From: a virus
DNA: 58,811 bases
IMG/VR virus record: IMGVR_UViG_3300030328_004676
Coordinates: 1 to 58,811 of that record
Reading direction: 5' to 3' (one strand)
Both the position numbers and the translations under genes were made by a program. Below the pieces are notes generated by a model. It saw only the letters and a list, made by a program, of their open reading frames with translations. It was not told the origin of the DNA and made no database searches. Positions 1-58,811 of this stretch are shown piece by piece (within the stretch, counting starts at the first letter, position 1; each line of letters starts with the position of its first letter).

Positions 1-115
1 AAAGAGTGCTATATGAAACACCACCTTCTACAGAGACATCTGCCAAAGTGGTTGCTTTAACTGCGCCGATCATTACAGCGCCCATGATTAGTGTGTTAAG
101 AATAAGTTTCTTCAT
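1..115 (-). CDS. Secreted or outer-membrane protein, N-terminal fragment cut by the window edge
   Basis: The reverse strand from 115 reads MKKLILNTLIMGAVMIGAVK, followed by ATTLADVSVEGGVSYSTL up to the edge. Two lysines, then a hydrophobic segment of about 15 residues and a small-residue region look like a Sec signal peptide. The mature start with alternating residues would fit a beta-strand protein, but too little is present to name it. A good promoter lies directly upstream, with six bases between its -10 box and the ATG. The gene follows the candidate spanin genes, which is compatible with an envelope role. The rest of the gene is outside the window. Confidence 0.6.
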   Translation of the reverse strand, partial: MKKLILNTLIMGAVMIGAVKATTLADVSVEGGVSYSTL

Positions 116-121
116 AAGAAT

Positions 122-150
122 AGTATATATTACAGAATTGTAATGGTCAA
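122..150 (-). promoter_or_regulatory. Sigma70-type promoter for the left-edge gene
   Basis: On the minus strand TTGACC (145-150), a 17-base spacer, then TATACT (122-127). Only six bases (attctt) separate the -10 box from the ATG at 115, so the expected start point falls on the start codon. Sequence match only; no expression data. Confidence 0.6.
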
Positions 151-158
151 GGGAAAAT

Positions 159-374
159 TTATTCCTCTTCAGGAATTTCTGCTGGTGCTTCTATAGAGTC
201 AGCAAACTGGGGAGATGAGTCAACTTCTGGAGGTGGTCCAGCCGCCGATTCTCTTACTTTTCTAGCTAAAATTACTGCTGCTTCAGCAACATTCAAGCCT
301 TGAGACTTGACTGCAATATCCATTAATTGAATTAATGCTTGAAGCTCCTCTTCTGAAAAATCAATACTTGTCAT
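159..374 (-). CDS. Small acidic hypothetical protein (71 aa)
   Basis: A 71-residue protein that I do not recognise. The N-terminal half (to about residue 42) is predicted helical, with a hydrophobic pattern ending in VAEAAVILARKV. The C-terminal third is rich in Pro and Glu and ends in EEE, so it is probably disordered. No membrane segment or signal peptide is visible. It has its own good promoter in the gap before it (384-411) and lies between the candidate spanin genes and the secreted left-edge gene. It starts nine bases after the -10 box and has no Shine-Dalgarno sequence. Confidence 0.6.
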   Translation of the reverse strand: MTSIDFSEEELQALIQLMDIAVKSQGLNVAEAAVILARKVRESAAGPPPEVDSSPQFADSIEAPAEIPEEE

Positions 375-383
375 ATATGAATT

Positions 384-411
384 ATTATAAATGGGTTTTA
401 AAAAAAATCAA
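384..411 (-). promoter_or_regulatory. Sigma70-type promoter for the 71-aa gene
   Basis: On the minus strand TTGATT (406-411), a 16-base spacer and a perfect TATAAT (384-389). Nine bases separate the -10 box from the ATG at 374. It fills the whole gap between the two genes. Confidence 0.6.
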
Positions 412-413
412 CA

Positions 414-683
414 TTATTTACCGCTAGAAAAGTAAAGTTGCCTCTCTAGTCTCCTAAATCTAGCATCAGAATGCCAAGTTTCATCCTGTTGGGGTGTATA
501 AATACCCTTACTTGTCTCTATTGGAATCCCTTTTGTCAAACTGAGAGTAGAAGGTTGATAGATGTTTAAAGGAGTTGTCTTCACGGATGAGTTCGTCGCG
601 CAAGAGATCAGCACGGTCGGCATCACCGCCATTAGCCCTAATATCTTCAAGTTCTTGAATAATTCTTTTTCTTTCTTCTTCAT
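414..683 (-). CDS. Candidate outer-membrane spanin lipoprotein (Rz1-like)
   Basis: This 89-residue protein has a basic N-terminus, a hydrophobic stretch (about residues 12-27) and a lipobox LISC, so Cys28 should be lipidated after signal peptidase II cleavage. The mature part is hydrophilic, rich in Ser, Thr and Pro. Its 5' half overlaps the end of the ORF at 508-774 in another frame. A lipoprotein gene overlapping a coiled-coil protein gene is the typical layout of Rz/Rz1 spanin pairs, which fuse inner and outer membranes at lysis of Gram-negative hosts. The lipobox and overlap are seen; the spanin role is inferred. The mature part, about 60 residues, is longer than lambda Rz1 but within the range of known o-spanins. 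Confidence 0.5.
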   Translation of the reverse strand: MKKKEKELFKNLKILGLMAVMPTVLISCATNSSVKTTPLNIYQPSTLSLTKGIPIETSKGIYTPQQDETWHSDARFRRLERQLYFSSGK

Positions 684-774
684 GGTCTCGTTTTAATTGT
701 AGGTAGAAAGTCTTATTTTTTAAAGATAAAAATAACTCAATTGATTTTAAAACAGATTTAATTAAGGAAAGCAT
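508..774 (-). CDS. Candidate inner-membrane spanin (Rz-like)
   Basis: An 88-residue protein with an N-terminal apolar segment (LSLIKSVLKSIELFLSL, residues 2-18) followed by a strongly charged helical region with heptad-like spacing (about residues 28-70, including EEERKRIIQELEDI). That is the architecture of an i-spanin: short membrane anchor plus periplasmic coiled coil. The anchor is weak because it contains two Lys and a Glu, so it may be only amphipathic. The ATG overlaps the end of the epimerase gene by 17 bases, and its last 176 bases overlap the lipoprotein gene 414-683. The pairing is the main argument for the call. No holin or endolysin was recognised nearby. Confidence 0.4.
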   Translation of the reverse strand: MLSLIKSVLKSIELFLSLKNKTFYLQLKRDHEEERKRIIQELEDIRANGGDADRADLLRDELIREDNSFKHLSTFYSQFDKRDSNRDK

Positions 775-1600
775 TGATGTTTTCTTCTACATACTGTTTT
801 ACACTTTTCCAGTCATATTCTCCTATAATTTCCAGTATTTTTGAATTATCGGCTTTTGTAAACTTTTGATATTGACCCTTTAATTCTTTCGGCATCGGAA
901 TTTCTTTAATTGCGCTATGAGAATTAGCTTTCACTATATCAGCTACATCACGGAAGGAAATTGGTTCGCCAGTCCCTATATTAAAAACACCAGAGGCATC
1001 TTTACTTAACATCCTAAGATGCATCTCACAAACATCATCAACAGAAACAAAATCTCTTTTATATTTTTCGCTATTCTCAAAAATTTCAATGTGACCATTT
1101 GTTAGAGCCTGTTTGATAAACTTAGAGACAGGGCTAGCTTGATTGCCTTTTTTGTCTTCTCCTAATCCATAAACATTAAAGTATCTAAACCCTTGGTATG
1201 GATAGTTTTGATGCATTAACCAACAGTCAAACATGTATTTACTAAAAGCGTATGGGCTAAGTGGTTTACAAAAATCACTCTCCTTGAAGCTTTTTGATGT
1301 GCCATAAACAGATGCACTGCTAGCGTATTGAAACTTTATTTCATAAAGTTCACATAACTCATACAGCATTACTGAATACTCAAAATTCTCCTCCAGTATC
1401 TTCTGGAGGTTTGTTTCGGTAGTGCTGGAATTAGCTCCAAGATGTATAACGATATCTTGATTGATTAAATCAGGAAGCCCTGAGTTCCCAAGTGTAATGT
1501 CAAACTTGGTGACATCATAGTCTCTATGAGACAAATAGGCGGCTAAAGTGCCGCCTATAAATCCCCCTGCTCCTGTTATTAATACTCTATTCTGTCTCAC
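758..1600 (-). CDS. hldD: ADP-L-glycero-D-manno-heptose 6-epimerase-like protein (HldD/RfaD family)
   Basis: A short-chain dehydrogenase/epimerase of 280 residues, slightly shorter than bacterial HldD (about 310). Visible are the NAD(P)-binding glycine motif GAGGFIGG (10-17), the HldD-type HLGANSSTTE (53-62), the catalytic YxxxK as Tyr117 and Lys121, GFRYFNVYG, and the KRDFVSVDDV and FNIGTG motifs. HldD converts the D-glycero to the L-glycero form of ADP-heptose for the lipopolysaccharide inner core. The gene is in the replication and lysis operon, far from the sugar operon, and its start overlaps the previous gene by 14 bases. Family assignment is fairly secure; the exact substrate is inferred. 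Confidence 0.8.
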   Translation of the reverse strand: MRQNRVLITGAGGFIGGTLAAYLSHRDYDVTKFDITLGNSGLPDLINQDIVIHLGANSSTTETNLQKILEENFEYSVMLYELCELYEIKFQYASSASVYGTSKSFKESDFCKPLSPYAFSKYMFDCWLMHQNYPYQGFRYFNVYGLGEDKKGNQASPVSKFIKQALTNGHIEIFENSEKYKRDFVSVDDVCEMHLRMLSKDASGVFNIGTGEPISFRDVADIVKANSHSAIKEIPMPKELKGQYQKFTKADNSKILEIIGEYDWKSVKQYVEENINAFLN

Positions 1601-2051
1601 TTTCTTCTTCAGAAGCTTCTGAGTCTTCAGGTTTCTGTGGGTATTCTCCTTGAAGCAAACTGTCTAAGATAAAAGCTTTGATTACAGACTCATCAAAATC
1701 AGATTCACTAATTTTGAGTAGAATTTCGTCAAGTTCTTCATCCCCTGTTTCCTTCTCTAAGGCGGCTTTTGAAAAAAAGTTAAATGTTTCAGATACTGTA
1801 AAAGACTGAATTAGCTCGACAACTAGTTCATCATTCTTAAATGATTTTTTAAGAGAATAAGAAGAGTGACTTAACTTAGCCTCTTCATCTTTAGTCTCTT
1901 CAGATACCTTAACTTCCCCTCCTTGTTTTTTATACTCCCTTAAGGCCCAAATTTTTTTGGCATAAAGAGAGGCTTCGGGGAATTTGATATCAGCATCAAA
2001 GGATAAACTTTGATACAACTTATCATCTAAAAACGTGACAGTGTAAGGCAT
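1587..2051 (-). CDS. Hypothetical acidic protein (154 aa)
   Basis: I do not recognise this 154-residue protein. The first 40 residues look like a small beta-sheet followed by a helix (SLYAKKIWALREYKKQGG). The middle is hydrophilic, and the last 20 residues are almost all acidic, ending in EEESETE. It overlaps the epimerase start by 14 bases, so the two are probably translationally coupled. Upstream, a GTGTAA hexamer (2062-2067, minus strand) sits ten bases before the ATG, a pattern repeated at several gene starts in this window. Confidence 0.6.
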   Translation of the reverse strand: MPYTVTFLDDKLYQSLSFDADIKFPEASLYAKKIWALREYKKQGGEVKVSEETKDEEAKLSHSSYSLKKSFKNDELVVELIQSFTVSETFNFFSKAALEKETGDEELDEILLKISESDFDESVIKAFILDSLLQGEYPQKPEDSEASEEESETE

Positions 2052-2067
2052 TTACAGACTCTTACAC

Positions 2068-2295
2068 TTATTCTTCCGTTTTTACCTCTTGATTTTCGGC
2101 TCTTGCTGCCTCCACTTTTGCAGTTAACTCCTCGAAAGCAGAATTTTTCTCCTCATCAGACATTTTGTCTACATTTTCTTCGACTTCTTGAACCGCAAGA
2201 TTATGCATTATATTGATTGCCTCTGCCAATGTGACGCGAGACACCATCTCTGATGTGAGCATTGCTTTTAAGCTTTGTGTTTCCTCTTCGGTCAT
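2068..2295 (-). CDS. Hypothetical helical acidic protein (75 aa)
   Basis: A 75-residue, strongly acidic protein predicted to be nearly all alpha-helix, with runs such as VEENVDKMSDEEKN and AKVEAARAENQEV. There is no signal peptide, membrane segment or known motif. It is the middle member of three small genes between the ClpA-like gene and the 154-aa gene, with three bases between it and its upstream neighbour. Function unknown. Confidence 0.6.
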   Translation of the reverse strand: MTEEETQSLKAMLTSEMVSRVTLAEAINIMHNLAVQEVEENVDKMSDEEKNSAFEELTAKVEAARAENQEVKTEE

Positions 2296-2298
2296 ACT

Positions 2299-2511
2299 CT
2301 AGTCTTTTTCTTTACTGGCATAAATTCTTATGTCAGGCTGATTTGATCCTTTTTCCTTAAAGGAATTTGGGAAACAAACAATTTTTACATCATTACCCTC
2401 TGAATCTTTAATAGATCCACTGTAGTAAGATTGCTTTTGTCCGTCAACTCTCCAAAGAGCACCTAGTTCGCGCTCTTTCCATTCGTCTTTAGTTTTAGTG
2501 TTTTCACTCAT
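2299..2511 (-). CDS. Hypothetical small protein (70 aa)
   Basis: A 70-residue soluble protein. The segment LGALWRVDGQKQSYYSGSIK, then DSEGNDVKIVCFPN, reads as a three- or four-stranded beta structure, and the ends are hydrophilic. Many tailed phages carry a similar small protein of the type xLGALWxxxxxxYxxGxI, but no function has been assigned that I know of. It lies directly downstream of the 54-aa gene, with two bases between them. Confidence 0.6.
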   Translation of the reverse strand: MSENTKTKDEWKERELGALWRVDGQKQSYYSGSIKDSEGNDVKIVCFPNSFKEKGSNQPDIRIYASKEKD

Positions 2512-2513
2512 AG

Positions 2514-2678
2514 TTAAATATTTTTAAATCTTCCTTCGACGCTTTTCCAAAATTCTTCTGCGCCCATAGCAAGGTATCGTCCTTTTAGGGTCTTGTAAAG
2601 TTTTTTTTGAATATGATTGGCACTTTTTTTATCGTATCCAATAAGTTGACGAATTTTCTTAGCAGCAGAACCACTCAT
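2514..2678 (-). CDS. Small basic protein (54 aa)
   Basis: A short ORF reading MSGSAAKKIRQLIGYDKKSA and ending in EFWKSVEGRFKNI, then TAA. It is rich in Lys and Arg and looks helical. Its ATG overlaps the TGA of the ClpA-like gene in the sequence ATGA, which argues for real, coupled translation. The spacing to the 70-aa gene is also tight. Basic proteins of this size are common in phage replication operons, but I cannot name a function. Confidence 0.65.
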   Translation of the reverse strand: MSGSAAKKIRQLIGYDKKSANHIQKKLYKTLKGRYLAMGAEEFWKSVEGRFKNI

Positions 2679-5017
2679 GCTTTATGATCGTGCTTACTTG
2701 CTGTTTTGTCAATAAAAAGTTTGATATTCTTTTCTCCTTTTAAAACACTATCAGAAACAAAAGGAGTTATCTCCGATAATATCTTTTTAGACAAAGCTTC
2801 TACTTTTATTTTTTCCTTAAGGATACTTTTAATGATTCCGTTAATATATTTAAAATCAAAACTTAAATCAATATTATTGTCTTTTAGCCTATTTTTTAAT
2901 CTTTTTAATTTCATCCACAAAAGTCTCCTTAAACCCTTCTCATCAATTTGCTTAAGAGGGAAGCACTCATCGACAAGTGAGAGTATGTCTGGATGAATCA
3001 TTAGGTTGTCCTTGTCTGAAACAACCTTCTGAAATCCCATAGCTGACTGACTGTTAGAGATGTCGCTTGTTAAGAATATTTTACAGTTTGTAAAATCAGC
3101 CATGTCCCCGTTACTCATTTGAAATTTACCATGCTTGAATATTTGATTAAATAAAGGTATTGCAGAGCTATCAACTTTGTGGAAATCATCTATGATGATC
3201 ACGCTATTCGGGGATATCAAAACTTTTTCGCATATAGATGTATTATTGCCTTGAGATGTCGCTATCTTGTGTGGCGCGAAAGCATCTGCAAAATGCACAC
3301 CACTGTAAGAAAGAACACTGACTCCGTGTTTTTGTAAAGTGTCTTTAAATAAATCTAAGAAATAAGATTTACCACTGAATCTTGAGCCGCTTATAACATA
3401 GCACTCTGGGGCAGAAAAATTATCTGTCTTTTTTATACCCAAACTAGATAAAATTATTTTATCTTTTAGACTCAGCAATAGCTCGTCTTGACCAACAAGA
3501 GACTTGCTAACACAAGAAAAAACTTTTTCAACCATTTTTTGATCGTTTAGAGGGTTAGCTTTCTTTTTAAAGAAGTCTTTGAGATGACAAAGTTTTACCT
3601 CTGGAATCAAATCTGAGACACCTTCTGTCCACTTTTCTAAGCTTTCATTTAACTTTTCTAAAAGTTTTATATGATCTTTTTTGGGGTCTAGAGCCGCAGC
3701 CATTGTCTCTTCTTGTTGACTTTTTATTGAGGGTGTAACGTGCCAAAAGTTTACTTTTGCCTGTGCTCCACAGTGGTCAATAATGTCGATGGCTTTATCT
3801 GGATAGAATTTATTAGGGATATATTTTTCGCAGTAGTCAATTATGTTTTCTAAAAACTCATCAGTATATGTAATACTATGAAAATTTTCATAATAAGAAA
3901 CTATAGTCGGTAAGATTTCCTCCATCTGAAACCTAGATGGTTCTCTAATTATGACACGCTCAAACCTACGATCTAGAGCAGTATCTTTTTTAATTGTGTT
4001 TGTATATTCATTGATAGTAGTGGCTCCAATACAACTTATTGTTCCTCTAGCAAGTTCTGGTTTGAGAATATTAGACGCTTCTAAAGAGTTGTTTGTCGCT
4101 CCTCCAGCACCTATCAATGTGTGAACTTCGTCAATAAACAAGATTAGGTTGCTATACTTCTTTGCTTCGTTTACAAAATCCTCTAAGCGTTTTTCAAACT
4201 GACCCCTGTATTCTGTCCCAGCAACCATACTAGATAAGCTCACGGAATAGATCACCTTGTTTGCTATAAGTTCAGGAGCGTCTCCAGCAACAATTTTACA
4301 AGCCAGTCCCTCGACCAAAGAAGTTTTTCCTGTTCCTGCTGGCCCAACCAAAAGTGCGTTAGGTTTCTTCTTTCTACAAAGAATTGTAGCCACCTCATCA
4401 ATCTTCCCATCGAAATCAACTATCTTATCGAACTCCTTATTTAAAGCTTTTAAGTTTAAGTTTTCTGCGAACTGAGAGAGTATCTCGTTCTTATCAAACA
4501 TGTCGATCCAGTCTTCAGGTGTATCCACATTCATTGAAGTGGTTACTTCATGTGGGTCAAAATCCTTAACGACTAGAGAACACTCTGTAACAAAACCTAG
4601 AAATATTTCATCCGAAAACTCGTCCTCTTTTGGAAAAAGGTTTTTTATTACTTTGGGACAATGCTCATCATCAAAGAAAACCATTAAGATTACTTCTGGA
4701 GGTATATAATCTAGCTTGAAGTTTTCTATAGAAAATTTCTCAGCTTCTTTTAAGAGTTTTCTAACATCAGTTTTTAAGATCTTTTTTGAATGTTTATTTT
4801 TGCGCTTTTTACTTAAAACGCTTCTAGATTCCTTTAATAGATCTTTTGGATCTACATTTAACTTTTTAAATATAGAGGAACAAGACTGTCCTAAGTTGCT
4901 CAAAAAACAATGAAAGAATAAATCAACATCTGCTCCATTCCTTTCTAGGATACCAGCGAGTTCCTTTGTTTTTTCTAAAACTCCCTCAATATGCGGTGTT
5001 AAAGGCAATTTATGCAC
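2675..5017 (-). CDS. ClpA/ClpB-like double AAA+ ATPase
   Basis: A 780-residue protein with the layout of Clp/Hsp100 unfoldases. There is an N-terminal helical domain (about 1-150). The first AAA+ module has Walker A GPAGTGKTS (225-233), Walker B LILFIDEVHT (291-300), the pore-loop region GTEYRGQFEKR and arginine fingers near ALDRRFERV (347-355). The second module is divergent: its Walker A is SGSRFSGKS (543-551) and its Walker B is IIIDDFHK, with Asp where the catalytic Glu is usual. No ClpP gene and no clear IGL/IGF ClpP-docking loop are seen. The start is GTG, preceded by a strong Shine-Dalgarno sequence (GGGAGG) lying inside the end of the polymerase gene. It could remodel replication or virion proteins, or borrow host ClpP. 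Confidence 0.85.
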   Translation of the reverse strand: MHKLPLTPHIEGVLEKTKELAGILERNGADVDLFFHCFLSNLGQSCSSIFKKLNVDPKDLLKESRSVLSKKRKNKHSKKILKTDVRKLLKEAEKFSIENFKLDYIPPEVILMVFFDDEHCPKVIKNLFPKEDEFSDEIFLGFVTECSLVVKDFDPHEVTTSMNVDTPEDWIDMFDKNEILSQFAENLNLKALNKEFDKIVDFDGKIDEVATILCRKKKPNALLVGPAGTGKTSLVEGLACKIVAGDAPELIANKVIYSVSLSSMVAGTEYRGQFEKRLEDFVNEAKKYSNLILFIDEVHTLIGAGGATNNSLEASNILKPELARGTISCIGATTINEYTNTIKKDTALDRRFERVIIREPSRFQMEEILPTIVSYYENFHSITYTDEFLENIIDYCEKYIPNKFYPDKAIDIIDHCGAQAKVNFWHVTPSIKSQQEETMAAALDPKKDHIKLLEKLNESLEKWTEGVSDLIPEVKLCHLKDFFKKKANPLNDQKMVEKVFSCVSKSLVGQDELLLSLKDKIILSSLGIKKTDNFSAPECYVISGSRFSGKSYFLDLFKDTLQKHGVSVLSYSGVHFADAFAPHKIATSQGNNTSICEKVLISPNSVIIIDDFHKVDSSAIPLFNQIFKHGKFQMSNGDMADFTNCKIFLTSDISNSQSAMGFQKVVSDKDNLMIHPDILSLVDECFPLKQIDEKGLRRLLWMKLKRLKNRLKDNNIDLSFDFKYINGIIKSILKEKIKVEALSKKILSEITPFVSDSVLKGEKNIKLFIDKTASKHDHKA

Positions 5018-7571
5018 CTCTCACCTCCCTTAGCTTCATGTATATATTTGTCTCCACTGGATTTATGTGATCTACAAAAAATGTATCCCTACTCTTTGAC
5101 CCGTTTAAAACTATAACCTTGTTTTTTGTTAGCTTGTATCCGCTTCTTAAGAAGTCAGATAATCTCTCCTCTCTAGCGTTATCCATGAAAAGAAAGTTTT
5201 TGGTTGCTGTGTTGTCACAGATTGAAATCATCATGTATTTGTTACCATTCTGAGATGTCCTAGTAAAGAAATCTTTTACCTCTCCCACAACTTGGAAGTT
5301 TTGTCTATCTACAAGATCCTCTATTTGTCTTAAATCAATCAAAGATGAGTATCTGTCTTGAAAGCATTCGCGAAGGTTGTGAGAATAACTATACCCAAGT
5401 AGAGAACTTTCATATCTCCATTTGGCAAACATTTCATGCTTTCTGTTTTGAGTATAGATTTTTTTATACTGATCGAATTTGGTTTTAAATGTTTTAAATC
5501 TCTTTTCAGACATGATCGGTCTGTTGTCATCTCCAAGAGTTTGCTTTTCTATAACCTCTGATATTGCCTTAAGAATATCAAAACCAAATCTTTCTCCAAT
5601 TTTAGCAAAGTTTCTCTTCTCCCTATCTGTCAACAGATTAAAGGCTTGAGCCTCTAAGACCATGCGAGTTCTATTGGTCCTCGCATGATCCATAGTTCCA
5701 GCTTGGATTAAGGCCGCAAGAACAGATATGTTGATACCGCACTGTTTTGCTGCTAGAAAAACTTCATACTTATTATTAAATTCTATGCCTCTAAAGTCTA
5801 TTAGGCTTTGTATTGATTTGAGTGAAATGCCCTTAATGCTATTTAGTCCATAGCGAATATTCCCATCTTCAATTGTAAAGTCAAAATCTGACTTATATAA
5901 ACAAGGAGGCAACATTTTCATCCCAAAGTCTGGAAGCTCTTCATTTACTCCAGAGATTGTTTGCAATGGTTCTGGGTCAAACTCAGCACACTCAAGAATA
6001 GATAGAAAAAATTCATGAGGATATTTGTGTTTTAAATAAACCGTTTTAGCTGCAAGATCTGCATATGCAAAACTGTGAGACTTGTTAAAGGAATAGTGAG
6101 AAGCGGCAACCAAGGAGTTCCAATAAAAGTCTGCTATTTCTTCTGTTAAGTCTCTGGATATAGCAGCCTCATAAATTCTATCCTTCCATTTAGGCATCTC
6201 TTCCACCTTTTTCTTACCAACAATTCTCCTTAAGACTTCAGCTTCCTCAAGCGTTAATCCAAAAACTTTATGAGCAATCTGCATTAACTGCTCTTGGTAA
6301 AGAATCACATTCTTTGACCAAGATAGAATGGAGTCAAGCTCTGGGTTTAAATCTAGTTGAGAAGGAAAATCTTTTTGTGTTTTATATACGCCAACAAATT
6401 CAAGAGCCGCTGGCCTAGCTAAAGCAACAACATCAGAAAGTTCATTTATGTCTTTAGGTTTTATCTCTCTACATACTTTAAAGTTCGTTTCTGCGGATAT
6501 TTGAAATAAACCCATAGGGTGTTTAAAGTCTTGCAATATCTCATAGATCATTTCATCGTTTGCGTCTATGTCTTCAATGTCTATACCCACCTTCTCGCAA
6601 GTTTTGTGAGCGATTGTTAAAGTCCTTAATCCTAAAATATCAAACTTAACCATGAGGTCTGCGACATCGTTCATGTCATAACCAGTGACTAAATCCCCAT
6701 CTTTTGTTTTTTGAAGGGGGACAATGTTTTCGATTTTCTCTGAACAAATAGCGATTCCCGATGGGTGAACTCCAGTATTCTTTGGTAAGTTTTCTATTTT
6801 TAAAGCATTTTTAAATGTCTTCTTATGGTTTTTCGCCCACTTTTTAAATTTATCTGTTTCTTCTTCAGCCTGACGCAAGGGGAAAACAACACCATGTAGT
6901 TTTGGTATCATGTCAGAAACCTGATTAGCCTCATCTTCCTTTGCTTCATCAAAGTATTTAGTAGCCTCTCTTATACAAAGTTTAGAACTAAAAGTATTGA
7001 ATGTTAATATTTTTGCTGTCCTACCCTCATGTTTACGCTCGATATACTGGATAACTTTATATCTTTGGTCATATGAAATATCTGAATCTACATCTGGTAA
7101 AAGACTGCCGACAAGAAACTCTTTCCCTCTTTTATCGGTAACTTTTTTGGCCCTTGATTTCGATACAAACCTCTCAAAGAAAAGGTCGTGAGGTATAGGG
7201 TCGATGTTTGTTACGCCAAGGAGGAATAAAACAAGAGAGCCAGCAGCAGAACCTCTGCCAGCGCCAGTAGGTATATTGTTGTCATGGCAAAAATTTAAAA
7301 CATCCCAGTTGAGAAGAATATAATCTGTAAATCCAAGTTCTTCAAATGTCTCAAGCTCTTGTTTAGTTCTATCAAAGTAAACTGTTTTGTTTTCTTGTTT
7401 TGTGATGCCTTTGTCCCTCAATCCTTTTCTGGCAAGCTCGTAAAGGATTTCCTTCGTAGAACTATCTGGATCAAGCCCGATTTCTTCTAGCTTGTCAGGG
7501 TTCACAATTGTTTTAGGGAGGTCTACTCCCGCAGGTTCACAATCGTCATATGGGGTGAAGTCTTCAAACAT
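5010..7571 (-). CDS. dnaE: DNA polymerase III alpha subunit, catalytic core without PHP domain
   Basis: An 853-residue C-family replicative polymerase. Visible are GAGRGSAAGSLV (103-114), the active-site motif PDVDSD with Asp162 and Asp164, the third carboxylate Asp309 in VKFDILGLRTLTI, and GVHPSGIAI (265-273). After the palm, fingers and helix-hairpin-helix region comes an OB-fold-like segment (QVVGEVKDFFTRT). Bacterial DnaE has about 1,160 residues; the missing N-terminal PHP domain is apparently encoded separately at 8172-8870. Start ATG overlaps the exonuclease stop (TAATG). The order PHP, exonuclease, polymerase recalls PolC, where the exonuclease is inserted in the PHP domain. It is probably the phage's replicative polymerase. 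Confidence 0.93.
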   Translation of the reverse strand: MFEDFTPYDDCEPAGVDLPKTIVNPDKLEEIGLDPDSSTKEILYELARKGLRDKGITKQENKTVYFDRTKQELETFEELGFTDYILLNWDVLNFCHDNNIPTGAGRGSAAGSLVLFLLGVTNIDPIPHDLFFERFVSKSRAKKVTDKRGKEFLVGSLLPDVDSDISYDQRYKVIQYIERKHEGRTAKILTFNTFSSKLCIREATKYFDEAKEDEANQVSDMIPKLHGVVFPLRQAEEETDKFKKWAKNHKKTFKNALKIENLPKNTGVHPSGIAICSEKIENIVPLQKTKDGDLVTGYDMNDVADLMVKFDILGLRTLTIAHKTCEKVGIDIEDIDANDEMIYEILQDFKHPMGLFQISAETNFKVCREIKPKDINELSDVVALARPAALEFVGVYKTQKDFPSQLDLNPELDSILSWSKNVILYQEQLMQIAHKVFGLTLEEAEVLRRIVGKKKVEEMPKWKDRIYEAAISRDLTEEIADFYWNSLVAASHYSFNKSHSFAYADLAAKTVYLKHKYPHEFFLSILECAEFDPEPLQTISGVNEELPDFGMKMLPPCLYKSDFDFTIEDGNIRYGLNSIKGISLKSIQSLIDFRGIEFNNKYEVFLAAKQCGINISVLAALIQAGTMDHARTNRTRMVLEAQAFNLLTDREKRNFAKIGERFGFDILKAISEVIEKQTLGDDNRPIMSEKRFKTFKTKFDQYKKIYTQNRKHEMFAKWRYESSLLGYSYSHNLRECFQDRYSSLIDLRQIEDLVDRQNFQVVGEVKDFFTRTSQNGNKYMMISICDNTATKNFLFMDNAREERLSDFLRSGYKLTKNKVIVLNGSKSRDTFFVDHINPVETNIYMKLREVRGA

Positions 7572-8185
7572 TATAAGTCCATGTGTTTTTTGAGTTTTAA
7601 GAAAACTTTATAACACATTTTGATATCGTATAATGCATCGTGAAGTTTTTCTTCCTCGAAATCTATATCAAAAAACTTCAATAATTGATTTTGTGACACC
7701 TTTGCTTTTAGGGTTCTGTCATTTATTAATTTATACTGCCAGCTTAATAAATCACCTCTAGGTTTATCTAACTCTTCCCTGTATGCCTTCGCTAAAGCTC
7801 TTGTGTCATATATTCTTGGCAAATAAGAATAATCTGGCTCTTGCCCAAGCATTCTTTGTAAATGAGACACCATGTAAACATCAAAGCCAAGTAAATTCTG
7901 CCCTACTACAATATATTGTGGATCAAATAAATACTTTTCAAATTTTGACCAAACAGAAATCAATGACTCTGCTTTAGAATTATATACATCCCAATCAAAG
8001 CCAGTTAGTTTTCTGACAACTTCTGGAATGTTCAACTCTTTGTGTTTGATAAATTTATCATGTGTCTCAATAACATTCTTGCCTTGGCATACTATCCAAG
8101 ATAGCTGCCAAGTTTTAGAAGAGTGTAAATTTAAACCTTCTGTTTCTGTGTCGAAGACGAGATATTTTTGATTACTTGGCAACAT
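7571..8185 (-). CDS. DnaQ-like DEDDh 3'-5' exonuclease (proofreading subunit)
   Basis: A 204-residue exonuclease of the RNase H-like DEDD superfamily. Exo I is FDTETEGL (Asp and Glu near residues 11-13), Exo II is GQNLLGFDVY, and Exo III is HDALYDIK, which carries the His of the DEDDh subtype and the last Asp. All four metal-binding acids can be seen. Its size fits a stand-alone epsilon subunit. The gene sits between the PHP-like gene (14-base overlap) and the polymerase core (1-base overlap), so a proofreading role with that polymerase is likely. Confidence 0.88.
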   Translation of the reverse strand: MLPSNQKYLVFDTETEGLNLHSSKTWQLSWIVCQGKNVIETHDKFIKHKELNIPEVVRKLTGFDWDVYNSKAESLISVWSKFEKYLFDPQYIVVGQNLLGFDVYMVSHLQRMLGQEPDYSYLPRIYDTRALAKAYREELDKPRGDLLSWQYKLINDRTLKAKVSQNQLLKFFDIDFEEEKLHDALYDIKMCYKVFLKLKKHMDL

Positions 8186-8870
8186 TTTCTAAAAAGGATT
8201 CGTAGCTAAATTGATCAGAGCAGAAGTCGTTTAATCTTGGGTTACTGTATGTGGGAACCCTCCCCTGCTTGCGATTACAGATTGCTTTATACATTTGAAA
8301 TGCTTCAAAGTCTTCTTTATCTCTGTAATAAATACTCTTTGCTTTTTCTGTTTTTACGTTCAGCTTTTTAAGAGCATCGCTGATTTGAAAATCAAAAGGG
8401 TGACCGTTAGATTCTTCTATGTAAAAGTGATCATACTTATCTAGAGAAACATCACACATCCCAAAATGAAAGATATTGTTGAACACATAAGAATCATAGA
8501 AGGGGACTCCTACGCTGATATCGTCAAGTTCTCCTTCGCCTAAATCTGACATGTTTAAATATTCTCCTACGCTTGTAAAACACTTGGTATAAAGGTTTCT
8601 AGCAACGGCTACTCCCTTGTTGTTTTTTGGGAAGAAAATTAATTTACTAGGCTTTTCAGTAATGCTTGACTGAACGACAGGTAGTTTAACTCCATAGACC
8701 ATTGGAACTTCTATGTTTAAAAACGCCTTGTTGATGACCCTAAATCCATAGAAATTATCTTCTACTAGAATCATCTTTTTTACATCGCCCGACTGAGCAA
8801 TGTCTACTAAATCCTCAACTCTCAGCAATGATCTCCCAATGCTGAAAGTGCTTTTAAATAATGGTATCAC
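8172..8870 (-). CDS. PHP-like N-terminal domain of DNA polymerase III alpha, as a separate protein
   Basis: A 232-residue protein whose start (IPLFKSTFSIGRSLL) and order of secondary structure resemble the PHP domain at the N-terminus of DnaE. The canonical metal-binding HxH at the start of the domain is replaced by KSTFS, so phosphoesterase activity is unlikely and a structural role is more plausible. The start codon is GTG, six bases after the -10 box of a very good promoter (8877-8905); no other start fits. It overlaps the exonuclease gene by 14 bases. The PHP assignment is by gene order and weak similarity, so it is less certain than its neighbours. Confidence 0.6.
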   Translation of the reverse strand: MIPLFKSTFSIGRSLLRVEDLVDIAQSGDVKKMILVEDNFYGFRVINKAFLNIEVPMVYGVKLPVVQSSITEKPSKLIFFPKNNKGVAVARNLYTKCFTSVGEYLNMSDLGEGELDDISVGVPFYDSYVFNNIFHFGMCDVSLDKYDHFYIEESNGHPFDFQISDALKKLNVKTEKAKSIYYRDKEDFEAFQMYKAICNRKQGRVPTYSNPRLNDFCSDQFSYESFLENVAK

Positions 8871-8876
8871 TCCTGT

Positions 8877-8905
8877 ATATTACAGAAGCTCCATTGGTTT
8901 GTCAA
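8877..8905 (-). promoter_or_regulatory. Strong sigma70 promoter for the polymerase genes
   Basis: On the minus strand a perfect TTGACA (8900-8905), a 17-base spacer and TAATAT (8877-8882), then six bases (acagga) before the GTG at 8870. It overlaps the end of the upstream nuclease gene, so PHP, exonuclease, polymerase and Clp genes can be transcribed apart from the upstream replication genes. The AGGAG before the GTG is too close to act as a normal ribosome binding site. Confidence 0.7.
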
Positions 8906-9920
8906 AGGAAAAAGCGGGACATCCATCATATTTAACTTTTTCGATCTTTAAGTCTTTAGTTTCCTTGTTTTTGAGGTCTTTTTTAAGATCTGCTGATGCA
9001 ATCCTCACTCCTTCTTTATTTACTAACGTATAAAATTCTCTTGGGAACTTAAACGGGCAATGCCACATGGGTGTGCCGTCTTTTTTAAGTTGGCCAGCAT
9101 AATCTGCTCTGCCACAAACAACTCTACCAGCAAATCCATCGTCTCTTCCTAAGTAACCCTTATCATAAGCTAAATTTTTAGAAGCTGAAACTTCATTAAA
9201 ATTATTTATAATTTGCTGAACTTCTGTTAGAAAATACTCAAACCCTTCTAGTTCATCGTCTTCTAGGGGTTCCATAGTGCAGTTGCCATCATTATTGCAA
9301 TCAAACTTTAAAAACAAAAACTCCATCTGTCGTTTTAAGAATTCTGGGTATAGATGTTTTACAGCCAAGCAATACATCAAGTTTTGCATATTATCTGTGT
9401 AGTCTTTTCCTGAAAAAATTTGCTTAGATGTTTTAAAGTCTCTAATAATTGCTTGTTTTTTTCTTTTAAATAGGAATAGCTTATCAATAAATCCTAGTAT
9501 TCTGTAATTTTTACCCCCCTCTGACACAGATATATCAAAATCCTTTTCACTTATTGACTCTGTAGGTTTTCCATCTTTATCTCCAAAGAAGTCAAAATTT
9601 AAACCCTCTACAGTCATTTGATTAATGAGATCCATATTCTCAAAATCATCTATGCCGTGCTTCTTCGCATAAGCCTCTATCATTCTTTTGACAGGTGGAG
9701 AAGCGTATGCGTTTTGTGTTTTTACTATTCTTGTGTAATGCTTCCTATGCTTTGGATTCCCGAGGTTCTCAAACACAGCATGGCAGATTGTCCCGCGTAA
9801 ACTTCCTTCATTTGCCTTGTCTGGCAGTTTTAGATGATATTTGCACCAATATTGCCAAGAACACATCTGAAGTGTTTTTATTCGCGATGCTGAAAGTGGT
9901 TTGTTATCAGAATTCGTCAT
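8880..9920 (-). CDS. RecB/Cas4-like PD-(D/E)XK nuclease
   Basis: A 346-residue nuclease of the family seen at the C-terminus of RecB/AddB and in Cas4. The N-terminus LSASRIKTLQMCSWQYWCKY matches the start of these proteins, followed by GTICHAVFENLG with the conserved His. The catalytic core is IIRDFKTSKQ (Asp, then xK). Cysteines at the N-terminus (MCSWQYWC) and near the C-terminus (VVCGRAD and WHCPFKF) could hold an iron-sulfur cluster as in AddB and Cas4, though the spacing is not canonical. It overlaps the primase gene by 14 bases. Likely roles are end processing during recombination-dependent replication or degradation of host DNA. Confidence 0.82.
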   Translation of the reverse strand: MTNSDNKPLSASRIKTLQMCSWQYWCKYHLKLPDKANEGSLRGTICHAVFENLGNPKHRKHYTRIVKTQNAYASPPVKRMIEAYAKKHGIDDFENMDLINQMTVEGLNFDFFGDKDGKPTESISEKDFDISVSEGGKNYRILGFIDKLFLFKRKKQAIIRDFKTSKQIFSGKDYTDNMQNLMYCLAVKHLYPEFLKRQMEFLFLKFDCNNDGNCTMEPLEDDELEGFEYFLTEVQQIINNFNEVSASKNLAYDKGYLGRDDGFAGRVVCGRADYAGQLKKDGTPMWHCPFKFPREFYTLVNKEGVRIASADLKKDLKNKETKDLKIEKVKYDGCPAFSFDKPMELL

Positions 9921-10953
9921 AGTGAAATGAGTTTTTCTTTATAAGCTTCGAAAAAGAAGAAGAAAAACTTTTGTTTACGCCTCGTTGATTCATATCTTTA
10001 GCAATCTTTATTACTTCAGACATGGATTTTTGATGTTGTATATTATAGCAATTCGAAGCATATTTTTCTATTTGATCTTCGCTCATTTCGCCAAAGTCAT
10101 TCTCTTCAGGGGGGATAAAATATACTTTGTCAAAATCAATTGACTCAACCAATTTAAAAATAGATTTAATTGCTCCTTCAAAGCCTCTATTGACAGAAGA
10201 TGTGTGGTCGTTATTGAAGGATACAAAAACTTTTTTTACAGGCAATAAAGATAGCCTTGCTATAAATTTTGGAGAGATGTTCAAGCCAAAGGAAACAAGA
10301 ACATTTTTTATACCATTGTTATATAGAGATAAACAATCTCCTACAGATTCCACAATATGAACCGCTTCCTTTTCTTCTATGGCTTTTTGAACCTTATCAA
10401 TATTGTAATATGGGAAAAACCAACCTGATGATTTACCCATGTGTAGCCACTTTGGTCTGTCATCGCTAGTCACCTTTCTGCCAGAAAACCCATGTATTCT
10501 GCCATCTTTCCTAAAAATTGGAAATATCACCCTTTGATACATTTTTCCAGACATGGCCAAGCCACACTTAAAGTCCTCAAGGGTTTCCTTACTAATTCCT
10601 TTCTCTAGGTAAAAATCGTGATGTGGCAAAAGCTTTGTTAGGACTTTAGGAGAATATGTCTTCTCTTCTTTCAATAGGCGTTTTTGTTTTATTCTTGCTC
10701 CTATATTTACACCATTATCCTTTAAATAATGCTTTACTGCATTAGGGTCTTTTGTGTTTAAAGTCTTTTGGAGCAGAGCCTCGAAAGGCATGAACTGAGA
10801 GTCTTCCACATAGTCTTTCCATACTCCAGTATCCTTGTAGATTTGAAGGGCTGTAGAGTTGTCGCCCGACCTGTATACTGCATTTGTTCTCCAGTATGAT
10901 CCGTGATCCTTGAGTCGATACCCAAGGTTCTCCAAAACTTCTTTGTAATTCAT
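9907..10953 (-). CDS. DnaG-like primase with TOPRIM domain
   Basis: A 348-residue primase, shorter than bacterial DnaG (about 580) because a zinc finger and the helicase-binding C-terminus are not obvious. The centre contains RVIFPIFRKDGRIHGFSGR (141-159), typical of the DnaG catalytic domain. The TOPRIM motif follows: VESVGDCLSLYNNGI with Glu202, then VFVSFNNDH, where the usual first Asp of the DxD element is Asn and Asp249 remains. It sits directly after the DnaB gene with a 1-base overlap, so the two probably form the primosome. Confidence 0.83.
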   Translation of the reverse strand: MNYKEVLENLGYRLKDHGSYWRTNAVYRSGDNSTALQIYKDTGVWKDYVEDSQFMPFEALLQKTLNTKDPNAVKHYLKDNGVNIGARIKQKRLLKEEKTYSPKVLTKLLPHHDFYLEKGISKETLEDFKCGLAMSGKMYQRVIFPIFRKDGRIHGFSGRKVTSDDRPKWLHMGKSSGWFFPYYNIDKVQKAIEEKEAVHIVESVGDCLSLYNNGIKNVLVSFGLNISPKFIARLSLLPVKKVFVSFNNDHTSSVNRGFEGAIKSIFKLVESIDFDKVYFIPPEENDFGEMSEDQIEKYASNCYNIQHQKSMSEVIKIAKDMNQRGVNKSFSSSFSKLIKKNSFHYDEF

Positions 10954-12491
10954 TAAGCTCTAAGATTCATCGGAATCTCTTCAGATTCGTTGGTGTTGAC
11001 CTCAACCCCTCCTCCATTGAAAGCGTTTACAATATCTTGCAAATCTCCACACTCAGTAATCCTAAAGTTTTCTATATTTAAATTAATAAAATTCTGTTTT
11101 TTAGCGCCATCTGGCATCTCCACTGGATGTATTGCCCTAAGAGCATCTTTGCCAAGGTGTCTGCATTTTAGATTAATTAGCTTGTGAGTGCCGAAGTTTG
11201 CTCCTTCTTCGTGTATCTCGTCTGCTACTTTTCTTCTAAGTAGGAAAAGGTGCGAACAAAACTGAGTAATGCCGTCAGACAATGACACGACACTTTCATC
11301 ATCAACTATCCCACCTGCTCCTCTGTTGTTGGTGATACCCAACCTGTTAGATTGGACAGAAGTAAGCATTGAAACACACGGCTTTCCGTCAAAAGATAAG
11401 TCTCTCTGGATGGTTTGCTTAAATTTATGAACCATATAAGAAACCTGTTGCCAGCCATCTACCTTTCCAATGCTGCCAAAGTCACTCTTGATGTAGTCAA
11501 AGCTAAAAATCAGAGGATTACCTCTTCCTATCTTAGAGAAGTAAAACCTTTTAAGAAGAGAACACATTTCATCTGGAGATAATCCAGCAACATTCTCATA
11601 GTAAAACTCCATGTCTTTGATTTTACTCCAAGCTGATCTTACTTTGGCTACAACCTGATCTACTGTTAAGTCTTGATAGCCTGTAGTCCTCCATTTGCCT
11701 GTCTGTAAAAGCCATACGGGGATACCTGTCATTGCAGAACACTGTCTAAAGATAAGCTCTTCCTCACTCATCTCTCCGTTGTCGAAGTGAAGCACGGGAA
11801 CGTCATGCTCGGCAGAAACTCTTGTAGAATAATCCATACAAAAGTTTGTTTTCCCGACTCCAGATCTAGCCACAATAACAGATATGTTACCTGCAAGAAG
11901 CAAAGATCCATACATCTCATTAATTCTTTGGTGAGGGCCAAGCATTCCAAAGTCCTCTACAGGGTTGTTCCCCCTGTCTTCGACAAGCTCTTCCATCATG
12001 TCAAACAAATTGACTGGACCAGCTTCTGTCATCTCAAAATCTTTTATGTTTTTATTATATAGTTGATCAGACTGTTCAATAAGTTCTCCATACTTAAGAT
12101 TAGGATCTGCATTCTTAACAAATGATGCCACCTTCTTGCAGCTAGTGTAGATTTCTCTACGGGCTGTATACTTTTTTAACTCTTTGACAGAGCTTAAGAA
12201 AATGTTTTCTGTGATTTTGTAGAAAGCTAATGAGTATACATACTCAGCAATATCAACGCTATCAGGGAAAGAAACTTTTAATTGTTGTATTCTCTGAACA
12301 AGTATTGTCTCATCAATATTTTCTGCGTTGTCTAACGCATTTTTTAATAATTTAAATATTGATACGTTTACCTTAGAATCCTCTGAATAAAAGTCACTCT
12401 CATTAACAAAGCTAGATATCTCCTCCCATTTATGTTGGTGTTGGATAATGCCGCTTAAGACTTTCTTTTCTAGATCAAAGGAATAAATCAT
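10953..12491 (-). CDS. dnaB: Replicative DNA helicase, DnaB family
   Basis: A 512-residue helicase. Residues 1-110 form the all-helical DnaB N-terminal domain. The RecA-fold domain contains Walker A ARSGVGKTN (208-216), FDNGEMSEEEL (H1a-like) and Walker B LIFSFDYIKSD, followed by a polar Gln/Ser/Arg sensor region (LTSVQSNR). Length is slightly above bacterial DnaB (about 470). It is flanked by primase and small replication genes with 4-base or 1-base overlaps, and should unwind the phage replication fork. Confidence 0.92.
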   Translation of the reverse strand: MIYSFDLEKKVLSGIIQHQHKWEEISSFVNESDFYSEDSKVNVSIFKLLKNALDNAENIDETILVQRIQQLKVSFPDSVDIAEYVYSLAFYKITENIFLSSVKELKKYTARREIYTSCKKVASFVKNADPNLKYGELIEQSDQLYNKNIKDFEMTEAGPVNLFDMMEELVEDRGNNPVEDFGMLGPHQRINEMYGSLLLAGNISVIVARSGVGKTNFCMDYSTRVSAEHDVPVLHFDNGEMSEEELIFRQCSAMTGIPVWLLQTGKWRTTGYQDLTVDQVVAKVRSAWSKIKDMEFYYENVAGLSPDEMCSLLKRFYFSKIGRGNPLIFSFDYIKSDFGSIGKVDGWQQVSYMVHKFKQTIQRDLSFDGKPCVSMLTSVQSNRLGITNNRGAGGIVDDESVVSLSDGITQFCSHLFLLRRKVADEIHEEGANFGTHKLINLKCRHLGKDALRAIHPVEMPDGAKKQNFINLNIENFRITECGDLQDIVNAFNGGGVEVNTNESEEIPMNLRA

Positions 12492-12721
12492 ATGGTGATA
12501 TCATCATCTTTTTTTGACATCGCCATTTCTATCAGTTTCCCAAGTGCCATGTCAACTGTGGGATTCTCTGTTTTACTTGTCATACTAGGACAACCTTCTT
12601 TATTGACATAAAGTAAAATAAATCCTCTATTGCCTCCAGTAACAGACCCCGTAGAGTCATAGACCTTATCTAGCAATGATTGTGGAATTCCTCCACTGCT
12701 TTCTTCTTCTTCTAATTTCAT
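12488..12721 (-). CDS. Hypothetical small protein in replication operon (77 aa)
   Basis: A 77-residue protein, acidic at both ends. The core GGNRGFILLYVNKEGCP looks like two beta-strands, followed by a helix VDMALGKLIEMAM. No motif is recognised. The stop overlaps the DnaB start and the start overlaps the stop of the upstream nuclease gene, each by four bases, so it is surely part of the operon. A helicase loader or accessory role is possible from position alone. Confidence 0.6.
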   Translation of the reverse strand: MKLEEEESSGGIPQSLLDKVYDSTGSVTGGNRGFILLYVNKEGCPSMTSKTENPTVDMALGKLIEMAMSKKDDDITI

Positions 12722-13134
12722 TTTAAAAGCTTAATTAAGTTCGCAGGGTATTTGTTTGAATCTAAAACATCAGACTCTAATACCCTAATTAGTTTTATAT
12801 TGTTAATGTCGCAAAAATATTCTTTCTTTTCATCTCTCTGTAGTTGTTGTAGAAACTTCTGACGAGAATTGGAATGAAAAAACTGATTATATCTATAATG
12901 CTGATTACCGTCTACTTCAATAGCTATCTTTTGAGTCGCATTGTAAAGATCTAAAGTCATTCTAGTCCCAGCGACAGGAAACTCTTCAAATACCACATCT
13001 GCAAACCAATACGCTTTAACGTGATCTTTTACGTCTTTTTGTATTCCGCTTCTACAGTCAGAGTCCCAGTCAATAAGATATTTACTGACATTCTTTATTT
13101 TTTTCTCTCGGCCATTTGAGCATAAAAATATCAT
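12718..13134 (-). CDS. PD-(D/E)XK endonuclease, possible Holliday junction or VSR/DUF559-type
   Basis: A 138-residue protein with the core of a restriction-like nuclease. MTLDLYNATQKIAIEVDGNQ contains the Asp and the Glu-x-Asp that replace the PD...(D/E)xK metal site, followed by a His (QHY). Later comes a helix rich in basic residues (QLQRDEKKEYFCD), then IKLIRV, a strand seen in DUF559 and VSR-like nucleases. Its place between RecA and DnaB suggests junction resolution or repair. The catalytic Lys is not clear, so the subfamily is uncertain. Confidence 0.6.
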   Translation of the reverse strand: MIFLCSNGREKKIKNVSKYLIDWDSDCRSGIQKDVKDHVKAYWFADVVFEEFPVAGTRMTLDLYNATQKIAIEVDGNQHYRYNQFFHSNSRQKFLQQLQRDEKKEYFCDINNIKLIRVLESDVLDSNKYPANLIKLLK

Positions 13135-14255
13135 TGTTTGAGAATGTTCTCTTTTACAAAATCGACTAATAGTGAGGTAATTTTTTCATCCGACTCTAGA
13201 AACTCATAAACTGATTTAATCCCTTGATAAGAATCTTTCGTTTCAATCTTGTTTTCGGTTAGATAACTTTTTACCTTATCATCAAGTTTAATCCAAGCTC
13301 CTGATTTCTCTAAATAACCCCACATCAAAAGCATGTCAACAACTTCCCTCTCAAGCCAAATGGATTTACCGTTGCTCCGACCATGCTTGATTGGATAAGC
13401 TACAATTTGCCCTGTTGCTTCGTTTGTTGATTTTAGAATTAAAACCTTGGCGTTGTGACCATAGATTTTATTATCAGGAGTAATTTGTTCTGTTGGTTTT
13501 TCTAGAATTTTATCACTCTTATTTTGTTTTTTGAATTCTAGAATCCAATCTGGGTAGTGTAAAATAGCGTTTCCTCCACTGCTGTTTGTCTGGTTGTTTG
13601 GGTCTTGCTTGGCATACATGCTTGTAGAGATAGTCGATCTCACCTGAGAGATCATAATACACATATGTCCGAACTTGCTCATTCCCAAGCTGACTCTTTT
13701 TAAGAAGTCAGAAGTCATTAAGGCTCCTCCCGCTACTTTTCTAGCATCAGAAGAGCCTTTTTCTAAGTCTTCTTTTGTAATTAAACCGTCCATACTGTCG
13801 ATTACAATACAGAATTTTTCTTTGTCTGGGTTATTTTTAAGTAAGCCTCTCAAAAAATCAATCATGGTGTCCATAATGTGGCACTCAAGAACAAGGCATG
13901 TCCCCACATCCCAATCTTCTGCCGAATGAACAAACTTAATCCCCGCTCTATCTTTAATATCTTGGCTTAATCTACCTTCAGCCATCACAAAAAGACCCTT
14001 AGAGTTTTCTACCGTCTTGAGCATGTTGTGCATCACATGCAGAGCTTCATTTGTTTTACCCCCTTCATTTGCTCCAATAAATCTATGTAGACCCGATCCA
14101 AATCCTCCGCTCAAAACGTGATCAAGAATCATAGACCCACTGGACACTAGATATGGTTCTGCTCCTTCCTCTAAGTTGTAGTGGTAGTCTTTGTTTGATT
14201 TGAGGAATGCCTCTGTATAATCCTTCGATCCGCTTTTCTTCTTCATTTTAGTCAT
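13131..14255 (-). CDS. RecA/UvsX-like recombinase
   Basis: A 374-residue recombinase with Walker A GANEGGKT (61-68), Walker B FCIVIDSMDG (148-157) and the RecA-like loop 1 region KVAGGALMTSDFLKRV. It ends with an extended C-terminal region as in phage UvsX. GSGLHRFIG before the P-loop also matches RecA. It should form filaments on single-stranded DNA and catalyse strand exchange for repair or recombination-dependent replication. The start overlaps the zinc-ribbon gene by eight bases. Confidence 0.88.
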   Translation of the reverse strand: MTKMKKKSGSKDYTEAFLKSNKDYHYNLEEGAEPYLVSSGSMILDHVLSGGFGSGLHRFIGANEGGKTNEALHVMHNMLKTVENSKGLFVMAEGRLSQDIKDRAGIKFVHSAEDWDVGTCLVLECHIMDTMIDFLRGLLKNNPDKEKFCIVIDSMDGLITKEDLEKGSSDARKVAGGALMTSDFLKRVSLGMSKFGHMCIMISQVRSTISTSMYAKQDPNNQTNSSGGNAILHYPDWILEFKKQNKSDKILEKPTEQITPDNKIYGHNAKVLILKSTNEATGQIVAYPIKHGRSNGKSIWLEREVVDMLLMWGYLEKSGAWIKLDDKVKSYLTENKIETKDSYQGIKSVYEFLESDEKITSLLVDFVKENILKQ

Positions 14256-14691
14256 TTAAAAAATCTCTTAGTGTTCTAGTCTTTTTCTTTACAGTATCTT
14301 CTCCAACTTTTACGCCCGTGTCAACAAATTTATCCTTCTCTGGGAGCTTGTAGTTAAATTCCTTATATTTTTTGCTTAAATATTCTCTTCCATCTTTTGT
14401 TAAAAAATATTTAATACTGCCTTTTAATTCAAAAGGCGGTTTAACCTTGGATAGAAAGTCGAGATCGTTTTCAAACTGTGAAAAAATCTTTGTCACAGTA
14501 GACATTTCAAAAACGTAATTTATTGGCTTTGAGCCGCCAAGCATACGCTTTAAGAATTCTTTTCTTTCTTTAAAGAAGGGCTTTGCTTGTTTTTTAGCTT
14601 TTGGCAAAAATTCATGACCGCAACCGCAAACCTTAATCCGTGCTCCGAGTAGGGCATTGCAGGATGGACATGACTTTTTACCTCTTGGCAT
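14248..14691 (-). CDS. Zinc-ribbon protein, first gene of the replication operon
   Basis: A 147-residue basic protein. The N-terminus holds a probable zinc ribbon, with Cys pairs in CPSCN and CGCGHEF. The rest is rich in Lys and contains helices with FKERKEFLKRML. It could bind DNA or recruit RNA polymerase, but no specific function is recognised. It is the first gene after the promoter at 14,698-14,725, with only six bases between -10 box and ATG, and its end overlaps recA. Confidence 0.65.
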   Translation of the reverse strand: MPRGKKSCPSCNALLGARIKVCGCGHEFLPKAKKQAKPFFKERKEFLKRMLGGSKPINYVFEMSTVTKIFSQFENDLDFLSKVKPPFELKGSIKYFLTKDGREYLSKKYKEFNYKLPEKDKFVDTGVKVGEDTVKKKTRTLRDFLND

Positions 14692-14697
14692 AAAGCC

Positions 14698-14725
14698 AGT
14701 ATAACGGCATGTGGACTTAAGTCAA
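14698..14725 (-). promoter_or_regulatory. Promoter of the replication operon
   Basis: On the minus strand TTGACT (14,720-14,725), a 16-base spacer and TATACT (14,698-14,703), with six bases (ggcttt) before the ATG at 14,691. It overlaps the last codons of the upstream dehydratase gene. The expected start point falls on the start codon. Confidence 0.65.
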
Positions 14726-15778
14726 TAGCTCAATGTCATGTTTTACCATTTTATTAACTAACTGAATAAAATTTGTTTTGGGTTTCCAGCCAAGCTCTGT
14801 TCTGGCTCTCTCTGAATCGCCCCAAAGTAAATCAACTTCTGCGGGGCGGTAGAATTTAGGATCAACTTCCATCAGTAAATCATCACCGTGATAATATTTT
14901 ACTTCTTCGCCATGACCCTCCCACCTGCAAATGTTTCTATGAAAACCAGCAAAATTAAAAGCTTCTTCAACAAACTCTTTTATAGTGTGTGTTTCGTTTG
15001 AAGATAAAACATACTCGTCTGGTTTGTTTTTCCAAACGTGCGTCCAGTGTTCTTCTTGATTTAGCATTTTCCAAATGCCGTCTACAAAATCTTCTGCGTC
15101 ACTCCAATCTCTTTTAGAATCTACATTGCCTAATCTTAAAGGTTCAAAGTTTTCTTTTCGAGCAAATTCATCAGCAATGCGAGCTACATTTTGAGTAATC
15201 TTTCTGGTGACAAATTCTACCCCTCTTCTGGTTCCTTCGTGATTAAATAGCCATCCTTGAACAGCATACAAGTTGTAAGAATCTCTATATACCTTAACCA
15301 AGTGTCTTGCAGCACATTTAGAAGCTCCGTATGGGCTTCTAGGACGCAGTGGATGTTCTTCTGATTGAGGTTCTGTAATAACGTCCCCAAACTCCTCAGA
15401 GCTACCTGCATTGTAATATCTGCAATCTGGAACGTGTTTTCTTATAGCCTCTAGCTGATGAAGAACCGCCATACAATTAGTTTGCATGTGATTAACTGGC
15501 ATTTGCCAACTTGTGCCTACAAATGAATTAGCAGCAAAATTTATAAAGTAATCAGGCTTGTGCTCAGAGATAACTCTATCAATGTTTTCAGCGTCAGTGA
15601 CATCTAAATCAATTAAAAAGAATCTTGGGTTATCTAAGAGGTGTTCTATGTTTTCATGATTTTTAACACTAAGTCTCCTTACCCCGCCTATGACTGTATG
15701 TTCAGTATTGTTGATTAAGTAGTCCACCATGTGACTACCGTCTTGACCTGTTACTCCTGTTATAATTACTTTCTTCAT
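14717..15778 (-). CDS. gmd: GDP-mannose 4,6-dehydratase
   Basis: A 353-residue short-chain dehydrogenase, the usual length of Gmd. Visible are TGVTGQDGSHM (8-18) for NADP binding, NFAANSFVGTSW, the GSSEEFG motif, the catalytic SPYGASK and the RRGVEFVTRKIT stretch that is diagnostic for Gmd. The enzyme makes GDP-4-keto-6-deoxymannose, precursor of GDP-fucose, GDP-perosamine or GDP-rhamnose. It is the last gene of the sugar operon. The aminotransferase at 20,189 could turn its product into perosamine; a related dehydratase acting on GDP-heptose is an alternative. Confidence 0.92.
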   Translation of the reverse strand: MKKVIITGVTGQDGSHMVDYLINNTEHTVIGGVRRLSVKNHENIEHLLDNPRFFLIDLDVTDAENIDRVISEHKPDYFINFAANSFVGTSWQMPVNHMQTNCMAVLHQLEAIRKHVPDCRYYNAGSSEEFGDVITEPQSEEHPLRPRSPYGASKCAARHLVKVYRDSYNLYAVQGWLFNHEGTRRGVEFVTRKITQNVARIADEFARKENFEPLRLGNVDSKRDWSDAEDFVDGIWKMLNQEEHWTHVWKNKPDEYVLSSNETHTIKEFVEEAFNFAGFHRNICRWEGHGEEVKYYHGDDLLMEVDPKFYRPAEVDLLWGDSERARTELGWKPKTNFIQLVNKMVKHDIELLT

Positions 15779-16434
15779 TAAGTATTTTTTTTATATAAAA
15801 ATTCTGCAAATTCAAACTCTAGCTCTGTATCAATATCAAAAGCTTCTTCTTCTCCTAGTTTAATAAAAAATGGTCTTTCGCCGATTGCGTTTCTATTTTT
15901 AATCATAGTTTCTTTACTAAGTATCGAAACGCCGTAGTGGACTGCTAAAATTTCTGGCAAATCTTGGCTATTTGGTGCGTTTTTTGGTTCATAGTTAATT
16001 GGTTTGCCATCCAACCATAAATGATTTTTTACATCAAAAGCCGTCATTACGCTGTCGAAGTCTTCTAAATCTTGATAAAGATCAATGCCTTTTTCAATAG
16101 TATCATCTTTTATAAACGGGCATGTAACGGGGGCATACATAATATGCTCTGCTTCTGTAACCTGACCTATATGTTCAAAGTATTCGCTATTGTTTACAAA
16201 TGAGCTACAATAGTAATCATCTCTTTTTTGCGTATGGACACCTAACTGATCAGCAATTGCTAACATTTCCTCGCAATCAGAATTCACAATAATCTTATGT
16301 AAATTTTTGATTCTCTTGAGTTGAGAAATTTTAAGATTAAGTAAGTTTGTGTCACCAAACGGTTTAATATTTTTTTTAGGCACTCTTTGAGAGCCTTTTC
16401 TGACGGGGATAACTGCTGTAACCTCTTTATTCAT
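15778..16434 (-). CDS. CMP-sialic acid synthetase-like cytidylyltransferase (NeuA family)
   Basis: A 218-residue nucleotidyltransferase of the cytidylyltransferase_3 family. The nucleotide-binding IPVRKGSQRVPKKNIKPFG (9-27) and the IIVNSD strand match NeuA and KdsB. The C-terminal FDIDTELEFEFAEFL matches the metal-binding end of NeuA. It would activate a nonulosonic acid as its CMP derivative. No NeuB or NeuC homologue is in the window, so the acid would come from the host or from genes elsewhere. It abuts gmd with a 1-base overlap. Confidence 0.8.
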   Translation of the reverse strand: MNKEVTAVIPVRKGSQRVPKKNIKPFGDTNLLNLKISQLKRIKNLHKIIVNSDCEEMLAIADQLGVHTQKRDDYYCSSFVNNSEYFEHIGQVTEAEHIMYAPVTCPFIKDDTIEKGIDLYQDLEDFDSVMTAFDVKNHLWLDGKPINYEPKNAPNSQDLPEILAVHYGVSILSKETMIKNRNAIGERPFFIKLGEEEAFDIDTELEFEFAEFLYKKNT

Positions 16435-16813
16435 TTATTTTAGCAATGGTTTTCTCCCAAGACTTGAATTCTATCGCTTTGTCGTCTATGTAATAACAAG
16501 CTCTAGGTTTTTCACAAGTTATCTCAGAAAAGAATTTTTTTAAATCATACTTCTCTAGCCATTCCTCCACAAGCTGTAACCCAGTTTTTCCATTAACTAA
16601 GGGTCTATCTTTCTTAATCTTCGCAGTGAAGATAATTAAATTATACTTTTCTGACAAAAGCTCTATCGCCTCTCTTGTTCCCTCAATAGGTTCTCCATAG
16701 CAAGTGCCGTCATGATAGCCCTTATCAAAAGTATGTATGACTCCATCGAAATCTATGGCTAAATTATTAGCTTGAGATTCAAGCCCATCGGGAACATGTT
16801 TTATTTCTTGCAT
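16427..16813 (-). CDS. HAD-superfamily phosphatase-like protein
   Basis: A 128-residue HAD-fold protein. Motif I is IDFDGVIH with the nucleophile and acid-base Asp pair, motif II is IIFTAK, and motif IV is YYIDDKAIEF. The cap is minimal. Such short HAD proteins are often phosphatases for sugar phosphates or nucleotides. The adjacent phosphoheptose isomerase-like gene suggests sugar phosphate as substrate, but this is not the typical GmhB type. Overlaps with both neighbours are 8 and 13 bases. Confidence 0.7.
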   Translation of the reverse strand: MQEIKHVPDGLESQANNLAIDFDGVIHTFDKGYHDGTCYGEPIEGTREAIELLSEKYNLIIFTAKIKKDRPLVNGKTGLQLVEEWLEKYDLKKFFSEITCEKPRACYYIDDKAIEFKSWEKTIAKINE

Positions 16814-17364
16814 TTTTTTAAAATAGAAGGGCAGTCTACTCCATAACCCTTAATTAATTGATAGGTTAGAGCTAGGGAAAGCATTTCGGAAACATGATAA
16901 TATTCCACATTTTGAACAACTTTTATGATATTTGGGTTCCCGCACGGATTATATTGAGCGGAGATCATAGCTGTATCAATACCTTGGTCATCAGCCCAAT
17001 TCAGAGCGTTGACTATGCTGTTTGCGGATTCATTGTTTAGTGAGCAGGAGAAGGCAACCACAAGGCAGTTATTTTTGTTTAAATATTTTGTCCTGATATT
17101 TAACCAATTTTTAATCCAATTGTGGAAATTGTCATCTGCTATAAAGGATGTTGCTACAATTGCACTAGAAGGGCTTATGATGTTTTTGTCTGACAAGCGG
17201 CAAGAATCAACTGCCGCATGATCAGCAACAGCCATATTGCCACCATGTCCTAAAAAGAAAATGTTTTCAGCTTTATTGTAAGAGTTTTGTAGTTTTTCCC
17301 ACTCGGTTGAGTTGATGATTCTATCAAAAGTTTCCTCAAAGTTTTCTAGTTCTAGTTTTCTCAT
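16801..17364 (-). CDS. SIS-domain sugar-phosphate isomerase, similar to phosphoheptose isomerase GmhA
   Basis: A 187-residue single SIS-domain protein, about the size of GmhA (192). GHGGNMAVADHAAVD corresponds to the GNGGSxxxAxHFAxE motif of GmhA, FIADDNFHNW aligns with its NDFGFxxxF segment, and VVAFSCSLNNESANSIV takes the place of the phosphate-binding TSGNSxN loop, which here is altered. GmhA turns sedoheptulose 7-phosphate into heptose 7-phosphate. Together with the HldD-like epimerase and the nucleotidyltransferase at 27,456 it suggests a phage-borne heptose route; the kinase is missing. Confidence 0.7.
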   Translation of the reverse strand: MRKLELENFEETFDRIINSTEWEKLQNSYNKAENIFFLGHGGNMAVADHAAVDSCRLSDKNIISPSSAIVATSFIADDNFHNWIKNWLNIRTKYLNKNNCLVVAFSCSLNNESANSIVNALNWADDQGIDTAMISAQYNPCGNPNIIKVVQNVEYYHVSEMLSLALTYQLIKGYGVDCPSILKKCKK

Positions 17365-18104
17365 TTTTTATTTATATTTATTTTAAATAAAAGCATAACC
17401 CCAGATTGATTGGAAAATGTTTCCACTCCACTCCACTCTGTAACTCTAGTGAAATCAGTGGGATTAGTTGGTGGATAATCTTCAAGTTCATCAAAGATTA
17501 TAGGAACATAATCGAGTTTGGATTTAGTCTTTTCCACAAAGTCTTTAGCCCAAGAACAAAAAGAATCAAATTTATCTAGCTGTTGAGGCACTCCAACATA
17601 GATTGTTTTTTTACCAGTAATGTTAGAATAAATGTGCTCAATTATTCTTGGATCAATTTCAAAGGTTATATACAAATAAAACAAATCAAAATGATTTAAT
17701 TTGTCAATATCAAGAATATCATCACATATAACCTCTCTTGGGCAGGAATATTTCCTATTCAAGCTTTTTTCTATGATATCAAAAAATATTTCAATAGACG
17801 TTAAGCTTTTGCAATAACGAGAAAGACCCTCACAGATCTCACCCTTGCGAGACCCAATATGCAAAACATTCTTATTTTTTAAATCATCTTTTATAAAGAA
17901 TGGAGTCATTAAAGGATATCTCCAATTAATATGTTCATCACTTTTAATTTCTTTTTGTAAATTAAAATTGTTAGACTTTTCTGCTAATGCTTTTAGCTTT
18001 TCCTTGAACAAGGACTTAAATTCAGGATAACTTATTTTCTGGCTTTCTAAATCAGGAAACCATTTGAATAGAGGGTGGCTTTTCGGCAATACTATCTCTT
18101 TCAT
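17361..18104 (-). CDS. Rossmann-fold methyltransferase-like protein
   Basis: A 247-residue protein. The centre contains NVLHIGSRKGEICEGLSRYC, which resembles the SAM-binding glycine motif of class I methyltransferases, followed by LTSIEIFFDII (the acidic residue after strand 2) and a DILDIDKLNHFDL segment. The N-terminal 60 residues and C-terminal part do not match a subfamily I know. Its place in the sugar operon suggests O- or C-methylation of a sugar. The 4-base overlaps with its neighbours show coupled translation. Confidence 0.5.
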   Translation of the reverse strand: MKEIVLPKSHPLFKWFPDLESQKISYPEFKSLFKEKLKALAEKSNNFNLQKEIKSDEHINWRYPLMTPFFIKDDLKNKNVLHIGSRKGEICEGLSRYCKSLTSIEIFFDIIEKSLNRKYSCPREVICDDILDIDKLNHFDLFYLYITFEIDPRIIEHIYSNITGKKTIYVGVPQQLDKFDSFCSWAKDFVEKTKSKLDYVPIIFDELEDYPPTNPTDFTRVTEWSGVETFSNQSGVMLLFKININKK

Positions 18105-18751
18105 TGTTTTATGTCTTTAAATAAATCTTTAAGTCCAACTGGATTTACAGAAATTATTTCTGTCTCAAGGTTGTTGTTTTTTATAAAATTTTTAGCCTCT
18201 TCCCAGCCGACTTTGTAAATATCATATGAAGCATCTCCGCTGTTTATGATTGGTTTTCCATCAAAACACACCTTCTCATTGCAATCACAACCTACTATGT
18301 ATATTGTTTTAACACCTGTATAAAAAAGAAAATTTAAAGCATGAAAAATCACAGAAACTCCGCAAGTGGCGTTTTCAGAAATGTCTAAGTTAAAGCGAGG
18401 CGGCATCATGTTTCTGACTGACATTGGATAAGCCCCAAATGACTCAACTTCTTCTGCTGAGTAATGTAATTCATGAGGAGAACCATCGACTTCACTGGCT
18501 CCAAATTTAGCTATCTTTACATTAAAAGACTTGTCCATACACCTGCCCCTGTCTCCAAAAAAATAATAATCTAATTTTTGGTGATTATCCTTAGACTGGT
18601 CAAATAGTTCAAAATCGCCTACATAATTTACGCCAACATAAATATCTGCGTCAATGTGTTTATACTTATTTAAACTTGCTCCACTTCCAAACAAGACCGC
18701 TTCTTGTCCTTTATGTTTGTTTTTAAATTGTTTAAAAATTGAGTTTATCAT
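18101..18751 (-). CDS. DUF115/GT42-like protein, candidate sialyltransferase
   Basis: A 216-residue protein. The start AVLFGSGASLNKYKHI resembles the GNGPSL nucleotide-binding motif shared by DUF115 proteins and the GT42 sialyltransferases such as CstII. Later ATCGVSVIFHALNFLFYTG, then VKTIYIVGCDCN, matches the pattern TSGVYxxxxAxxLGYKEIYLxGxD of that fold. With a CMP-sialate synthetase three genes downstream in the operon, a sialyl or nonulosonic acid transferase is a fair guess. The fold similarity is moderate and the catalytic His is not certain. Confidence 0.45.
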   Translation of the reverse strand: MINSIFKQFKNKHKGQEAVLFGSGASLNKYKHIDADIYVGVNYVGDFELFDQSKDNHQKLDYYFFGDRGRCMDKSFNVKIAKFGASEVDGSPHELHYSAEEVESFGAYPMSVRNMMPPRFNLDISENATCGVSVIFHALNFLFYTGVKTIYIVGCDCNEKVCFDGKPIINSGDASYDIYKVGWEEAKNFIKNNNLETEIISVNPVGLKDLFKDIKQ

Positions 18752-19468
18752 CTAAATATCTCTAAAATTTATAGAAGTAATATAATCTTCGCGGCCAATA
18801 AGATCAACAACTTTTTCAAAGTCACTTCTGAGGGATTTGTGTTTTAAGCCATGAAAAACAAAAATGGCAGATTCATCTGAACTCATTCCGTCCACATCTT
18901 CAACGAAATCTTCATACCTGTAAATAAAATTAAATATACCTTTAACTTTAATCAAAAAGTTATTTTCAGAGTCTTCGGGATATTTTATTTTTGGTCTTGG
19001 GTTTTCAGGTTTTTCCAGAAAATCCCATCTTGTCCAATCTGGTTCACCATAATCGTAACCTGTTCTAGCGTGGGTAAATCCAGCCGACTTTACAATATCT
19101 GCGACTCTTGAGTCTGCATAATATGCGGGATAGGCAAAAGTGTTAATTTTTTTAACTCCGTATTTAGTCAAAATTTCGTTCATTGAAATTAACTCATGTA
19201 ACACCTGATCATTACTACCAACTTGAGTTAAGTTAGGATGACTTACTGTATGGCTCCCTATTTCAAAACCCTGTTCTTCAAATTCTGGCAAAAGATTAAG
19301 ATCAATCAGAGGTTCGTTTAAACCTAATTGAGTAGCAACGGAGTGGTTTTCCCACATATTAGCAGTTGATATAAAAAATGTCCCCTTTAAGCCCTTGTCT
19401 TTTAAAACATCTTTCGCCCAAACATGGCTTTCAAGACCATCATCAAATGTTAGACATATTTTTTTCAT
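18752..19468 (-). CDS. Polysaccharide deacetylase (NodB domain)
   Basis: A 238-residue protein with the NodB homology domain. TFDDGLESH (7-15) gives the catalytic and metal-binding Asp pair, GTFFIST is the strand after it, and IGSHTVSHPNL holds the two metal-binding His residues. FAYPAY corresponds to the FRxPxG/FxYP motif, and the C-terminal VFHGL corresponds to the LxH motif. There is no signal peptide, so it acts in the cytoplasm or on a soluble substrate, probably N- or O-deacetylating a sugar precursor or glycan. Confidence 0.85.
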   Translation of the reverse strand: MKKICLTFDDGLESHVWAKDVLKDKGLKGTFFISTANMWENHSVATQLGLNEPLIDLNLLPEFEEQGFEIGSHTVSHPNLTQVGSNDQVLHELISMNEILTKYGVKKINTFAYPAYYADSRVADIVKSAGFTHARTGYDYGEPDWTRWDFLEKPENPRPKIKYPEDSENNFLIKVKGIFNFIYRYEDFVEDVDGMSSDESAIFVFHGLKHKSLRSDFEKVVDLIGREDYITSINFRDI

Positions 19469-20189
19469 TTTTTATAAATTTTATTTTTGGGTCAACAATT
19501 GCTTCAACTGAAGTTATAATACAAGGATTTTTGTCATCTCCGAAAAAGTGAAATCCTTTTCCGTCATGAAATATTATGCGAAAATCTTTTGTATGATCAA
19601 GAACTTCTCCGTATTCAAAAAACAGATTTGTATGATATACTTGCCCTTCTGAGTAAGTTAACACTAAATCTTTATCAGTAAAAGGCAGTTTACCGTGATC
19701 TGATATTATCCTTTTAAGTATTTCTTTAGAAGTTCCGTATATGGATACTGAAGCGTGTTTTCGGTAATAACCGTCATAGTTTTGTGATACGGCGGCGATC
19801 ATAGATGCGTTATCTATAGAATAGAATTTTTCTTTAAAAATTGTATCGAAGTTATCTTTACAAAAAATAAAGTCATCCTCCGAAAATATAAAGAAATCAA
19901 AATCATCTATAAAAATGTCAACAGCATGAGAGTATGCGCCGTAAGAGATCCCTACATTCTCTCTTGAAAGAGTGACAAATTTAAATTTTTGTTTAAGAGG
20001 TAAGACCTCCTCTTCATAGCCTTCGGGAATATCTCCGTTAATAACAAAAGTTATCTGATCGAGGTCGTGTTTTGTATTACATAAATACTCTACTTGTTTT
20101 TTTAAGAAAAAAAACTTATCAGTTTTTGCTTCTTCAATTTGCTTTCTCCTTTCTCCAAAGTAGAAAACTTTTACAAGATTTGTTTTCAC
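19443..20189 (-). CDS. GT-A-fold glycosyltransferase-like protein
   Basis: A 248-residue soluble protein. VTLSRENVGISYGAYSHAVD looks like the region before the nucleotide-diphosphate site in GT-A enzymes, and FFIFSEDDFIFC supplies a DxD-like acidic motif. TFVINGDIPEGYEEE is the second strand. The end overlaps the deacetylase start by 26 bases. Donor and acceptor are unknown. A family-2-like transferase is the best guess, not a firm assignment. Confidence 0.55.
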   Translation of the reverse strand: MKTNLVKVFYFGERRKQIEEAKTDKFFFLKKQVEYLCNTKHDLDQITFVINGDIPEGYEEEVLPLKQKFKFVTLSRENVGISYGAYSHAVDIFIDDFDFFIFSEDDFIFCKDNFDTIFKEKFYSIDNASMIAAVSQNYDGYYRKHASVSIYGTSKEILKRIISDHGKLPFTDKDLVLTYSEGQVYHTNLFFEYGEVLDHTKDFRIIFHDGKGFHFFGDDKNPCIITSVEAIVDPKIKFIKNEKNMSNI

Positions 20190-21274
20190 TAAAATTTATT
20201 TAAAATTCTGGTTATTTTGGCTGCTTGGTCTTCTTCTACCCACCATCCAACAGGAATGTTTAGTAATTTGGAATCAAATTCATTTAAATTTTTAAGGCTC
20301 TCATTCCTTCCTCCAAAAACCGAATATTGATCGTTTCTAACATGAACCCTGTCAGAGTCTACTCCGTTGTCAGCGAGATAAGATTTTAAGGTTTCTCTAT
20401 CTTCTGTTAAAATAGAATAAATCCAACTGGAGCTTACCGTATTGTCAGGTTTTCTCATTTTTGTAATCTTAGGATTACTAATGTGTTTATCATAATGGTT
20501 TCTGTTTCTGATATGGCCGTGTATGATAAAGTCAATATTTTTAATATTTTTTAAGCCTATTGCAGCGTTAATATTATTCATGTGATATTTGTATCCTGAC
20601 TCTGTAATATCTTGGTCCCATCGACTTTTCCCTTCAAATTTTCTATCTAGCCCAAACCATCTTATTTTTCTAGCTCTTTCTGCGTCTTCTTTATTTTTAC
20701 ATGAAAGCGCACCACCATCTCCACAAGTCAAGTGCTTTATAGCTTGGAATGAAAAACACACAAAGTCTGAATGAGATCCTATTCTTTTCCCTTTATATGA
20801 TGAACCAAAAGCATGGGCTGCATCTTCAATAACTTTTATATTAAATTCTTTTGCTATATCGTTAATTTTATCAATCTCGACTGGTTGTCCAGCCCAGTGA
20901 ACAGCTACGATTGCTTTTGTTTTATCTGTTATCTTAGACCTGATACTTTCGGGACAAATATTGCCTGTCGTAATATCAATATCTGCGAAAATAAGCTTGG
21001 CCCCCATATTATAAAACGGCTCATTAGTAGCCATGCAGGTCATTGCTGTAGTTATTACCTCGTCCCCCTTTTCTATTCCAGACAAGATGCCAGCCAAATG
21101 TAAGGCAGAAGTCCCACTATTTGTTAGAGATGTATTTTTATTACCAATATATTGAGATACTTTATCCTCAAAGTCGTCTGAATATTCGCCCTCTGTGAGA
21201 CATCCTTTTTCAAAAATATTAGAAAGCACCGAAGAACAGTCTTCCGACATAAATGGTTTAAATAATGAAATCAT
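20189..21274 (-). CDS. DegT/DnrJ/EryC1/StrS-family sugar aminotransferase
   Basis: A PLP-dependent aminotransferase of about 361 residues. I chose the ATG at 21,274 because MISLFKPFMSED matches the usual N-terminus of the family; an ATG at 21,295 would add seven residues and overlap the upstream gene. Visible are TNSGTSALHLAG, GDEVITTAMTC, VIEDAAHAFGS (PLP-binding Asp) and CFSFQAIKHLTCGDGG, in which the Lys would form the internal aldimine. Members convert 4-keto-6-deoxy sugars to 4-amino sugars. With gmd in the same operon, GDP-perosamine synthesis is one possibility; with the dTDP-glucose dehydratase-like gene, a dTDP-amino sugar is another. Confidence 0.88.
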   Translation of the reverse strand: MISLFKPFMSEDCSSVLSNIFEKGCLTEGEYSDDFEDKVSQYIGNKNTSLTNSGTSALHLAGILSGIEKGDEVITTAMTCMATNEPFYNMGAKLIFADIDITTGNICPESIRSKITDKTKAIVAVHWAGQPVEIDKINDIAKEFNIKVIEDAAHAFGSSYKGKRIGSHSDFVCFSFQAIKHLTCGDGGALSCKNKEDAERARKIRWFGLDRKFEGKSRWDQDITESGYKYHMNNINAAIGLKNIKNIDFIIHGHIRNRNHYDKHISNPKITKMRKPDNTVSSSWIYSILTEDRETLKSYLADNGVDSDRVHVRNDQYSVFGGRNESLKNLNEFDSKLLNIPVGWWVEEDQAAKITRILNKF

Positions 21275-21279
21275 AAAAT

Positions 21280-22293
21280 TTATTCTTCTAACCAATGCTT
21301 GTTTTGTAGAGTCCAGTCAACTGTTTTTTGTAAGGTTTTATTAAAGTCAACTGGAACCTTCCATCCTAAATCTTCTAGTTTATCTCCATTAAGTGCATAT
21401 CTTAAATCATGAGCGGGTCTTTTTGAGTGATAGTCAGTCATCTCATATATAGCTTTTTCTCCCATAATTTCGGAAATTATTTGGACAACTTCTAGATTTG
21501 ATAGTTCTTTACATCCCGAGATATTATACCTTCCGATGGATGAATCATGACTATCAAGAATTTCGCATGTGTTTTTCAACACAAAAACAAAAGCGTCAGC
21601 AACATTTCTGGCGTGAATGTAAAATCTGCTTCCAGCTTTTTTGCCATCTGGATAACAATGAATATGTATTTTTTCTTTATTTAAAATTGATTTAATAACC
21701 TTTGGTATAAATTTTTCAGCGTGTTGCCTCTCTCCTATAATGTTCATTGTGTTTGTAATGACAATAGGGATGCCATATGTGTTGCAATATGATTCACAAA
21801 TACTCTCACTGGCAGCTTTTGAAGCAGAGTAAGGGTTACCACAATTAAACCTGTCTCCCTCTTTATACGCAAATCCTTCTGGAGCGTTGCCGAAAACTTC
21901 GTCTGTAGAAAAATACATAAACTTTTCTAAGTTTTCGCAATGCGATCTGGCGAATTCTAACAAATTTAAAGTAGAGTCTACGTTATTTTTGGTGAAGTCT
22001 TTTGGATCTAAAATAGAATTTTCTACATGCGACTCAGCAGCAATGTGTAAAATGTAACTTGTGTCTTTTAATTCTTTTACTAAGCCCTCGGGTATTTCTG
22101 AACACAAATCAAAAGTAAACATTTTTAACCTAGGATTGCTTAAAGCCGCAGTTTCTTGCAGCCTAGAAAGCCCGAAAGAAGAATAGCTTAACTTATCAAT
22201 ACAATAAATGTCCCAGTTAGTTTTTTTTAAGATATGATCAATAACGTGGTGTCCCACAAACCCGCATCCTCCTGTTACAATAACTTTTTTCAT
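21280..22293 (-). CDS. dTDP-glucose 4,6-dehydratase-like protein (RmlB family)
   Basis: A 337-residue extended short-chain dehydrogenase. VTGGCGFVGHHVIDH (5-19) is the NAD site, HIAAESHVENSI is the RmlB-type AAESHVDxSI motif, FMYFSTDEVFG carries the catalytic Thr-Asp-Glu triad start, NPYSASKAASE the Tyr-xxx-Lys, and NTMNIIGERQHAEKFIPKVI the downstream RmlB signature. It probably makes a 4-keto-6-deoxy nucleotide sugar for the aminotransferase that follows. The end of this gene and the start of that one are nearly contiguous. Confidence 0.85.
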   Translation of the reverse strand: MKKVIVTGGCGFVGHHVIDHILKKTNWDIYCIDKLSYSSFGLSRLQETAALSNPRLKMFTFDLCSEIPEGLVKELKDTSYILHIAAESHVENSILDPKDFTKNNVDSTLNLLEFARSHCENLEKFMYFSTDEVFGNAPEGFAYKEGDRFNCGNPYSASKAASESICESYCNTYGIPIVITNTMNIIGERQHAEKFIPKVIKSILNKEKIHIHCYPDGKKAGSRFYIHARNVADAFVFVLKNTCEILDSHDSSIGRYNISGCKELSNLEVVQIISEIMGEKAIYEMTDYHSKRPAHDLRYALNGDKLEDLGWKVPVDFNKTLQKTVDWTLQNKHWLEE

Positions 22294-22745
22294 AACTCAA
22301 TTCTCATTTCAATACTTTCTTTATTGTCTATCATTTCTCTTCTAGTCTCTACAAAACCCAGCTTTCTGTATAAATTTAAGGCCACTTGATTTTTAGTTAG
22401 AACTTTAAGATAAACTTCTTTTATGTTAAGATTTTTTTTTATTTTATCTAAAAATATTTTATATGCAGTTGTAGCCAGACCTTTCCCTCTCCAGTTTTTA
22501 TGAATATCTAAGCCTATAAAAAAATTCACATCCTCAATACTGGTTCTAAAATAGCCAATTTTGTCGCCAGCAAATTCTAAAATAAAAAACTTTGGTCGTT
22601 CTTCTTCAAACCACTTAAGAGATTCGTCTAGGGAATACTTGCTTTGATCGTGCAAAAAAGAAGAACACTCATTTCGTAAACAATTGAAAAACGGAATGTC
22701 TTTTTTTCTCATGCGACGAATAGACATTTTATCTTCAATACTCAC
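22290..22745 (-). CDS. GNAT-family N-acetyltransferase
   Basis: A 151-residue GNAT acetyltransferase. NWRGKGLATTAYKIF is the acetyl-CoA pyrophosphate loop (RGxGxA type), KVLTKNQVALNLYRKLGFVE is the C-terminal motif B, and IRRMRKKDIPFF is the usual first strand and helix. Set between the dehydratase and glycosyltransferases and near an aminotransferase, it could acetylate the amino group of the 4-amino sugar as PseH- or PglD-type enzymes do. It overlaps both neighbours by four bases. Confidence 0.85.
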   Translation of the reverse strand: MSIEDKMSIRRMRKKDIPFFNCLRNECSSFLHDQSKYSLDESLKWFEEERPKFFILEFAGDKIGYFRTSIEDVNFFIGLDIHKNWRGKGLATTAYKIFLDKIKKNLNIKEVYLKVLTKNQVALNLYRKLGFVETRREMIDNKESIEMRIEL

Positions 22746-23509
22746 CTTAATATTCTCTTTAAAATTTTTCTTCTGGCTTGAGTTGTTTTGCGATGGTTTT
22801 TACAGGCATATTTAACATGGTCCTTATTAAAAATATTCTCTTTAACTGTTTTTTTAGATGCAGGACTTATTTCATGTATACCAAAACTCTTATAAAAATC
22901 TCTATCGGTATATGCGAGGTGTTCTGTGCAAAACATAGAGGATACTTCGAATGGCGCAAACTTTACACCTCTTTGTTCTAGTTCTTCTCTTAAAAGGTAG
23001 CAAGATATAATGTCTTCTTGTTCATTGGGGTTTTCTAATGATTTAAGATAATTTCTGGATTGTAGATATATGTTTCTTAATTCAGTGCAAAACTTTTTAG
23101 ACCTCAAAGAAAATCCTCCGTTCCCAGAACAAATCTCATGCTGATATCCACCTGCATCAAAAGGAGCACCCACATAATCATATCTTAAAAAGATATCGGT
23201 CCAAGAATCTGGGTTTGCTATAAATCCATCGCGATGAAAATTTAACATAAACTCAGAATCAAACATTTCTGGATAATACAGAATGACAAATTCCGAGAAA
23301 GTTTCATACTTTACTTCTGGTATTTGAATGTATTCAACATTGTCATAAAAGACAGATGGTGTTTTATGGGTAAATACTCTTCTTTTAGCAAAATCAAGGA
23401 CTCCATTATCTGCATTTGCTAATTTAGATATAGAGTCTATGCCTGAATTTTTTTTCTTGCTAAGATCATTCCCATAAACGCTTAGGTATGTCACATCATT
23501 AATTGTCAT
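22742..23509 (-). CDS. DUF5672-like glycosyltransferase-related protein
   Basis: A protein of about 255 residues from the ATG at 23,509; an upstream ATG at 23,548 would add 13 residues and overlap the previous gene by 50 bases. MLNFHRDGFIANPDSW, YDYVGAPFDAGG and CSGNGGFSLRSKKFC follow the pattern of DUF5672, a family often found beside glycosyltransferases in sugar clusters. The C-terminus is basic. It is probably a GT-A-like enzyme, with donor unknown. Confidence 0.65.
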   Translation of the reverse strand: MTINDVTYLSVYGNDLSKKKNSGIDSISKLANADNGVLDFAKRRVFTHKTPSVFYDNVEYIQIPEVKYETFSEFVILYYPEMFDSEFMLNFHRDGFIANPDSWTDIFLRYDYVGAPFDAGGYQHEICSGNGGFSLRSKKFCTELRNIYLQSRNYLKSLENPNEQEDIISCYLLREELEQRGVKFAPFEVSSMFCTEHLAYTDRDFYKSFGIHEISPASKKTVKENIFNKDHVKYACKNHRKTTQARRKILKRILR

Positions 23510-24377
23510 TATATTTCTCGTATAAATTAATAATGTTCTTCGCAACACTAAATTTAGAAAACTTATGCTGTATTTGAGAAGACCACTCGTCTAGTATAAC
23601 TGATTGGTAGTGAGAGAAATGATTAACTAAGCCGTTGTATGTTTTTGTAACAGATTCAATATTAGGTTCTGCTACGCAGAAATCTGGGCATAATTTTGAG
23701 TTAGGGTTATCACTACAAACAAGCGGGACAGCGCCACAGACCATTGCCTCTAAAGCGGGTAACCCCAAACCTTCAAACTTAGAAGGAAGGGCTACTATTT
23801 TTGCTTTATTATAGAGTTCATTTAAAGACATATCATTAACTAGACCTAAAAAATTATTGTTAGGCTCTACCCCTCCAATTGGGCCAACAATTATTTTTGG
23901 TATATTGTTTAATAGCTCGATTCTTTTGTTTGGATCGTTTGCTCTTCCAACATACAAACAATTTATAGTTTTTTCTACAAGAGGGTCAAAAAATATATCT
24001 TTTATTGGATTCCCTATGTTATGAGATTCTATGCCTATATCTGATAATTGTTTTTTAACTGGCTCGCTAATACAAGTAACAACATTTGCATGAATTAGCT
24101 GGTCTTTTAATTTGTCAATCGGGAAGTCAGGGTTGTGTGGAGGAATATCTAGCACGTTGAAAATTTTAAACCCTTTTTTGGGAAATTGAGAATCTCCTTG
24201 GTATAAAGCGGAATCTTTATGCTGAGTATCTTTTTTACCGAAATCAAAATTATTACAATAAATAAAGTCATAGTCATCTCCGCAAACAACTTCATGACCT
24301 AATCCTTTGAAGCCTTGTTCTATGCGAGGAACTTGACACCAATATTCTTTGGCTCCATATAATTTTACTTTATACAT
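23499..24377 (-). CDS. Glycosyltransferase family 4 (GT-B fold)
   Basis: A 292-residue protein, short for GT4 (about 350). NCLYVGRANDPNKRIELLNN is the start of the donor domain. VALPSKFEGLGLPALEAMVC contains the ExxxxxxxE (EGLGLPALE) motif of GT4, and GAVPLVCSDNP follows it. The N-terminal acceptor domain is reduced. It transfers a sugar from a nucleotide donor with retention. The stop overlaps the next gene start by 11 bases. Confidence 0.85.
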   Translation of the reverse strand: MYKVKLYGAKEYWCQVPRIEQGFKGLGHEVVCGDDYDFIYCNNFDFGKKDTQHKDSALYQGDSQFPKKGFKIFNVLDIPPHNPDFPIDKLKDQLIHANVVTCISEPVKKQLSDIGIESHNIGNPIKDIFFDPLVEKTINCLYVGRANDPNKRIELLNNIPKIIVGPIGGVEPNNNFLGLVNDMSLNELYNKAKIVALPSKFEGLGLPALEAMVCGAVPLVCSDNPNSKLCPDFCVAEPNIESVTKTYNGLVNHFSHYQSVILDEWSSQIQHKFSKFSVAKNIINLYEKYNDN

Positions 24378-25123
24378 TTTACTTTTGGGATGGGTATGTG
24401 ATTTTTTTCATAGAAAGATTCATCGAACTCCAAACAGTGTTTTTCATGATTCCATTTATAACTACAATGTCCAAAATGTTTGTGCTGATATTCGACTTTT
24501 CTTTTTCCTATTCTATCATTGAGCCAAGTATAGTGAGGTATATGGGCCACTTCTTTTGGTATGGTCTCTATCTCCATATTCTCATAACTTATGATTTGCC
24601 CGTTATATTCATAACTTATGTCATTATCCCAATAAAATCCTGCCATCTTGATAGAATCCTTTATATTTGTTTTGAAAATTCTAGGAGGACAGAAGGGTTC
24701 TTCTAGATAATGATCTACATCAAAAACGTGATTTTTTAATGATATTTTAAATAAATTTCTATTGCTTGATTCCACATATTCTTCAATTTTTTCAATATGT
24801 TCTTCTGTATAAAATTCGTCAGAATCAACTAGCCAGATATAATCCAAATCATACTTTTTTAAATAAAACAGAGCATTGTTTCTAGCTTCTGCCTCTGAAA
24901 TATACTGGGGTGTATCTACTAAATATTTAAGCCTCCTTTGCTCAACTAGTTCTCTAAGTAGGTCTGTGGTGTGATCATGAAAAGAATCTATGCCTCTATA
25001 TTCTTTAAATGGAACAGATACAGCCGAGACAATATGGTTATCGCGTTTTAAAAATGGTTCAATAGATTTTAAAACATAATCTTCTGTGTTATAGCCACAA
25101 TATATTATACCATATTTTTTCAT
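24365..25123 (-). CDS. Glycosyltransferase-like protein, GT2-type
   Basis: A 252-residue protein with a GT-A core. YGIIYCGYNTEDYVLKSIEP is the first strand and helix, EAEARNNALFYLKKYDLDYI the helix before the metal site, and WLVDSDEFY the DxD motif. The C-terminal third is rich in aromatic and His residues (HIPHYTWLNDR, YQHKHFGHCSYKW). Similar to transferases that begin with a search for a residue-rich acceptor, but I cannot name the substrate. It overlaps both neighbours by a few bases. Confidence 0.7.
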   Translation of the reverse strand: MKKYGIIYCGYNTEDYVLKSIEPFLKRDNHIVSAVSVPFKEYRGIDSFHDHTTDLLRELVEQRRLKYLVDTPQYISEAEARNNALFYLKKYDLDYIWLVDSDEFYTEEHIEKIEEYVESSNRNLFKISLKNHVFDVDHYLEEPFCPPRIFKTNIKDSIKMAGFYWDNDISYEYNGQIISYENMEIETIPKEVAHIPHYTWLNDRIGKRKVEYQHKHFGHCSYKWNHEKHCLEFDESFYEKNHIPIPKVKCIK

Positions 25124-25899
25124 AAAGTAGGCCAGATTGGTTTTTGCATATCGTGTTTTTTCTTTCTTGAATCCCCAGACACTACTTCTTCTGGTTCATA
25201 TGATGCATCGTATTTTCCGTTTTTTCTATGGTTCCAAATTTTTCCCCAAAATTTGTTTACATTATTTCTTTTTTCTAAATCTAAATATCCTAAATGAATT
25301 ATTTTAGGGTTAAGGTCATCAAGTTGTATTTTAGCAACACATGGTATAAGATTGCCATTAGAATCTATAAGTTCACAGGTGTCACTTTTTTCAGGATCTA
25401 AACTGCCATCTTCTTTTCTCGCCCAAGCAACAGATCCTCTGTGAGACCCTTCTTTAGTATGCAAATACCATTTTTGACCAATGTTAATGTAATGATCTAA
25501 ATCTTCATACAAATCAATCGTAGGCAACATAATACTGCAAGGGAAGTCATGATCTAAAATAACTGTAGAACAAAGGTCTAATCTTTCTTTGTCTCCTGAG
25601 ATTCGCTCATCTAAATCACATTGTAGCGCAACTTTATTGCGACAGTTTTCAAGTGCTGCGTCCTTTAGTTTACCTTCCCAATAAACATCTGTTTGTATTT
25701 CTAGGTGCCTTGATACAATTCCTATTTTTTTAGGGTCATAAAATTTACTTTTTATAACTTCATTCCTGACTTTTTCGTGCTCCCACCTAAAAGTTGCTAT
25801 AACTATTTCATCAACATAATATAACCAATTAGAAAAGACTTCATCTAAGTCTATATCTAGCTTGTCTATATTAAATAATGTTGTGTATAGAGAAATCAT
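25120..25899 (-). CDS. Glycosyltransferase-like protein, GT-A type
   Basis: A 259-residue protein. ISLYTTLFNID is the first strand, VDEIVIATFRWEHE the second, and VALQCDLDERIS carries the acidic DxD-like motif. LPTIDLYEDLDHYINIGQ and HRGSVAWARKEDG complete a GT-A-like order. It is one of four consecutive GT-A-like genes (24,365-27,475), which may be paralogues with different donors. No membrane segment. Confidence 0.6.
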   Translation of the reverse strand: MISLYTTLFNIDKLDIDLDEVFSNWLYYVDEIVIATFRWEHEKVRNEVIKSKFYDPKKIGIVSRHLEIQTDVYWEGKLKDAALENCRNKVALQCDLDERISGDKERLDLCSTVILDHDFPCSIMLPTIDLYEDLDHYINIGQKWYLHTKEGSHRGSVAWARKEDGSLDPEKSDTCELIDSNGNLIPCVAKIQLDDLNPKIIHLGYLDLEKRNNVNKFWGKIWNHRKNGKYDASYEPEEVVSGDSRKKKHDMQKPIWPTL

Positions 25900-26741
25900 T
25901 TTAAGAAATCAATTGGTTTAAACTTGGAAAAATCGTGTTTATCTATAATTCCCTCTGTTTCTCCTATTATTTTAAGCCTATACCAATCATTTAAAAACTT
26001 ATCGAAATTAATGCAGTCTTTCATGGTATCATCTAAGTGATCTTCTAGGCACTCTTTCATAGAATCATAATCATATGGATCGAACCCTTGCGTGTATACA
26101 GCTTGGAATAACTTCATCCTGTTATTATATCTTTCTCTAACTAAGGGGACATTATCTTCAAAGCCGAGAAATAAATGATTTGTATTTGGGAATAAATAAT
26201 ATTTAAAATTGTGTTCAACAAAATAAAAAGGATCTTGCCTTTTTTCTTTTCTAACATTTTTTTGGAAGGATTTATCCCAAATTTTAAGGTTGGTTAATTC
26301 TACGGTATTTTGGGTTCCAAGTATAGCTTCATGGGGATTACCCTTGAATTCCATTGTTTCGTTAAACCTAAACATAAACCTTTTATCATATATATATGCT
26401 CCATCTATTTTATTGTTTTCAAAGTAACCTATAAGATCCCTTAGCTGTTTTGTGAAATTTGGAGAAAGTCTCTCAAGAGTGTCCATTGTTACAAACCAGT
26501 CGCCTGATTTTATTGGACCTTGGAATAAAGATTGATTCCGACTAAAGTCTGTTCTGTTATTCCATTTACTATAAATAATATCACCGTCTCCTTTAACGCT
26601 TTCAAGATAATCTGCTCCTTCATCTTTCGGATAATGAAATGTCCATACAAGACCATCAAAATCATCTTTAATTGGTTCTATTAATTCTTCAAGGTCTTCT
26701 TTGTGACCCTCTGTTGTTATTCCTATAAGCCAAAGTTTCAT
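25896..26741 (-). CDS. Glycosyltransferase-like protein (281 aa)
   Basis: A 281-residue protein, predicted soluble. MKLWLIGITTEGHKEDLEEL resembles the N-terminus of the neighbouring GT-A proteins, SRNQSLFQGPIKSGDWFVTM precedes a MDTLERL acidic motif in the expected place of the DxD, and MFRFNETMEF and NTNHLFLGF are aromatic strands. Assignment to glycosyltransferases rests on this weak pattern and on its neighbours, with which it overlaps by four bases on each side. Confidence 0.5.
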   Translation of the reverse strand: MKLWLIGITTEGHKEDLEELIEPIKDDFDGLVWTFHYPKDEGADYLESVKGDGDIIYSKWNNRTDFSRNQSLFQGPIKSGDWFVTMDTLERLSPNFTKQLRDLIGYFENNKIDGAYIYDKRFMFRFNETMEFKGNPHEAILGTQNTVELTNLKIWDKSFQKNVRKEKRQDPFYFVEHNFKYYLFPNTNHLFLGFEDNVPLVRERYNNRMKLFQAVYTQGFDPYDYDSMKECLEDHLDDTMKDCINFDKFLNDWYRLKIIGETEGIIDKHDFSKFKPIDFLK

Positions 26742-27475
26742 CCTATTGTTTTTGAATATACCTTGTTAGTGTTAAAAAATGAAAATGGTGTTTTAGAATT
26801 TGTTCTTTTTTTCAAAAGACCTCCTGATACAATTTCACAGTGATAAGTGTCAAGATCTTCTAAATACATCTGGGCCTCTTCCCAAGTATCAAGGACTATT
26901 TCTGTCACGTTTATGTTCGGCTGAAAAGTGAACGTAGGTCCGTTTTCAGTAGAGATAATAGACTGTGTAAATATATCATCATCTTCTATTAAAAAGTCTG
27001 AGTCGGGTTCACCAAAGTCTTTTGCCCTATTGAATCTGACGCATATTGTATCTGGGTTTTTTTCTAAAAAATCAATAGACTTTTTTATAGCGTCTGCTAA
27101 TTCAATCCCCGAAGTTTGTAGTAACTCATCATCTTCTACCCAAAAAGAATATTTTTCTTTTTTAATTTTGGGGTCTGAATATGACTTATAAATATCTTTG
27201 AAGTATCCAGCAGAATGAGTTAGGTGATTTTCTGAGTGGTGAACAATATTTTCTATTGTTTCTAAAACTCTGATGTCTCGATCTTCACAAAAGGTTTTAA
27301 TTTCTTCTGCTATTTTTTCTTCTCCCTCTCTTGTTTTTAAGTGCAGGAGTCTATTTTTAAATATATTTTTATCAACCTTGTCATAAAGATTGTTTATGCA
27401 GTCTTTATAGGTGTGCCTTCCAGCGTGACCCATAGTCGTGCAAAAAATTATTAAGTTAAGAGAAAGTGGATTCAT
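26738..27475 (-). CDS. Glycosyltransferase-like protein (245 aa)
   Basis: A 245-residue protein. LNLIIFCTTMGHAGRHTYKD is the N-terminal strand, HLTHSAGYFKDIYKSY leads to YSFWVEDDELL, which has the position and look of a GT-A DxD motif, and ICVRFNRAKDFGEPDSDF follows. It overlaps the nucleotidyltransferase start by 20 bases. The function is inferred from its neighbours; substrate unknown. Confidence 0.5.
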   Translation of the reverse strand: MNPLSLNLIIFCTTMGHAGRHTYKDCINNLYDKVDKNIFKNRLLHLKTREGEEKIAEEIKTFCEDRDIRVLETIENIVHHSENHLTHSAGYFKDIYKSYSDPKIKKEKYSFWVEDDELLQTSGIELADAIKKSIDFLEKNPDTICVRFNRAKDFGEPDSDFLIEDDDIFTQSIISTENGPTFTFQPNINVTEIVLDTWEEAQMYLEDLDTYHCEIVSGGLLKKRTNSKTPFSFFNTNKVYSKTIG

Positions 27476-27875
27476 GAATTTTTTTTCTCAAATTTGATGA
27501 TGAAAAACAATGATCTCTAGTATTATAGATTATCTTATGTCTTTTTCCATCTAATTCATAACCAGTAAAATCTTTACCCTTCCAGTCTGAACCAATAAAT
27601 CTAACATCTATATCAATAGATGTTAGTATTTCTAATAAATCATTTTCTGTTTCATACGGAAGAATCTCATTTACAAATTTTGTCGCTTTTAATTGTATAT
27701 ATCTCTCTACCAAAGACTGCACTGGACTATTTTTAAGGCACCTTTCTTTGCTGGGATCTACATGCAGTCCAGCTATTAAAAAATCACACTTAGAAGCACA
27801 TTCCTCAAGCATGAGGATGTGACCAGCATGTAGCAAATCAAATGCGCCACAAGTAAACCCTATTTTTTTAGACAT
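27456..27875 (-). CDS. TagD/HldE-like nucleotidyltransferase (cytidylyltransferase-like)
   Basis: A 139-residue protein of the class I nucleotidyltransferase fold. FTCGAFDLLHAGHILML contains the HxGH motif (HAGH), DPSKERCLKNSPVQSLVERY gives the next conserved region, FIGSDWKGKDF the middle motif, and CFSSSNLRKKI the C-terminal xSSTxLR-like motif. Relatives are glycerol-3-phosphate cytidylyltransferase and the nucleotidyltransferase domain of HldE. With HldD- and GmhA-like proteins in the window, a heptose adenylyltransferase role is possible. It is the first gene after the leader at 27,876-27,943. Confidence 0.78.
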   Translation of the reverse strand: MSKKIGFTCGAFDLLHAGHILMLEECASKCDFLIAGLHVDPSKERCLKNSPVQSLVERYIQLKATKFVNEILPYETENDLLEILTSIDIDVRFIGSDWKGKDFTGYELDGKRHKIIYNTRDHCFSSSNLRKKIHESTFS

Positions 27876-27943
27876 AAAAACCTCTGGGCCTAGTATCAGA
27901 CCCAGAGGTCTACTATGACCTCAAGGAAATAAATCCTCGACCT
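27876..27943 (-). promoter_or_regulatory. Structured 5' leader of the sugar operon, candidate attenuator or small RNA
   Basis: Read on the minus strand, the 68 bases from the expected transcription start to the ATG form three hairpins. H1 pairs 27,934-27,939 with 27,922-27,927. H2 pairs GAGGTC (27,917-27,922) with GACCTC (27,905-27,910). H3 pairs ACCTCTGGG (27,901-27,909) with CCCAGAGGT (27,880-27,888) and is followed by a short U run ending at the start codon. H2 and H3 share bases 27,905-27,909, so they cannot form together, the hallmark of attenuators. The pairings are seen in the sequence; regulation is inferred. It could also be a short RNA with its own terminator. Confidence 0.5.
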
Positions 27944-27948
27944 GTCCT

Positions 27949-27977
27949 ATTGTAGAATCAGTTGTCGGGTTTGTCAA
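27949..27977 (-). promoter_or_regulatory. Near-consensus sigma70 promoter for the sugar operon
   Basis: On the minus strand a perfect TTGACA (27,972-27,977), a 17-base spacer and TACAAT (27,949-27,954). The -35 box begins directly after the stop of the 39-aa ORF. Transcription would start near 27,942, giving a leader of about 68 bases, unlike the leaderless arrangement elsewhere in the window. Confidence 0.7.
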
Positions 27978-28097
27978 CTAATCCTCAATAATCTCTTCAC
28001 TGATGCGCCCAAGTATATAGGCGAGTGTTTCATCAGTTTCGAAATCGTTGGGAGGTTTCTCAATTTCCTCATCAGTTATTTTGCTTAGGTCAGTCAT
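27978..28097 (-). CDS. Small acidic ORF (39 aa) after nrdA
   Basis: The minus strand from 28,097 reads MTDLSKITDEEIEKPPNDFE and ends in RISEEIIED, then TAG. It is acidic and probably helical at its end. It lies 37 bases after the nrdA stop and ends immediately before the -35 box of the next promoter. No Shine-Dalgarno sequence is visible, and the ATG lies within a perfect palindrome. Codon pattern looks normal, but at this length it could be chance. Confidence 0.4.
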   Translation of the reverse strand: MTDLSKITDEEIEKPPNDFETDETLAYILGRISEEIIED

Positions 28098-28107
28098 AGT
28101 ATGACTG
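28091..28107. repeat. Perfect 17-bp palindrome around a start codon
   Basis: CAGTCATA-G-TATGACTG is an exact inverted repeat of 8+1+8 bases. It covers the ATG of the 39-aa ORF and could be a protein-binding operator or an RNA hairpin that masks the start codon. Confidence 0.4.
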
Positions 28108-28134
28108 TCTACACAAAAATTTTTCAAAAGGGAA

Positions 28135-29781
28135 TTAACCCTCGCAAGACGAACAATTTAAAATTGATCTAGCTAATTCTTGACTAGGATTAGCACTTCT
28201 TTGATAATAAAAGCTCTTAACTCCCTGCTCCCAACCAAAAATTAAAAGTTCGCTAACTTGCTTTGGGGGACACTTGGGAGAAATCATTACATTGAGACTT
28301 TGTCCTTGATCAATATATTTTTGTCTTTGGGCGGCTTGTATTACAATCTCCTTTTGGGAAATCTCCCCGAAAGTTTTAAATACATCTTTCTCATGCTCCG
28401 ATAAGAAATCTAAATGCTGAACCGAACCTCCTTTTACTAAAATAGATTTCCAAGTGGTCGTATTGTTTTTACCCTTCTCTTCAAGAAGTTGTTCTAAATG
28501 TGGATTTTTATATGTAAATTTACCTTTAGCTAAATCTTTAGTAAAATAATTACTATTTAATGGCTCAATAGATGGAGAAACTTGACCAAGAATAAATGAA
28601 CTAGATGTAGTGGGGGCAATAGCCATAGTGGTCATATTGCGTTTTCCGTAGCCGCGAAGATGTTCTGGCTCCCCAAATTCTTCTGCTAATTTGGATGTAG
28701 CTCTATCGCATCTTTCTCTAATTATATTATGTATCTCCGCATTTAAAAACTGAGCCTCTAATCCTTCGAAAGCAATATTCTTGGATTGTAGGAGAGAGTG
28801 CCAGCCGAGAACACCAAGACCTAAAGCTCTTTGTCTTTTAGCGAAGTTGTGACAAGACTTCATAAAGGGAATATTTTCTGTTTTGTAGATATATTCCTCC
28901 ATAACTGCATCAAGAAACTGAACAAGAGTTTCAACCGCATCGGTTTCTTTTATTTCGTCCCACCTGAGAAGGTTTAAAGAAGATAAACAACAGACAAAAG
29001 ACTCGTCCTCTGACGAATGCAAAGCTATCTCACTGCAAAGATTAGAAGCATGTATCTTAAGTTTCTTATCCTTGTATGCTTGTGGAGCGTTGTTGTTGGC
29101 ATTGTCTGTAAAAAATATGTATGGATATCCCGTTTCAAATCTTTTCTTTATTACATTCGCCCAAACTTTTCTTTTATCCTTATCTCCGTCTACCATTGAC
29201 CGCATCCACTTATCATCAATGCAGACAGCAAACGACATTTCTTGGATAGGATTGCCTTCGCTTCTAATCCTTAAAAATTCCTCAATATCAGGGTGATCTA
29301 TAGGAAGATATGCTGCGAAAGATCCTCTTCTTACATGTCCTTGGGAAACAATAGACGCAACTTTATCAAATAGCTCCATGAAATAAACTGCGCCAGCAGA
29401 AACTCCTCCCACGCTAATTGGAATCCCTCTTGCTCTTAAATCACCAAAATAGCCCGATGTCCCAGAGCCATGTTTTGTTTGCATTCCAACTTCCGCTTGT
29501 TTGCGGAGAATAGAATCCATTTTATCGTCAACATAAACGCCATTACAGGAAATAGGTAACCCTCTGTCTCTACCAAAGTTAGACCAAACAGGACTAGAGA
29601 GAGAATAAAACCCCCTCTTCATATAATGTTCAAACTTATCCGCAAACCCGCTCTGCCTTAAATATTTTTCAGCAGCCTCTGCGATAGCCCTTATTCTTTT
29701 TTTAGGACTCTCCCCTTTTTGTAAGTAACCTCTTTCAAGGAATTGTTTGGATTCTTCGTTTAACCAATAGTAATCTTTCAT
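28135..29781 (-). CDS. nrdA: Ribonucleoside-diphosphate reductase, alpha subunit (class I)
   Basis: A 548-residue large subunit, short because the N-terminal ATP-cone regulatory domain is missing. The redox and radical residues are visible: Cys79 in SCNGVYVDD, Asn247, Cys249 and Glu251 in NLCSEI, and the partner Cys264/265 in FVCCLSSLNL. The C-terminus ends in NCSSCEG with the Cys pair that is re-reduced by thioredoxin or glutaredoxin. The enzyme makes deoxynucleoside diphosphates for phage DNA. Its ATG overlaps the nrdB stop (TAATG). Lack of the cone suggests relaxed dATP inhibition, as in many phages. Confidence 0.95.
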   Translation of the reverse strand: MKDYYWLNEESKQFLERGYLQKGESPKKRIRAIAEAAEKYLRQSGFADKFEHYMKRGFYSLSSPVWSNFGRDRGLPISCNGVYVDDKMDSILRKQAEVGMQTKHGSGTSGYFGDLRARGIPISVGGVSAGAVYFMELFDKVASIVSQGHVRRGSFAAYLPIDHPDIEEFLRIRSEGNPIQEMSFAVCIDDKWMRSMVDGDKDKRKVWANVIKKRFETGYPYIFFTDNANNNAPQAYKDKKLKIHASNLCSEIALHSSEDESFVCCLSSLNLLRWDEIKETDAVETLVQFLDAVMEEYIYKTENIPFMKSCHNFAKRQRALGLGVLGWHSLLQSKNIAFEGLEAQFLNAEIHNIIRERCDRATSKLAEEFGEPEHLRGYGKRNMTTMAIAPTTSSSFILGQVSPSIEPLNSNYFTKDLAKGKFTYKNPHLEQLLEEKGKNNTTTWKSILVKGGSVQHLDFLSEHEKDVFKTFGEISQKEIVIQAAQRQKYIDQGQSLNVMISPKCPPKQVSELLIFGWEQGVKSFYYQRSANPSQELARSILNCSSCEG

Positions 29782-30752
29782 TAAAATAAATCTTCAGCGT
29801 CAAATGTTTGAGAGTTTTTTGCGTATTCTACAGGTCGCGTATGAAAAAAATCAGTAGCATTATTCCCGAGTAACTCTTCTTCAAACCAAATTGTATTCAC
29901 TAATAGATCCTTGTCAACATCAAATGCCTTCTTAAAGCCAATTTGCTCTAATGATTCGTTAATTCTATTCTTAATAAATTCTTTTAAAATCGGTGCGCTT
30001 ATACCTTTCTCGCTGTAGCCGTTGATCATCCAGTCTACAATTTGAGATTCTGCCTTAAAAGCGGCTTGTGACTCCTCTAAAATTTTCTCTTCAAGACTAT
30101 CGTCAAAAAGCTCTGGGTGCTCTTCTCTAATTGTGTTAATTATCTTAATTCCAGCTAAAGCATGAATATTTTCTTCGTTTCTTGTATACTTTACCTGTTG
30201 TCCAGTGTCTTTTAGGACATTCTTGTAACGATTAAACCAATTGATTATGTAAAACTGACTAAACAGAGAAACATTCTCTACAAAGAGTGTGAACAAAATA
30301 AGAGCATATACATATTGTTTCTTGGAGTCTTTGTAAAACCTGTGGGTATATTTTCTCAGATAATTCACTCTACCCTCAATAAAGTCCAGCTTAAGGTTCT
30401 GCTCAAAAATATCCTCTAATCCCAACACCTTTAGTAATCTCTCATAAGCATTATTGTGAATAACCTCCACATTAGCCATGACATATCCTAAATCAGTTAA
30501 GCTGGGGTGAGGTAAATTGTCTCCCAGTTTGCTCCAAAATTTCTTTACCGCTACTTCAATTTGACCAATAGCAGAGAGAGTTCTGATAATCATTTCTCTT
30601 TCTGTATCGTTTAAATTTACACTGAAGTCTTGCACATCACTGGTAAAACTAAACTCTTTATCTGTCCAAAACCCATTATGCATAGCCTCAATAAATTCTT
30701 CTGCCCAAGGATAATGGTCTGGTTTTCTGGATATCTGTTCTTCAAAAATCAT
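29781..30752 (-). CDS. nrdB: Ribonucleoside-diphosphate reductase, beta subunit (class I)
   Basis: A 323-residue radical-generating subunit. The metal site is visible as Glu66 in QIEVAVKKFW, Glu96 and His99, with the radical Tyr103 in the pattern VEVIHNNAYERLL, and the second pair in ENVSLFSQF and NEENIHALAG. The C-terminal DAEDLF is the tail that docks to NrdA. The first ligand is Glu rather than Asp, as in many phage enzymes. nrdB comes before nrdA, the reverse of the E. coli order, and has a promoter at 30,768-30,796. Confidence 0.95.
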   Translation of the reverse strand: MIFEEQISRKPDHYPWAEEFIEAMHNGFWTDKEFSFTSDVQDFSVNLNDTEREMIIRTLSAIGQIEVAVKKFWSKLGDNLPHPSLTDLGYVMANVEVIHNNAYERLLKVLGLEDIFEQNLKLDFIEGRVNYLRKYTHRFYKDSKKQYVYALILFTLFVENVSLFSQFYIINWFNRYKNVLKDTGQQVKYTRNEENIHALAGIKIINTIREEHPELFDDSLEEKILEESQAAFKAESQIVDWMINGYSEKGISAPILKEFIKNRINESLEQIGFKKAFDVDKDLLVNTIWFEEELLGNNATDFFHTRPVEYAKNSQTFDAEDLF

Positions 30753-30767
30753 TTCGTAAAGTTACAC

Positions 30768-30796
30768 ATGTTAGAGGGAGCTAAGAAACTCGTCAA
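30768..30796 (-). promoter_or_regulatory. Promoter of nrdBA
   Basis: On the minus strand TTGACG (30,791-30,796), a 17-base spacer and TAACAT (30,768-30,773). The ATG of nrdB follows 15 bases after the -10 box. A GTGTAA hexamer (30,762-30,767) sits directly downstream, nine bases before the ATG. Confidence 0.55.
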
Positions 30797-30841
30797 TCGC
30801 TTTTTCTTAAAAAATTGCCAAAGGCATTAAATTAATATGAA

Positions 30842-30902
30842 CGTATGGGTAACGTATGGAATATTATTTTAATACGTTACCTATACGCTCGTAACCCATA
30901 CG
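30842..30902. repeat. Three 13-bp repeats in the divergent nrdB/sigma control region
   Basis: CGTATGGGTAACG (30,842-30,854) occurs once forward and twice reversed: CGTTACCTATACG (30,875-30,887) and CGTAACCCATACG (30,890-30,902), each with one difference. Copies 1 and 2 extend to a 16-base inverted repeat (15 matches) around a 14-base AT-rich loop. The surroundings are very AT-rich. Possible roles are operator for a regulator of both flanking operons, or iterons of a replication origin. Confidence 0.6.
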
Positions 30903-30955
30903 ATGGATTTTGTTAAAATAGCAATCAAATTTACCATGTCAAGAAAAAAAAATAG

Positions 30956-30983
30956 TTGATTTTTCCTTGATTTCTCTTATATT
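30956..30983 (+). promoter_or_regulatory. Probable promoter of the sigma-like gene
   Basis: TTGATT (30,956-30,961), a 16-base spacer and TATATT (30,978-30,983), 11 bases before the GTG at 30,995. It lies downstream of the 13-bp repeats. Confidence 0.45.
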
Positions 30984-30994
30984 AAGAATAACAA

Positions 30995-31591
30995 GTGATT
31001 GAAGAACTCACAGATTCTGCTTTAACTGATTTAATAAAGCGCGACAATAGTGAGGATGCCTTAAACGAGTTGATTTCTAGGCATTCGGGGATCTATGTGG
31101 ACATGCTTAAGAGATTTGGAATGCATTGTCTTACTGAAAATCAAGTTTTTGATATCATGAAGGACAAAGACTACACCATATACAAAGCTGCCTTAGAATA
31201 TGATGAGTCCAAAGCTAAATTTTCTACACATTTAGCTAATAAGACAAAATACATGTGTCTTACCCAGAAAACTAAAAATAAAAATAATAGAGTAACTGGG
31301 AATTTTGATGAGATACAGTTTTGTCAAAAAGACCGCTCTTCCACTCCTGACGAAGAATGCAAGATGAATGATTCTTTTTTAAGAATTTTAAATCTAATAG
31401 AAAAACACAGAGACAAACGCCTGAAGGTTATTTTTCACGAAAGGTATTTCTGTGGCAGAAAAGGGAAATTAAAACCTTGGAAAGAGGTGGCGAGAAAAAT
31501 AAATTTATCAGCCCAAGGCTGTATCAACATACACGACAAAGCAATCAAAGAGCTTAACTCAAGAATAGATAATGAAAAAATTAAATTTTGA
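30995..31591 (+). CDS. Sigma70-like RNA polymerase sigma factor
   Basis: A 198-residue protein starting with GTG. DALNELISRHSGIYVDMLKR resembles sigma region 2.1-2.2, YDESKAKFSTHLANKTKYMC resembles region 2.3-2.4 (promoter melting and -10 binding), and EVARKINLSAQGCINIHDKA, then IKELNSRI, is a region-4-like helix-turn-helix. The order and spacing fit small ECF-like or phage sigma factors. It would direct host RNA polymerase to phage middle or late promoters. It is the first gene of the rightward operon and is preceded by the repeat region. No anti-sigma or Gp33-like partner was recognised. Confidence 0.75.
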   Translation: MIEELTDSALTDLIKRDNSEDALNELISRHSGIYVDMLKRFGMHCLTENQVFDIMKDKDYTIYKAALEYDESKAKFSTHLANKTKYMCLTQKTKNKNNRVTGNFDEIQFCQKDRSSTPDEECKMNDSFLRILNLIEKHRDKRLKVIFHERYFCGRKGKLKPWKEVARKINLSAQGCINIHDKAIKELNSRIDNEKIKF

Positions 31592-32660
31592 CGGACCTAT
31601 AAATTCCTTAAGTTTGGGAAACGTGTCTGTAAACTTTCTTAGAGAGCTACAAAAAAGAGATTTAGATATAGCCTTATTCCCAATAGGCGACCAAGGAGAT
31701 TTTTCAGCATACGATAAAGTTGATTCCTCTTTTAAAAAATGGATAGAGAATATCGCTACGACACGATTAAAAAAATTAACTCCAGACACTCCATCTCTTA
31801 AGGTTTGGCACATTAACGGCTCAGAAAAAGCCTTACCAAATCAATACTTATATACTTTTTATGAAGTAGACTCCCCGACTGAAGAAGAAGTAAATATAGT
31901 AAATGTTCAAAAGCATGTATTTTTCTCATGTTCAGAAGCGGCAGAATCTTTTAAAAGCAAGGGTTGTAATAATGTTAGTTATGTTCCCCTTGGCTTCGAT
32001 CCAGACTTTGAAGAAACAAATAAAGAGTATTTAGAAGATGTAATACATTTTGGCTTAGTCGGAAAATTCGAAAGAAGAAAAAATACCCAAGCAATTATTC
32101 AGCTATGGACGGAGAAGTTTGGAAACAACCCAAAATATCAACTTACTTGTTTGGTTTCAAATCAATTTTTAAATAACGACCAGATGAATTCAGCCATACA
32201 ATCTGCGTTAAGGGGCCAAAATTGGTCTAATGTAAATTTCTTGCCCCACTTAAAAACAAATGCAGAAGTTAACGATTTGATTAATTCTATTGATATAGAT
32301 CTTTCTGGACTTTCTAATGGCGAGGGATGGAATCTCCCTTCATTCAACGCCACGGCTCTTGGTAAATGGTCTATTGTGAGTAGCTGTTCTGCCCACAAAG
32401 ACTGGGCTACTGAAGAAAACAGCATTTTAGTGGACCCCGTAGGAAAACAACCATGTTATGACAACTTCTTTTTCAAAGAAGGGCTACCGTTTAATCAAGG
32501 CAATTATTACAAACTGAGTGGAGACGATATACTAAAAAGCTTTGACAAAGCCCTTGAAAGAGTGGGTCAAAAAAACACAGAAGGGACAAAATTGCGGGAC
32601 AAATTTACATATTCTAAATCTATAGATACCATTTTAGACTGTATTTACAGCGATTCTTGA
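31572..32660 (+). CDS. Glycosyltransferase family 4-like
   Basis: A 362-residue GT-B protein. SYVPLGFDPDF is the inter-domain hinge, HFGLVGKFERRKNTQAIIQL the start of the donor domain, and LSNGEGWNLPSFNATALGKW contains the ExWNxPxxxA variant of the GT4 EGxGLxxxE motif. The first residues overlap the end of the sigma gene by 20 bases. It is apart from the main sugar operon and transcribed on the other strand. Donor and acceptor are unknown. Confidence 0.75.
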   Translation: MKKLNFDGPINSLSLGNVSVNFLRELQKRDLDIALFPIGDQGDFSAYDKVDSSFKKWIENIATTRLKKLTPDTPSLKVWHINGSEKALPNQYLYTFYEVDSPTEEEVNIVNVQKHVFFSCSEAAESFKSKGCNNVSYVPLGFDPDFEETNKEYLEDVIHFGLVGKFERRKNTQAIIQLWTEKFGNNPKYQLTCLVSNQFLNNDQMNSAIQSALRGQNWSNVNFLPHLKTNAEVNDLINSIDIDLSGLSNGEGWNLPSFNATALGKWSIVSSCSAHKDWATEENSILVDPVGKQPCYDNFFFKEGLPFNQGNYYKLSGDDILKSFDKALERVGQKNTEGTKLRDKFTYSKSIDTILDCIYSDS

Positions 32661-32685
32661 AATGGCACGATTAATGTTATATAAT
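32657..32685 (+). promoter_or_regulatory. Strong sigma70 promoter for hsp20
   Basis: TTGAAA (32,657-32,662), a 17-base spacer and a perfect TATAAT (32,680-32,685), eight bases before the ATG at 32,694. It begins inside the stop region of the glycosyltransferase gene. Confidence 0.7.
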
Positions 32686-32693
32686 ATAGTATT

Positions 32694-33020
32694 ATGAATT
32701 ATAAACTAAACACACACTTACTTGATAATTTTTTTGATGCTTTTGGAACAACCAAACAAGCAGACGTAAAAGACTGTGGAGATGTATACACGGCAGAACT
32801 TGAACTTGCTGGCTTCGCCAAAGAAGATATTGAAATCACAGCAACTAATGACAACTTAATCATTAAAGCAAAAAATGAGAAGCGTCAAAGGGATTTTAAA
32901 TTAAATTTATATGGTGCAGTTTCTGTAGCAGACATATCTTGCGATACAGAAAACGGGTTGTTAACAATAACAATGCCCAAAAAATGCGTAAGCGAAAAAA
33001 GAACAATTAAGCTTAAATAG
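32694..33020 (+). CDS. Hsp20/alpha-crystallin small heat-shock protein
   Basis: A 108-residue small heat-shock protein. AELELAGFAKEDIEI corresponds to the start of the alpha-crystallin domain, LIIKAKNEK to the middle strands and NGLLTITMPKK to the conserved A/GxLxxxxPK motif. The N-terminal arm is short and the C-terminal IxI-type anchor could be TIKLK. Such holdases occur in many cyanophages and related phages and may help head or tail assembly. Its own promoter suggests early, strong expression. Confidence 0.88.
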   Translation: MNYKLNTHLLDNFFDAFGTTKQADVKDCGDVYTAELELAGFAKEDIEITATNDNLIIKAKNEKRQRDFKLNLYGAVSVADISCDTENGLLTITMPKKCVSEKRTIKLK

Positions 33021-33400
33021 TGCCGATATATACTTACAAACACCCCACTGAGGAGAGGTATAAGGAAGTTGTTCAAGGAATGAACGATGACCATACTTAC
33101 TCTGAAGACGGGGTAGAGTGGGGAAGGGTTTGGGATATTCCTAATGCTGCTATCTCAAGCAACGACGATCCATTTAATAGTAATAATTTCGTAGAGAAAA
33201 CAGCTAATATGAAAGGCACGTTTGGAGATATGATGGATTATTCGGCAGAGTTAGGCGAGAAAAGAGCTAGTAAAATGGGAGGAGAAGACCCAGTTAAAAA
33301 ACAGTTTTTCAAGGACTATGAAAACAAAGTAGGAAAAAAACACCTATCAGACAAACCAAAGTCCTTTGAAAATAAATCAATAAAGTTAGACTTTGATTGA
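33020..33400 (+). CDS. FmdB-like N-terminus, hypothetical protein (126 aa)
   Basis: A 126-residue protein starting with GTG that overlaps the hsp20 stop by one base. MPIYTYKHPTEERYKEVV resembles the start of the FmdB putative regulatory family (MPIYEYxC), but the zinc-binding Cys residues are missing. The rest is hydrophilic, with a Lys-rich end. Phage proteins of this type are common and uncharacterised. It meets the tail-fibre-like gene tail to tail without any gap. Confidence 0.55.
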   Translation: MPIYTYKHPTEERYKEVVQGMNDDHTYSEDGVEWGRVWDIPNAAISSNDDPFNSNNFVEKTANMKGTFGDMMDYSAELGEKRASKMGGEDPVKKQFFKDYENKVGKKHLSDKPKSFENKSIKLDFD

Positions 33401-34195
33401 TTAACTTATCGTCCCTATACCAACTTGACCCCAAAGCTTGTAGCCAGTTTGTATTAAAAGTGTTGAGCCAGATATTGCCATCGCCCCAGTAGCTGGAATT
33501 GCTGCTGTGCCAGCCGAAGAGTTTGATCCCCTCCATTGAGGAAGAGAAAAACCAGTTTCAAACTTAGCTGTTCCTTTTATAAAGGAATCTCCCATCACCC
33601 TTAATCCCCCACTAAATATACCAGATGCCGCAGCATCTACATTGATATCATTATCAAAGAAGGTTGGTCCACTAACACCAAAGTATTGCCCACCATTAAA
33701 GTCAATATGTAGAGAGTTTTGCTTTCCATAAGATATAGCATTAGTTGTGGAATCTTTTATAACTGTTACTCCTGTAGCTGTTGACTGAAATGTTACGTTT
33801 CTTCCTGCAAGAGATGTGTTGTCTTGAGAATCTGTTGCAAAATTTACACCTATACCATTTATAATTAAATTGTTTTGACCGCTAACATTACAGTTAGTGC
33901 CTTTAATAACAAAGTTACTTCCATCATTTGCACTATTACCTATGTCTGTATTCTTTCCCTGAAGCAGCACATTATCAGCACTAAACTCAAAATTATTATC
34001 TCCCGTTTTGGGCATTGTAAAAACAGGCTTTCCTTCGTTCTTGAGAACACCACTATAAAAATCAAATGATCCACTAATCCTTCTATCTAAATCAAACCTA
34101 ACACCAGTGTCGGATTGCTCAAAAACAAATCCTCCAGAACTACTAAAAAAAGTATGCAATTGGATCTGTTCGGGTTGAATTTTATTGAAAGCCAT
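33401..34195 (-). CDS. Tail fibre or virion surface protein-like
   Basis: A protein of about 264 residues from the ATG at 34,195; an ATG at 34,234 would add 13 residues and run over the divergent gene start. The central part is rich in Gly, Asn, Ser and Thr with repeated short strands (NNFEFSADNVLLQGKNTDIG, GQNNLIINGIGVNF), typical of beta-helical or trimeric fibre shafts. The C-terminus is less polar. It is the only minus-strand gene between plus-strand genes 30,995-38,409 and has its own promoter, so it may have been inserted here. No enzymatic motif. Confidence 0.55.
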   Translation of the reverse strand: MAFNKIQPEQIQLHTFFSSSGGFVFEQSDTGVRFDLDRRISGSFDFYSGVLKNEGKPVFTMPKTGDNNFEFSADNVLLQGKNTDIGNSANDGSNFVIKGTNCNVSGQNNLIINGIGVNFATDSQDNTSLAGRNVTFQSTATGVTVIKDSTTNAISYGKQNSLHIDFNGGQYFGVSGPTFFDNDINVDAAASGIFSGGLRVMGDSFIKGTAKFETGFSLPQWRGSNSSAGTAAIPATGAMAISGSTLLIQTGYKLWGQVGIGTIS

Positions 34196-34205
34196 AATAC
34201 AATAG

Positions 34206-34234
34206 ATTATCTTTAATAGATTACACGAATTCAA
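34206..34234 (-). promoter_or_regulatory. Promoter of the tail-fibre-like gene
   Basis: On the minus strand TTGAAT (34,229-34,234), a 17-base spacer and GATAAT (34,206-34,211), ten bases before the ATG at 34,195. It fills the gap to the divergent SSB-like gene. Confidence 0.5.
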
Positions 34235-34806
34235 TGAAATTTACTCTTTATAAGCCAAACTCTAAAAATACAGGGGCTGCTTTTAGCTTTGACCTAGCTA
34301 AAGACAAGAAAGGCAACGCTGTTATGTATGTATCAATGATCCAGCAACATAGCTGGAATGATAAGACTAAAAGCGGTTCTTTCAAAGAAAATGCCAAGAA
34401 TCCTGAAAAGTCAGGAACAATCAAGCTATCTGCCAACGAAGCTGGCGAGATTCTTTCCTCTTTTAAGACAAGAATCCCTTTTGTAGCCTTCCATCGAAGG
34501 AATGACGGAAGAAACACCGACACAACAATTATTAAATTCACTCCTTGGGACAAAAAAAGAAAAATCGTAGGCAAAGACGGAGATGATTGGCATGAAACTC
34601 CCGCATTTGGAGTTAGTGTCACTCGAAATTCTTCTATGACTTTCAAGCTCCCTTTAGAGGCTGGAGAAACAGAAGTATTATCAGAACTCCTTAAAAAATA
34701 TATTTTAGAATCTTTTATTGTTGTGGACGCATATAAGCCACAAGCGCCGAAAGAAGAAACTCAAGAAAATACCCCAGATATTGAAGATTCAGATGTCCCG
34801 TTCTAA
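34234..34806 (+). CDS. Probable single-stranded DNA-binding protein
   Basis: A 190-residue protein. The first 150 residues look like a beta-rich domain (FSFDLAKDKKGNAVMYVSMI, TIIKFTPWDKKRKI) with many Lys and aromatic residues, as in PC4- or Whirly-like and OB-type ssDNA binders. The tail EETQENTPDIEDSDVPF is acidic and ends in DVPF, very close to the DDDIPF tip with which bacterial SSB recruits replication and repair proteins. The tail is the strongest evidence. The next gene starts inside it. Calling the fold OB is not justified by eye. Confidence 0.6.
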   Translation: MKFTLYKPNSKNTGAAFSFDLAKDKKGNAVMYVSMIQQHSWNDKTKSGSFKENAKNPEKSGTIKLSANEAGEILSSFKTRIPFVAFHRRNDGRNTDTTIIKFTPWDKKRKIVGKDGDDWHETPAFGVSVTRNSSMTFKLPLEAGETEVLSELLKKYILESFIVVDAYKPQAPKEETQENTPDIEDSDVPF

Positions 34807-36532
34807 AAAGCTAAAAGTTTTATTTCATTCTAATCACAGTAGACTTGTTACTGGATTCGGAAAGAATACAAAAAATATACTTTTAGCCTTACACAATGAT
34901 CCTGATATAGAAGTCATTGAAGCTGGAAACGGAGTTGGTTTGGGGGCGAACCTATTAACTCCTTGGAAATCTTACGGGACACACCCGTCAGACCCTAATA
35001 TACTTCAATCCATTCAAGGGGATGGGCCTAAAGAAAGAATGGCTCAGTATGGTTATTACACTATAGACCAAATTATTGAAGAATGTAAACCAGATATCTA
35101 TCTAGGAGTTGAAGATATTTGGGCTTTTTCTGATTATAATAACAAACCTTGGTGGAATAAGATAAACAAAGTTTTGTGGACCACTTTAGATAGTGTCCCT
35201 ATCCTTGATCAAGCACTACAAATGGAACCTCACTGTGACAAGATGCTTGTTTGGGCATCTTTTGCGGAAGAGGAGATGAAGAAACTAGGTCACAAAAATG
35301 TAGAGACATTGCACGGCGCGGTTGATTACAGTCACTTTAAGCCTTTAAAAAATAGATCTGAACTAAGAAAAAGATTTGGAATAAACGAAAATTATGTAAT
35401 TGGATTTGTTTTCAAAAATCAATTAAGGAAATCTGTTCCTAATTTATTACAAGGCTTTAAAACATTTAAAGAAAAAAACCCAAACTCTAAACCAAAACTA
35501 CTTCTTCACACCGACTGGGCAGAAACAGCATCAGGCTGGGATATACCAAGGTATATCAAAGAGATGGATTTAGATCCAGACGACATTCTGTCAACCTATG
35601 TGTGCCATGCTTGCGATTTTTATTTTATTGGACCCTATCAGGGAGAAGATAAAACTTGTCCTAAGTGTAGAAAAGAAAAGACATTTAAAACAAAAAATAG
35701 CGGGAAGGGCATTAATGAAACCCAACTAAACGAGCTTTATAATTGCATGGATGTATATTGTCACCCTTTTACAAGCGGAGGACAAGAATTGCCTATTCAA
35801 GAAGCAAAAGCCGCTGGCCTTGTGACGTTAGTCACAGAATATTCTTGTGGCACAGACTCATGTTATGAACATCAAGGAGGCATTCCTTTAAAGTGGAATG
35901 AATATAGAGAGCCACAAACACAATTTGTAAAGGCTTCTACTTGCCCGCATGACATAGCAAAGAAATTACAAAAGGTTTATAATATGGATGATACTGATAA
36001 ATACATATTAATAAACAACGGAATCAATCATGTTAAGGATAGTTTTTCCGTTCAGCGTATCGCAAAAAAACTTAAAAAGATACTATTTTCTTTAAAGAAA
36101 CCAAACCCGAAAGAAGAGGAGAAAAAAGAAGGTGGACCCGTTGAATTTGAAGATATTCTAGACAAAAATCCCGAAGATAGAATTTTAATAGTAATGCCCG
36201 AATCTGCTGGCGATGTTTTTATGACCACATCCTTATTACCATCCATTAAGAAAAATTATCCAGATAAAGATTTATACTTTGCAACCAAAAAAGAATATTT
36301 ATCAATTTTAGAAGGTAACGAATATATTTATAAAACATTAGAATATTCTCCGCAAATGGATAATCTTCCTTTGATGGAGGGCAGGTTAAATCATAAAGGA
36401 TTTTTTGAAATTTGTTTTTTGCCGAACGTAGGAACGCAAAAGCATTTAGATTATTTACATCAAGGAGACGCTGATAAAATAATGTTTAATATACATTCAG
36501 AAAACTATAATAAACAACATGCATCTAATTGA
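34793..36532 (+). CDS. GT4 glycosyltransferase fused to the N-terminal half of a GT9 heptosyltransferase-like domain
   Basis: About 580 residues from the ATG at 34,793, which overlaps the SSB-like gene by 14 bases; an ATG at 34,718 would make a longer overlap. The first 450 residues form a GT4: VLFHSNHSRLVTGFGK at the N-terminus and QELPIQEAKAAGLVTLV as the donor motif. A zinc-ribbon-like insert (CHAC and CPKC) lies before it. From about residue 465, ILIVMPESAGDVFMTTSLLP is the start of a GT9 heptosyltransferase fold, which breaks off at the stop. The rest is in the next gene. Confidence 0.75.
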   Translation: MSRSKKLKVLFHSNHSRLVTGFGKNTKNILLALHNDPDIEVIEAGNGVGLGANLLTPWKSYGTHPSDPNILQSIQGDGPKERMAQYGYYTIDQIIEECKPDIYLGVEDIWAFSDYNNKPWWNKINKVLWTTLDSVPILDQALQMEPHCDKMLVWASFAEEEMKKLGHKNVETLHGAVDYSHFKPLKNRSELRKRFGINENYVIGFVFKNQLRKSVPNLLQGFKTFKEKNPNSKPKLLLHTDWAETASGWDIPRYIKEMDLDPDDILSTYVCHACDFYFIGPYQGEDKTCPKCRKEKTFKTKNSGKGINETQLNELYNCMDVYCHPFTSGGQELPIQEAKAAGLVTLVTEYSCGTDSCYEHQGGIPLKWNEYREPQTQFVKASTCPHDIAKKLQKVYNMDDTDKYILINNGINHVKDSFSVQRIAKKLKKILFSLKKPNPKEEEKKEGGPVEFEDILDKNPEDRILIVMPESAGDVFMTTSLLPSIKKNYPDKDLYFATKKEYLSILEGNEYIYKTLEYSPQMDNLPLMEGRLNHKGFFEICFLPNVGTQKHLDYLHQGDADKIMFNIHSENYNKQHASN

Positions 36533-37646
36533 AAGATATGCTCTGTCTACGGGCCTTGAAATAGACAACCCCGATATATCGCACTTATTTTACCCAACAG
36601 CGTGTGATAAATATGTTTGTTTTCATGCTTCCTCGAAAGACAATTTAAGAGATTATGATTACTGGGACGAAGTAAAAGAATTGATTGATCCATACTTCAA
36701 AAAGTTAAATTTAAAAACACTCCAAATAGGTCTAGAAAAAGACCCAAGTCTAAACTGCGACATTGATCTAAGAGGCAGGACAAACATAAGGCAAATGGCC
36801 TATCTGGTTAAAAACTGTTCTCTCTTCTTGGGAGTAGATTCTTTCCCTGCTCATCTAGCAGGGTTCTATAATAGAAAAATGGTTTCCATTTACTCCAACT
36901 CTTTTGCAGCTTGCGTAAGGCCATACTGGGGTAATCAGTCAAATCAAAAAATTATAGAGACCGAAAGACCAAATGGAGAAAAGCCATCTTTTTCTTTTAG
37001 TGAAAACCCAAAAACAGTTAATAGAATTAAACCCGAAACAATCGCGAACTCTGCTCTAGAACTTTTAAAGCAAAAACCTACAAAACATAAAACTTTATTT
37101 GTAGGCAACAATTATAAATCAAACTTTGCAGAGGTTATACCTGTAGAAAAAACAAGCGTTAAAGCAAATCTAATTGATGTGAGAATGGATTATGCTCATA
37201 ACGAATACTGGTTAACAGAAATACTTAAAGAAAACCAAATTGAGATAACTCTCTCAAAGCCTATAAATCCAGATTTTTTAAAACTAGGGAAGATAAAAAA
37301 AATAGTATATAAAGCAGATTCGTTCGATCAGGATTTTTTGCAAAAAATAAAAGAAAGTTCAATTCCTCATGTGTTAGTTTGCACTTCTTCAGAAAACCTT
37401 GATAAAGAAAGAGCTAAAAACTTTCATTATTTAATAAATCATTTAGACACCAAAGATTTAATTAAAAATAATAAAAAAAGAATTGGTGACGTAGACTTTA
37501 ATAAAATTAAAATTAAAAGCGGAAAGAAAGTGGTTTGCGGCGATAAAATCTATGATAGCTTTTTCGACTTAAATGGTAGGAAAAATTTAGATCATTTTTA
37601 CCTTGACTTAGATTTCTTTATGGTTTATACTGAGGAAGATGAGTGA
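36519..37646 (+). CDS. C-terminal half of a GT9 heptosyltransferase-like protein
   Basis: A 375-residue protein. HLIERYALSTGLEID matches the linker of GT9 enzymes, DLRGRTNIRQMAYLVKNCSL and FLGVDSFPAHLAG are the nucleotide-diphosphate-heptose-binding motifs. The last 170 residues are not recognised. The start overlaps the previous gene by 14 bases in a frame shifted by +1, exactly where the GT9 fold of that gene stops. Together the two form one complete GT9 domain. Whether it is a natural split, a frameshift or an assembly error cannot be told from sequence alone. Confidence 0.7.
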   Translation: MHLIERYALSTGLEIDNPDISHLFYPTACDKYVCFHASSKDNLRDYDYWDEVKELIDPYFKKLNLKTLQIGLEKDPSLNCDIDLRGRTNIRQMAYLVKNCSLFLGVDSFPAHLAGFYNRKMVSIYSNSFAACVRPYWGNQSNQKIIETERPNGEKPSFSFSENPKTVNRIKPETIANSALELLKQKPTKHKTLFVGNNYKSNFAEVIPVEKTSVKANLIDVRMDYAHNEYWLTEILKENQIEITLSKPINPDFLKLGKIKKIVYKADSFDQDFLQKIKESSIPHVLVCTSSENLDKERAKNFHYLINHLDTKDLIKNNKKRIGDVDFNKIKIKSGKKVVCGDKIYDSFFDLNGRKNLDHFYLDLDFFMVYTEEDE

Positions 37647-38409
37647 GAAAAAGATCTACGGCCCAGATATCTACAAGCGTAACGAGCATGGATTGCTTGA
37701 AAATGTAGACTATGAATTTAACGAGGATGGTTCTGTCAACTGGAGAGCCATGATTAAGGAGGAGTTTCTCTATCCTAACAAGGATTGGTTTGCTTCTAGG
37801 AAGAAAGATATCCCTACTTCTGTTGAGGGTCTCTCCGATAAACAGCTTCTCATTATGCTTGGAGGTATCAAGGAGTTGGCTAAAATGAGGGGTTATTGCA
37901 GTGTTTCTTTTGATGTCACTAATTCTGCCGATGGTTATGTGACAGCAAAATGCACAATTTGTTGGATCAAAAACTATGAAACACAAGATTGTGTTAAATA
38001 TGAAGATGTAGCCAACGCCACTCTTGCAAATACAGACAATTTCTGCGCTAAATTCCTAGAAACGATAGCTTGTAATCGCGCTTTTGTCCGTTGTGTGCGT
38101 AATTATCTCAATATCCACATTGTGGGTGCAGATGAGATTGATAAGTCAAAAGGAGCTAATAATTCCAACACAGTTGAATATGATGCTTCTAGCGACTCTG
38201 CCATGCTCCCGTTAACGCCGTCAGGGACGCTTCAAAAGGCTTTGGACGAGGATAATGGAGTAAAGTCCTTTGATGACTTTAAGACGCTTCTGAGGGCATT
38301 GTGGAAGGAAGAAATCTACAGAAATGAAGAGGCGGCAAATTGGAAGTCTTACGACGATATTCCAGCCAAAGAATGCAGAAAGCTTATCGCAATCTGCAAA
38401 AAATCATAA
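37639..38409 (+). CDS. Hypothetical phage protein, possible Rad52/Erf-like annealing protein
   Basis: A 256-residue soluble protein. KELAKMRGYCSVSFDVTNSA and VTAKCTICWIKNYETQDC look like strands, followed by a helix FLETIACNRAFVRCVRNYLN, whose NRAFxRxVR motif recalls the helix of Rad52- and Erf-type single-strand annealing proteins. The C-terminal part is charged. That reading is weak, but the SSB-like gene in the same operon fits a recombination role. It ends convergently with the virion module, overlapping by six bases. Confidence 0.4.
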   Translation: MSEKKIYGPDIYKRNEHGLLENVDYEFNEDGSVNWRAMIKEEFLYPNKDWFASRKKDIPTSVEGLSDKQLLIMLGGIKELAKMRGYCSVSFDVTNSADGYVTAKCTICWIKNYETQDCVKYEDVANATLANTDNFCAKFLETIACNRAFVRCVRNYLNIHIVGADEIDKSKGANNSNTVEYDASSDSAMLPLTPSGTLQKALDEDNGVKSFDDFKTLLRALWKEEIYRNEEAANWKSYDDIPAKECRKLIAICKKS

Positions 38410-40920
38410 TCCCATAAAGTTTTTCTGACTTGCGGATAGTTGAGTTGATATTGGGCTATCAGGACGAAGTGCATTATTAGCCCTATCAATAAGAACCGTC
38501 TGATCTGGTGGAACTAGCTTTATAGTTGATTCTTTAATTGAAGTAACGATTCCCCCACTAGTTACCGACACGCTTACCGCATTCATTGTCGGTTTAAAGG
38601 TAGGTAAATGTAATCCATATAAACTTCTAGATGAACTCATTTGTTCACCACTGTCCTCCACCATATTACCTCTTAATGACTTTAACATCTTCATGTCTAG
38701 TGTTGTTCCACTAGAAGCTCCATGAGTAATTTTATTCATTAAATTATAAGAAGGGCTTTCGACAGAAAAATATTTTAGATCATATCTATCGAAAAGATCC
38801 GCTAAAGCCTGATCTCCTTCTGAGCTACCAGACAAATTGTTATCTTCCTGCTCTTCATCGTCTTCTCCAATTGGATTTACCCTAGTCTTGCCTCTTAAGT
38901 ATGTGCATTTTATTTTTGATTGAAAATCAATCGCATTCTTAAAAAGAGTCCTCGACTGTATGAGAGCTTTTTGAAAGAACTTTGCAAAGCTATTTCTCAT
39001 AAAGAACTCTGGACCTCCCAAGAATTCCTTCCCTTTCAAGCCGTCTGCTTCAAACTCTGCAAGCTCAGTAACTAATTCCAAATCCTCAAAGTTAATAGGC
39101 TTATCTTGTTGAACTCTTTCTAATTGCTTGACTGGCCTCATTCCCAAAAAATAAAAATCATTACCTGTTTTAGCTTCCCCTTTGGTCAAATTCGCCAAAT
39201 CTTCTATAGTTGTTTTTTCTGGATCTATATTGATAGAGTTCATCAGATCAGAAAGATCTGAAAGCTCGTCAATCTCAGCGATTGTTTCAATTTTTTCGAA
39301 CGGCCCACTAATCGACAAATCAGCAGTGTTCTGGAAATCCATGCGCTCTGCTTTATATTTGCTGTAAGAGTTTGTGACATATATTCCTCCTGCTATAGCA
39401 AAGTAAGCTTTTAAAAACCTATCAAGAACAGTATCGGTAGGTCTTTTAGGTTTTATTCCTATTTCACCATTTGGAATATCTACTTGGTCTTCTTCATCTG
39501 GGTCTTCCTTCTCAAAAGGACTATCTAACCTTACGCTATTTAATCGGATATATGAAAAATCATCATCAAACCGATCAAGCTTTTTGTTATTGCCTAACAC
39601 TAAATTGGTTTTTCTATAACCCTCTTTTTTAGATTCTGCTGTTGCCTTTGGAAGCAAGTAACCCCTTGTTTTTGCATTACCTTCATAATCAACACCATCT
39701 CTTTTGTAAAAATCCCTCAACTGAAGACTGGTGAACCTATAAGGATACATGTTTGTTATATTTATATTCCTTTTTAATCCAAGTATTTTTTTAACCAGCC
39801 CTACTCTATTTAAATATAATAAGAAAAAAGTAAATGTATCTTTTATTTTGTTTTTTTCATTTTGTTGATAGAGGGCATAAAAACAACCAAGCTCCTCACC
39901 TGTCATTACTTTTCGAAAACTTGCATTTCTATCAAACATTACTCTCTTAAAAAAAACGGGTCTTGGTCTATCTTCTGTAGTAAAAGACTTTTCCTCCTCA
40001 TCTGGTTTTTTCTCAGCAGAACCAGTATAAGTATTAACCACTCGATTCTTTCTTAAACTTCTAGTAAAAGAAGAAGAGGTAATATTTTCATCTGTAGTAT
40101 TAGAAAAATCATCTAATTGTATTTGAGACGCAATAGAGGTATTTACGAAATTTAAAGATCCGTCTTCAGGATTAACATACCAGAAGAAACCTAATTTAGA
40201 AGCTATTGAAGTAGCTACGCTTGAAAGGTTTCCACTGTCAGTTAGCAATATATCCGAATCACTGGGCAAGCCGTTAACCTTAAGGCCAACCATCTCTAGC
40301 ATTATTCTGAAATCTTCTATAGTATAACCAAAGCTTAAATTATATTGAGATAAATCAGGGGAGCCTAGGTAGGACGGACCAGCAAAATCACTGTTTAAAG
40401 ATAATTTTTCTATTAGTTCTTTGTTCTGATATGTTAACCTTATCTTTACTCCGTCAAATCTTTGCGCTGATTCTACATTATATATCGAACCAGCATATAT
40501 AACATGGTCTATTTTTTTAGGCGGCTTTTTACTAAATGATTTTATAGGGCTTCCAGCCACTTCTGTAAAATAAGGCACTGGACCCTCAAAATTATCCCCG
40601 TCTTCAGGTGGCGCATTTTGCCCTCTAATCAAAACTAGATAAGACTCTAGTATTAAAGTGGTTTTATCAACATAACTTCTCGTCACAGTGTCTCTATTAG
40701 CGTCTGATGAATTAGTCATGCTAACACAGATAAAATTTTTCATTTTCTCCGCTATTTTTTCATTAGAGAATTCATTAAGCTCACCCAGACCACCAATAAC
40801 AGTCCCCAAACCTTCCGTCCCATCTATGCTTTTAGCATTAGCCACAGTCCCCACCGAAGCTGAGTGTCCACCAGCTTGGTTGCTAAAATTCATATCTAAT
40901 GTCTCTATGGTCTCTCTCAT
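38404..40920 (-). CDS. Large tail-tip or baseplate hub protein
   Basis: An 838-residue protein at the downstream end of the tail module. VATSIASKLGFFWYVNPEDG and LNFVNTSIA look like the hub domain (gp27- or gpJ-like) found in tail tip proteins, and the preceding IEDFRIMLEMVGLKVNG is usual before it. The rest alternates helices and Gly/Asn-rich loops. It would sit at the host-facing tip. The last 100 residues have repeats of Thr, Ser and Val. No enzymatic motif was seen. Gene order, tape measure then tip proteins, supports the call. Confidence 0.55.
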   Translation of the reverse strand: MRETIETLDMNFSNQAGGHSASVGTVANAKSIDGTEGLGTVIGGLGELNEFSNEKIAEKMKNFICVSMTNSSDANRDTVTRSYVDKTTLILESYLVLIRGQNAPPEDGDNFEGPVPYFTEVAGSPIKSFSKKPPKKIDHVIYAGSIYNVESAQRFDGVKIRLTYQNKELIEKLSLNSDFAGPSYLGSPDLSQYNLSFGYTIEDFRIMLEMVGLKVNGLPSDSDILLTDSGNLSSVATSIASKLGFFWYVNPEDGSLNFVNTSIASQIQLDDFSNTTDENITSSSFTRSLRKNRVVNTYTGSAEKKPDEEEKSFTTEDRPRPVFFKRVMFDRNASFRKVMTGEELGCFYALYQQNEKNKIKDTFTFFLLYLNRVGLVKKILGLKRNINITNMYPYRFTSLQLRDFYKRDGVDYEGNAKTRGYLLPKATAESKKEGYRKTNLVLGNNKKLDRFDDDFSYIRLNSVRLDSPFEKEDPDEEDQVDIPNGEIGIKPKRPTDTVLDRFLKAYFAIAGGIYVTNSYSKYKAERMDFQNTADLSISGPFEKIETIAEIDELSDLSDLMNSINIDPEKTTIEDLANLTKGEAKTGNDFYFLGMRPVKQLERVQQDKPINFEDLELVTELAEFEADGLKGKEFLGGPEFFMRNSFAKFFQKALIQSRTLFKNAIDFQSKIKCTYLRGKTRVNPIGEDDEEQEDNNLSGSSEGDQALADLFDRYDLKYFSVESPSYNLMNKITHGASSGTTLDMKMLKSLRGNMVEDSGEQMSSSRSLYGLHLPTFKPTMNAVSVSVTSGGIVTSIKESTIKLVPPDQTVLIDRANNALRPDSPISTQLSASQKNFMGL

Positions 40921-41735
40921 AAATTTAATGAGTCTGTAGAAAAGTTTAAAATCTGATTTCCGCTTACTAAGGCGCTAGAATCTGCTTTAATCATACTTAC
41001 ACCAGAATAAAGCTCTAAATAGCTTTCGGGGAATTCTTGCGCCCCATTAATATAAAACTTTGTCCTTTTTTCAATAAATCCATCTCCAGTAACAATGTCT
41101 GGGCTTTCCCCTGTAACAGAAGCCGTTCGCGGCTCTTTCTTATAAGCTGTATATTTAAAATTATTCTTATTGGCACTAGTAACCACTCCACCTGCTATAT
41201 CAAATCTTGGCACATCTAAAGCAGTTGCTCCAACTCCGAGTCCAGAATAAACTTTTTGGCCATTTAAAAAATATTCAAAATCTGTAAAAATAAATGGAGT
41301 GTGCTTATTGGTTATGCTTGTTTTAAGAGATTGCCCTAAATCACCAGTAGCGGCAAAAATGCCACCTGTAGTTATATCGTATTTTACATTATAATTTGGC
41401 TCATGAGGGGTTGTTGAATCAAAATTTATTTTAGATTTCTCAAATTCGTCACTGATTCCATCAGCTAATTTCGTGAAAAAATCCCCCGTTGAAATTTGGT
41501 ATACCACTTCATTTAGCGCAGCCCCTGTCACTGGCTTCTCTTGCAGCAACATTTGACCATTGGCCGCAAGCTTTAAATTAATTTGCCCCGTGCTAAGACT
41601 TCTATCGTAATAGAAATCACCGCCCGCTTGAACGGCGGTTTTATTAATTGAAACAAAAACATTTGTTCCTAATTCATCAGAACGACAACCTGAGATGGTA
41701 GAATCTCCACTAGATATAACACTTTCGTAAATCAT
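40917..41735 (-). CDS. Tail-associated structural protein (272 aa)
   Basis: A 272-residue protein of beta-rich composition with many Gly, Ser and Thr residues and short motifs such as VVYQISTGDFFTKLAD and GGIFAATGDLGQ. No domain is recognised. It overlaps both neighbours by four bases, so it is translated with the tail-tip genes and is probably a minor tail protein. Confidence 0.5.
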   Translation of the reverse strand: MIYESVISSGDSTISGCRSDELGTNVFVSINKTAVQAGGDFYYDRSLSTGQINLKLAANGQMLLQEKPVTGAALNEVVYQISTGDFFTKLADGISDEFEKSKINFDSTTPHEPNYNVKYDITTGGIFAATGDLGQSLKTSITNKHTPFIFTDFEYFLNGQKVYSGLGVGATALDVPRFDIAGGVVTSANKNNFKYTAYKKEPRTASVTGESPDIVTGDGFIEKRTKFYINGAQEFPESYLELYSGVSMIKADSSALVSGNQILNFSTDSLNL

Positions 41736-43165
41736 AATCTTTCCCCCAAGTAATAAATAAAATTCTTTTTAAATAAGTCTGCGGAACCCAACATAGAGAT
41801 GCCAGATTCGATTCTAGCTTCTCTCTCTACAGTGGTTTCATATTGAGGCACTTGACTTACGCCACTTATCCCAGACGTAACACCTGTTAAAAATCTAGAA
41901 CCAAAAAGAGTTACACCAATCGTAGCCGCACCCGATATCCCCCTTTGTTCAATATATTCATTCACAGCCCCTTCTACATTTTGCAATCCTAATGTATCAA
42001 AAGCATTCTCTCCTGTTGGCAAATATTGATATCCAGAACCCGAATGCAAATACCCAACCTCTTCTTTTACAAATGTTTTAACTCCACTCGCAGACAAGGC
42101 ATCATCAAAAGATCTGTAGATAAAATACCTATCTCCCTCTCCAGTATTAACACTGCTGGCACCAAAGAAATTACCAGTAAACATATTTCTACCTGTAGCT
42201 AAAGATATACTTCCAGTGTTTGTATAATCATAACCAGTTATTCCAGTTTTATAAGTTGTCTCTTGTTGATAACCAGTAATTCTTTGACCCAAAACTCTTG
42301 GAATTTCAGTAGCAGAATATTCTCCAACAAGCCCACTCGCCACAGAAAACAAAGAACTAGGAGATGTCTCTCCAGATAAAAGAGCAAAAGAGTTTATATA
42401 GATACTAGAGGTAGGAGTGCTCGTCTTGTATGATCCGTCTTGTGTAGAGTTTGGGTTTTCATACCAATTTTTAGAGCCTCCTATAAAAAAGCTATCACTA
42501 TCTGCCATTTTAGGAAAATTATCTCTAGTTAAATATTCTGAAGAATATTCTCCATTCAGCATATCAAACCTATGCAACCCAATGTTTGCTTCGCCATGAG
42601 TAAAGGCTATGATGTTTCTCCTAGAAAGCTCTGTTGATTTAAACGAGTGTATAAAATCCCCGTTTGAATCAAAGCTTTGATAAAATAATTGACCTCTTTT
42701 TGTAACGCCGAAGTTAAAGCCTTTTGACCCAGTGTATGTAACGCCGTTTATAGTTGTAGATGTTTTTTCCAGAGATCCAAACAACACAGCATCATTAAGC
42801 TGCCCAGTAAATTCCATGTCAAAAACAGCAGAGAGACTACTATAATTAATTGCTGCCGATCCAGCAGTATTAACCTCTATATTGGAATCGTCCAATCGAG
42901 CTATAGACCCACTTAAAAAATCTCCTGTGACTCTCTGAATAGCTCCTCCAATAGAGGCGCTTTGAGAATCTAAAACTTTACCACTCCAAAGACCAGTATT
43001 GTTTGCTGGTGTCCCATTTGGAACATAGCCCCAATAATAAGAACCATCTTGCGCCGCCGCTGTGCCACTTGTAACAGCGCCAGCATTAAAATCATAGTGA
43101 ATTAGAAGCCTCTTATTGCTCCCATAAGTATCATCTAAACTAAAACTTAAAGCATCAGAACTCAT
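41732..43165 (-). CDS. Minor tail protein with laminin-G/concanavalin-like domain
   Basis: A 477-residue protein. LLIHYDFNAGAV at the N-terminus and RGQLFYQSFDSNGDFIHSF with SDSFFIGGSKNW fit a LamG/concanavalin A-like jelly roll, a fold used by tail proteins to bind glycans. The C-terminal half has Gly- and Tyr-rich repeats. It lies between tail genes and overlaps the next by four bases. Sugar binding is an inference from the fold. Confidence 0.6.
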   Translation of the reverse strand: MSSDALSFSLDDTYGSNKRLLIHYDFNAGAVTSGTAAAQDGSYYWGYVPNGTPANNTGLWSGKVLDSQSASIGGAIQRVTGDFLSGSIARLDDSNIEVNTAGSAAINYSSLSAVFDMEFTGQLNDAVLFGSLEKTSTTINGVTYTGSKGFNFGVTKRGQLFYQSFDSNGDFIHSFKSTELSRRNIIAFTHGEANIGLHRFDMLNGEYSSEYLTRDNFPKMADSDSFFIGGSKNWYENPNSTQDGSYKTSTPTSSIYINSFALLSGETSPSSLFSVASGLVGEYSATEIPRVLGQRITGYQQETTYKTGITGYDYTNTGSISLATGRNMFTGNFFGASSVNTGEGDRYFIYRSFDDALSASGVKTFVKEEVGYLHSGSGYQYLPTGENAFDTLGLQNVEGAVNEYIEQRGISGAATIGVTLFGSRFLTGVTSGISGVSQVPQYETTVEREARIESGISMLGSADLFKKNFIYYLGERL

Positions 43166-43167
43166 TA

Positions 43168-44796
43168 TTAATAATATCTTTTTGTGTTAAAAGTAATAGT
43201 ATCATCATTTATGCTGCTGCTCTCTTCAAAAGTATAGAAGCCCGTCATATTGCCACTGACCACATTCCTTAGCTGCTGTAAATCACCAGAATCAGACTCG
43301 CAGTTTGCAGACACACCATATTCTCCCGCAGTTCTATTCATTAATAATTGCTTACTAAATCCAGCCAAGCTTGGGACTATTCCGCTGACTTGCAATGGTT
43401 TTTTGTCAGTAATATCAATAGTTAAACCAGAAAGAGTTCCAGACGAAAGATCTATCCTGTTATCAAATGATAAAGAATAATTTATAGTAGAATTTTCTGG
43501 AGTTTTAGTTATACTTTTAGTCAAAGGAACTTCATTTAAATAGTCTCCACTAATGTGATAACCCGTTGCGTCCATCCTGAAATCTTGAAGAGCCTCAACC
43601 GCTAAATTTAAAAATCCAGAATTTTGCTCTATACCACTGTAAAAAGCATCAACCTCTTTAAATCTTTCGCCCGTAGCTGGATCTCCAGTTCCTATAATTT
43701 TACCCATGCCATTATATACAATCTCTCCATTGATTGATACATCAATGGTGGACTTGTCTTTAGAGGCAGCGATACTTGCTCTTTTCTTGTGCAAAATATC
43801 TCCCTCTTGATCTAGATTGCTTGGATCAGAATATCCATATGAAAAGGAAACCATATTGGTCCCAGTATCTATATTATAGCTTGCTGTTCTCGGCCCCTTA
43901 TCAATAAAAGTATAAGCGCCGCTTTCATAATTTGATACAGAAGAAGCTACGGCATTTAAAGCCATCTCAGTAGCTTGTCCCGAAGTAAAAAGACCCGTTG
44001 TAACCAATCCTTCTACATTATTTTTATTGGCATCAAAAGAGCCTTGAATCTTTCCGTTTACAGTAACTTTTAATCCAGCATCTTTGTCAAAACCAACTTG
44101 GACATCAGAAGTAAACACTCCGAAGTCAGTTAAGGAGCCTTCTTCATAGGTGTTGTATTTGTAATTTTCTGTTATCTTGTAAGTATTATTAGCCCTGTTG
44201 ATATCTTCTGTTCTTGAGGTGAGAAATGCCTTTTTAACAAAATCTCCACTTGAAACACCTGTTTGGAATACACTAATATTTCTACAGCCAGTCACTCTCC
44301 CAGTTACGAAATCAATTGCGTTTTGAAGAGGGCTAGATGACCCTACTTTGACCCCTTTAGCTGATACCGTGTGAGATACATCTGTGATTTTTCTATCTGC
44401 CTGATTATAAGACCAAGTATCAACAGGATCAGTAATCCCAACAAACTCAGAAAAAGACCCTGACTCATAACAAGTGAAAGAAGCCGAGTAAGGTAAAACT
44501 GTAGTTAAGTCTGAATCACCAAAAGAAATACCATTAGGTTTTGCAAAATTATAGCCAGTCGTTCCTCCTCCGTGAGTAATTGTTAGATTTTGAAATTCCG
44601 ACATCAACCCACTAACCATTTGCATCTTTTGCAAATGTAGACCACTCAAATTTGAACCAGTTAAATTACCAACTAACTCTACGGACTCAATAATATGATC
44701 AACCTTGCCACCAACATACACAGGATCTACCCCATAACCGACAAAAGGAGTAGGAGATGGGAAAGTATAAGAGCCATATGTAATATTTTCTGACAT
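43168..44796 (-). CDS. Tail or baseplate structural protein (542 aa)
   Basis: A 542-residue protein starting ITYGSYTFPSPTPFVGYG, resembling the start of distal tail proteins. The sequence is made of short beta-strands separated by SG, TG and DG turns, with repeated motifs such as GAYTFIDKGPR and FYTFEESSS. It is of similar make-up to the next gene and to the 41,732 protein. Function as a distal tail or baseplate component is from position. Confidence 0.5.
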   Translation of the reverse strand: MSENITYGSYTFPSPTPFVGYGVDPVYVGGKVDHIIESVELVGNLTGSNLSGLHLQKMQMVSGLMSEFQNLTITHGGGTTGYNFAKPNGISFGDSDLTTVLPYSASFTCYESGSFSEFVGITDPVDTWSYNQADRKITDVSHTVSAKGVKVGSSSPLQNAIDFVTGRVTGCRNISVFQTGVSSGDFVKKAFLTSRTEDINRANNTYKITENYKYNTYEEGSLTDFGVFTSDVQVGFDKDAGLKVTVNGKIQGSFDANKNNVEGLVTTGLFTSGQATEMALNAVASSVSNYESGAYTFIDKGPRTASYNIDTGTNMVSFSYGYSDPSNLDQEGDILHKKRASIAASKDKSTIDVSINGEIVYNGMGKIIGTGDPATGERFKEVDAFYSGIEQNSGFLNLAVEALQDFRMDATGYHISGDYLNEVPLTKSITKTPENSTINYSLSFDNRIDLSSGTLSGLTIDITDKKPLQVSGIVPSLAGFSKQLLMNRTAGEYGVSANCESDSGDLQQLRNVVSGNMTGFYTFEESSSINDDTITFNTKRYY

Positions 44797-46338
44797 TTAT
44801 AAAAATAAAAATTGCATTGTCCTACGGGCTTGTCCTCTACCAAGAGAAATGTTAATGGTGTCATTAACCATGTGGACCACATCCTCGTTAACAAAATCTT
44901 CAAATTCTGCTGTCTTTGATTCTAAAATTCTTTTCGCTTCATATAACCCCATACTTTGACTAACGGTTGCTTCTGCATTTACTGACGCTTGTCCGACTGT
45001 ATTTAAAGATCTAAAAGTAATTTGTTCTTCTAGATTTGATAAATCTAAAAATTTCCCAACCCTGTTTATTTGATGGGTTTTGGAAAGAGTTTTTTTCAAT
45101 TTTAAAAGACCATCGTCTGTTGTATTATATGCTGGATCTGTGGTAAATACCACATTCTCATTCACTTTCCCGTCTGCCTTATCAAAATTAGTGCTTCTAC
45201 TTTTTTCAAAAAAATCAGAAACTGGGTGAAACAATCTTTTAATTTTCTCTGGGTAAACAGACTGCTCTCTTAGCCAAGAATTTTTACAGTTTTGGAATTT
45301 TTCAAAATTTGTTTTACCTTTAGATGTATAAGAGATGGTCAATACATACTCTTTAAATTTCTTAACTTTATTCTCTACCCCAGAATAAGAAACCGCATCA
45401 TCCTGCGACTTCTTGGGGTCTGTGGTAAATGATAAGTTGAGGGTGCCTTCGTCGCCGTGTTTGTTTATTGTCTTCGATATAGAGAAAGGAGTGCCAAACT
45501 CTGCCTCATTATCAGTCTTGGCTTGGTCTATGATTTGAGCCATTGCTTTGCTCAAAACATTCTGAGAATCTTCTCTTAAGGATTTTAGATTAAAATCTAT
45601 TCTCTTTGTTTTATATCCTCTCTCATCAATGTTTATTGATTGAGTTTCTTGTTTGCTGACATTATTAGGCTCATCAATAAATGAAGAATCTACTTTTTCT
45701 GACAAAGAGACGCTTAAACCTAATATATCGTAAGTCTCACTAATTAAGCCTTTGAAATTCTTATCTATTTTTGCGTTTTCTGATATACCATCTTCTTGAT
45801 ATCCAAGACTTGGCCTATTAGCGAAATAATAATTAGTTAAAAATGTTCTAGCATTGTCGAGAAACTGATCTCCCGCCATCTGCTTGTAAGATATAGAAAT
45901 ATCTCTATTTGATGAGTAGGTCGCACCATTTCTGTTGAAAGTATAACTTTCGGAAAAGCTAGCTAGCGCATGAGGATTGGGGATATATTTTGCGAACTGA
46001 GAAGAGCTATAATCATCTAATCTTCTTGACTCTTCTATTGTTATAGAAACAGTCTCTTTGCCAACCAATGTGTTAGCATCAAAATTATAACTTGTTATTC
46101 TACCATTAATATAATCATCAGCACCTATTCTTGCTGTTATATTTGGGCGGGCGTAAGCGTCTGTTATGGCTGTTCTTCCAGCTATTAAAGTAGTATCGTC
46201 TAGCTGAATATTTATATCAGAAACATCTATTGTATAATTTCCTTTTACTGTATATGCGAAAAGTTCTACAGTATCTTGATAATCGTAAGTTACCTCTAAC
46301 GATGAAGATAGGACATTATTTACTATTAGAGATGCCAT
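44797..46338 (-). CDS. Tail or baseplate structural protein (513 aa)
   Basis: A 513-residue protein directly after the tape-measure gene. The N-terminus SLEVTYDYQDTVELFAYTVK is beta-rich; the middle has SVSLSEKVDSSFIDEPNN and charged helices (VENKVKKFKEYVLTI); the C-terminus contains EAKRILESKTAEFEDFVNED and ends RRTMQFLFL. In siphovirus modules this place is taken by the distal tail protein. Adjacent ends to the neighbours are within three bases. Confidence 0.5.
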   Translation of the reverse strand: MASLIVNNVLSSSLEVTYDYQDTVELFAYTVKGNYTIDVSDINIQLDDTTLIAGRTAITDAYARPNITARIGADDYINGRITSYNFDANTLVGKETVSITIEESRRLDDYSSSQFAKYIPNPHALASFSESYTFNRNGATYSSNRDISISYKQMAGDQFLDNARTFLTNYYFANRPSLGYQEDGISENAKIDKNFKGLISETYDILGLSVSLSEKVDSSFIDEPNNVSKQETQSINIDERGYKTKRIDFNLKSLREDSQNVLSKAMAQIIDQAKTDNEAEFGTPFSISKTINKHGDEGTLNLSFTTDPKKSQDDAVSYSGVENKVKKFKEYVLTISYTSKGKTNFEKFQNCKNSWLREQSVYPEKIKRLFHPVSDFFEKSRSTNFDKADGKVNENVVFTTDPAYNTTDDGLLKLKKTLSKTHQINRVGKFLDLSNLEEQITFRSLNTVGQASVNAEATVSQSMGLYEAKRILESKTAEFEDFVNEDVVHMVNDTINISLGRGQARRTMQFLFL

Positions 46339-46341
46339 GCC

Positions 46342-49300
46342 TTATAAATTCTTTTTCATTTGGCCAAGCTGTGATTCAACATCAGCCAGTCTCTTATTTA
46401 GATTTTCTTGTATTTTTGTCGCACTTTTAACAATTTCATTATTGTTCTCTACGACTTTGGTAACCTCTTTTGCGGCATCTACCTGAGCATCAATATAATT
46501 TGTTACCCCATCAAAACTTCCTGCTGCTGCTTCCATTGCAGCTTTTAAATCTTTCATTTCTTTTGCGACTGATGCTGTGTCAGTATTATTCTCTAGTTCT
46601 CCAAATGCTTTTTCAGCCCCCTTAATTCTAACCCTTACCGCTTCCAATTCTGCATCAACATCCTGTAGGTCTTTGGTTTTTAGAACGCCAGTTTCCTCTT
46701 GAAGATTCTTTATTTGATCGTCAGAGAAACCAGCATCTTTCATCTTGTTTGCCCCCGCTAACTTAAAACTGTTTATAGCTTCGACAAGCTCAGGACTACC
46801 TAAACCTTTAATAACCTGAGTTACTGAGCCTAAGTCTTGAGGATTGAAATTTTCTAATAACCTTGCCTTATCTGTTTCTGTTGCTTTTGGATCTAAGAAA
46901 GTTTTCTGCAACTCATCCATTTGAGCTTTTAAGAAAGTAGGATCAACTTTGTTGAATCCAGTTCCTTGGAACTTTCCTCCAAAGTCTATTTTATTTTGAT
47001 CCTCTTCGGCTTTTATATCTTTCCTTTTCTTTATTATTCCTTCTTCTTGTTTTTTGAGACTGCTAATTAAGTTTTGAAGTCTTGCAGCAGACTCTCCGAC
47101 TTTAGCTTTGAAATCAATACCAGCCTTTTCAACTGCCGCTTGAAATGGAGCCAACCTTGCTTGGAAGTTTGGGTCACTCTCTTTACCTTGGTTCGCTCTT
47201 AAGAATGCATCTAGTTTGTTCTGCGCGTCATTTCTCACATTCCTAGCATCATTGATGCCCGACATATCTGAGCCAAACTGATTTGCGTCTTGAACAGCCT
47301 CTCCAAATCGACCTTGCAGACTACCTCCCATAGCGAGCCTTGCCGCCATGTTATTCCTGTGCTCCGCTAGAGCTACTTCTGTTTCTAATAAAGCTTTATT
47401 TAATTTTTCCTGATTTGCATTTGATTGCTTAACTAAAGAGTTTCTTTTTGAGGTTAATTCATCATATAGGGCATCGTTTGCGTCTCTGTCTGCTTGGTTA
47501 TCATGAGTGGACTGAGTTAGCTTCATTGACGCTTTTGTCAAATCAGCCCTCGCCTTGACCAGCTTGGCATGTGCAGCATCAGATTCTTCTTCGTTGGTTC
47601 CGTCAGCATCCAAGTGTCCTTGAATAGCGTCCGCATAAGCTTGTCTTGCTTTAGTATAGTCTTCTACAGCCGCCATTGCCGCTTTCTCTCCCGCTTCTCC
47701 TCCACCTGCTTGGTCGGAAATTAGTTGAGCACCAGCTTGAACTTTTGCTCCAAAAGTCTCTTGATCAAACCCTATTGTTCCTGTGGTATTGACATCTTTC
47801 TCAATCAACCTCAACAGATTCTGTTGTCGTCGATCTTCAGGGGATATTCCTTTGTCCTCATCTGGCCCCAAAGCTGCTTCAGTTGCTTTTTCTCCTAACA
47901 TACCGCCAATAAGTGCTCCCGCCGTCCCCGCCAAAAGACCGACAACCGCACCAGCTATTGTCCCAGCCACAGGGACAACGCTACCTATAGCAGCACCAGC
48001 AGCCATACCTCCACCTATTGCCCCCAGCGTTTTACCTGTCGCTACCTTTTTTTCGTGTTTTGTTAATTCGTCTCCAAATAATTTAGGCAAAAGTTCTATA
48101 GCTCCAATAGCAACACCAATTGTTCCTGCACCCCTAACAGCAGACGAAGCCCCTTTACCCAGTCTTTGGGATTGTGCAAAATTTCTAGTCGGGGCGTTTC
48201 GCGCTACAAATCCTCCTATTCCTTTCTTTGAGCTTCCTCCAAAAAAGCCTCCGACACCTTGGCCTACTTTACTGCCACCAATCCCCTTCATTAACTTTCC
48301 TCCACCAACCTTTTTCAAAAGAGGAGCAGCTATACTTCCTATCATCAATCCAGTTAAAGCATTATCAAATGTTAACATGCTTCCCAATCCCCCACCACCA
48401 CCTGAGTCTCTCCTCTTCCTCGCAGAAATATCTGCTTCTATTTCAGCAATAAGCTCCATCCTTGCTCCAATTTCCTCCTTGGCTGCATGGGCATTTGCAA
48501 TTCTTTCCTCCCTTTCTACGTCAAGAGAATTAGTGTTTTGTTCTACCGCAGCACTACCTGTCCCCAAAACGCTAGACAATAAAAACAAATTAGTTACAAG
48601 ACCACCCATCCCGCTTTCCGCTTTTTGGACATCTCCTCCACCGCTAGAAGATTTTTTCTTTTTTCCTTTCCCTAAACCTCCGAAAATTTTCCTGATACCA
48701 CCAAATCTATAGTTGGGAACAAATCCTCCTGCACCCATTGGTATACCTGCTCTTTCTCTATCTACTGCATCTCTAAGTCCCCTTGGCTCATCTTCTAAAT
48801 TTGTTACAGCTAATGGCTCTCCAGTCATCGTGTCTCTGTGAACACGAATCTTTGAGTCAGGCATTCTGCTGCCCATAGCATAGTTAGGAATAATACCTCC
48901 TTTAGCCTTTTTAATTCCTTTAAATGCTAATTCTTTTTTAGGTATGCTCCGCATAACCTGTTCTGAGAACCTGCTCTTACCAGCAGCACTGTTTTTGAAA
49001 TCACCCCAAGAAAAACCTCTTCCAGTTAAACCAAATATTTTTTCAATAACTTGATTACCTGCGATTTTAACATCTAAAGTGTTGTTACCCGTTCCAGCTT
49101 TAACCCCGCCTTGAACAGCATTAACAATAGCCTCAAAAACCGCTCCCCTAAGAGCGCCAAATGCCCCTGCTCCACCTTCAGCCAAAACCCTTTTCTTGAT
49201 ATCTTGGACACCATAACGCTTAGGCTTCATTTTTAATTTACCACCCATTTTCTTAGTGGTAATATCCATTGCGTTGTTGACACCTCTAGCCATAGAAGCA

Positions 49301-51420
49301 TCTAAGATTTTATCCATTCTAAGCATTCTAGCAAAACTAGGATCATCTCTTTTCATGTTGGGATTAATCCCTGCTATACCGCCTATAAAGCCTTTAAATC
49401 CAGTTTGCTTACGTCTAGCTTCCTGAAATGGATTAACGCTAGCAGATGTTGGGTCAAACTGCCTTACTTGAGGAATAAGCATGACAGATTTGGTCCCTTG
49501 GTTTGCATTATATACATTGAAACCAGAACCATAAGCTCTCTTCTTTGCTCCCTTTTTATATCCCGCAGCAGCGGCTTGCTCTTTTGTTATTTTCCCATCC
49601 TTAAGGCCACGGGCAACTTTTGCCCCACTTAATGATCTGCCCCCTATCATGAATGATGCATAATTAGGAACAAATCCACCTTTATTAAAACCAAGCCTAC
49701 CCTGATTTACATCTTCCATGAAAGGCTGGCCAAATTTATTAACCGCACTTTTCTGCATGACAAACTCACCAGAGGTAAGCATCGCAGGAACATCATCTTT
49801 TGTCCCTGACCCTCCAGTAACCTTACCACCAACAGCAAAAGGTTTACCTTTTTTACCGCCAAACAACCCAGTGCCAGCACTAAAACTCCCTACACCTCTA
49901 GCGGCAGCAGAAGTCGCTATCTGTCTCATAAGAGCAGCCTGAGTTGTTAATAATTGGTTCTCTCTTTGTATGGCAGCTAATACTGCTTGCTCTTTTTGAG
50001 CCTGAGTAGCAGTAGAACTCAAAATCATATTGCGAAGACTTTGATCTTTTTGCAAAAGACCAACAAGACCTGCCTCAATGTTTTTTATCTTTTCTGCCTG
50101 AGTCCCCATCGCAAAAAGGGATCTCAAACCCTCAACAGCGAACTTAGCAACCAACTTTGCTATTTTTGCAAACGCAGCAGTAACTAAAACAACAGCAGGA
50201 CCGCCCATGAAGGCACCTATTGCCTTAAAGATACCTTTTATAAAAATATTTCCTTTTTCTGGATCTAAGGCTTTATCTAAAAATTCTGTAAACTTTGTAG
50301 CTATGCCTACTAGGTTTTCTAAAAGAGGCCCGAATGTTAACTTGCCTATCTTTTCAGCTAGACTAGTAACACCCTGTATTAAAGCGTTAATTTGTGCAGC
50401 CAAACTTTTATTTAAAGCCTCATTTTTTTCGAAAGCCTCATTAGTAGCTTTAGAAGCAGTGGTAGCAGCTTTTTGAAATATAGAAGTTTCAGAACCTAAG
50501 TCTTTTAACGCCGCACTAACCACGTTTATCTGGAAAACTCCACCAGCTAATTCTTTTATCTTAGAAACAACCGTAGGGTCTCCTATATTTTCTATAGCCT
50601 TAGAAAGAGCATTCAACTTCTGAACTCCACTCATTGATGCATCAATCTGAACCCCCAATTCTTTAAGTTCCTCAATGGTTGTTCCTCTTTGGAGTCTTGT
50701 AAAAATTGATTTAAATGCGTTACCAATAACAGCGCCCCCTCTAGCTGTCTTTTGCTCTACAGCCGTCACAAGACCAAGTAATTGATCAAAACTAACGCCC
50801 GCATCTTCCGCTGTAGAACCCGCTCGACTAAAAGCCTCTGCCAAGTCTTGAGCAGAAACGGCAAAAGCCGTATCGACAGCAACCATTTTATTAACTATCT
50901 GATTGGCGTTTAGTCCAGCCGATGCAAATCCATTAATTGCTGCCGTAAGAGCTTTAACCGACTTTTCTGCGTCCAAACCCGATATCCTAGTTAAAACTAG
51001 AGAAGCTTTGAGCCTCTTCGCGGTTTCTTCTGCACTTAAACCTTGTCGAGCTAACTCAGCAGCGCCTTCTGCCACAGTATTAAAAGCTTGCCCCGTTTCT
51101 TTGGCTACCTGAAATATTGAGTTTCTAAATTTGTTAAACTGAACATCAGTGGCTTGAAAAATAGAGTTAATCTCTATCAATCTTTTTTCCACCTCAATTG
51201 TTGTTGAAACTAACTTTTTAAATGATTGTGTCACTCCGTTCAAAACGGCAGTAGTGGCTCCAAAGGCAAAGACACGGGCAGTCGAAGCATCCAGAGATTT
51301 CTGGAATTCAGAAGCTTGACCTGTAATCCTACCTAAAGCTTGTGATATCTGCTTCGTAGAAGCATTCAAGCTTTGCGGATTAAGGCTTACATTTAGGGAT
51401 GCATTTAGACTTGTAGCCAT
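46342..51420 (-). CDS. Tape-measure protein, TP901 type
   Basis: A 1,692-residue protein, by far the longest in the window, following two tail-chaperone-like genes. The N-terminal third is helical and matches the TP901 core (RVFAFGATTAVLNGVTQSFK, AAELARQGLSAEETAKR, AGSTAEDAGVSFDQLLGLV). The middle contains DDVPAMLTSGEFVMQKSA, a tape-measure signature, and three copies of a GG[FI][VI]PNY motif. A strongly apolar, glycine-rich region (GAIGGGMAAGAAIGSVVPVA, then GTIAGAVVGLLAGTAGAL) could insert in the membrane. A length of about 1,700 residues predicts a tail near 250 nm at 0.15 nm per residue. Confidence 0.92.
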   Translation of the reverse strand: MATSLNASLNVSLNPQSLNASTKQISQALGRITGQASEFQKSLDASTARVFAFGATTAVLNGVTQSFKKLVSTTIEVEKRLIEINSIFQATDVQFNKFRNSIFQVAKETGQAFNTVAEGAAELARQGLSAEETAKRLKASLVLTRISGLDAEKSVKALTAAINGFASAGLNANQIVNKMVAVDTAFAVSAQDLAEAFSRAGSTAEDAGVSFDQLLGLVTAVEQKTARGGAVIGNAFKSIFTRLQRGTTIEELKELGVQIDASMSGVQKLNALSKAIENIGDPTVVSKIKELAGGVFQINVVSAALKDLGSETSIFQKAATTASKATNEAFEKNEALNKSLAAQINALIQGVTSLAEKIGKLTFGPLLENLVGIATKFTEFLDKALDPEKGNIFIKGIFKAIGAFMGGPAVVLVTAAFAKIAKLVAKFAVEGLRSLFAMGTQAEKIKNIEAGLVGLLQKDQSLRNMILSSTATQAQKEQAVLAAIQRENQLLTTQAALMRQIATSAAARGVGSFSAGTGLFGGKKGKPFAVGGKVTGGSGTKDDVPAMLTSGEFVMQKSAVNKFGQPFMEDVNQGRLGFNKGGFVPNYASFMIGGRSLSGAKVARGLKDGKITKEQAAAAGYKKGAKKRAYGSGFNVYNANQGTKSVMLIPQVRQFDPTSASVNPFQEARRKQTGFKGFIGGIAGINPNMKRDDPSFARMLRMDKILDASMARGVNNAMDITTKKMGGKLKMKPKRYGVQDIKKRVLAEGGAGAFGALRGAVFEAIVNAVQGGVKAGTGNNTLDVKIAGNQVIEKIFGLTGRGFSWGDFKNSAAGKSRFSEQVMRSIPKKELAFKGIKKAKGGIIPNYAMGSRMPDSKIRVHRDTMTGEPLAVTNLEDEPRGLRDAVDRERAGIPMGAGGFVPNYRFGGIRKIFGGLGKGKKKKSSSGGGDVQKAESGMGGLVTNLFLLSSVLGTGSAAVEQNTNSLDVEREERIANAHAAKEEIGARMELIAEIEADISARKRRDSGGGGGLGSMLTFDNALTGLMIGSIAAPLLKKVGGGKLMKGIGGSKVGQGVGGFFGGSSKKGIGGFVARNAPTRNFAQSQRLGKGASSAVRGAGTIGVAIGAIELLPKLFGDELTKHEKKVATGKTLGAIGGGMAAGAAIGSVVPVAGTIAGAVVGLLAGTAGALIGGMLGEKATEAALGPDEDKGISPEDRRQQNLLRLIEKDVNTTGTIGFDQETFGAKVQAGAQLISDQAGGGEAGEKAAMAAVEDYTKARQAYADAIQGHLDADGTNEEESDAAHAKLVKARADLTKASMKLTQSTHDNQADRDANDALYDELTSKRNSLVKQSNANQEKLNKALLETEVALAEHRNNMAARLAMGGSLQGRFGEAVQDANQFGSDMSGINDARNVRNDAQNKLDAFLRANQGKESDPNFQARLAPFQAAVEKAGIDFKAKVGESAARLQNLISSLKKQEEGIIKKRKDIKAEEDQNKIDFGGKFQGTGFNKVDPTFLKAQMDELQKTFLDPKATETDKARLLENFNPQDLGSVTQVIKGLGSPELVEAINSFKLAGANKMKDAGFSDDQIKNLQEETGVLKTKDLQDVDAELEAVRVRIKGAEKAFGELENNTDTASVAKEMKDLKAAMEAAAGSFDGVTNYIDAQVDAAKEVTKVVENNNEIVKSATKIQENLNKRLADVESQLGQMKKNL

Positions 51421-51422
51421 AT

Positions 51423-51437
51423 AGTGTAAATTACACT
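51423..51437. repeat. 15-bp palindrome before the tape-measure gene
   Basis: AGTGTAA-A-TTACACT is an exact inverted repeat of 7+1+7 bases, two bases upstream of the tape-measure ATG (51,420). It contains the recurring GTGTAA hexamer and may be an operator or part of a late promoter. Confidence 0.4.
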
Positions 51438-51439
51438 TA

Positions 51440-52318
51440 TCAGCTTAAAAAGTCTTCTGCTTTCAACTTTCCACCCCTCATAGCCATTTTTGCTTTTAAA
51501 TCACTCACCCCATGACTAACCTTTGAATCCTTTTCTTGCTTCTCTTCATATTCCAGCATTTTGAGGGGATCTCCATAGATTTCATCTGGAATTTTGGTAT
51601 TTTTCATCTTATTTAATAAACTACTAGAAAGAGCTATAAGACTCTTTTGAAAAAGAGTAATATCATTAAAAGTCTTACCAAATAAAGCTAACGGATTAGA
51701 ATTTTGAGGAACATATAAATCAAAAAAACCTCCGTGGAAAGATGCATTTAATATAGTTTCTTTATCGAGAAATTTCGCGTATGAGGAAAATAATAAACTC
51801 GCCACCATAACATGATCATCTAGACCCTCTGTAAACTCTTTATCCTTAAATAAACAATTAGTTAAAATTCTTTTAGTCTTTTTTACACCAGCAAGATGTT
51901 CTGCGCTAAAATGGACGAGCTTACCCCTTTTGTTCTGGATATCCTCTAATTCCTTCTCTTGATCTTTTATCTGCTTGTTAAAAAGCTCCCTTTGTTTTGG
52001 GTCTTCAATTTTTGACAAAGCAGTCATGGATTTTTTTAACATCCACTTTAGAGATTGTATTTTTTCGTCATCAGCTTTAGACCAAGACCCTAATTCAATT
52101 GCCCGAGAAAGAATTTCCTCTTCTGTTTTAATACCACGCTTGGCAGACTCTTCTATGTCGATAAAAAAAAGAGACTCGTTCTCTAGTGTCTGGAGAACAG
52201 TAGGATGGCGAAAATAATATCTCTTACCCTCAAGAGAAAGAATGCTGTAACCGCGAGTTATATCTAATAGATCAACTTGGGAGGAATCATTTTTCTTCTT
52301 CTTTCTCTGCTGGCTCAT
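51440..52318 (-). CDS. Tail assembly chaperone-like protein, second of a pair
   Basis: A 292-residue helical protein with a Lys-rich start (MSQQRKKKKNDSSQVDLLDI), then LSLEGKRYYFRHPTVLQTL and a long helical region (IEDPKQRELFNKQIKDQEKE). It lies just before the tape-measure gene, where siphoviruses keep the G/GT-type chaperones. It overlaps the previous gene by 32 bases and is in its +1 frame. A separate ATG is present, so frameshifting is not needed to explain expression. Confidence 0.5.
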   Translation of the reverse strand: MSQQRKKKKNDSSQVDLLDITRGYSILSLEGKRYYFRHPTVLQTLENESLFFIDIEESAKRGIKTEEEILSRAIELGSWSKADDEKIQSLKWMLKKSMTALSKIEDPKQRELFNKQIKDQEKELEDIQNKRGKLVHFSAEHLAGVKKTKRILTNCLFKDKEFTEGLDDHVMVASLLFSSYAKFLDKETILNASFHGGFFDLYVPQNSNPLALFGKTFNDITLFQKSLIALSSSLLNKMKNTKIPDEIYGDPLKMLEYEEKQEKDSKVSHGVSDLKAKMAMRGGKLKAEDFLS

Positions 52319-53093
52319 TAAACAGATCCTTTAAGACTTTATCTATAGATTCTTGGTCAGTTCCTAGCTTATTATACCAAATACTAACGACCCTAATTAA
52401 AGTATCAAAAGACTTATCAAAAATCACTTTAAGCTTATGCAGGACAGCATCTTCAACATCATCAGTTTCTAACTCTTGAAGCATAAGCATCCTTTTCCTT
52501 CTCTCCTCGTAAGACTCTCCCTCAAAAAAGGGAAACAATTCTTTCTTGTCTTCAGCCTCCTCCTCATAAAAAGAAAAATTTAAAACAAGCCACTCTATTA
52601 GTTTTTGTTCCGCTTTAGCATCAGCGGTTTGATTGAACTGGGAAGCCAGCGCAACTTCATACTCATGAACCTCCGCTTGTGTAGCTATAAAATCTTCTTC
52701 TGCCTCTTGTAGTTGCTGTTTTTGCTCTTCAGTCAAATCTTTAGCACCTGCAAAAAACTCAATAACTTTAGCGGCAGCCATATTTTTCTTAACAATATCT
52801 GCCATTCTGTCTGAGGCGACTTCAGAGTTTAATCCACCATTATCACCCATCTTCTTGGCCAACATCGCCTTAGTCAAAAATCCAGCATTAATATATTCGT
52901 TGAATTTTTGCCCATAAAAGAACTCGGCATCCTCAATTGCAGAAATACTAGGCTTTCCAAAAACAACTCTATTTTTAATTGTTTTTTTTGATTTTTTAAT
53001 AGCCTCAACTTCTTCTCCGTCCTTCGTCTTTTTAATATAAGGAACCTCTTTGACTGTCTGCCTCTTTACATCAAATGAATATACTTCTTTCAC
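52287..53093 (-). CDS. Tail assembly chaperone-like protein, first of a pair
   Basis: A 268-residue charged helical protein starting with GTG. VVFGKPSISAIEDAEFFYGQ and LTEEQKQQLQEAEEDFIATQ are long helices; the end is EEK-rich. It precedes the second chaperone candidate and the tape measure. The promoter at 53,100-53,127 ends six bases before the GTG. In phages this pair often has a frameshift fusion; the overlap here would need a +1 (or -2) shift. Homology to gpG is not visible, so the call rests on gene order. Confidence 0.5.
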   Translation of the reverse strand: MKEVYSFDVKRQTVKEVPYIKKTKDGEEVEAIKKSKKTIKNRVVFGKPSISAIEDAEFFYGQKFNEYINAGFLTKAMLAKKMGDNGGLNSEVASDRMADIVKKNMAAAKVIEFFAGAKDLTEEQKQQLQEAEEDFIATQAEVHEYEVALASQFNQTADAKAEQKLIEWLVLNFSFYEEEAEDKKELFPFFEGESYEERRKRMLMLQELETDDVEDAVLHKLKVIFDKSFDTLIRVVSIWYNKLGTDQESIDKVLKDLFNEPAEKEEEK

Positions 53094-53099
53094 AAGAAT

Positions 53100-53127
53100 A
53101 TTATATTAAAATTTACAATAAAATCAA
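53100..53127 (-). promoter_or_regulatory. Sigma70-type promoter before the tail chaperones
   Basis: On the minus strand TTGATT (53,122-53,127), a 16-base spacer and a perfect TATAAT (53,100-53,105), then attctt and the GTG at 53,093. The same discriminator attctt appears at the promoter 122-150. Confidence 0.6.
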
Positions 53128-53513
53128 CTTTTTACTCCACTAACGGAGAGAGATAAAGATCCATTGTTATATCCATCGAAGCGAACAGCGTTAACTTTCC
53201 CATCTGTTACATATCCTGTAATATCTAGACCATTAGCCATTAAAACAGTATCATGATAATACGAAAAAGTTTTGTTTGTGTGATCGTATTGAACAGCTAA
53301 CTCAAACGGAACACCACTGTCATAGCCACCAAAGAAATTGCCGCTCTGATCAAAGAGATATCCTTGATAGCCAGAAAAAGTGACTAAAGTCCTTTGGCTA
53401 GAAGCTCCTGTTTCCATTAAATCAAGCCTAAAACCATTCGCTGGATCATTAACTGTTATATCTAAATCATAAACAGCGTTTTTATAATTAGCGATTTCTC
53501 CCGTAGTCATCAT
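53124..53513 (-). CDS. LamG-like tail-associated protein (129 aa)
   Basis: A 129-residue beta-rich protein. FRLDLMETGASSQRTLVTFS, SGVPFELAVQYDHTNKTFSY and VLMANGLDITGY follow the strand pattern of a laminin-G or concanavalin A-like jelly roll. It overlaps the upstream gene by four bases and may decorate the tail tube or be an Ig-like accessory. Function unproven. Confidence 0.5.
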   Translation of the reverse strand: MMTTGEIANYKNAVYDLDITVNDPANGFRLDLMETGASSQRTLVTFSGYQGYLFDQSGNFFGGYDSGVPFELAVQYDHTNKTFSYYHDTVLMANGLDITGYVTDGKVNAVRFDGYNNGSLSLSVSGVKS

Positions 53514-54358
53514 TTCATTATTGGGAAATAGTAAGAAAAACTTACTGTTGTATTATCATCTAAAGAAGTTGATTCATCAACCGTTTCTAGGCAACAACCA
53601 CTATTATCAAACTCCATTACAGAAGCCCCGTCTTGGTCTTTTAATTTAATTTTAATTACGCCACTATCACAAATAAGACTAGACAAGTCTAAACCAGTAA
53701 CTTGATTTTTAATCGCATTAAACGATAAGCTTCCATTAGCTGGCATTGTCGGATACCTAAATCTAGGAACTCTAGTCCCTAATCTAGTTACAGGATTTTT
53801 CTCCATAGAGACAGATATTGAAAAATCTTGGATATTAAAACTAGCAGTGCTAATTCCTTCTTTTTCATGTGTGCTGGTTATTTCTATATCTTTCGGCCTA
53901 AAGAATCCATCAAAAACATCATTTGAGGCATCACTATCAGTTAGTGCTCCAGCAGATGTAAATATAGCCCCATCACCCACATATGAAGTTTGCCCCTTTA
54001 CAATATTTCCCACAGAACCATCTACTGAGTAGCTTGTTAAGGAACCTCCAGAAATAGTGGTAACGCCAACTTTATCTTTTACTTTTAGATTGAAGTTACC
54101 AGTAGAAAGGAATCCAGAACCCATTTCCTGATAGGTATAAATAGGCTCAACACCTGTGTTACCAGTGGTTAAATTTATACTTACATTAACAGTAGAGGAT
54201 TGATTAGCCGTTAACACCCTATCAACAACATGAGAAGTCCCAAGCCTTTGAATGTCTGTCACACCTTTAGAGGAGTTAACATCAACGGCTGTGACGGCTG
54301 GGACTCTTGCATCATCCACAAAAAGCTGGATGTCGCTAGAATGTATCCTATCTGGCAT
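53510..54358 (-). CDS. Tail tube-like structural protein (282 aa)
   Basis: A 282-residue protein made of many beta-strands (SDIQLFVDDARVPAVTAVDV, STVNVSINLTTGNTGVEPIY). FNIQDFSISVSMEKNPV and the symmetrical organisation resemble the second tail protein that follows the major tail protein in large siphoviruses. It lies downstream of the terminator at 54,373-54,399 and has a GTGTAA hexamer eight bases before its ATG. A second tube or tail-decoration protein is most likely. Confidence 0.5.
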   Translation of the reverse strand: MPDRIHSSDIQLFVDDARVPAVTAVDVNSSKGVTDIQRLGTSHVVDRVLTANQSSTVNVSINLTTGNTGVEPIYTYQEMGSGFLSTGNFNLKVKDKVGVTTISGGSLTSYSVDGSVGNIVKGQTSYVGDGAIFTSAGALTDSDASNDVFDGFFRPKDIEITSTHEKEGISTASFNIQDFSISVSMEKNPVTRLGTRVPRFRYPTMPANGSLSFNAIKNQVTGLDLSSLICDSGVIKIKLKDQDGASVMEFDNSGCCLETVDESTSLDDNTTVSFSYYFPIMK

Positions 54359-54372
54359 ATAATAGTTTACAC

Positions 54373-54399
54373 AAAAAAGCCCCGCATTTCTGCGAGGCT
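54373..54399 (-). terminator. Rho-independent terminator after the major tail gene
   Basis: On the minus strand a 9-bp stem, AGCCTCGCA against TGCGGGGCT, with a GAAA tetraloop (GNRA type), followed by a run of T. It lies in the gap between the major tail protein and the 282-aa gene. Confidence 0.85.
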
Positions 54400-54427
54400 T
54401 TCCTGTTGATATTTTTCAACCAAATTA

Positions 54428-55705
54428 TTAACCATCCAAAGATGAATAAGTGGTCTTAGATGAATTGTTATTCTTAAGGTATAAGAAACCATTCGCAAAC
54501 ACATCAGCAGCAGCAGTTGAAGAGTATTTATCTTTTGCTCCTCCTGCTTGACCAGAATAAAAGAATCCTTGATCAGTTTGATTCACACCTCCAATTTGAG
54601 TTGAGAAAACAAGATCAAGAGTCTCGTTATCATCTAGTCCTTGTGAGAACCCTTGTGAGTCCATCACTGCTTTTTGCATTGTATAGATATGTCTATGCGC
54701 CCCATCGTCACCCTTTACTTTCAGCGTGATGTTTGTAGTCTCGTTACCAGCAGCACCAGTCAGAATTTTATCAATTTGACCTTCACTGAAATTCTTAAGT
54801 AACGCACTAACATTCATTGTGACGTTAATTGGGAAGTCCAGCGGTTTAGCCACTGCTTTAGCAGAACCAAGAGCCTCGATAGGAGTTCTTGAAAGAGGAA
54901 CCTCAATAGAAGCACTCTGAACATGCATATCTCCAAGATCTGTCCCTCCAAATGTAAACTCTTCATTTGAGAAGGTAAGAGTCACATCTTCTGGCCTAAG
55001 CACAAGAACATCCATATTTCCAGTAGTTGGAGTTCCAAGCATAAACTGTCCAGTATCTGCTCGTCCCCCAGCCTTGTTAAGTGATGGATTATACAATCCA
55101 GAACTGGTTGTGTCGAATGTTACGTTCTCTGCGGTTCCCTCAATGTCTACCCTTGGAATTTCTCCTACAGCAAAGTTAACATTGTAACTTTCGAAGTTGC
55201 AGTTTCCGAAAGATACGACATCATGCCCCGCTCTTTCAGCAACAGTGAAATGTCCTGTTGGGTTATCAATAGAAGAGCTTGTCGCAGCAAATGCGTCTTC
55301 TCCTTCTTTTACAGTCAGCACAAACAAATTTTTCTCTCTTTTCTGAGGATCTTCTGCAAGAATACCAGATATGAATTGATCTTGTAAACCCGCTGCTGTT
55401 TGCCCGAGTGGATTAAATCCTATATTACCCTCATTTTCGCCGTCTCCAAGGTAATAACCTAATGAAAATGATGGGTTTAAATCACCAAGTGTGATTGTTC
55501 CGATTCGCGCTAATTGTCCAAATTCCCTAATGTCTTGTCGCCCTCCAGCGATGTCAACATCAAAAGAGAAAGTGTCAACGCGATGAAGCTGTTGTGGCAT
55601 AACGCCAGTTTTATTCTTACCTATAGCCCCTAAATCACCAATGGTGCCTGTGGGGGCTATGTAAACAGCCTTGCTTTGTGAAATTACTCTAGTTCTAGAA
55701 GCCAT
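54428..55705 (-). CDS. Major tail tube protein
   Basis: A 425-residue protein starting ASRTRVISQSKAVYIAPTGT. It is a beta-rich, Gly- and Thr-rich protein whose layout and place (after the head-tail connectors, before the chaperones and tape measure) fit a siphovirus major tail protein. Repeated patterns such as GVNQTDQGFFYSG and ASIEVPLSRTPIEALGSAKA are seen. The strong terminator directly after it suggests very high expression. A GTGTAA hexamer occurs twice upstream. The region before its start is 46 bases with no clear -35/-10 pair. Confidence 0.7.
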   Translation of the reverse strand: MASRTRVISQSKAVYIAPTGTIGDLGAIGKNKTGVMPQQLHRVDTFSFDVDIAGGRQDIREFGQLARIGTITLGDLNPSFSLGYYLGDGENEGNIGFNPLGQTAAGLQDQFISGILAEDPQKREKNLFVLTVKEGEDAFAATSSSIDNPTGHFTVAERAGHDVVSFGNCNFESYNVNFAVGEIPRVDIEGTAENVTFDTTSSGLYNPSLNKAGGRADTGQFMLGTPTTGNMDVLVLRPEDVTLTFSNEEFTFGGTDLGDMHVQSASIEVPLSRTPIEALGSAKAVAKPLDFPINVTMNVSALLKNFSEGQIDKILTGAAGNETTNITLKVKGDDGAHRHIYTMQKAVMDSQGFSQGLDDNETLDLVFSTQIGGVNQTDQGFFYSGQAGGAKDKYSSTAAADVFANGFLYLKNNNSSKTTYSSLDG

Positions 55706-55751
55706 ATTAATTTAAATTAAAAGTGAAATGTTTACACTTTCTTACACGGAT

Positions 55752-56636
55752 TTATAGTCTAGGGAAACGATAAGTGCATAATTCGAAGTCTATATATCCA
55801 ATCGAAATGTTTTTATTAAGGTTTTCTCTGATTCGTTCTGAGACTATTTTTGATACGGAAACACTGTGAATATGCGATTTTACAGGGCTTGATTGAGCAG
55901 CAACCAAATTACTGTAACTATAAGGAAAGTCTTTTACTGAGAACGAAAATCCATATGGAAAATCTTCATACGGAATATGCGTAATATCTCTTCTCACAGT
56001 ATCTCTAAACAGCGAAAGAACAGAATCTAGCGTGTAATTATCGAAAGATAAAATCATCACTCTCATTTTGGTTCTAGTGTCCTCTTCTCCTCCAAAAGAA
56101 AACTCATTGTTGTCGGAAGAGGCTACAGAAATAAAACAAGCGGGTAAAAAATACGTTGTTTCGTCATATTCTCCAGTTTTCCCATATTGATAAGGCAATT
56201 CTGTTGCACTGTCCTTAAAGTCAGAATGAAGGATTATTTGTGCATCTGTATCATTTGTGATGTAAGTATTTACTTCTTTTACTGTCGAATTTGCCGTTAA
56301 TTCCTTGCCAGCTATTTCAGCGCCAGAAGCTTTTGGAAAAATTAACCTACCATTTTCATAATCTGTAAAGACACCACCATTTTCGTCATAGTTGCCGCTG
56401 ATAAAAGCGTTATCTAAAAAGAACCCAGAATTAGGTTCATCTACCGCATATTCACCAACCAACGATCTATACTTTCCTTGAAAAGCGATATGACTAGGCG
56501 GGACATCAGGAAAAGATCCAGAAGTGAAAGCATTGCTTAAGTCTGTTTTATAAGCTTGTGCAGAACTACCTAATAAACGGTTCTCAAACCATAGGTAGAA
56601 ACTTGACAAAATATTCTGATCAAACTGCGCCTTCAT
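55752..56636 (-). CDS. Head-tail joining or tail terminator protein
   Basis: A 294-residue protein. FYLWFENRLLGSSAQAYKTD at the start and MRVMILSFDNYTLDSVLSLF in the middle, with VSKIVSERIRENLNKNISIG near the end, do not match a family I know well. Its place before the major tail gene fits a tail terminator or completion protein. It overlaps the upstream gene by four bases. Confidence 0.5.
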   Translation of the reverse strand: MKAQFDQNILSSFYLWFENRLLGSSAQAYKTDLSNAFTSGSFPDVPPSHIAFQGKYRSLVGEYAVDEPNSGFFLDNAFISGNYDENGGVFTDYENGRLIFPKASGAEIAGKELTANSTVKEVNTYITNDTDAQIILHSDFKDSATELPYQYGKTGEYDETTYFLPACFISVASSDNNEFSFGGEEDTRTKMRVMILSFDNYTLDSVLSLFRDTVRRDITHIPYEDFPYGFSFSVKDFPYSYSNLVAAQSSPVKSHIHSVSVSKIVSERIRENLNKNISIGYIDFELCTYRFPRL

Positions 56637-57274
56637 TTATCTAATCTTAATAATCTCTTTTTAAAGTTTTCTATTAATTTTCCAATATATGGAGTCCTAC
56701 TAAAACTTACACCAGAAGATCTATTTTTGACCTGTATGGCTGTCCCAGAACTAGATTGCCCAAATCCTGAGCTACTAAATAAGTATTGTCCTAAGTTAGT
56801 TAAGCCCCCATCTTCTATACTTTTCGACCAGCTTTTGCCAGTCATCCAAGGTATTGGGGTTAATCCATATATCTCATCTACAGATGGGATAAAGAAAGTG
56901 ACAGTATATTGTCCCCTATTATTTTTTCTTCTAACTCTAAATTTTATTTTTTCCTGAAATATTTGAGATATTACTTCTGTTGGTCGGTCTCCAGAAGAGA
57001 ATCCTATAAAAGAAAAAAGGTTACCATAACCACCTAAAGTGCCACTAGTGTTTGATGCTCTTGGCCCCGCGTCTAACTCGACAGTGATAGGATGAGATTT
57101 AAAGTTTCGCTGTAGTTCTTTTTGCCTCTCTTGTATTTTTGGGTCTATAACAGACCTAATGGCCATTCCCATTCTCTTGTGGTTCGGGCTATCTACAGTT
57201 AGCTCTCTCAAAAGCTCCTTGGCGTTTATAGTCACCACGGGCCTTGACACCGACATGAATTTTCCTCCAGCCAT
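56633..57274 (-). CDS. Head-tail connector-like protein (213 aa)
   Basis: A 213-residue protein. VVTINAKELLRELTVDSPNH and KRMGMAIRSVIDPKIQERQK are helical, followed by a beta part (KFRVRRKNNRGQYTVTFFIP). It resembles HK97 gp10-type connector or neck proteins in order, not in clear motifs. The start overlaps the next gene upstream by one base. Confidence 0.45.
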   Translation of the reverse strand: MAGGKFMSVSRPVVTINAKELLRELTVDSPNHKRMGMAIRSVIDPKIQERQKELQRNFKSHPITVELDAGPRASNTSGTLGGYGNLFSFIGFSSGDRPTEVISQIFQEKIKFRVRRKNNRGQYTVTFFIPSVDEIYGLTPIPWMTGKSWSKSIEDGGLTNLGQYLFSSSGFGQSSSGTAIQVKNRSSGVSFSRTPYIGKLIENFKKRLLRLDK

Positions 57275-57720
57275 TAGTTCTCACGCTTCAGAAAAATAGA
57301 GTAAAATTGAGTATCAAATGGACCAATTACCTTAGCATCTCCATCAACAACAAATAACTCATTATCAACTTCAATCTTAGAGCAAATCTTTATCTTTTCA
57401 TAAGCATCAGACTTTACCTTAATTCTTATCTGGCCCTCAGAAGCCATGAGGCTCATTTGTCCATTACCGTCAAGTATATCTTCTTTTTGCTCGTTCTTAT
57501 AATAAACGCGGGCAGTATAAGTATACTTAGTTAGCGTCTGCTCCGAAGAGATCTTCGCCACATCTTTTCTTCTTCCGTATAGAGGATTATAATTAAGCTC
57601 TACAGGCACAGAAGCAGTTTCTTCTACATAAATATATATATTTCTAGCAAAAGTGTCGTGGACATCGCTAAGAGCCGAATTAATGGCCGTCTTTTCAGCG
57701 TCTGTAAGAAGTGAGGCCAT
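57274..57720 (-). CDS. Head closure-like protein (148 aa)
   Basis: A 148-residue protein. Helical N-terminus (LLTDAEKTAINSALSDVHDT), then strands YIYVEETASVPVELNYN, YTYTARVYYKNEQ and LFVVDGDAKVIGPF. In tailed phages this size and place, after the connector genes, suits a head completion or closure protein. One base separates it from the next gene. Confidence 0.45.
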   Translation of the reverse strand: MASLLTDAEKTAINSALSDVHDTFARNIYIYVEETASVPVELNYNPLYGRRKDVAKISSEQTLTKYTYTARVYYKNEQKEDILDGNGQMSLMASEGQIRIKVKSDAYEKIKICSKIEVDNELFVVDGDAKVIGPFDTQFYSIFLKREN

Positions 57721-57721
57721 A

Positions 57722-58210
57722 CTATACTAATTGGCCAGATAAGTTGTAAGTTCCATCCGTTCCAGCGACCTGTAACGGAGAAGATTTTTGATAGTTGTAT
57801 TGAAATATAAGATCGTCCAATCTCTTTGAAGTCTCTACAGATAAATCTCTGTATGTTTTGGCAACAGAGTTTTTGTTTTGTCTTTGAATGGTGGTATCAC
57901 CCTCTTTGATTGTAACCCAATCAACAGAATCAGAATAAGTAAAAGACCTTAATGATTCTCTTGCTGACTTGTTGTAATACCAAAGCTCATAGAGTGCGCC
58001 AAAGATATTTATCTCAACTGGAGCCAATCCAGTGCCATCCATTCTAATCGCACCAGTAGAATCGACCTCAAACTCTTCATGTATATAGCCGTTTAATTCA
58101 CCAATATTTGTTTCCAGCCAACCAGAAACAAAGCCCATATTATATGTGCCAGAATCATTGGCAAAATCGTAAGTTACGATTCCGCTAGCTATCACACCAA
58201 GATCATTCAT
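57722..58210 (-). CDS. Head-tail connector-like protein (162 aa)
   Basis: A 162-residue protein. LGVIASGIVTYDFANDSGTY begins it, GALYELWYYNKSARESLRSF is the central helix and VETSKRLDDLIFQYNYQKSS the last. The order fits gp6- or gp15-like adaptor proteins. A GAAGG sequence (58,224-58,228) lies about ten bases before the ATG, one of few Shine-Dalgarno-like sites in the module. Confidence 0.5.
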   Translation of the reverse strand: MNDLGVIASGIVTYDFANDSGTYNMGFVSGWLETNIGELNGYIHEEFEVDSTGAIRMDGTGLAPVEINIFGALYELWYYNKSARESLRSFTYSDSVDWVTIKEGDTTIQRQNKNSVAKTYRDLSVETSKRLDDLIFQYNYQKSSPLQVAGTDGTYNLSGQLV

Positions 58211-58213
58211 TTT

Positions 58214-58666
58214 TTAAAAACCTTCTTTAAATAACTTTACAGTAGATTCATAGTCTGGGGAACTCGGATCTAAAATTGGTTTAGCGGAACCCTGCACAGT
58301 TACGTTATGTTTTTGCACATAATAATCAAAAGATTGTAAAAGCGACTTCCTGAGCAAGTTCATATTTCTCTCTCTAGGAATGCCAACTCTTGCAGCCAAA
58401 TCAGTTAATTCTGAGGCAGAACAACCAGTTAAACGATTTTTAAAAACATCTCTATGTAAAGTCCCATAAGGATTCATTCTAGGCATCCCTAGTAACTCTT
58501 CTAGCTCTTTTACATGCTCTATTTGTTCTTCTTTTTTAGACCTATCTTTTCCATCTGTAACATCAAATTCCTCTAAGTGCTTTCTTTCTACACCCTTAGA
58601 CACTTGCATTTCTGGAGAAACTTCTTTTTCCGTAGTTTTCTTTTTTGCAGATTTTTTCTTACTCAT
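58214..58666 (-). CDS. Small basic head-associated protein with SAP/HeH-like helices (150 aa)
   Basis: A 150-residue protein. The first 55 residues are Lys- and Glu-rich and look disordered. From about residue 65 to 115 (GMPRMNPYGTLHRDVFKNRL, ELTDLAARVGIPRERNM, LLRKSLLQSFDYYV) helices like those of SAP or HeH DNA-binding domains follow. It lies directly after the gene ended by the terminator at 58,702-58,733, probably the capsid gene. Role may be DNA packaging or head completion. It has its own promoter, five bases before the ATG. Confidence 0.5.
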   Translation of the reverse strand: MSKKKSAKKKTTEKEVSPEMQVSKGVERKHLEEFDVTDGKDRSKKEEQIEHVKELEELLGMPRMNPYGTLHRDVFKNRLTGCSASELTDLAARVGIPRERNMNLLRKSLLQSFDYYVQKHNVTVQGSAKPILDPSSPDYESTVKLFKEGF

Positions 58667-58671
58667 AACAT

Positions 58672-58700
58672 ATGATAGTAAAATATTTATTAAATATCAA
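58672..58700 (-). promoter_or_regulatory. Sigma70-type promoter before the connector genes
   Basis: On the minus strand TTGATA (58,695-58,700), a 17-base spacer and TATCAT (58,672-58,677), five bases before the ATG at 58,666. It begins immediately after the T run of the terminator at 58,702-58,733. Confidence 0.6.
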
Positions 58701-58701
58701 T

Positions 58702-58733
58702 AAAAAAAGAGCCGCCCCTTGCGAGGCGACTCT
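58702..58733 (-). terminator. Rho-independent terminator after the right-edge gene
   Basis: On the minus strand an 11-bp stem, AGAGTCGCCTC against GGGGCGGCTCT, with a GCAA tetraloop, followed by seven T (58,702-58,708). It separates the right-edge gene from the connector genes. Confidence 0.9.
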
Positions 58734-58757
58734 CTTTTATAAGTAGCATCAGCTTGC

Positions 58758-58811
58758 TTACACAGCGATACCGACAAGAGCCTTATTGTTGATACAAATA
58801 CGACCCTCTTC
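58758..58811 (-). CDS. C-terminus of the gene at the right edge, possibly the major capsid protein
   Basis: On the minus strand the last codons read EEGRICINNKALVGIAV then TAA. Only 17 residues are in the window. A strong terminator follows at 58,702-58,733 and head-tail connector-like genes come next, so a highly expressed head protein is likely. The identity is a guess from position. Confidence 0.4.
   Translation of the reverse strand, partial: EEGRICINNKALVGIAV

Follow-up and report, generated by a model that had tools for sequence, protein, structure and literature searches.

Conserved leaders at the entrance of long, variable sugar operons are known from the JUMPstart/ops (RfaH) and NusG-paralog systems such as LoaP, none of which, to our knowledge, works mainly by hiding a start codon. 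In phage T4, genes e, soc, 49 and I-TevI, as well as mobE of phage Aeh1, carry hairpins that sequester the ribosome-binding site (RBS), and T4 has an escape route in late promoters located next to the RBS, whose transcripts drop the 5' arm of the hairpin (PMC3014915, PMC2988022). Another short leader element, putL of phage HK022, is about 70 nt long, consists of two stem-loops situated just downstream of its promoter, and acts over at least 10 kb (PMC9378689). Phage sugar islands, with their glycosyltransferases and nucleotidyltransferases, differ even among closely related phages, and a role in altering the host surface or the phage DNA is assumed for them, as discussed for pelagimyophages (PMC7029224).

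The window, i.e., the whole stretch of DNA analyzed here (58,811 nt), is the IMG/VR virus record IMGVR_UViG_3300030328_004676 itself. On its minus strand, a leader of about 68 nt with three hairpins (H1, H2, and H3) extends up to an ATG at 27875-27873, and the sugar block behind it comprises about 17 genes in a 13-kb operon. The features of the locus are as follows.

28135..30752, minus strand: nrdA and nrdB, the upstream part of the locus that stays constant, in the same order in relatives
27978..28097, minus strand: conserved acidic small ORF of 39 aa upstream of the leader, its TAG adjoining TTGACA
27972..27977, minus strand: -35 hexamer TTGACA, directly 3' of the small-ORF TAG; TTGA is present in all relatives
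27949..27954, minus strand: -10 hexamer TACAAT, read from the sequence; the predicted transcription start is at about 27942-27943
27921..27940, minus strand: H1, UCGAGGA-UUUAUU-UCCUUGA, 7 pairs (27940-27934 with 27927-27921) at the 5' end of the leader, seen in the minimum-energy fold, pairs conserved
27905..27922, minus strand: H2, GAGGUC-AUAGUA-GACCUC (27922-27917 with 27910-27905), the alternative to H3, seen in the length sweep, pairing kept
27913..27917, minus strand: CAUAG, whose pairing with UUAUG (27877-27873) below H3 in the fold hides the start codon
27878..27911, minus strand: H3, AGACCUCUGGGUCUG-AUAC-UAGGCCCAGAGGUUU, up to 15 pairs (27911-27897 with 27892-27878), seen in the minimum-energy fold, with double-sided changes
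27881..27885, minus strand: AGAGG, Shine-Dalgarno-like, within the H3 3' arm (sequence and fold)
27876..27880, minus strand: run of five T up to the ATG, a weak terminator tail (sequence)
27456..27875, minus strand: cytidylyltransferase-like gene (PF01467) that opens the sugar block; in relatives, other sugar genes occupy this position

A near-consensus promoter ahead of the leader had been proposed in an earlier, sequence-only reading, and TTGACA-17-TACAAT indeed has 11 of 12 consensus matches (sigma70-type) and is the joint best promoter in the 20-36 kb stretch. The same reading considered the leader unusually long for this phage, and in fact the distance to the start codon is 6-9 nt or close to zero at several other promoter-like sites, promoter calls and leader lengths being results of consensus matching, not mapped transcript starts. 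Among relatives, the -35 hexamer occurs as TTGACA, TTGATT, or TTGAAA, with TTGA and the -10 hexamer kept and the spacer freely variable; the distance from the -10 hexamer to H1 is 8 nt in the window and in its diverged homolog L182 alike.

Related contigs, all of them metagenomic records and many of them fragments, were gathered by nrdA-based, motif-based, and sugar-gene searches, and gene order was read where visible. The leader was found in 22 further IMG/VR contigs (lineage 1, L182 counted) at the same position in the locus, nrdB-nrdA-small ORF-leader. In L015, L016, and L105 nrdA is followed by an inserted additional gene (MNILQIGC...), and no small ORF was seen at the locus of L182, whose leader was recognized as a diverged homolog with 30 bits (E = 3.9e-6). 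Contigs scanned whole have one leader element per phage, and in these scans it was found nowhere but at the cassette boundary. The leader is absent from phages with 79-82% nrdA identity (L017, L019-L023, L026-L028, and L061), which, where this part could be seen, have other genes after nrdA. Our impression is that these uncultured phages are probably marine; an 801-base query gave no matches among 50,697 phage records at the DNA level, and thus no cultured phage with the leader. A motif match in the bacterial contig L170 was rejected, as it lies inside unrelated sequence without the hairpin, and L093, L108, L109, and the extra hits of one motif search were dismissed as chance matches.

The genes at the leader ATG vary among the relatives and include cytidylyltransferase (PF01467), carbamoyltransferase (PF02543/PF16861), GT2-like, GT1-like, and methyltransferase genes, a family without Pfam match, and others. 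Identity of the leader to that of the window is 84-99% in near relatives, against 63-88% for the small ORF, and 74-77% against 54-59% in far relatives; the first 57 bases of the downstream gene have 42-52% identity where the gene differs and 84% in L101, which has the same gene. The block UCCUUGAGGUCAUAGU is invariant in lineage 1, being more constant than pairing requires. In L087 (L087:1357-1404) a 15-codon ORF begins at the leader ATG and overlaps the true start of the sugar gene, located 7 nt further on, so a sugar gene does not begin at the leader ATG in every case; an apparent recombination junction lies exactly at the leader end in this contig.

The leader (81 nt folded) has a computed energy of -39.5 kcal/mol, compared to -18.8 +/- 3.3 kcal/mol for dinucleotide shuffles (z = -6.2; 0/200 shuffles as good). 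Its minimum-energy fold consists of H1 and the extended H3, with both the AGAGG Shine-Dalgarno sequence and the AUG paired. H2 and the nine-pair core of H3 (27909-27901 with 27888-27880) lie where the sequence-only reading had put them, 27905-27909 being common to both, and the T-run at 27880-27876 adjoins the ATG as it had said; H1, the downward extension of H3 that pairs the AUG, and the AGAGG in the H3 3' arm are new. The CAUAG/UUAUG helix shows a change from G.U to G-C in L097 and L103 (UUUCUAUG), and in the alternative (H2) state CAUAG lies mostly within the H2 loop. The cost of opening the RBS, calculated for positions -15 to +3 around the start, is 21.4 kcal/mol at the leader start, the highest of 62 window starts (mean 5.4, sd 3.5; second highest 12.9 kcal/mol). 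The unpaired probability of the Shine-Dalgarno sequence is 0.00 in all 15 distinct lineage-1 leaders; the hairpin of L182 is weak (opening 2.7 kcal/mol).

When the leader was folded at increasing length, H1 was present by 20-24 nt, H1 together with H2 was the best fold at about 38-62 nt, with brief exceptions at 48-52 and 56 nt, and H3 won from 64 nt. H2 and H3 are mutually exclusive in all 28 distinct hand-aligned leaders, as H2 uses the CCUC that H3 needs. In the complete leader the H3 state is favored over any RBS-free fold by 11-19 kcal/mol (15 distinct lineage-1 leaders); H2 is therefore a kinetic or assisted state and not an equilibrium rival of H3.

A second lineage, found through the sugar-gene search, has hsp20 (PF00011) between nrdA and the sugar genes, in the place of the small ORF. 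Its leader, TTGARGTGAYTTRTATYG-CTCCTTCTAGGY..RCCTAGAAGGAG-T6-8-ATG, occurs in about 20 contigs before different sugar-related genes. The lineage-1 covariance model, run with filters off, gave its best match at exactly the leader spot in L219 (E 5e-4), L230 (0.015), and L195 (0.067). Given the same locus, the same architecture, and this weak but correctly placed sequence match, a common origin of the two leaders is likely. The AUG of the lineage-2 leaders often remains unpaired, and their U6-U8 tail resembles an ordinary hsp20 terminator. Cultured phages yielded a trivial 25-nt match alone for the lineage-2 leader. A TATAAT in the hsp20 end was rejected as the leader promoter, as it precedes H1 by only 2 nt and shows the variation of coding sequence. 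The contig IMGVR_UViG_3300028197_001695 carries two copies of the hsp20 end and leader (L205 and L234), located before different sugar-related genes, which suggests cassette duplication or tandem insertion.

Two contigs of another lineage (L184:3560-3650 and L190:3560-3650) show a third arrangement behind nrdA. Here a near-perfect hairpin, whose loop contains TATAAT and which no U-run follows, has the first start codon in its 3' arm; in L190 it comprises 9 perfect pairs. Owing to the position of the promoter, TTGGAA-17-TATAAT, the 5' arm of the hairpin would be missing from a leaderless transcript. By analogy with T4 gene e, this arrangement does look like a system in which transcripts from upstream would be closed and those starting at the AUG would be open.

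In lineage 1 alone, all pairs are kept except the loop-closing pair of H3 (H1 retains 7/7 pairs in the 15 distinct leaders), changes are almost all one-sided, and covariation is hardly above the shuffled control. Comparison was extended to 28 distinct leaders, comprising both lineages and L182, by hand segmentation anchored on structure; the alignment between lineages is thus an interpretation, and MAFFT applied to both lineages together did not recover it. Four of the nine H3 core pairs show double-sided changes in this set, namely pairs 1 (C-G/U-A), 2 (C-G/U-A), 6 (G-C/A-U), and 9 (C-G among U-A/U-G), as does pair 5 of H1 (G-C/A-U), the one certain pair of that hairpin, the independent events behind these counts being few. 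The loop-closing pair 7 of H1 is A-U in one lineage and U-A in the other, which depends on the hand alignment. Compensatory changes in homologous leaders, on which the sequence-only reading had made its proposal hinge, are thus present in H3, as well as in H1; for H2 they amount to a single double-sided change, at pair 3 (G-C/A-U), with four core pairs kept in 28/28 leaders. Broken cells number 3 in H1, 0 in H2, and 2 in H3. Part of the sequences was found with patterns fixing UUGARG, those not so found being L007-L016, L024, L182, and L193-L195.

The interpretation we favor, with about even confidence in it, is that this conserved cis-acting leader closes the first gene of an exchangeable sugar cassette by default, mainly at translation. 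The conserved sigma70-type promoter would give rise to the leader of about 68 nt, for which the stable fold of H1 and extended H3 is computed, and H3 would pair the Shine-Dalgarno sequence and, via CAUAG, the AUG of whichever gene comes behind. As long as the RNA is shorter than about 64 nt, H1 with H2 is predicted as the best fold at most lengths, and H2 would keep the start open until displaced by H3, so that its effect would be confined to a transient phase or depend on a helper. Expression of the cassette would then require that a bound protein, pausing or coupled RNA polymerase and ribosome, or some other ligand holds H2 or melts H3; we infer that such an opening signal exists. Where the U-run is long (lineage 2, U6-U8), the same hairpin probably also terminates transcription. 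Against a default-off gate speaks the closed state itself, so stable that no opening route is obvious and that the cassette would be almost silent without a helper. Besides, most genes of the window phage have no Shine-Dalgarno sequence, so burying it may matter less than usual. Further points against it are the weak hairpin of L182, the frequently unpaired AUG and terminator-like tail of lineage 2, the near absence of covariation above the control within lineage 1, the hand-made alignment between lineages, and the position of the leader ATG in L087.

Occlusion of the RBS and AUG fits the data better than a terminator or a short-RNA gene. The sequence-only reading had considered an attenuator or riboregulator, and a regulatory leader before the sugar genes is well supported by synteny, conservation, covariation, and the single element found per phage in almost all of the contigs examined; H2, however, is 11-19 kcal/mol short of the H3 state once the leader is complete. 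Transcription attenuation, with H3 as an intrinsic terminator, H2 as an antiterminator, and regulated read-through into the long operon, is possible but on the whole doubtful. The 15-pair GC-rich stem of H3 followed by U5 is the strongest terminator-like site of the scan in 20-36 kb, the run reaches U6-U8 in lineage 2, and exclusion of H2 by H3 holds in both lineages. However, the U-run in lineage 1 is U5, U4, U3, or UUUCU, with only U3 before the AUG in five of the 15 distinct leaders, and it is missing in L182 (UUCC), the hairpin being kept regardless, whereas clear terminators elsewhere in the window phage have T6-T7. As the U-run ranges from none to U8 across the family, termination is probably not the shared function; the hairpin against the start codon is. 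The other option of the sequence-only reading, a short RNA with its own terminator, is hence unlikely as a shared feature. That such an RNA, ending at H3, acts separately in trans is very unlikely: the promoter, the length of about 68 nt, and the terminator-like end would suit it, but not the U3 and UUCC tails of relatives, nor the constant position of the element next to the start codon at the cassette boundary. It is improbable, too, that H3 is a plain insulator, which only ends or silences transcripts entering from nrdA, the overlap with H2 being incidental and no switch being regulated. In each of the three arrangements (lineage 1, lineage 2, and L184/L190) the hairpins do lie directly against the gene that opens the cassette, and the lineage-2 stems end in U6-U8; yet the conserved promoter of lineage 1 and L182 precedes H3, so that its own transcript carries H3, and H1 and the linker are conserved beyond the needs of a terminator.

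Two further readings concern the 5' half of the leader. By analogy with put of HK022, H1 and H2 might bind the transcribing polymerase and render it terminator-resistant, so that it would pass H3 and read the 13-kb operon. Both elements have about 70 nt, two stem-loops right after an early promoter, and a long operon behind; the hairpins here have 6-nt loops and begin 2-3 nt from the predicted start, and the constancy of UCCUUGAGGUCAUAGU exceeds what pairing needs. We nevertheless regard this as quite improbable, since the stems of 6-7 pairs are much shorter than those of put, a third hairpin follows whose formation destroys the second, and the operon has 10 terminator-like sites vs 7.0 expected, which is no excess needing antitermination. 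Least probable of all is a mini-ORF, UUG AGG UCA UAG, whose translation would place a ribosome over the 5' arm of H3, as in translation attenuation of the erm/cat kind. It is invariant in lineage 1, reads UUG-AGG-CGA-CAG-UAA in L182 and UUG-AAG-UGA or UUG-AGG-UGA in lineage 2, and has a purine-rich stretch upstream, but there is no synonymous-only pattern, the UUG is within the H1 stem, and the patterns used for finding homologs fixed part of this block. The H2 dyad (GAGGTC-N6-GACCTC) was also considered as a DNA operator and rejected, as its right half and spacing vary.

Among the described systems, the RBS-hiding hairpins of T4 e, soc, and I-TevI are the closest kind, and we classify the leader as a variant of leader regulation by RBS-occluding hairpins. 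Common to both is a Shine-Dalgarno sequence and/or AUG buried in a stable leader helix of a phage gene. In contrast to the T4 type, the whole fold here lies downstream of the conserved promoter, H3 is accompanied by two further hairpins, and different downstream genes have the leader in common; no sigma70-like -10 hexamer, which would correspond to the T4 promoter within or beside the RBS helix, was found just before the window ATG, where a late promoter of a phage-specific sequence may yet lie. With JUMPstart/ops the locus shares a conserved leader at the entrance of variable sugar genes; phage-encoded NusG paralogs (PF02357) and CsrA (PF02599) were absent from all 10 phage records searched, though the host may supply such a factor. 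Attenuators and translational riboswitches, too, have hairpins that exclude each other, with the RBS beside the last of them; unlike those, the leader has no aptamer-like domain, and its alternative fold is too weak to win alone. Rfam covariance models gave no match in the window at the gathering score.

A constant leader ending at the start codon of a variable gene would amount to a rule, by which any cassette joined there comes under the same gate, and bears on how a phage controls a newly acquired cassette. It could serve as a sequence marker of the cassette boundary, and as an RNA switch it is testable with simple reporter fusions. We suggest only tentatively that such leaders form a family of phage RNA switches of their own, a portable module of three hairpins, fixed at one genome position behind nrdA in two or more phage lineages, which would gate any recombined sugar cassette via a phage or host signal acting on the choice between H2 and H3 (or on the polymerase, as put does).

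Several minor observations were made in the window. About 4-5 of 63 starts have a Shine-Dalgarno sequence in a simple scan. At several starts only 6-9 nt separate the end of a promoter-like site from the start codon, as in leaderless mRNAs (e.g., TTGACT-16-TATACT, which immediately precedes the ATG at 14691). GTGTA is found repeatedly at a distance of about 10-17 nt from starts, on their upstream side, and may be a phage promoter motif. The starts concerned by these remarks are 14248-14691, 32694, 52287, 27978, 46342, 53510, and that of nrdB at 30752. An 11-pair AT-rich inverted repeat lies within the first sugar gene (27601-27626), with no clear T-run on the minus strand. Finally, a perfect dyad, AGTCATA-C-TATGACT (28089-28104), surrounds the start codon of the 39-aa ORF, and GTGTAA-T-TTACAC is found just before the tail gene at 46342-51420; each of them could be an operator or a start-occluding hairpin.
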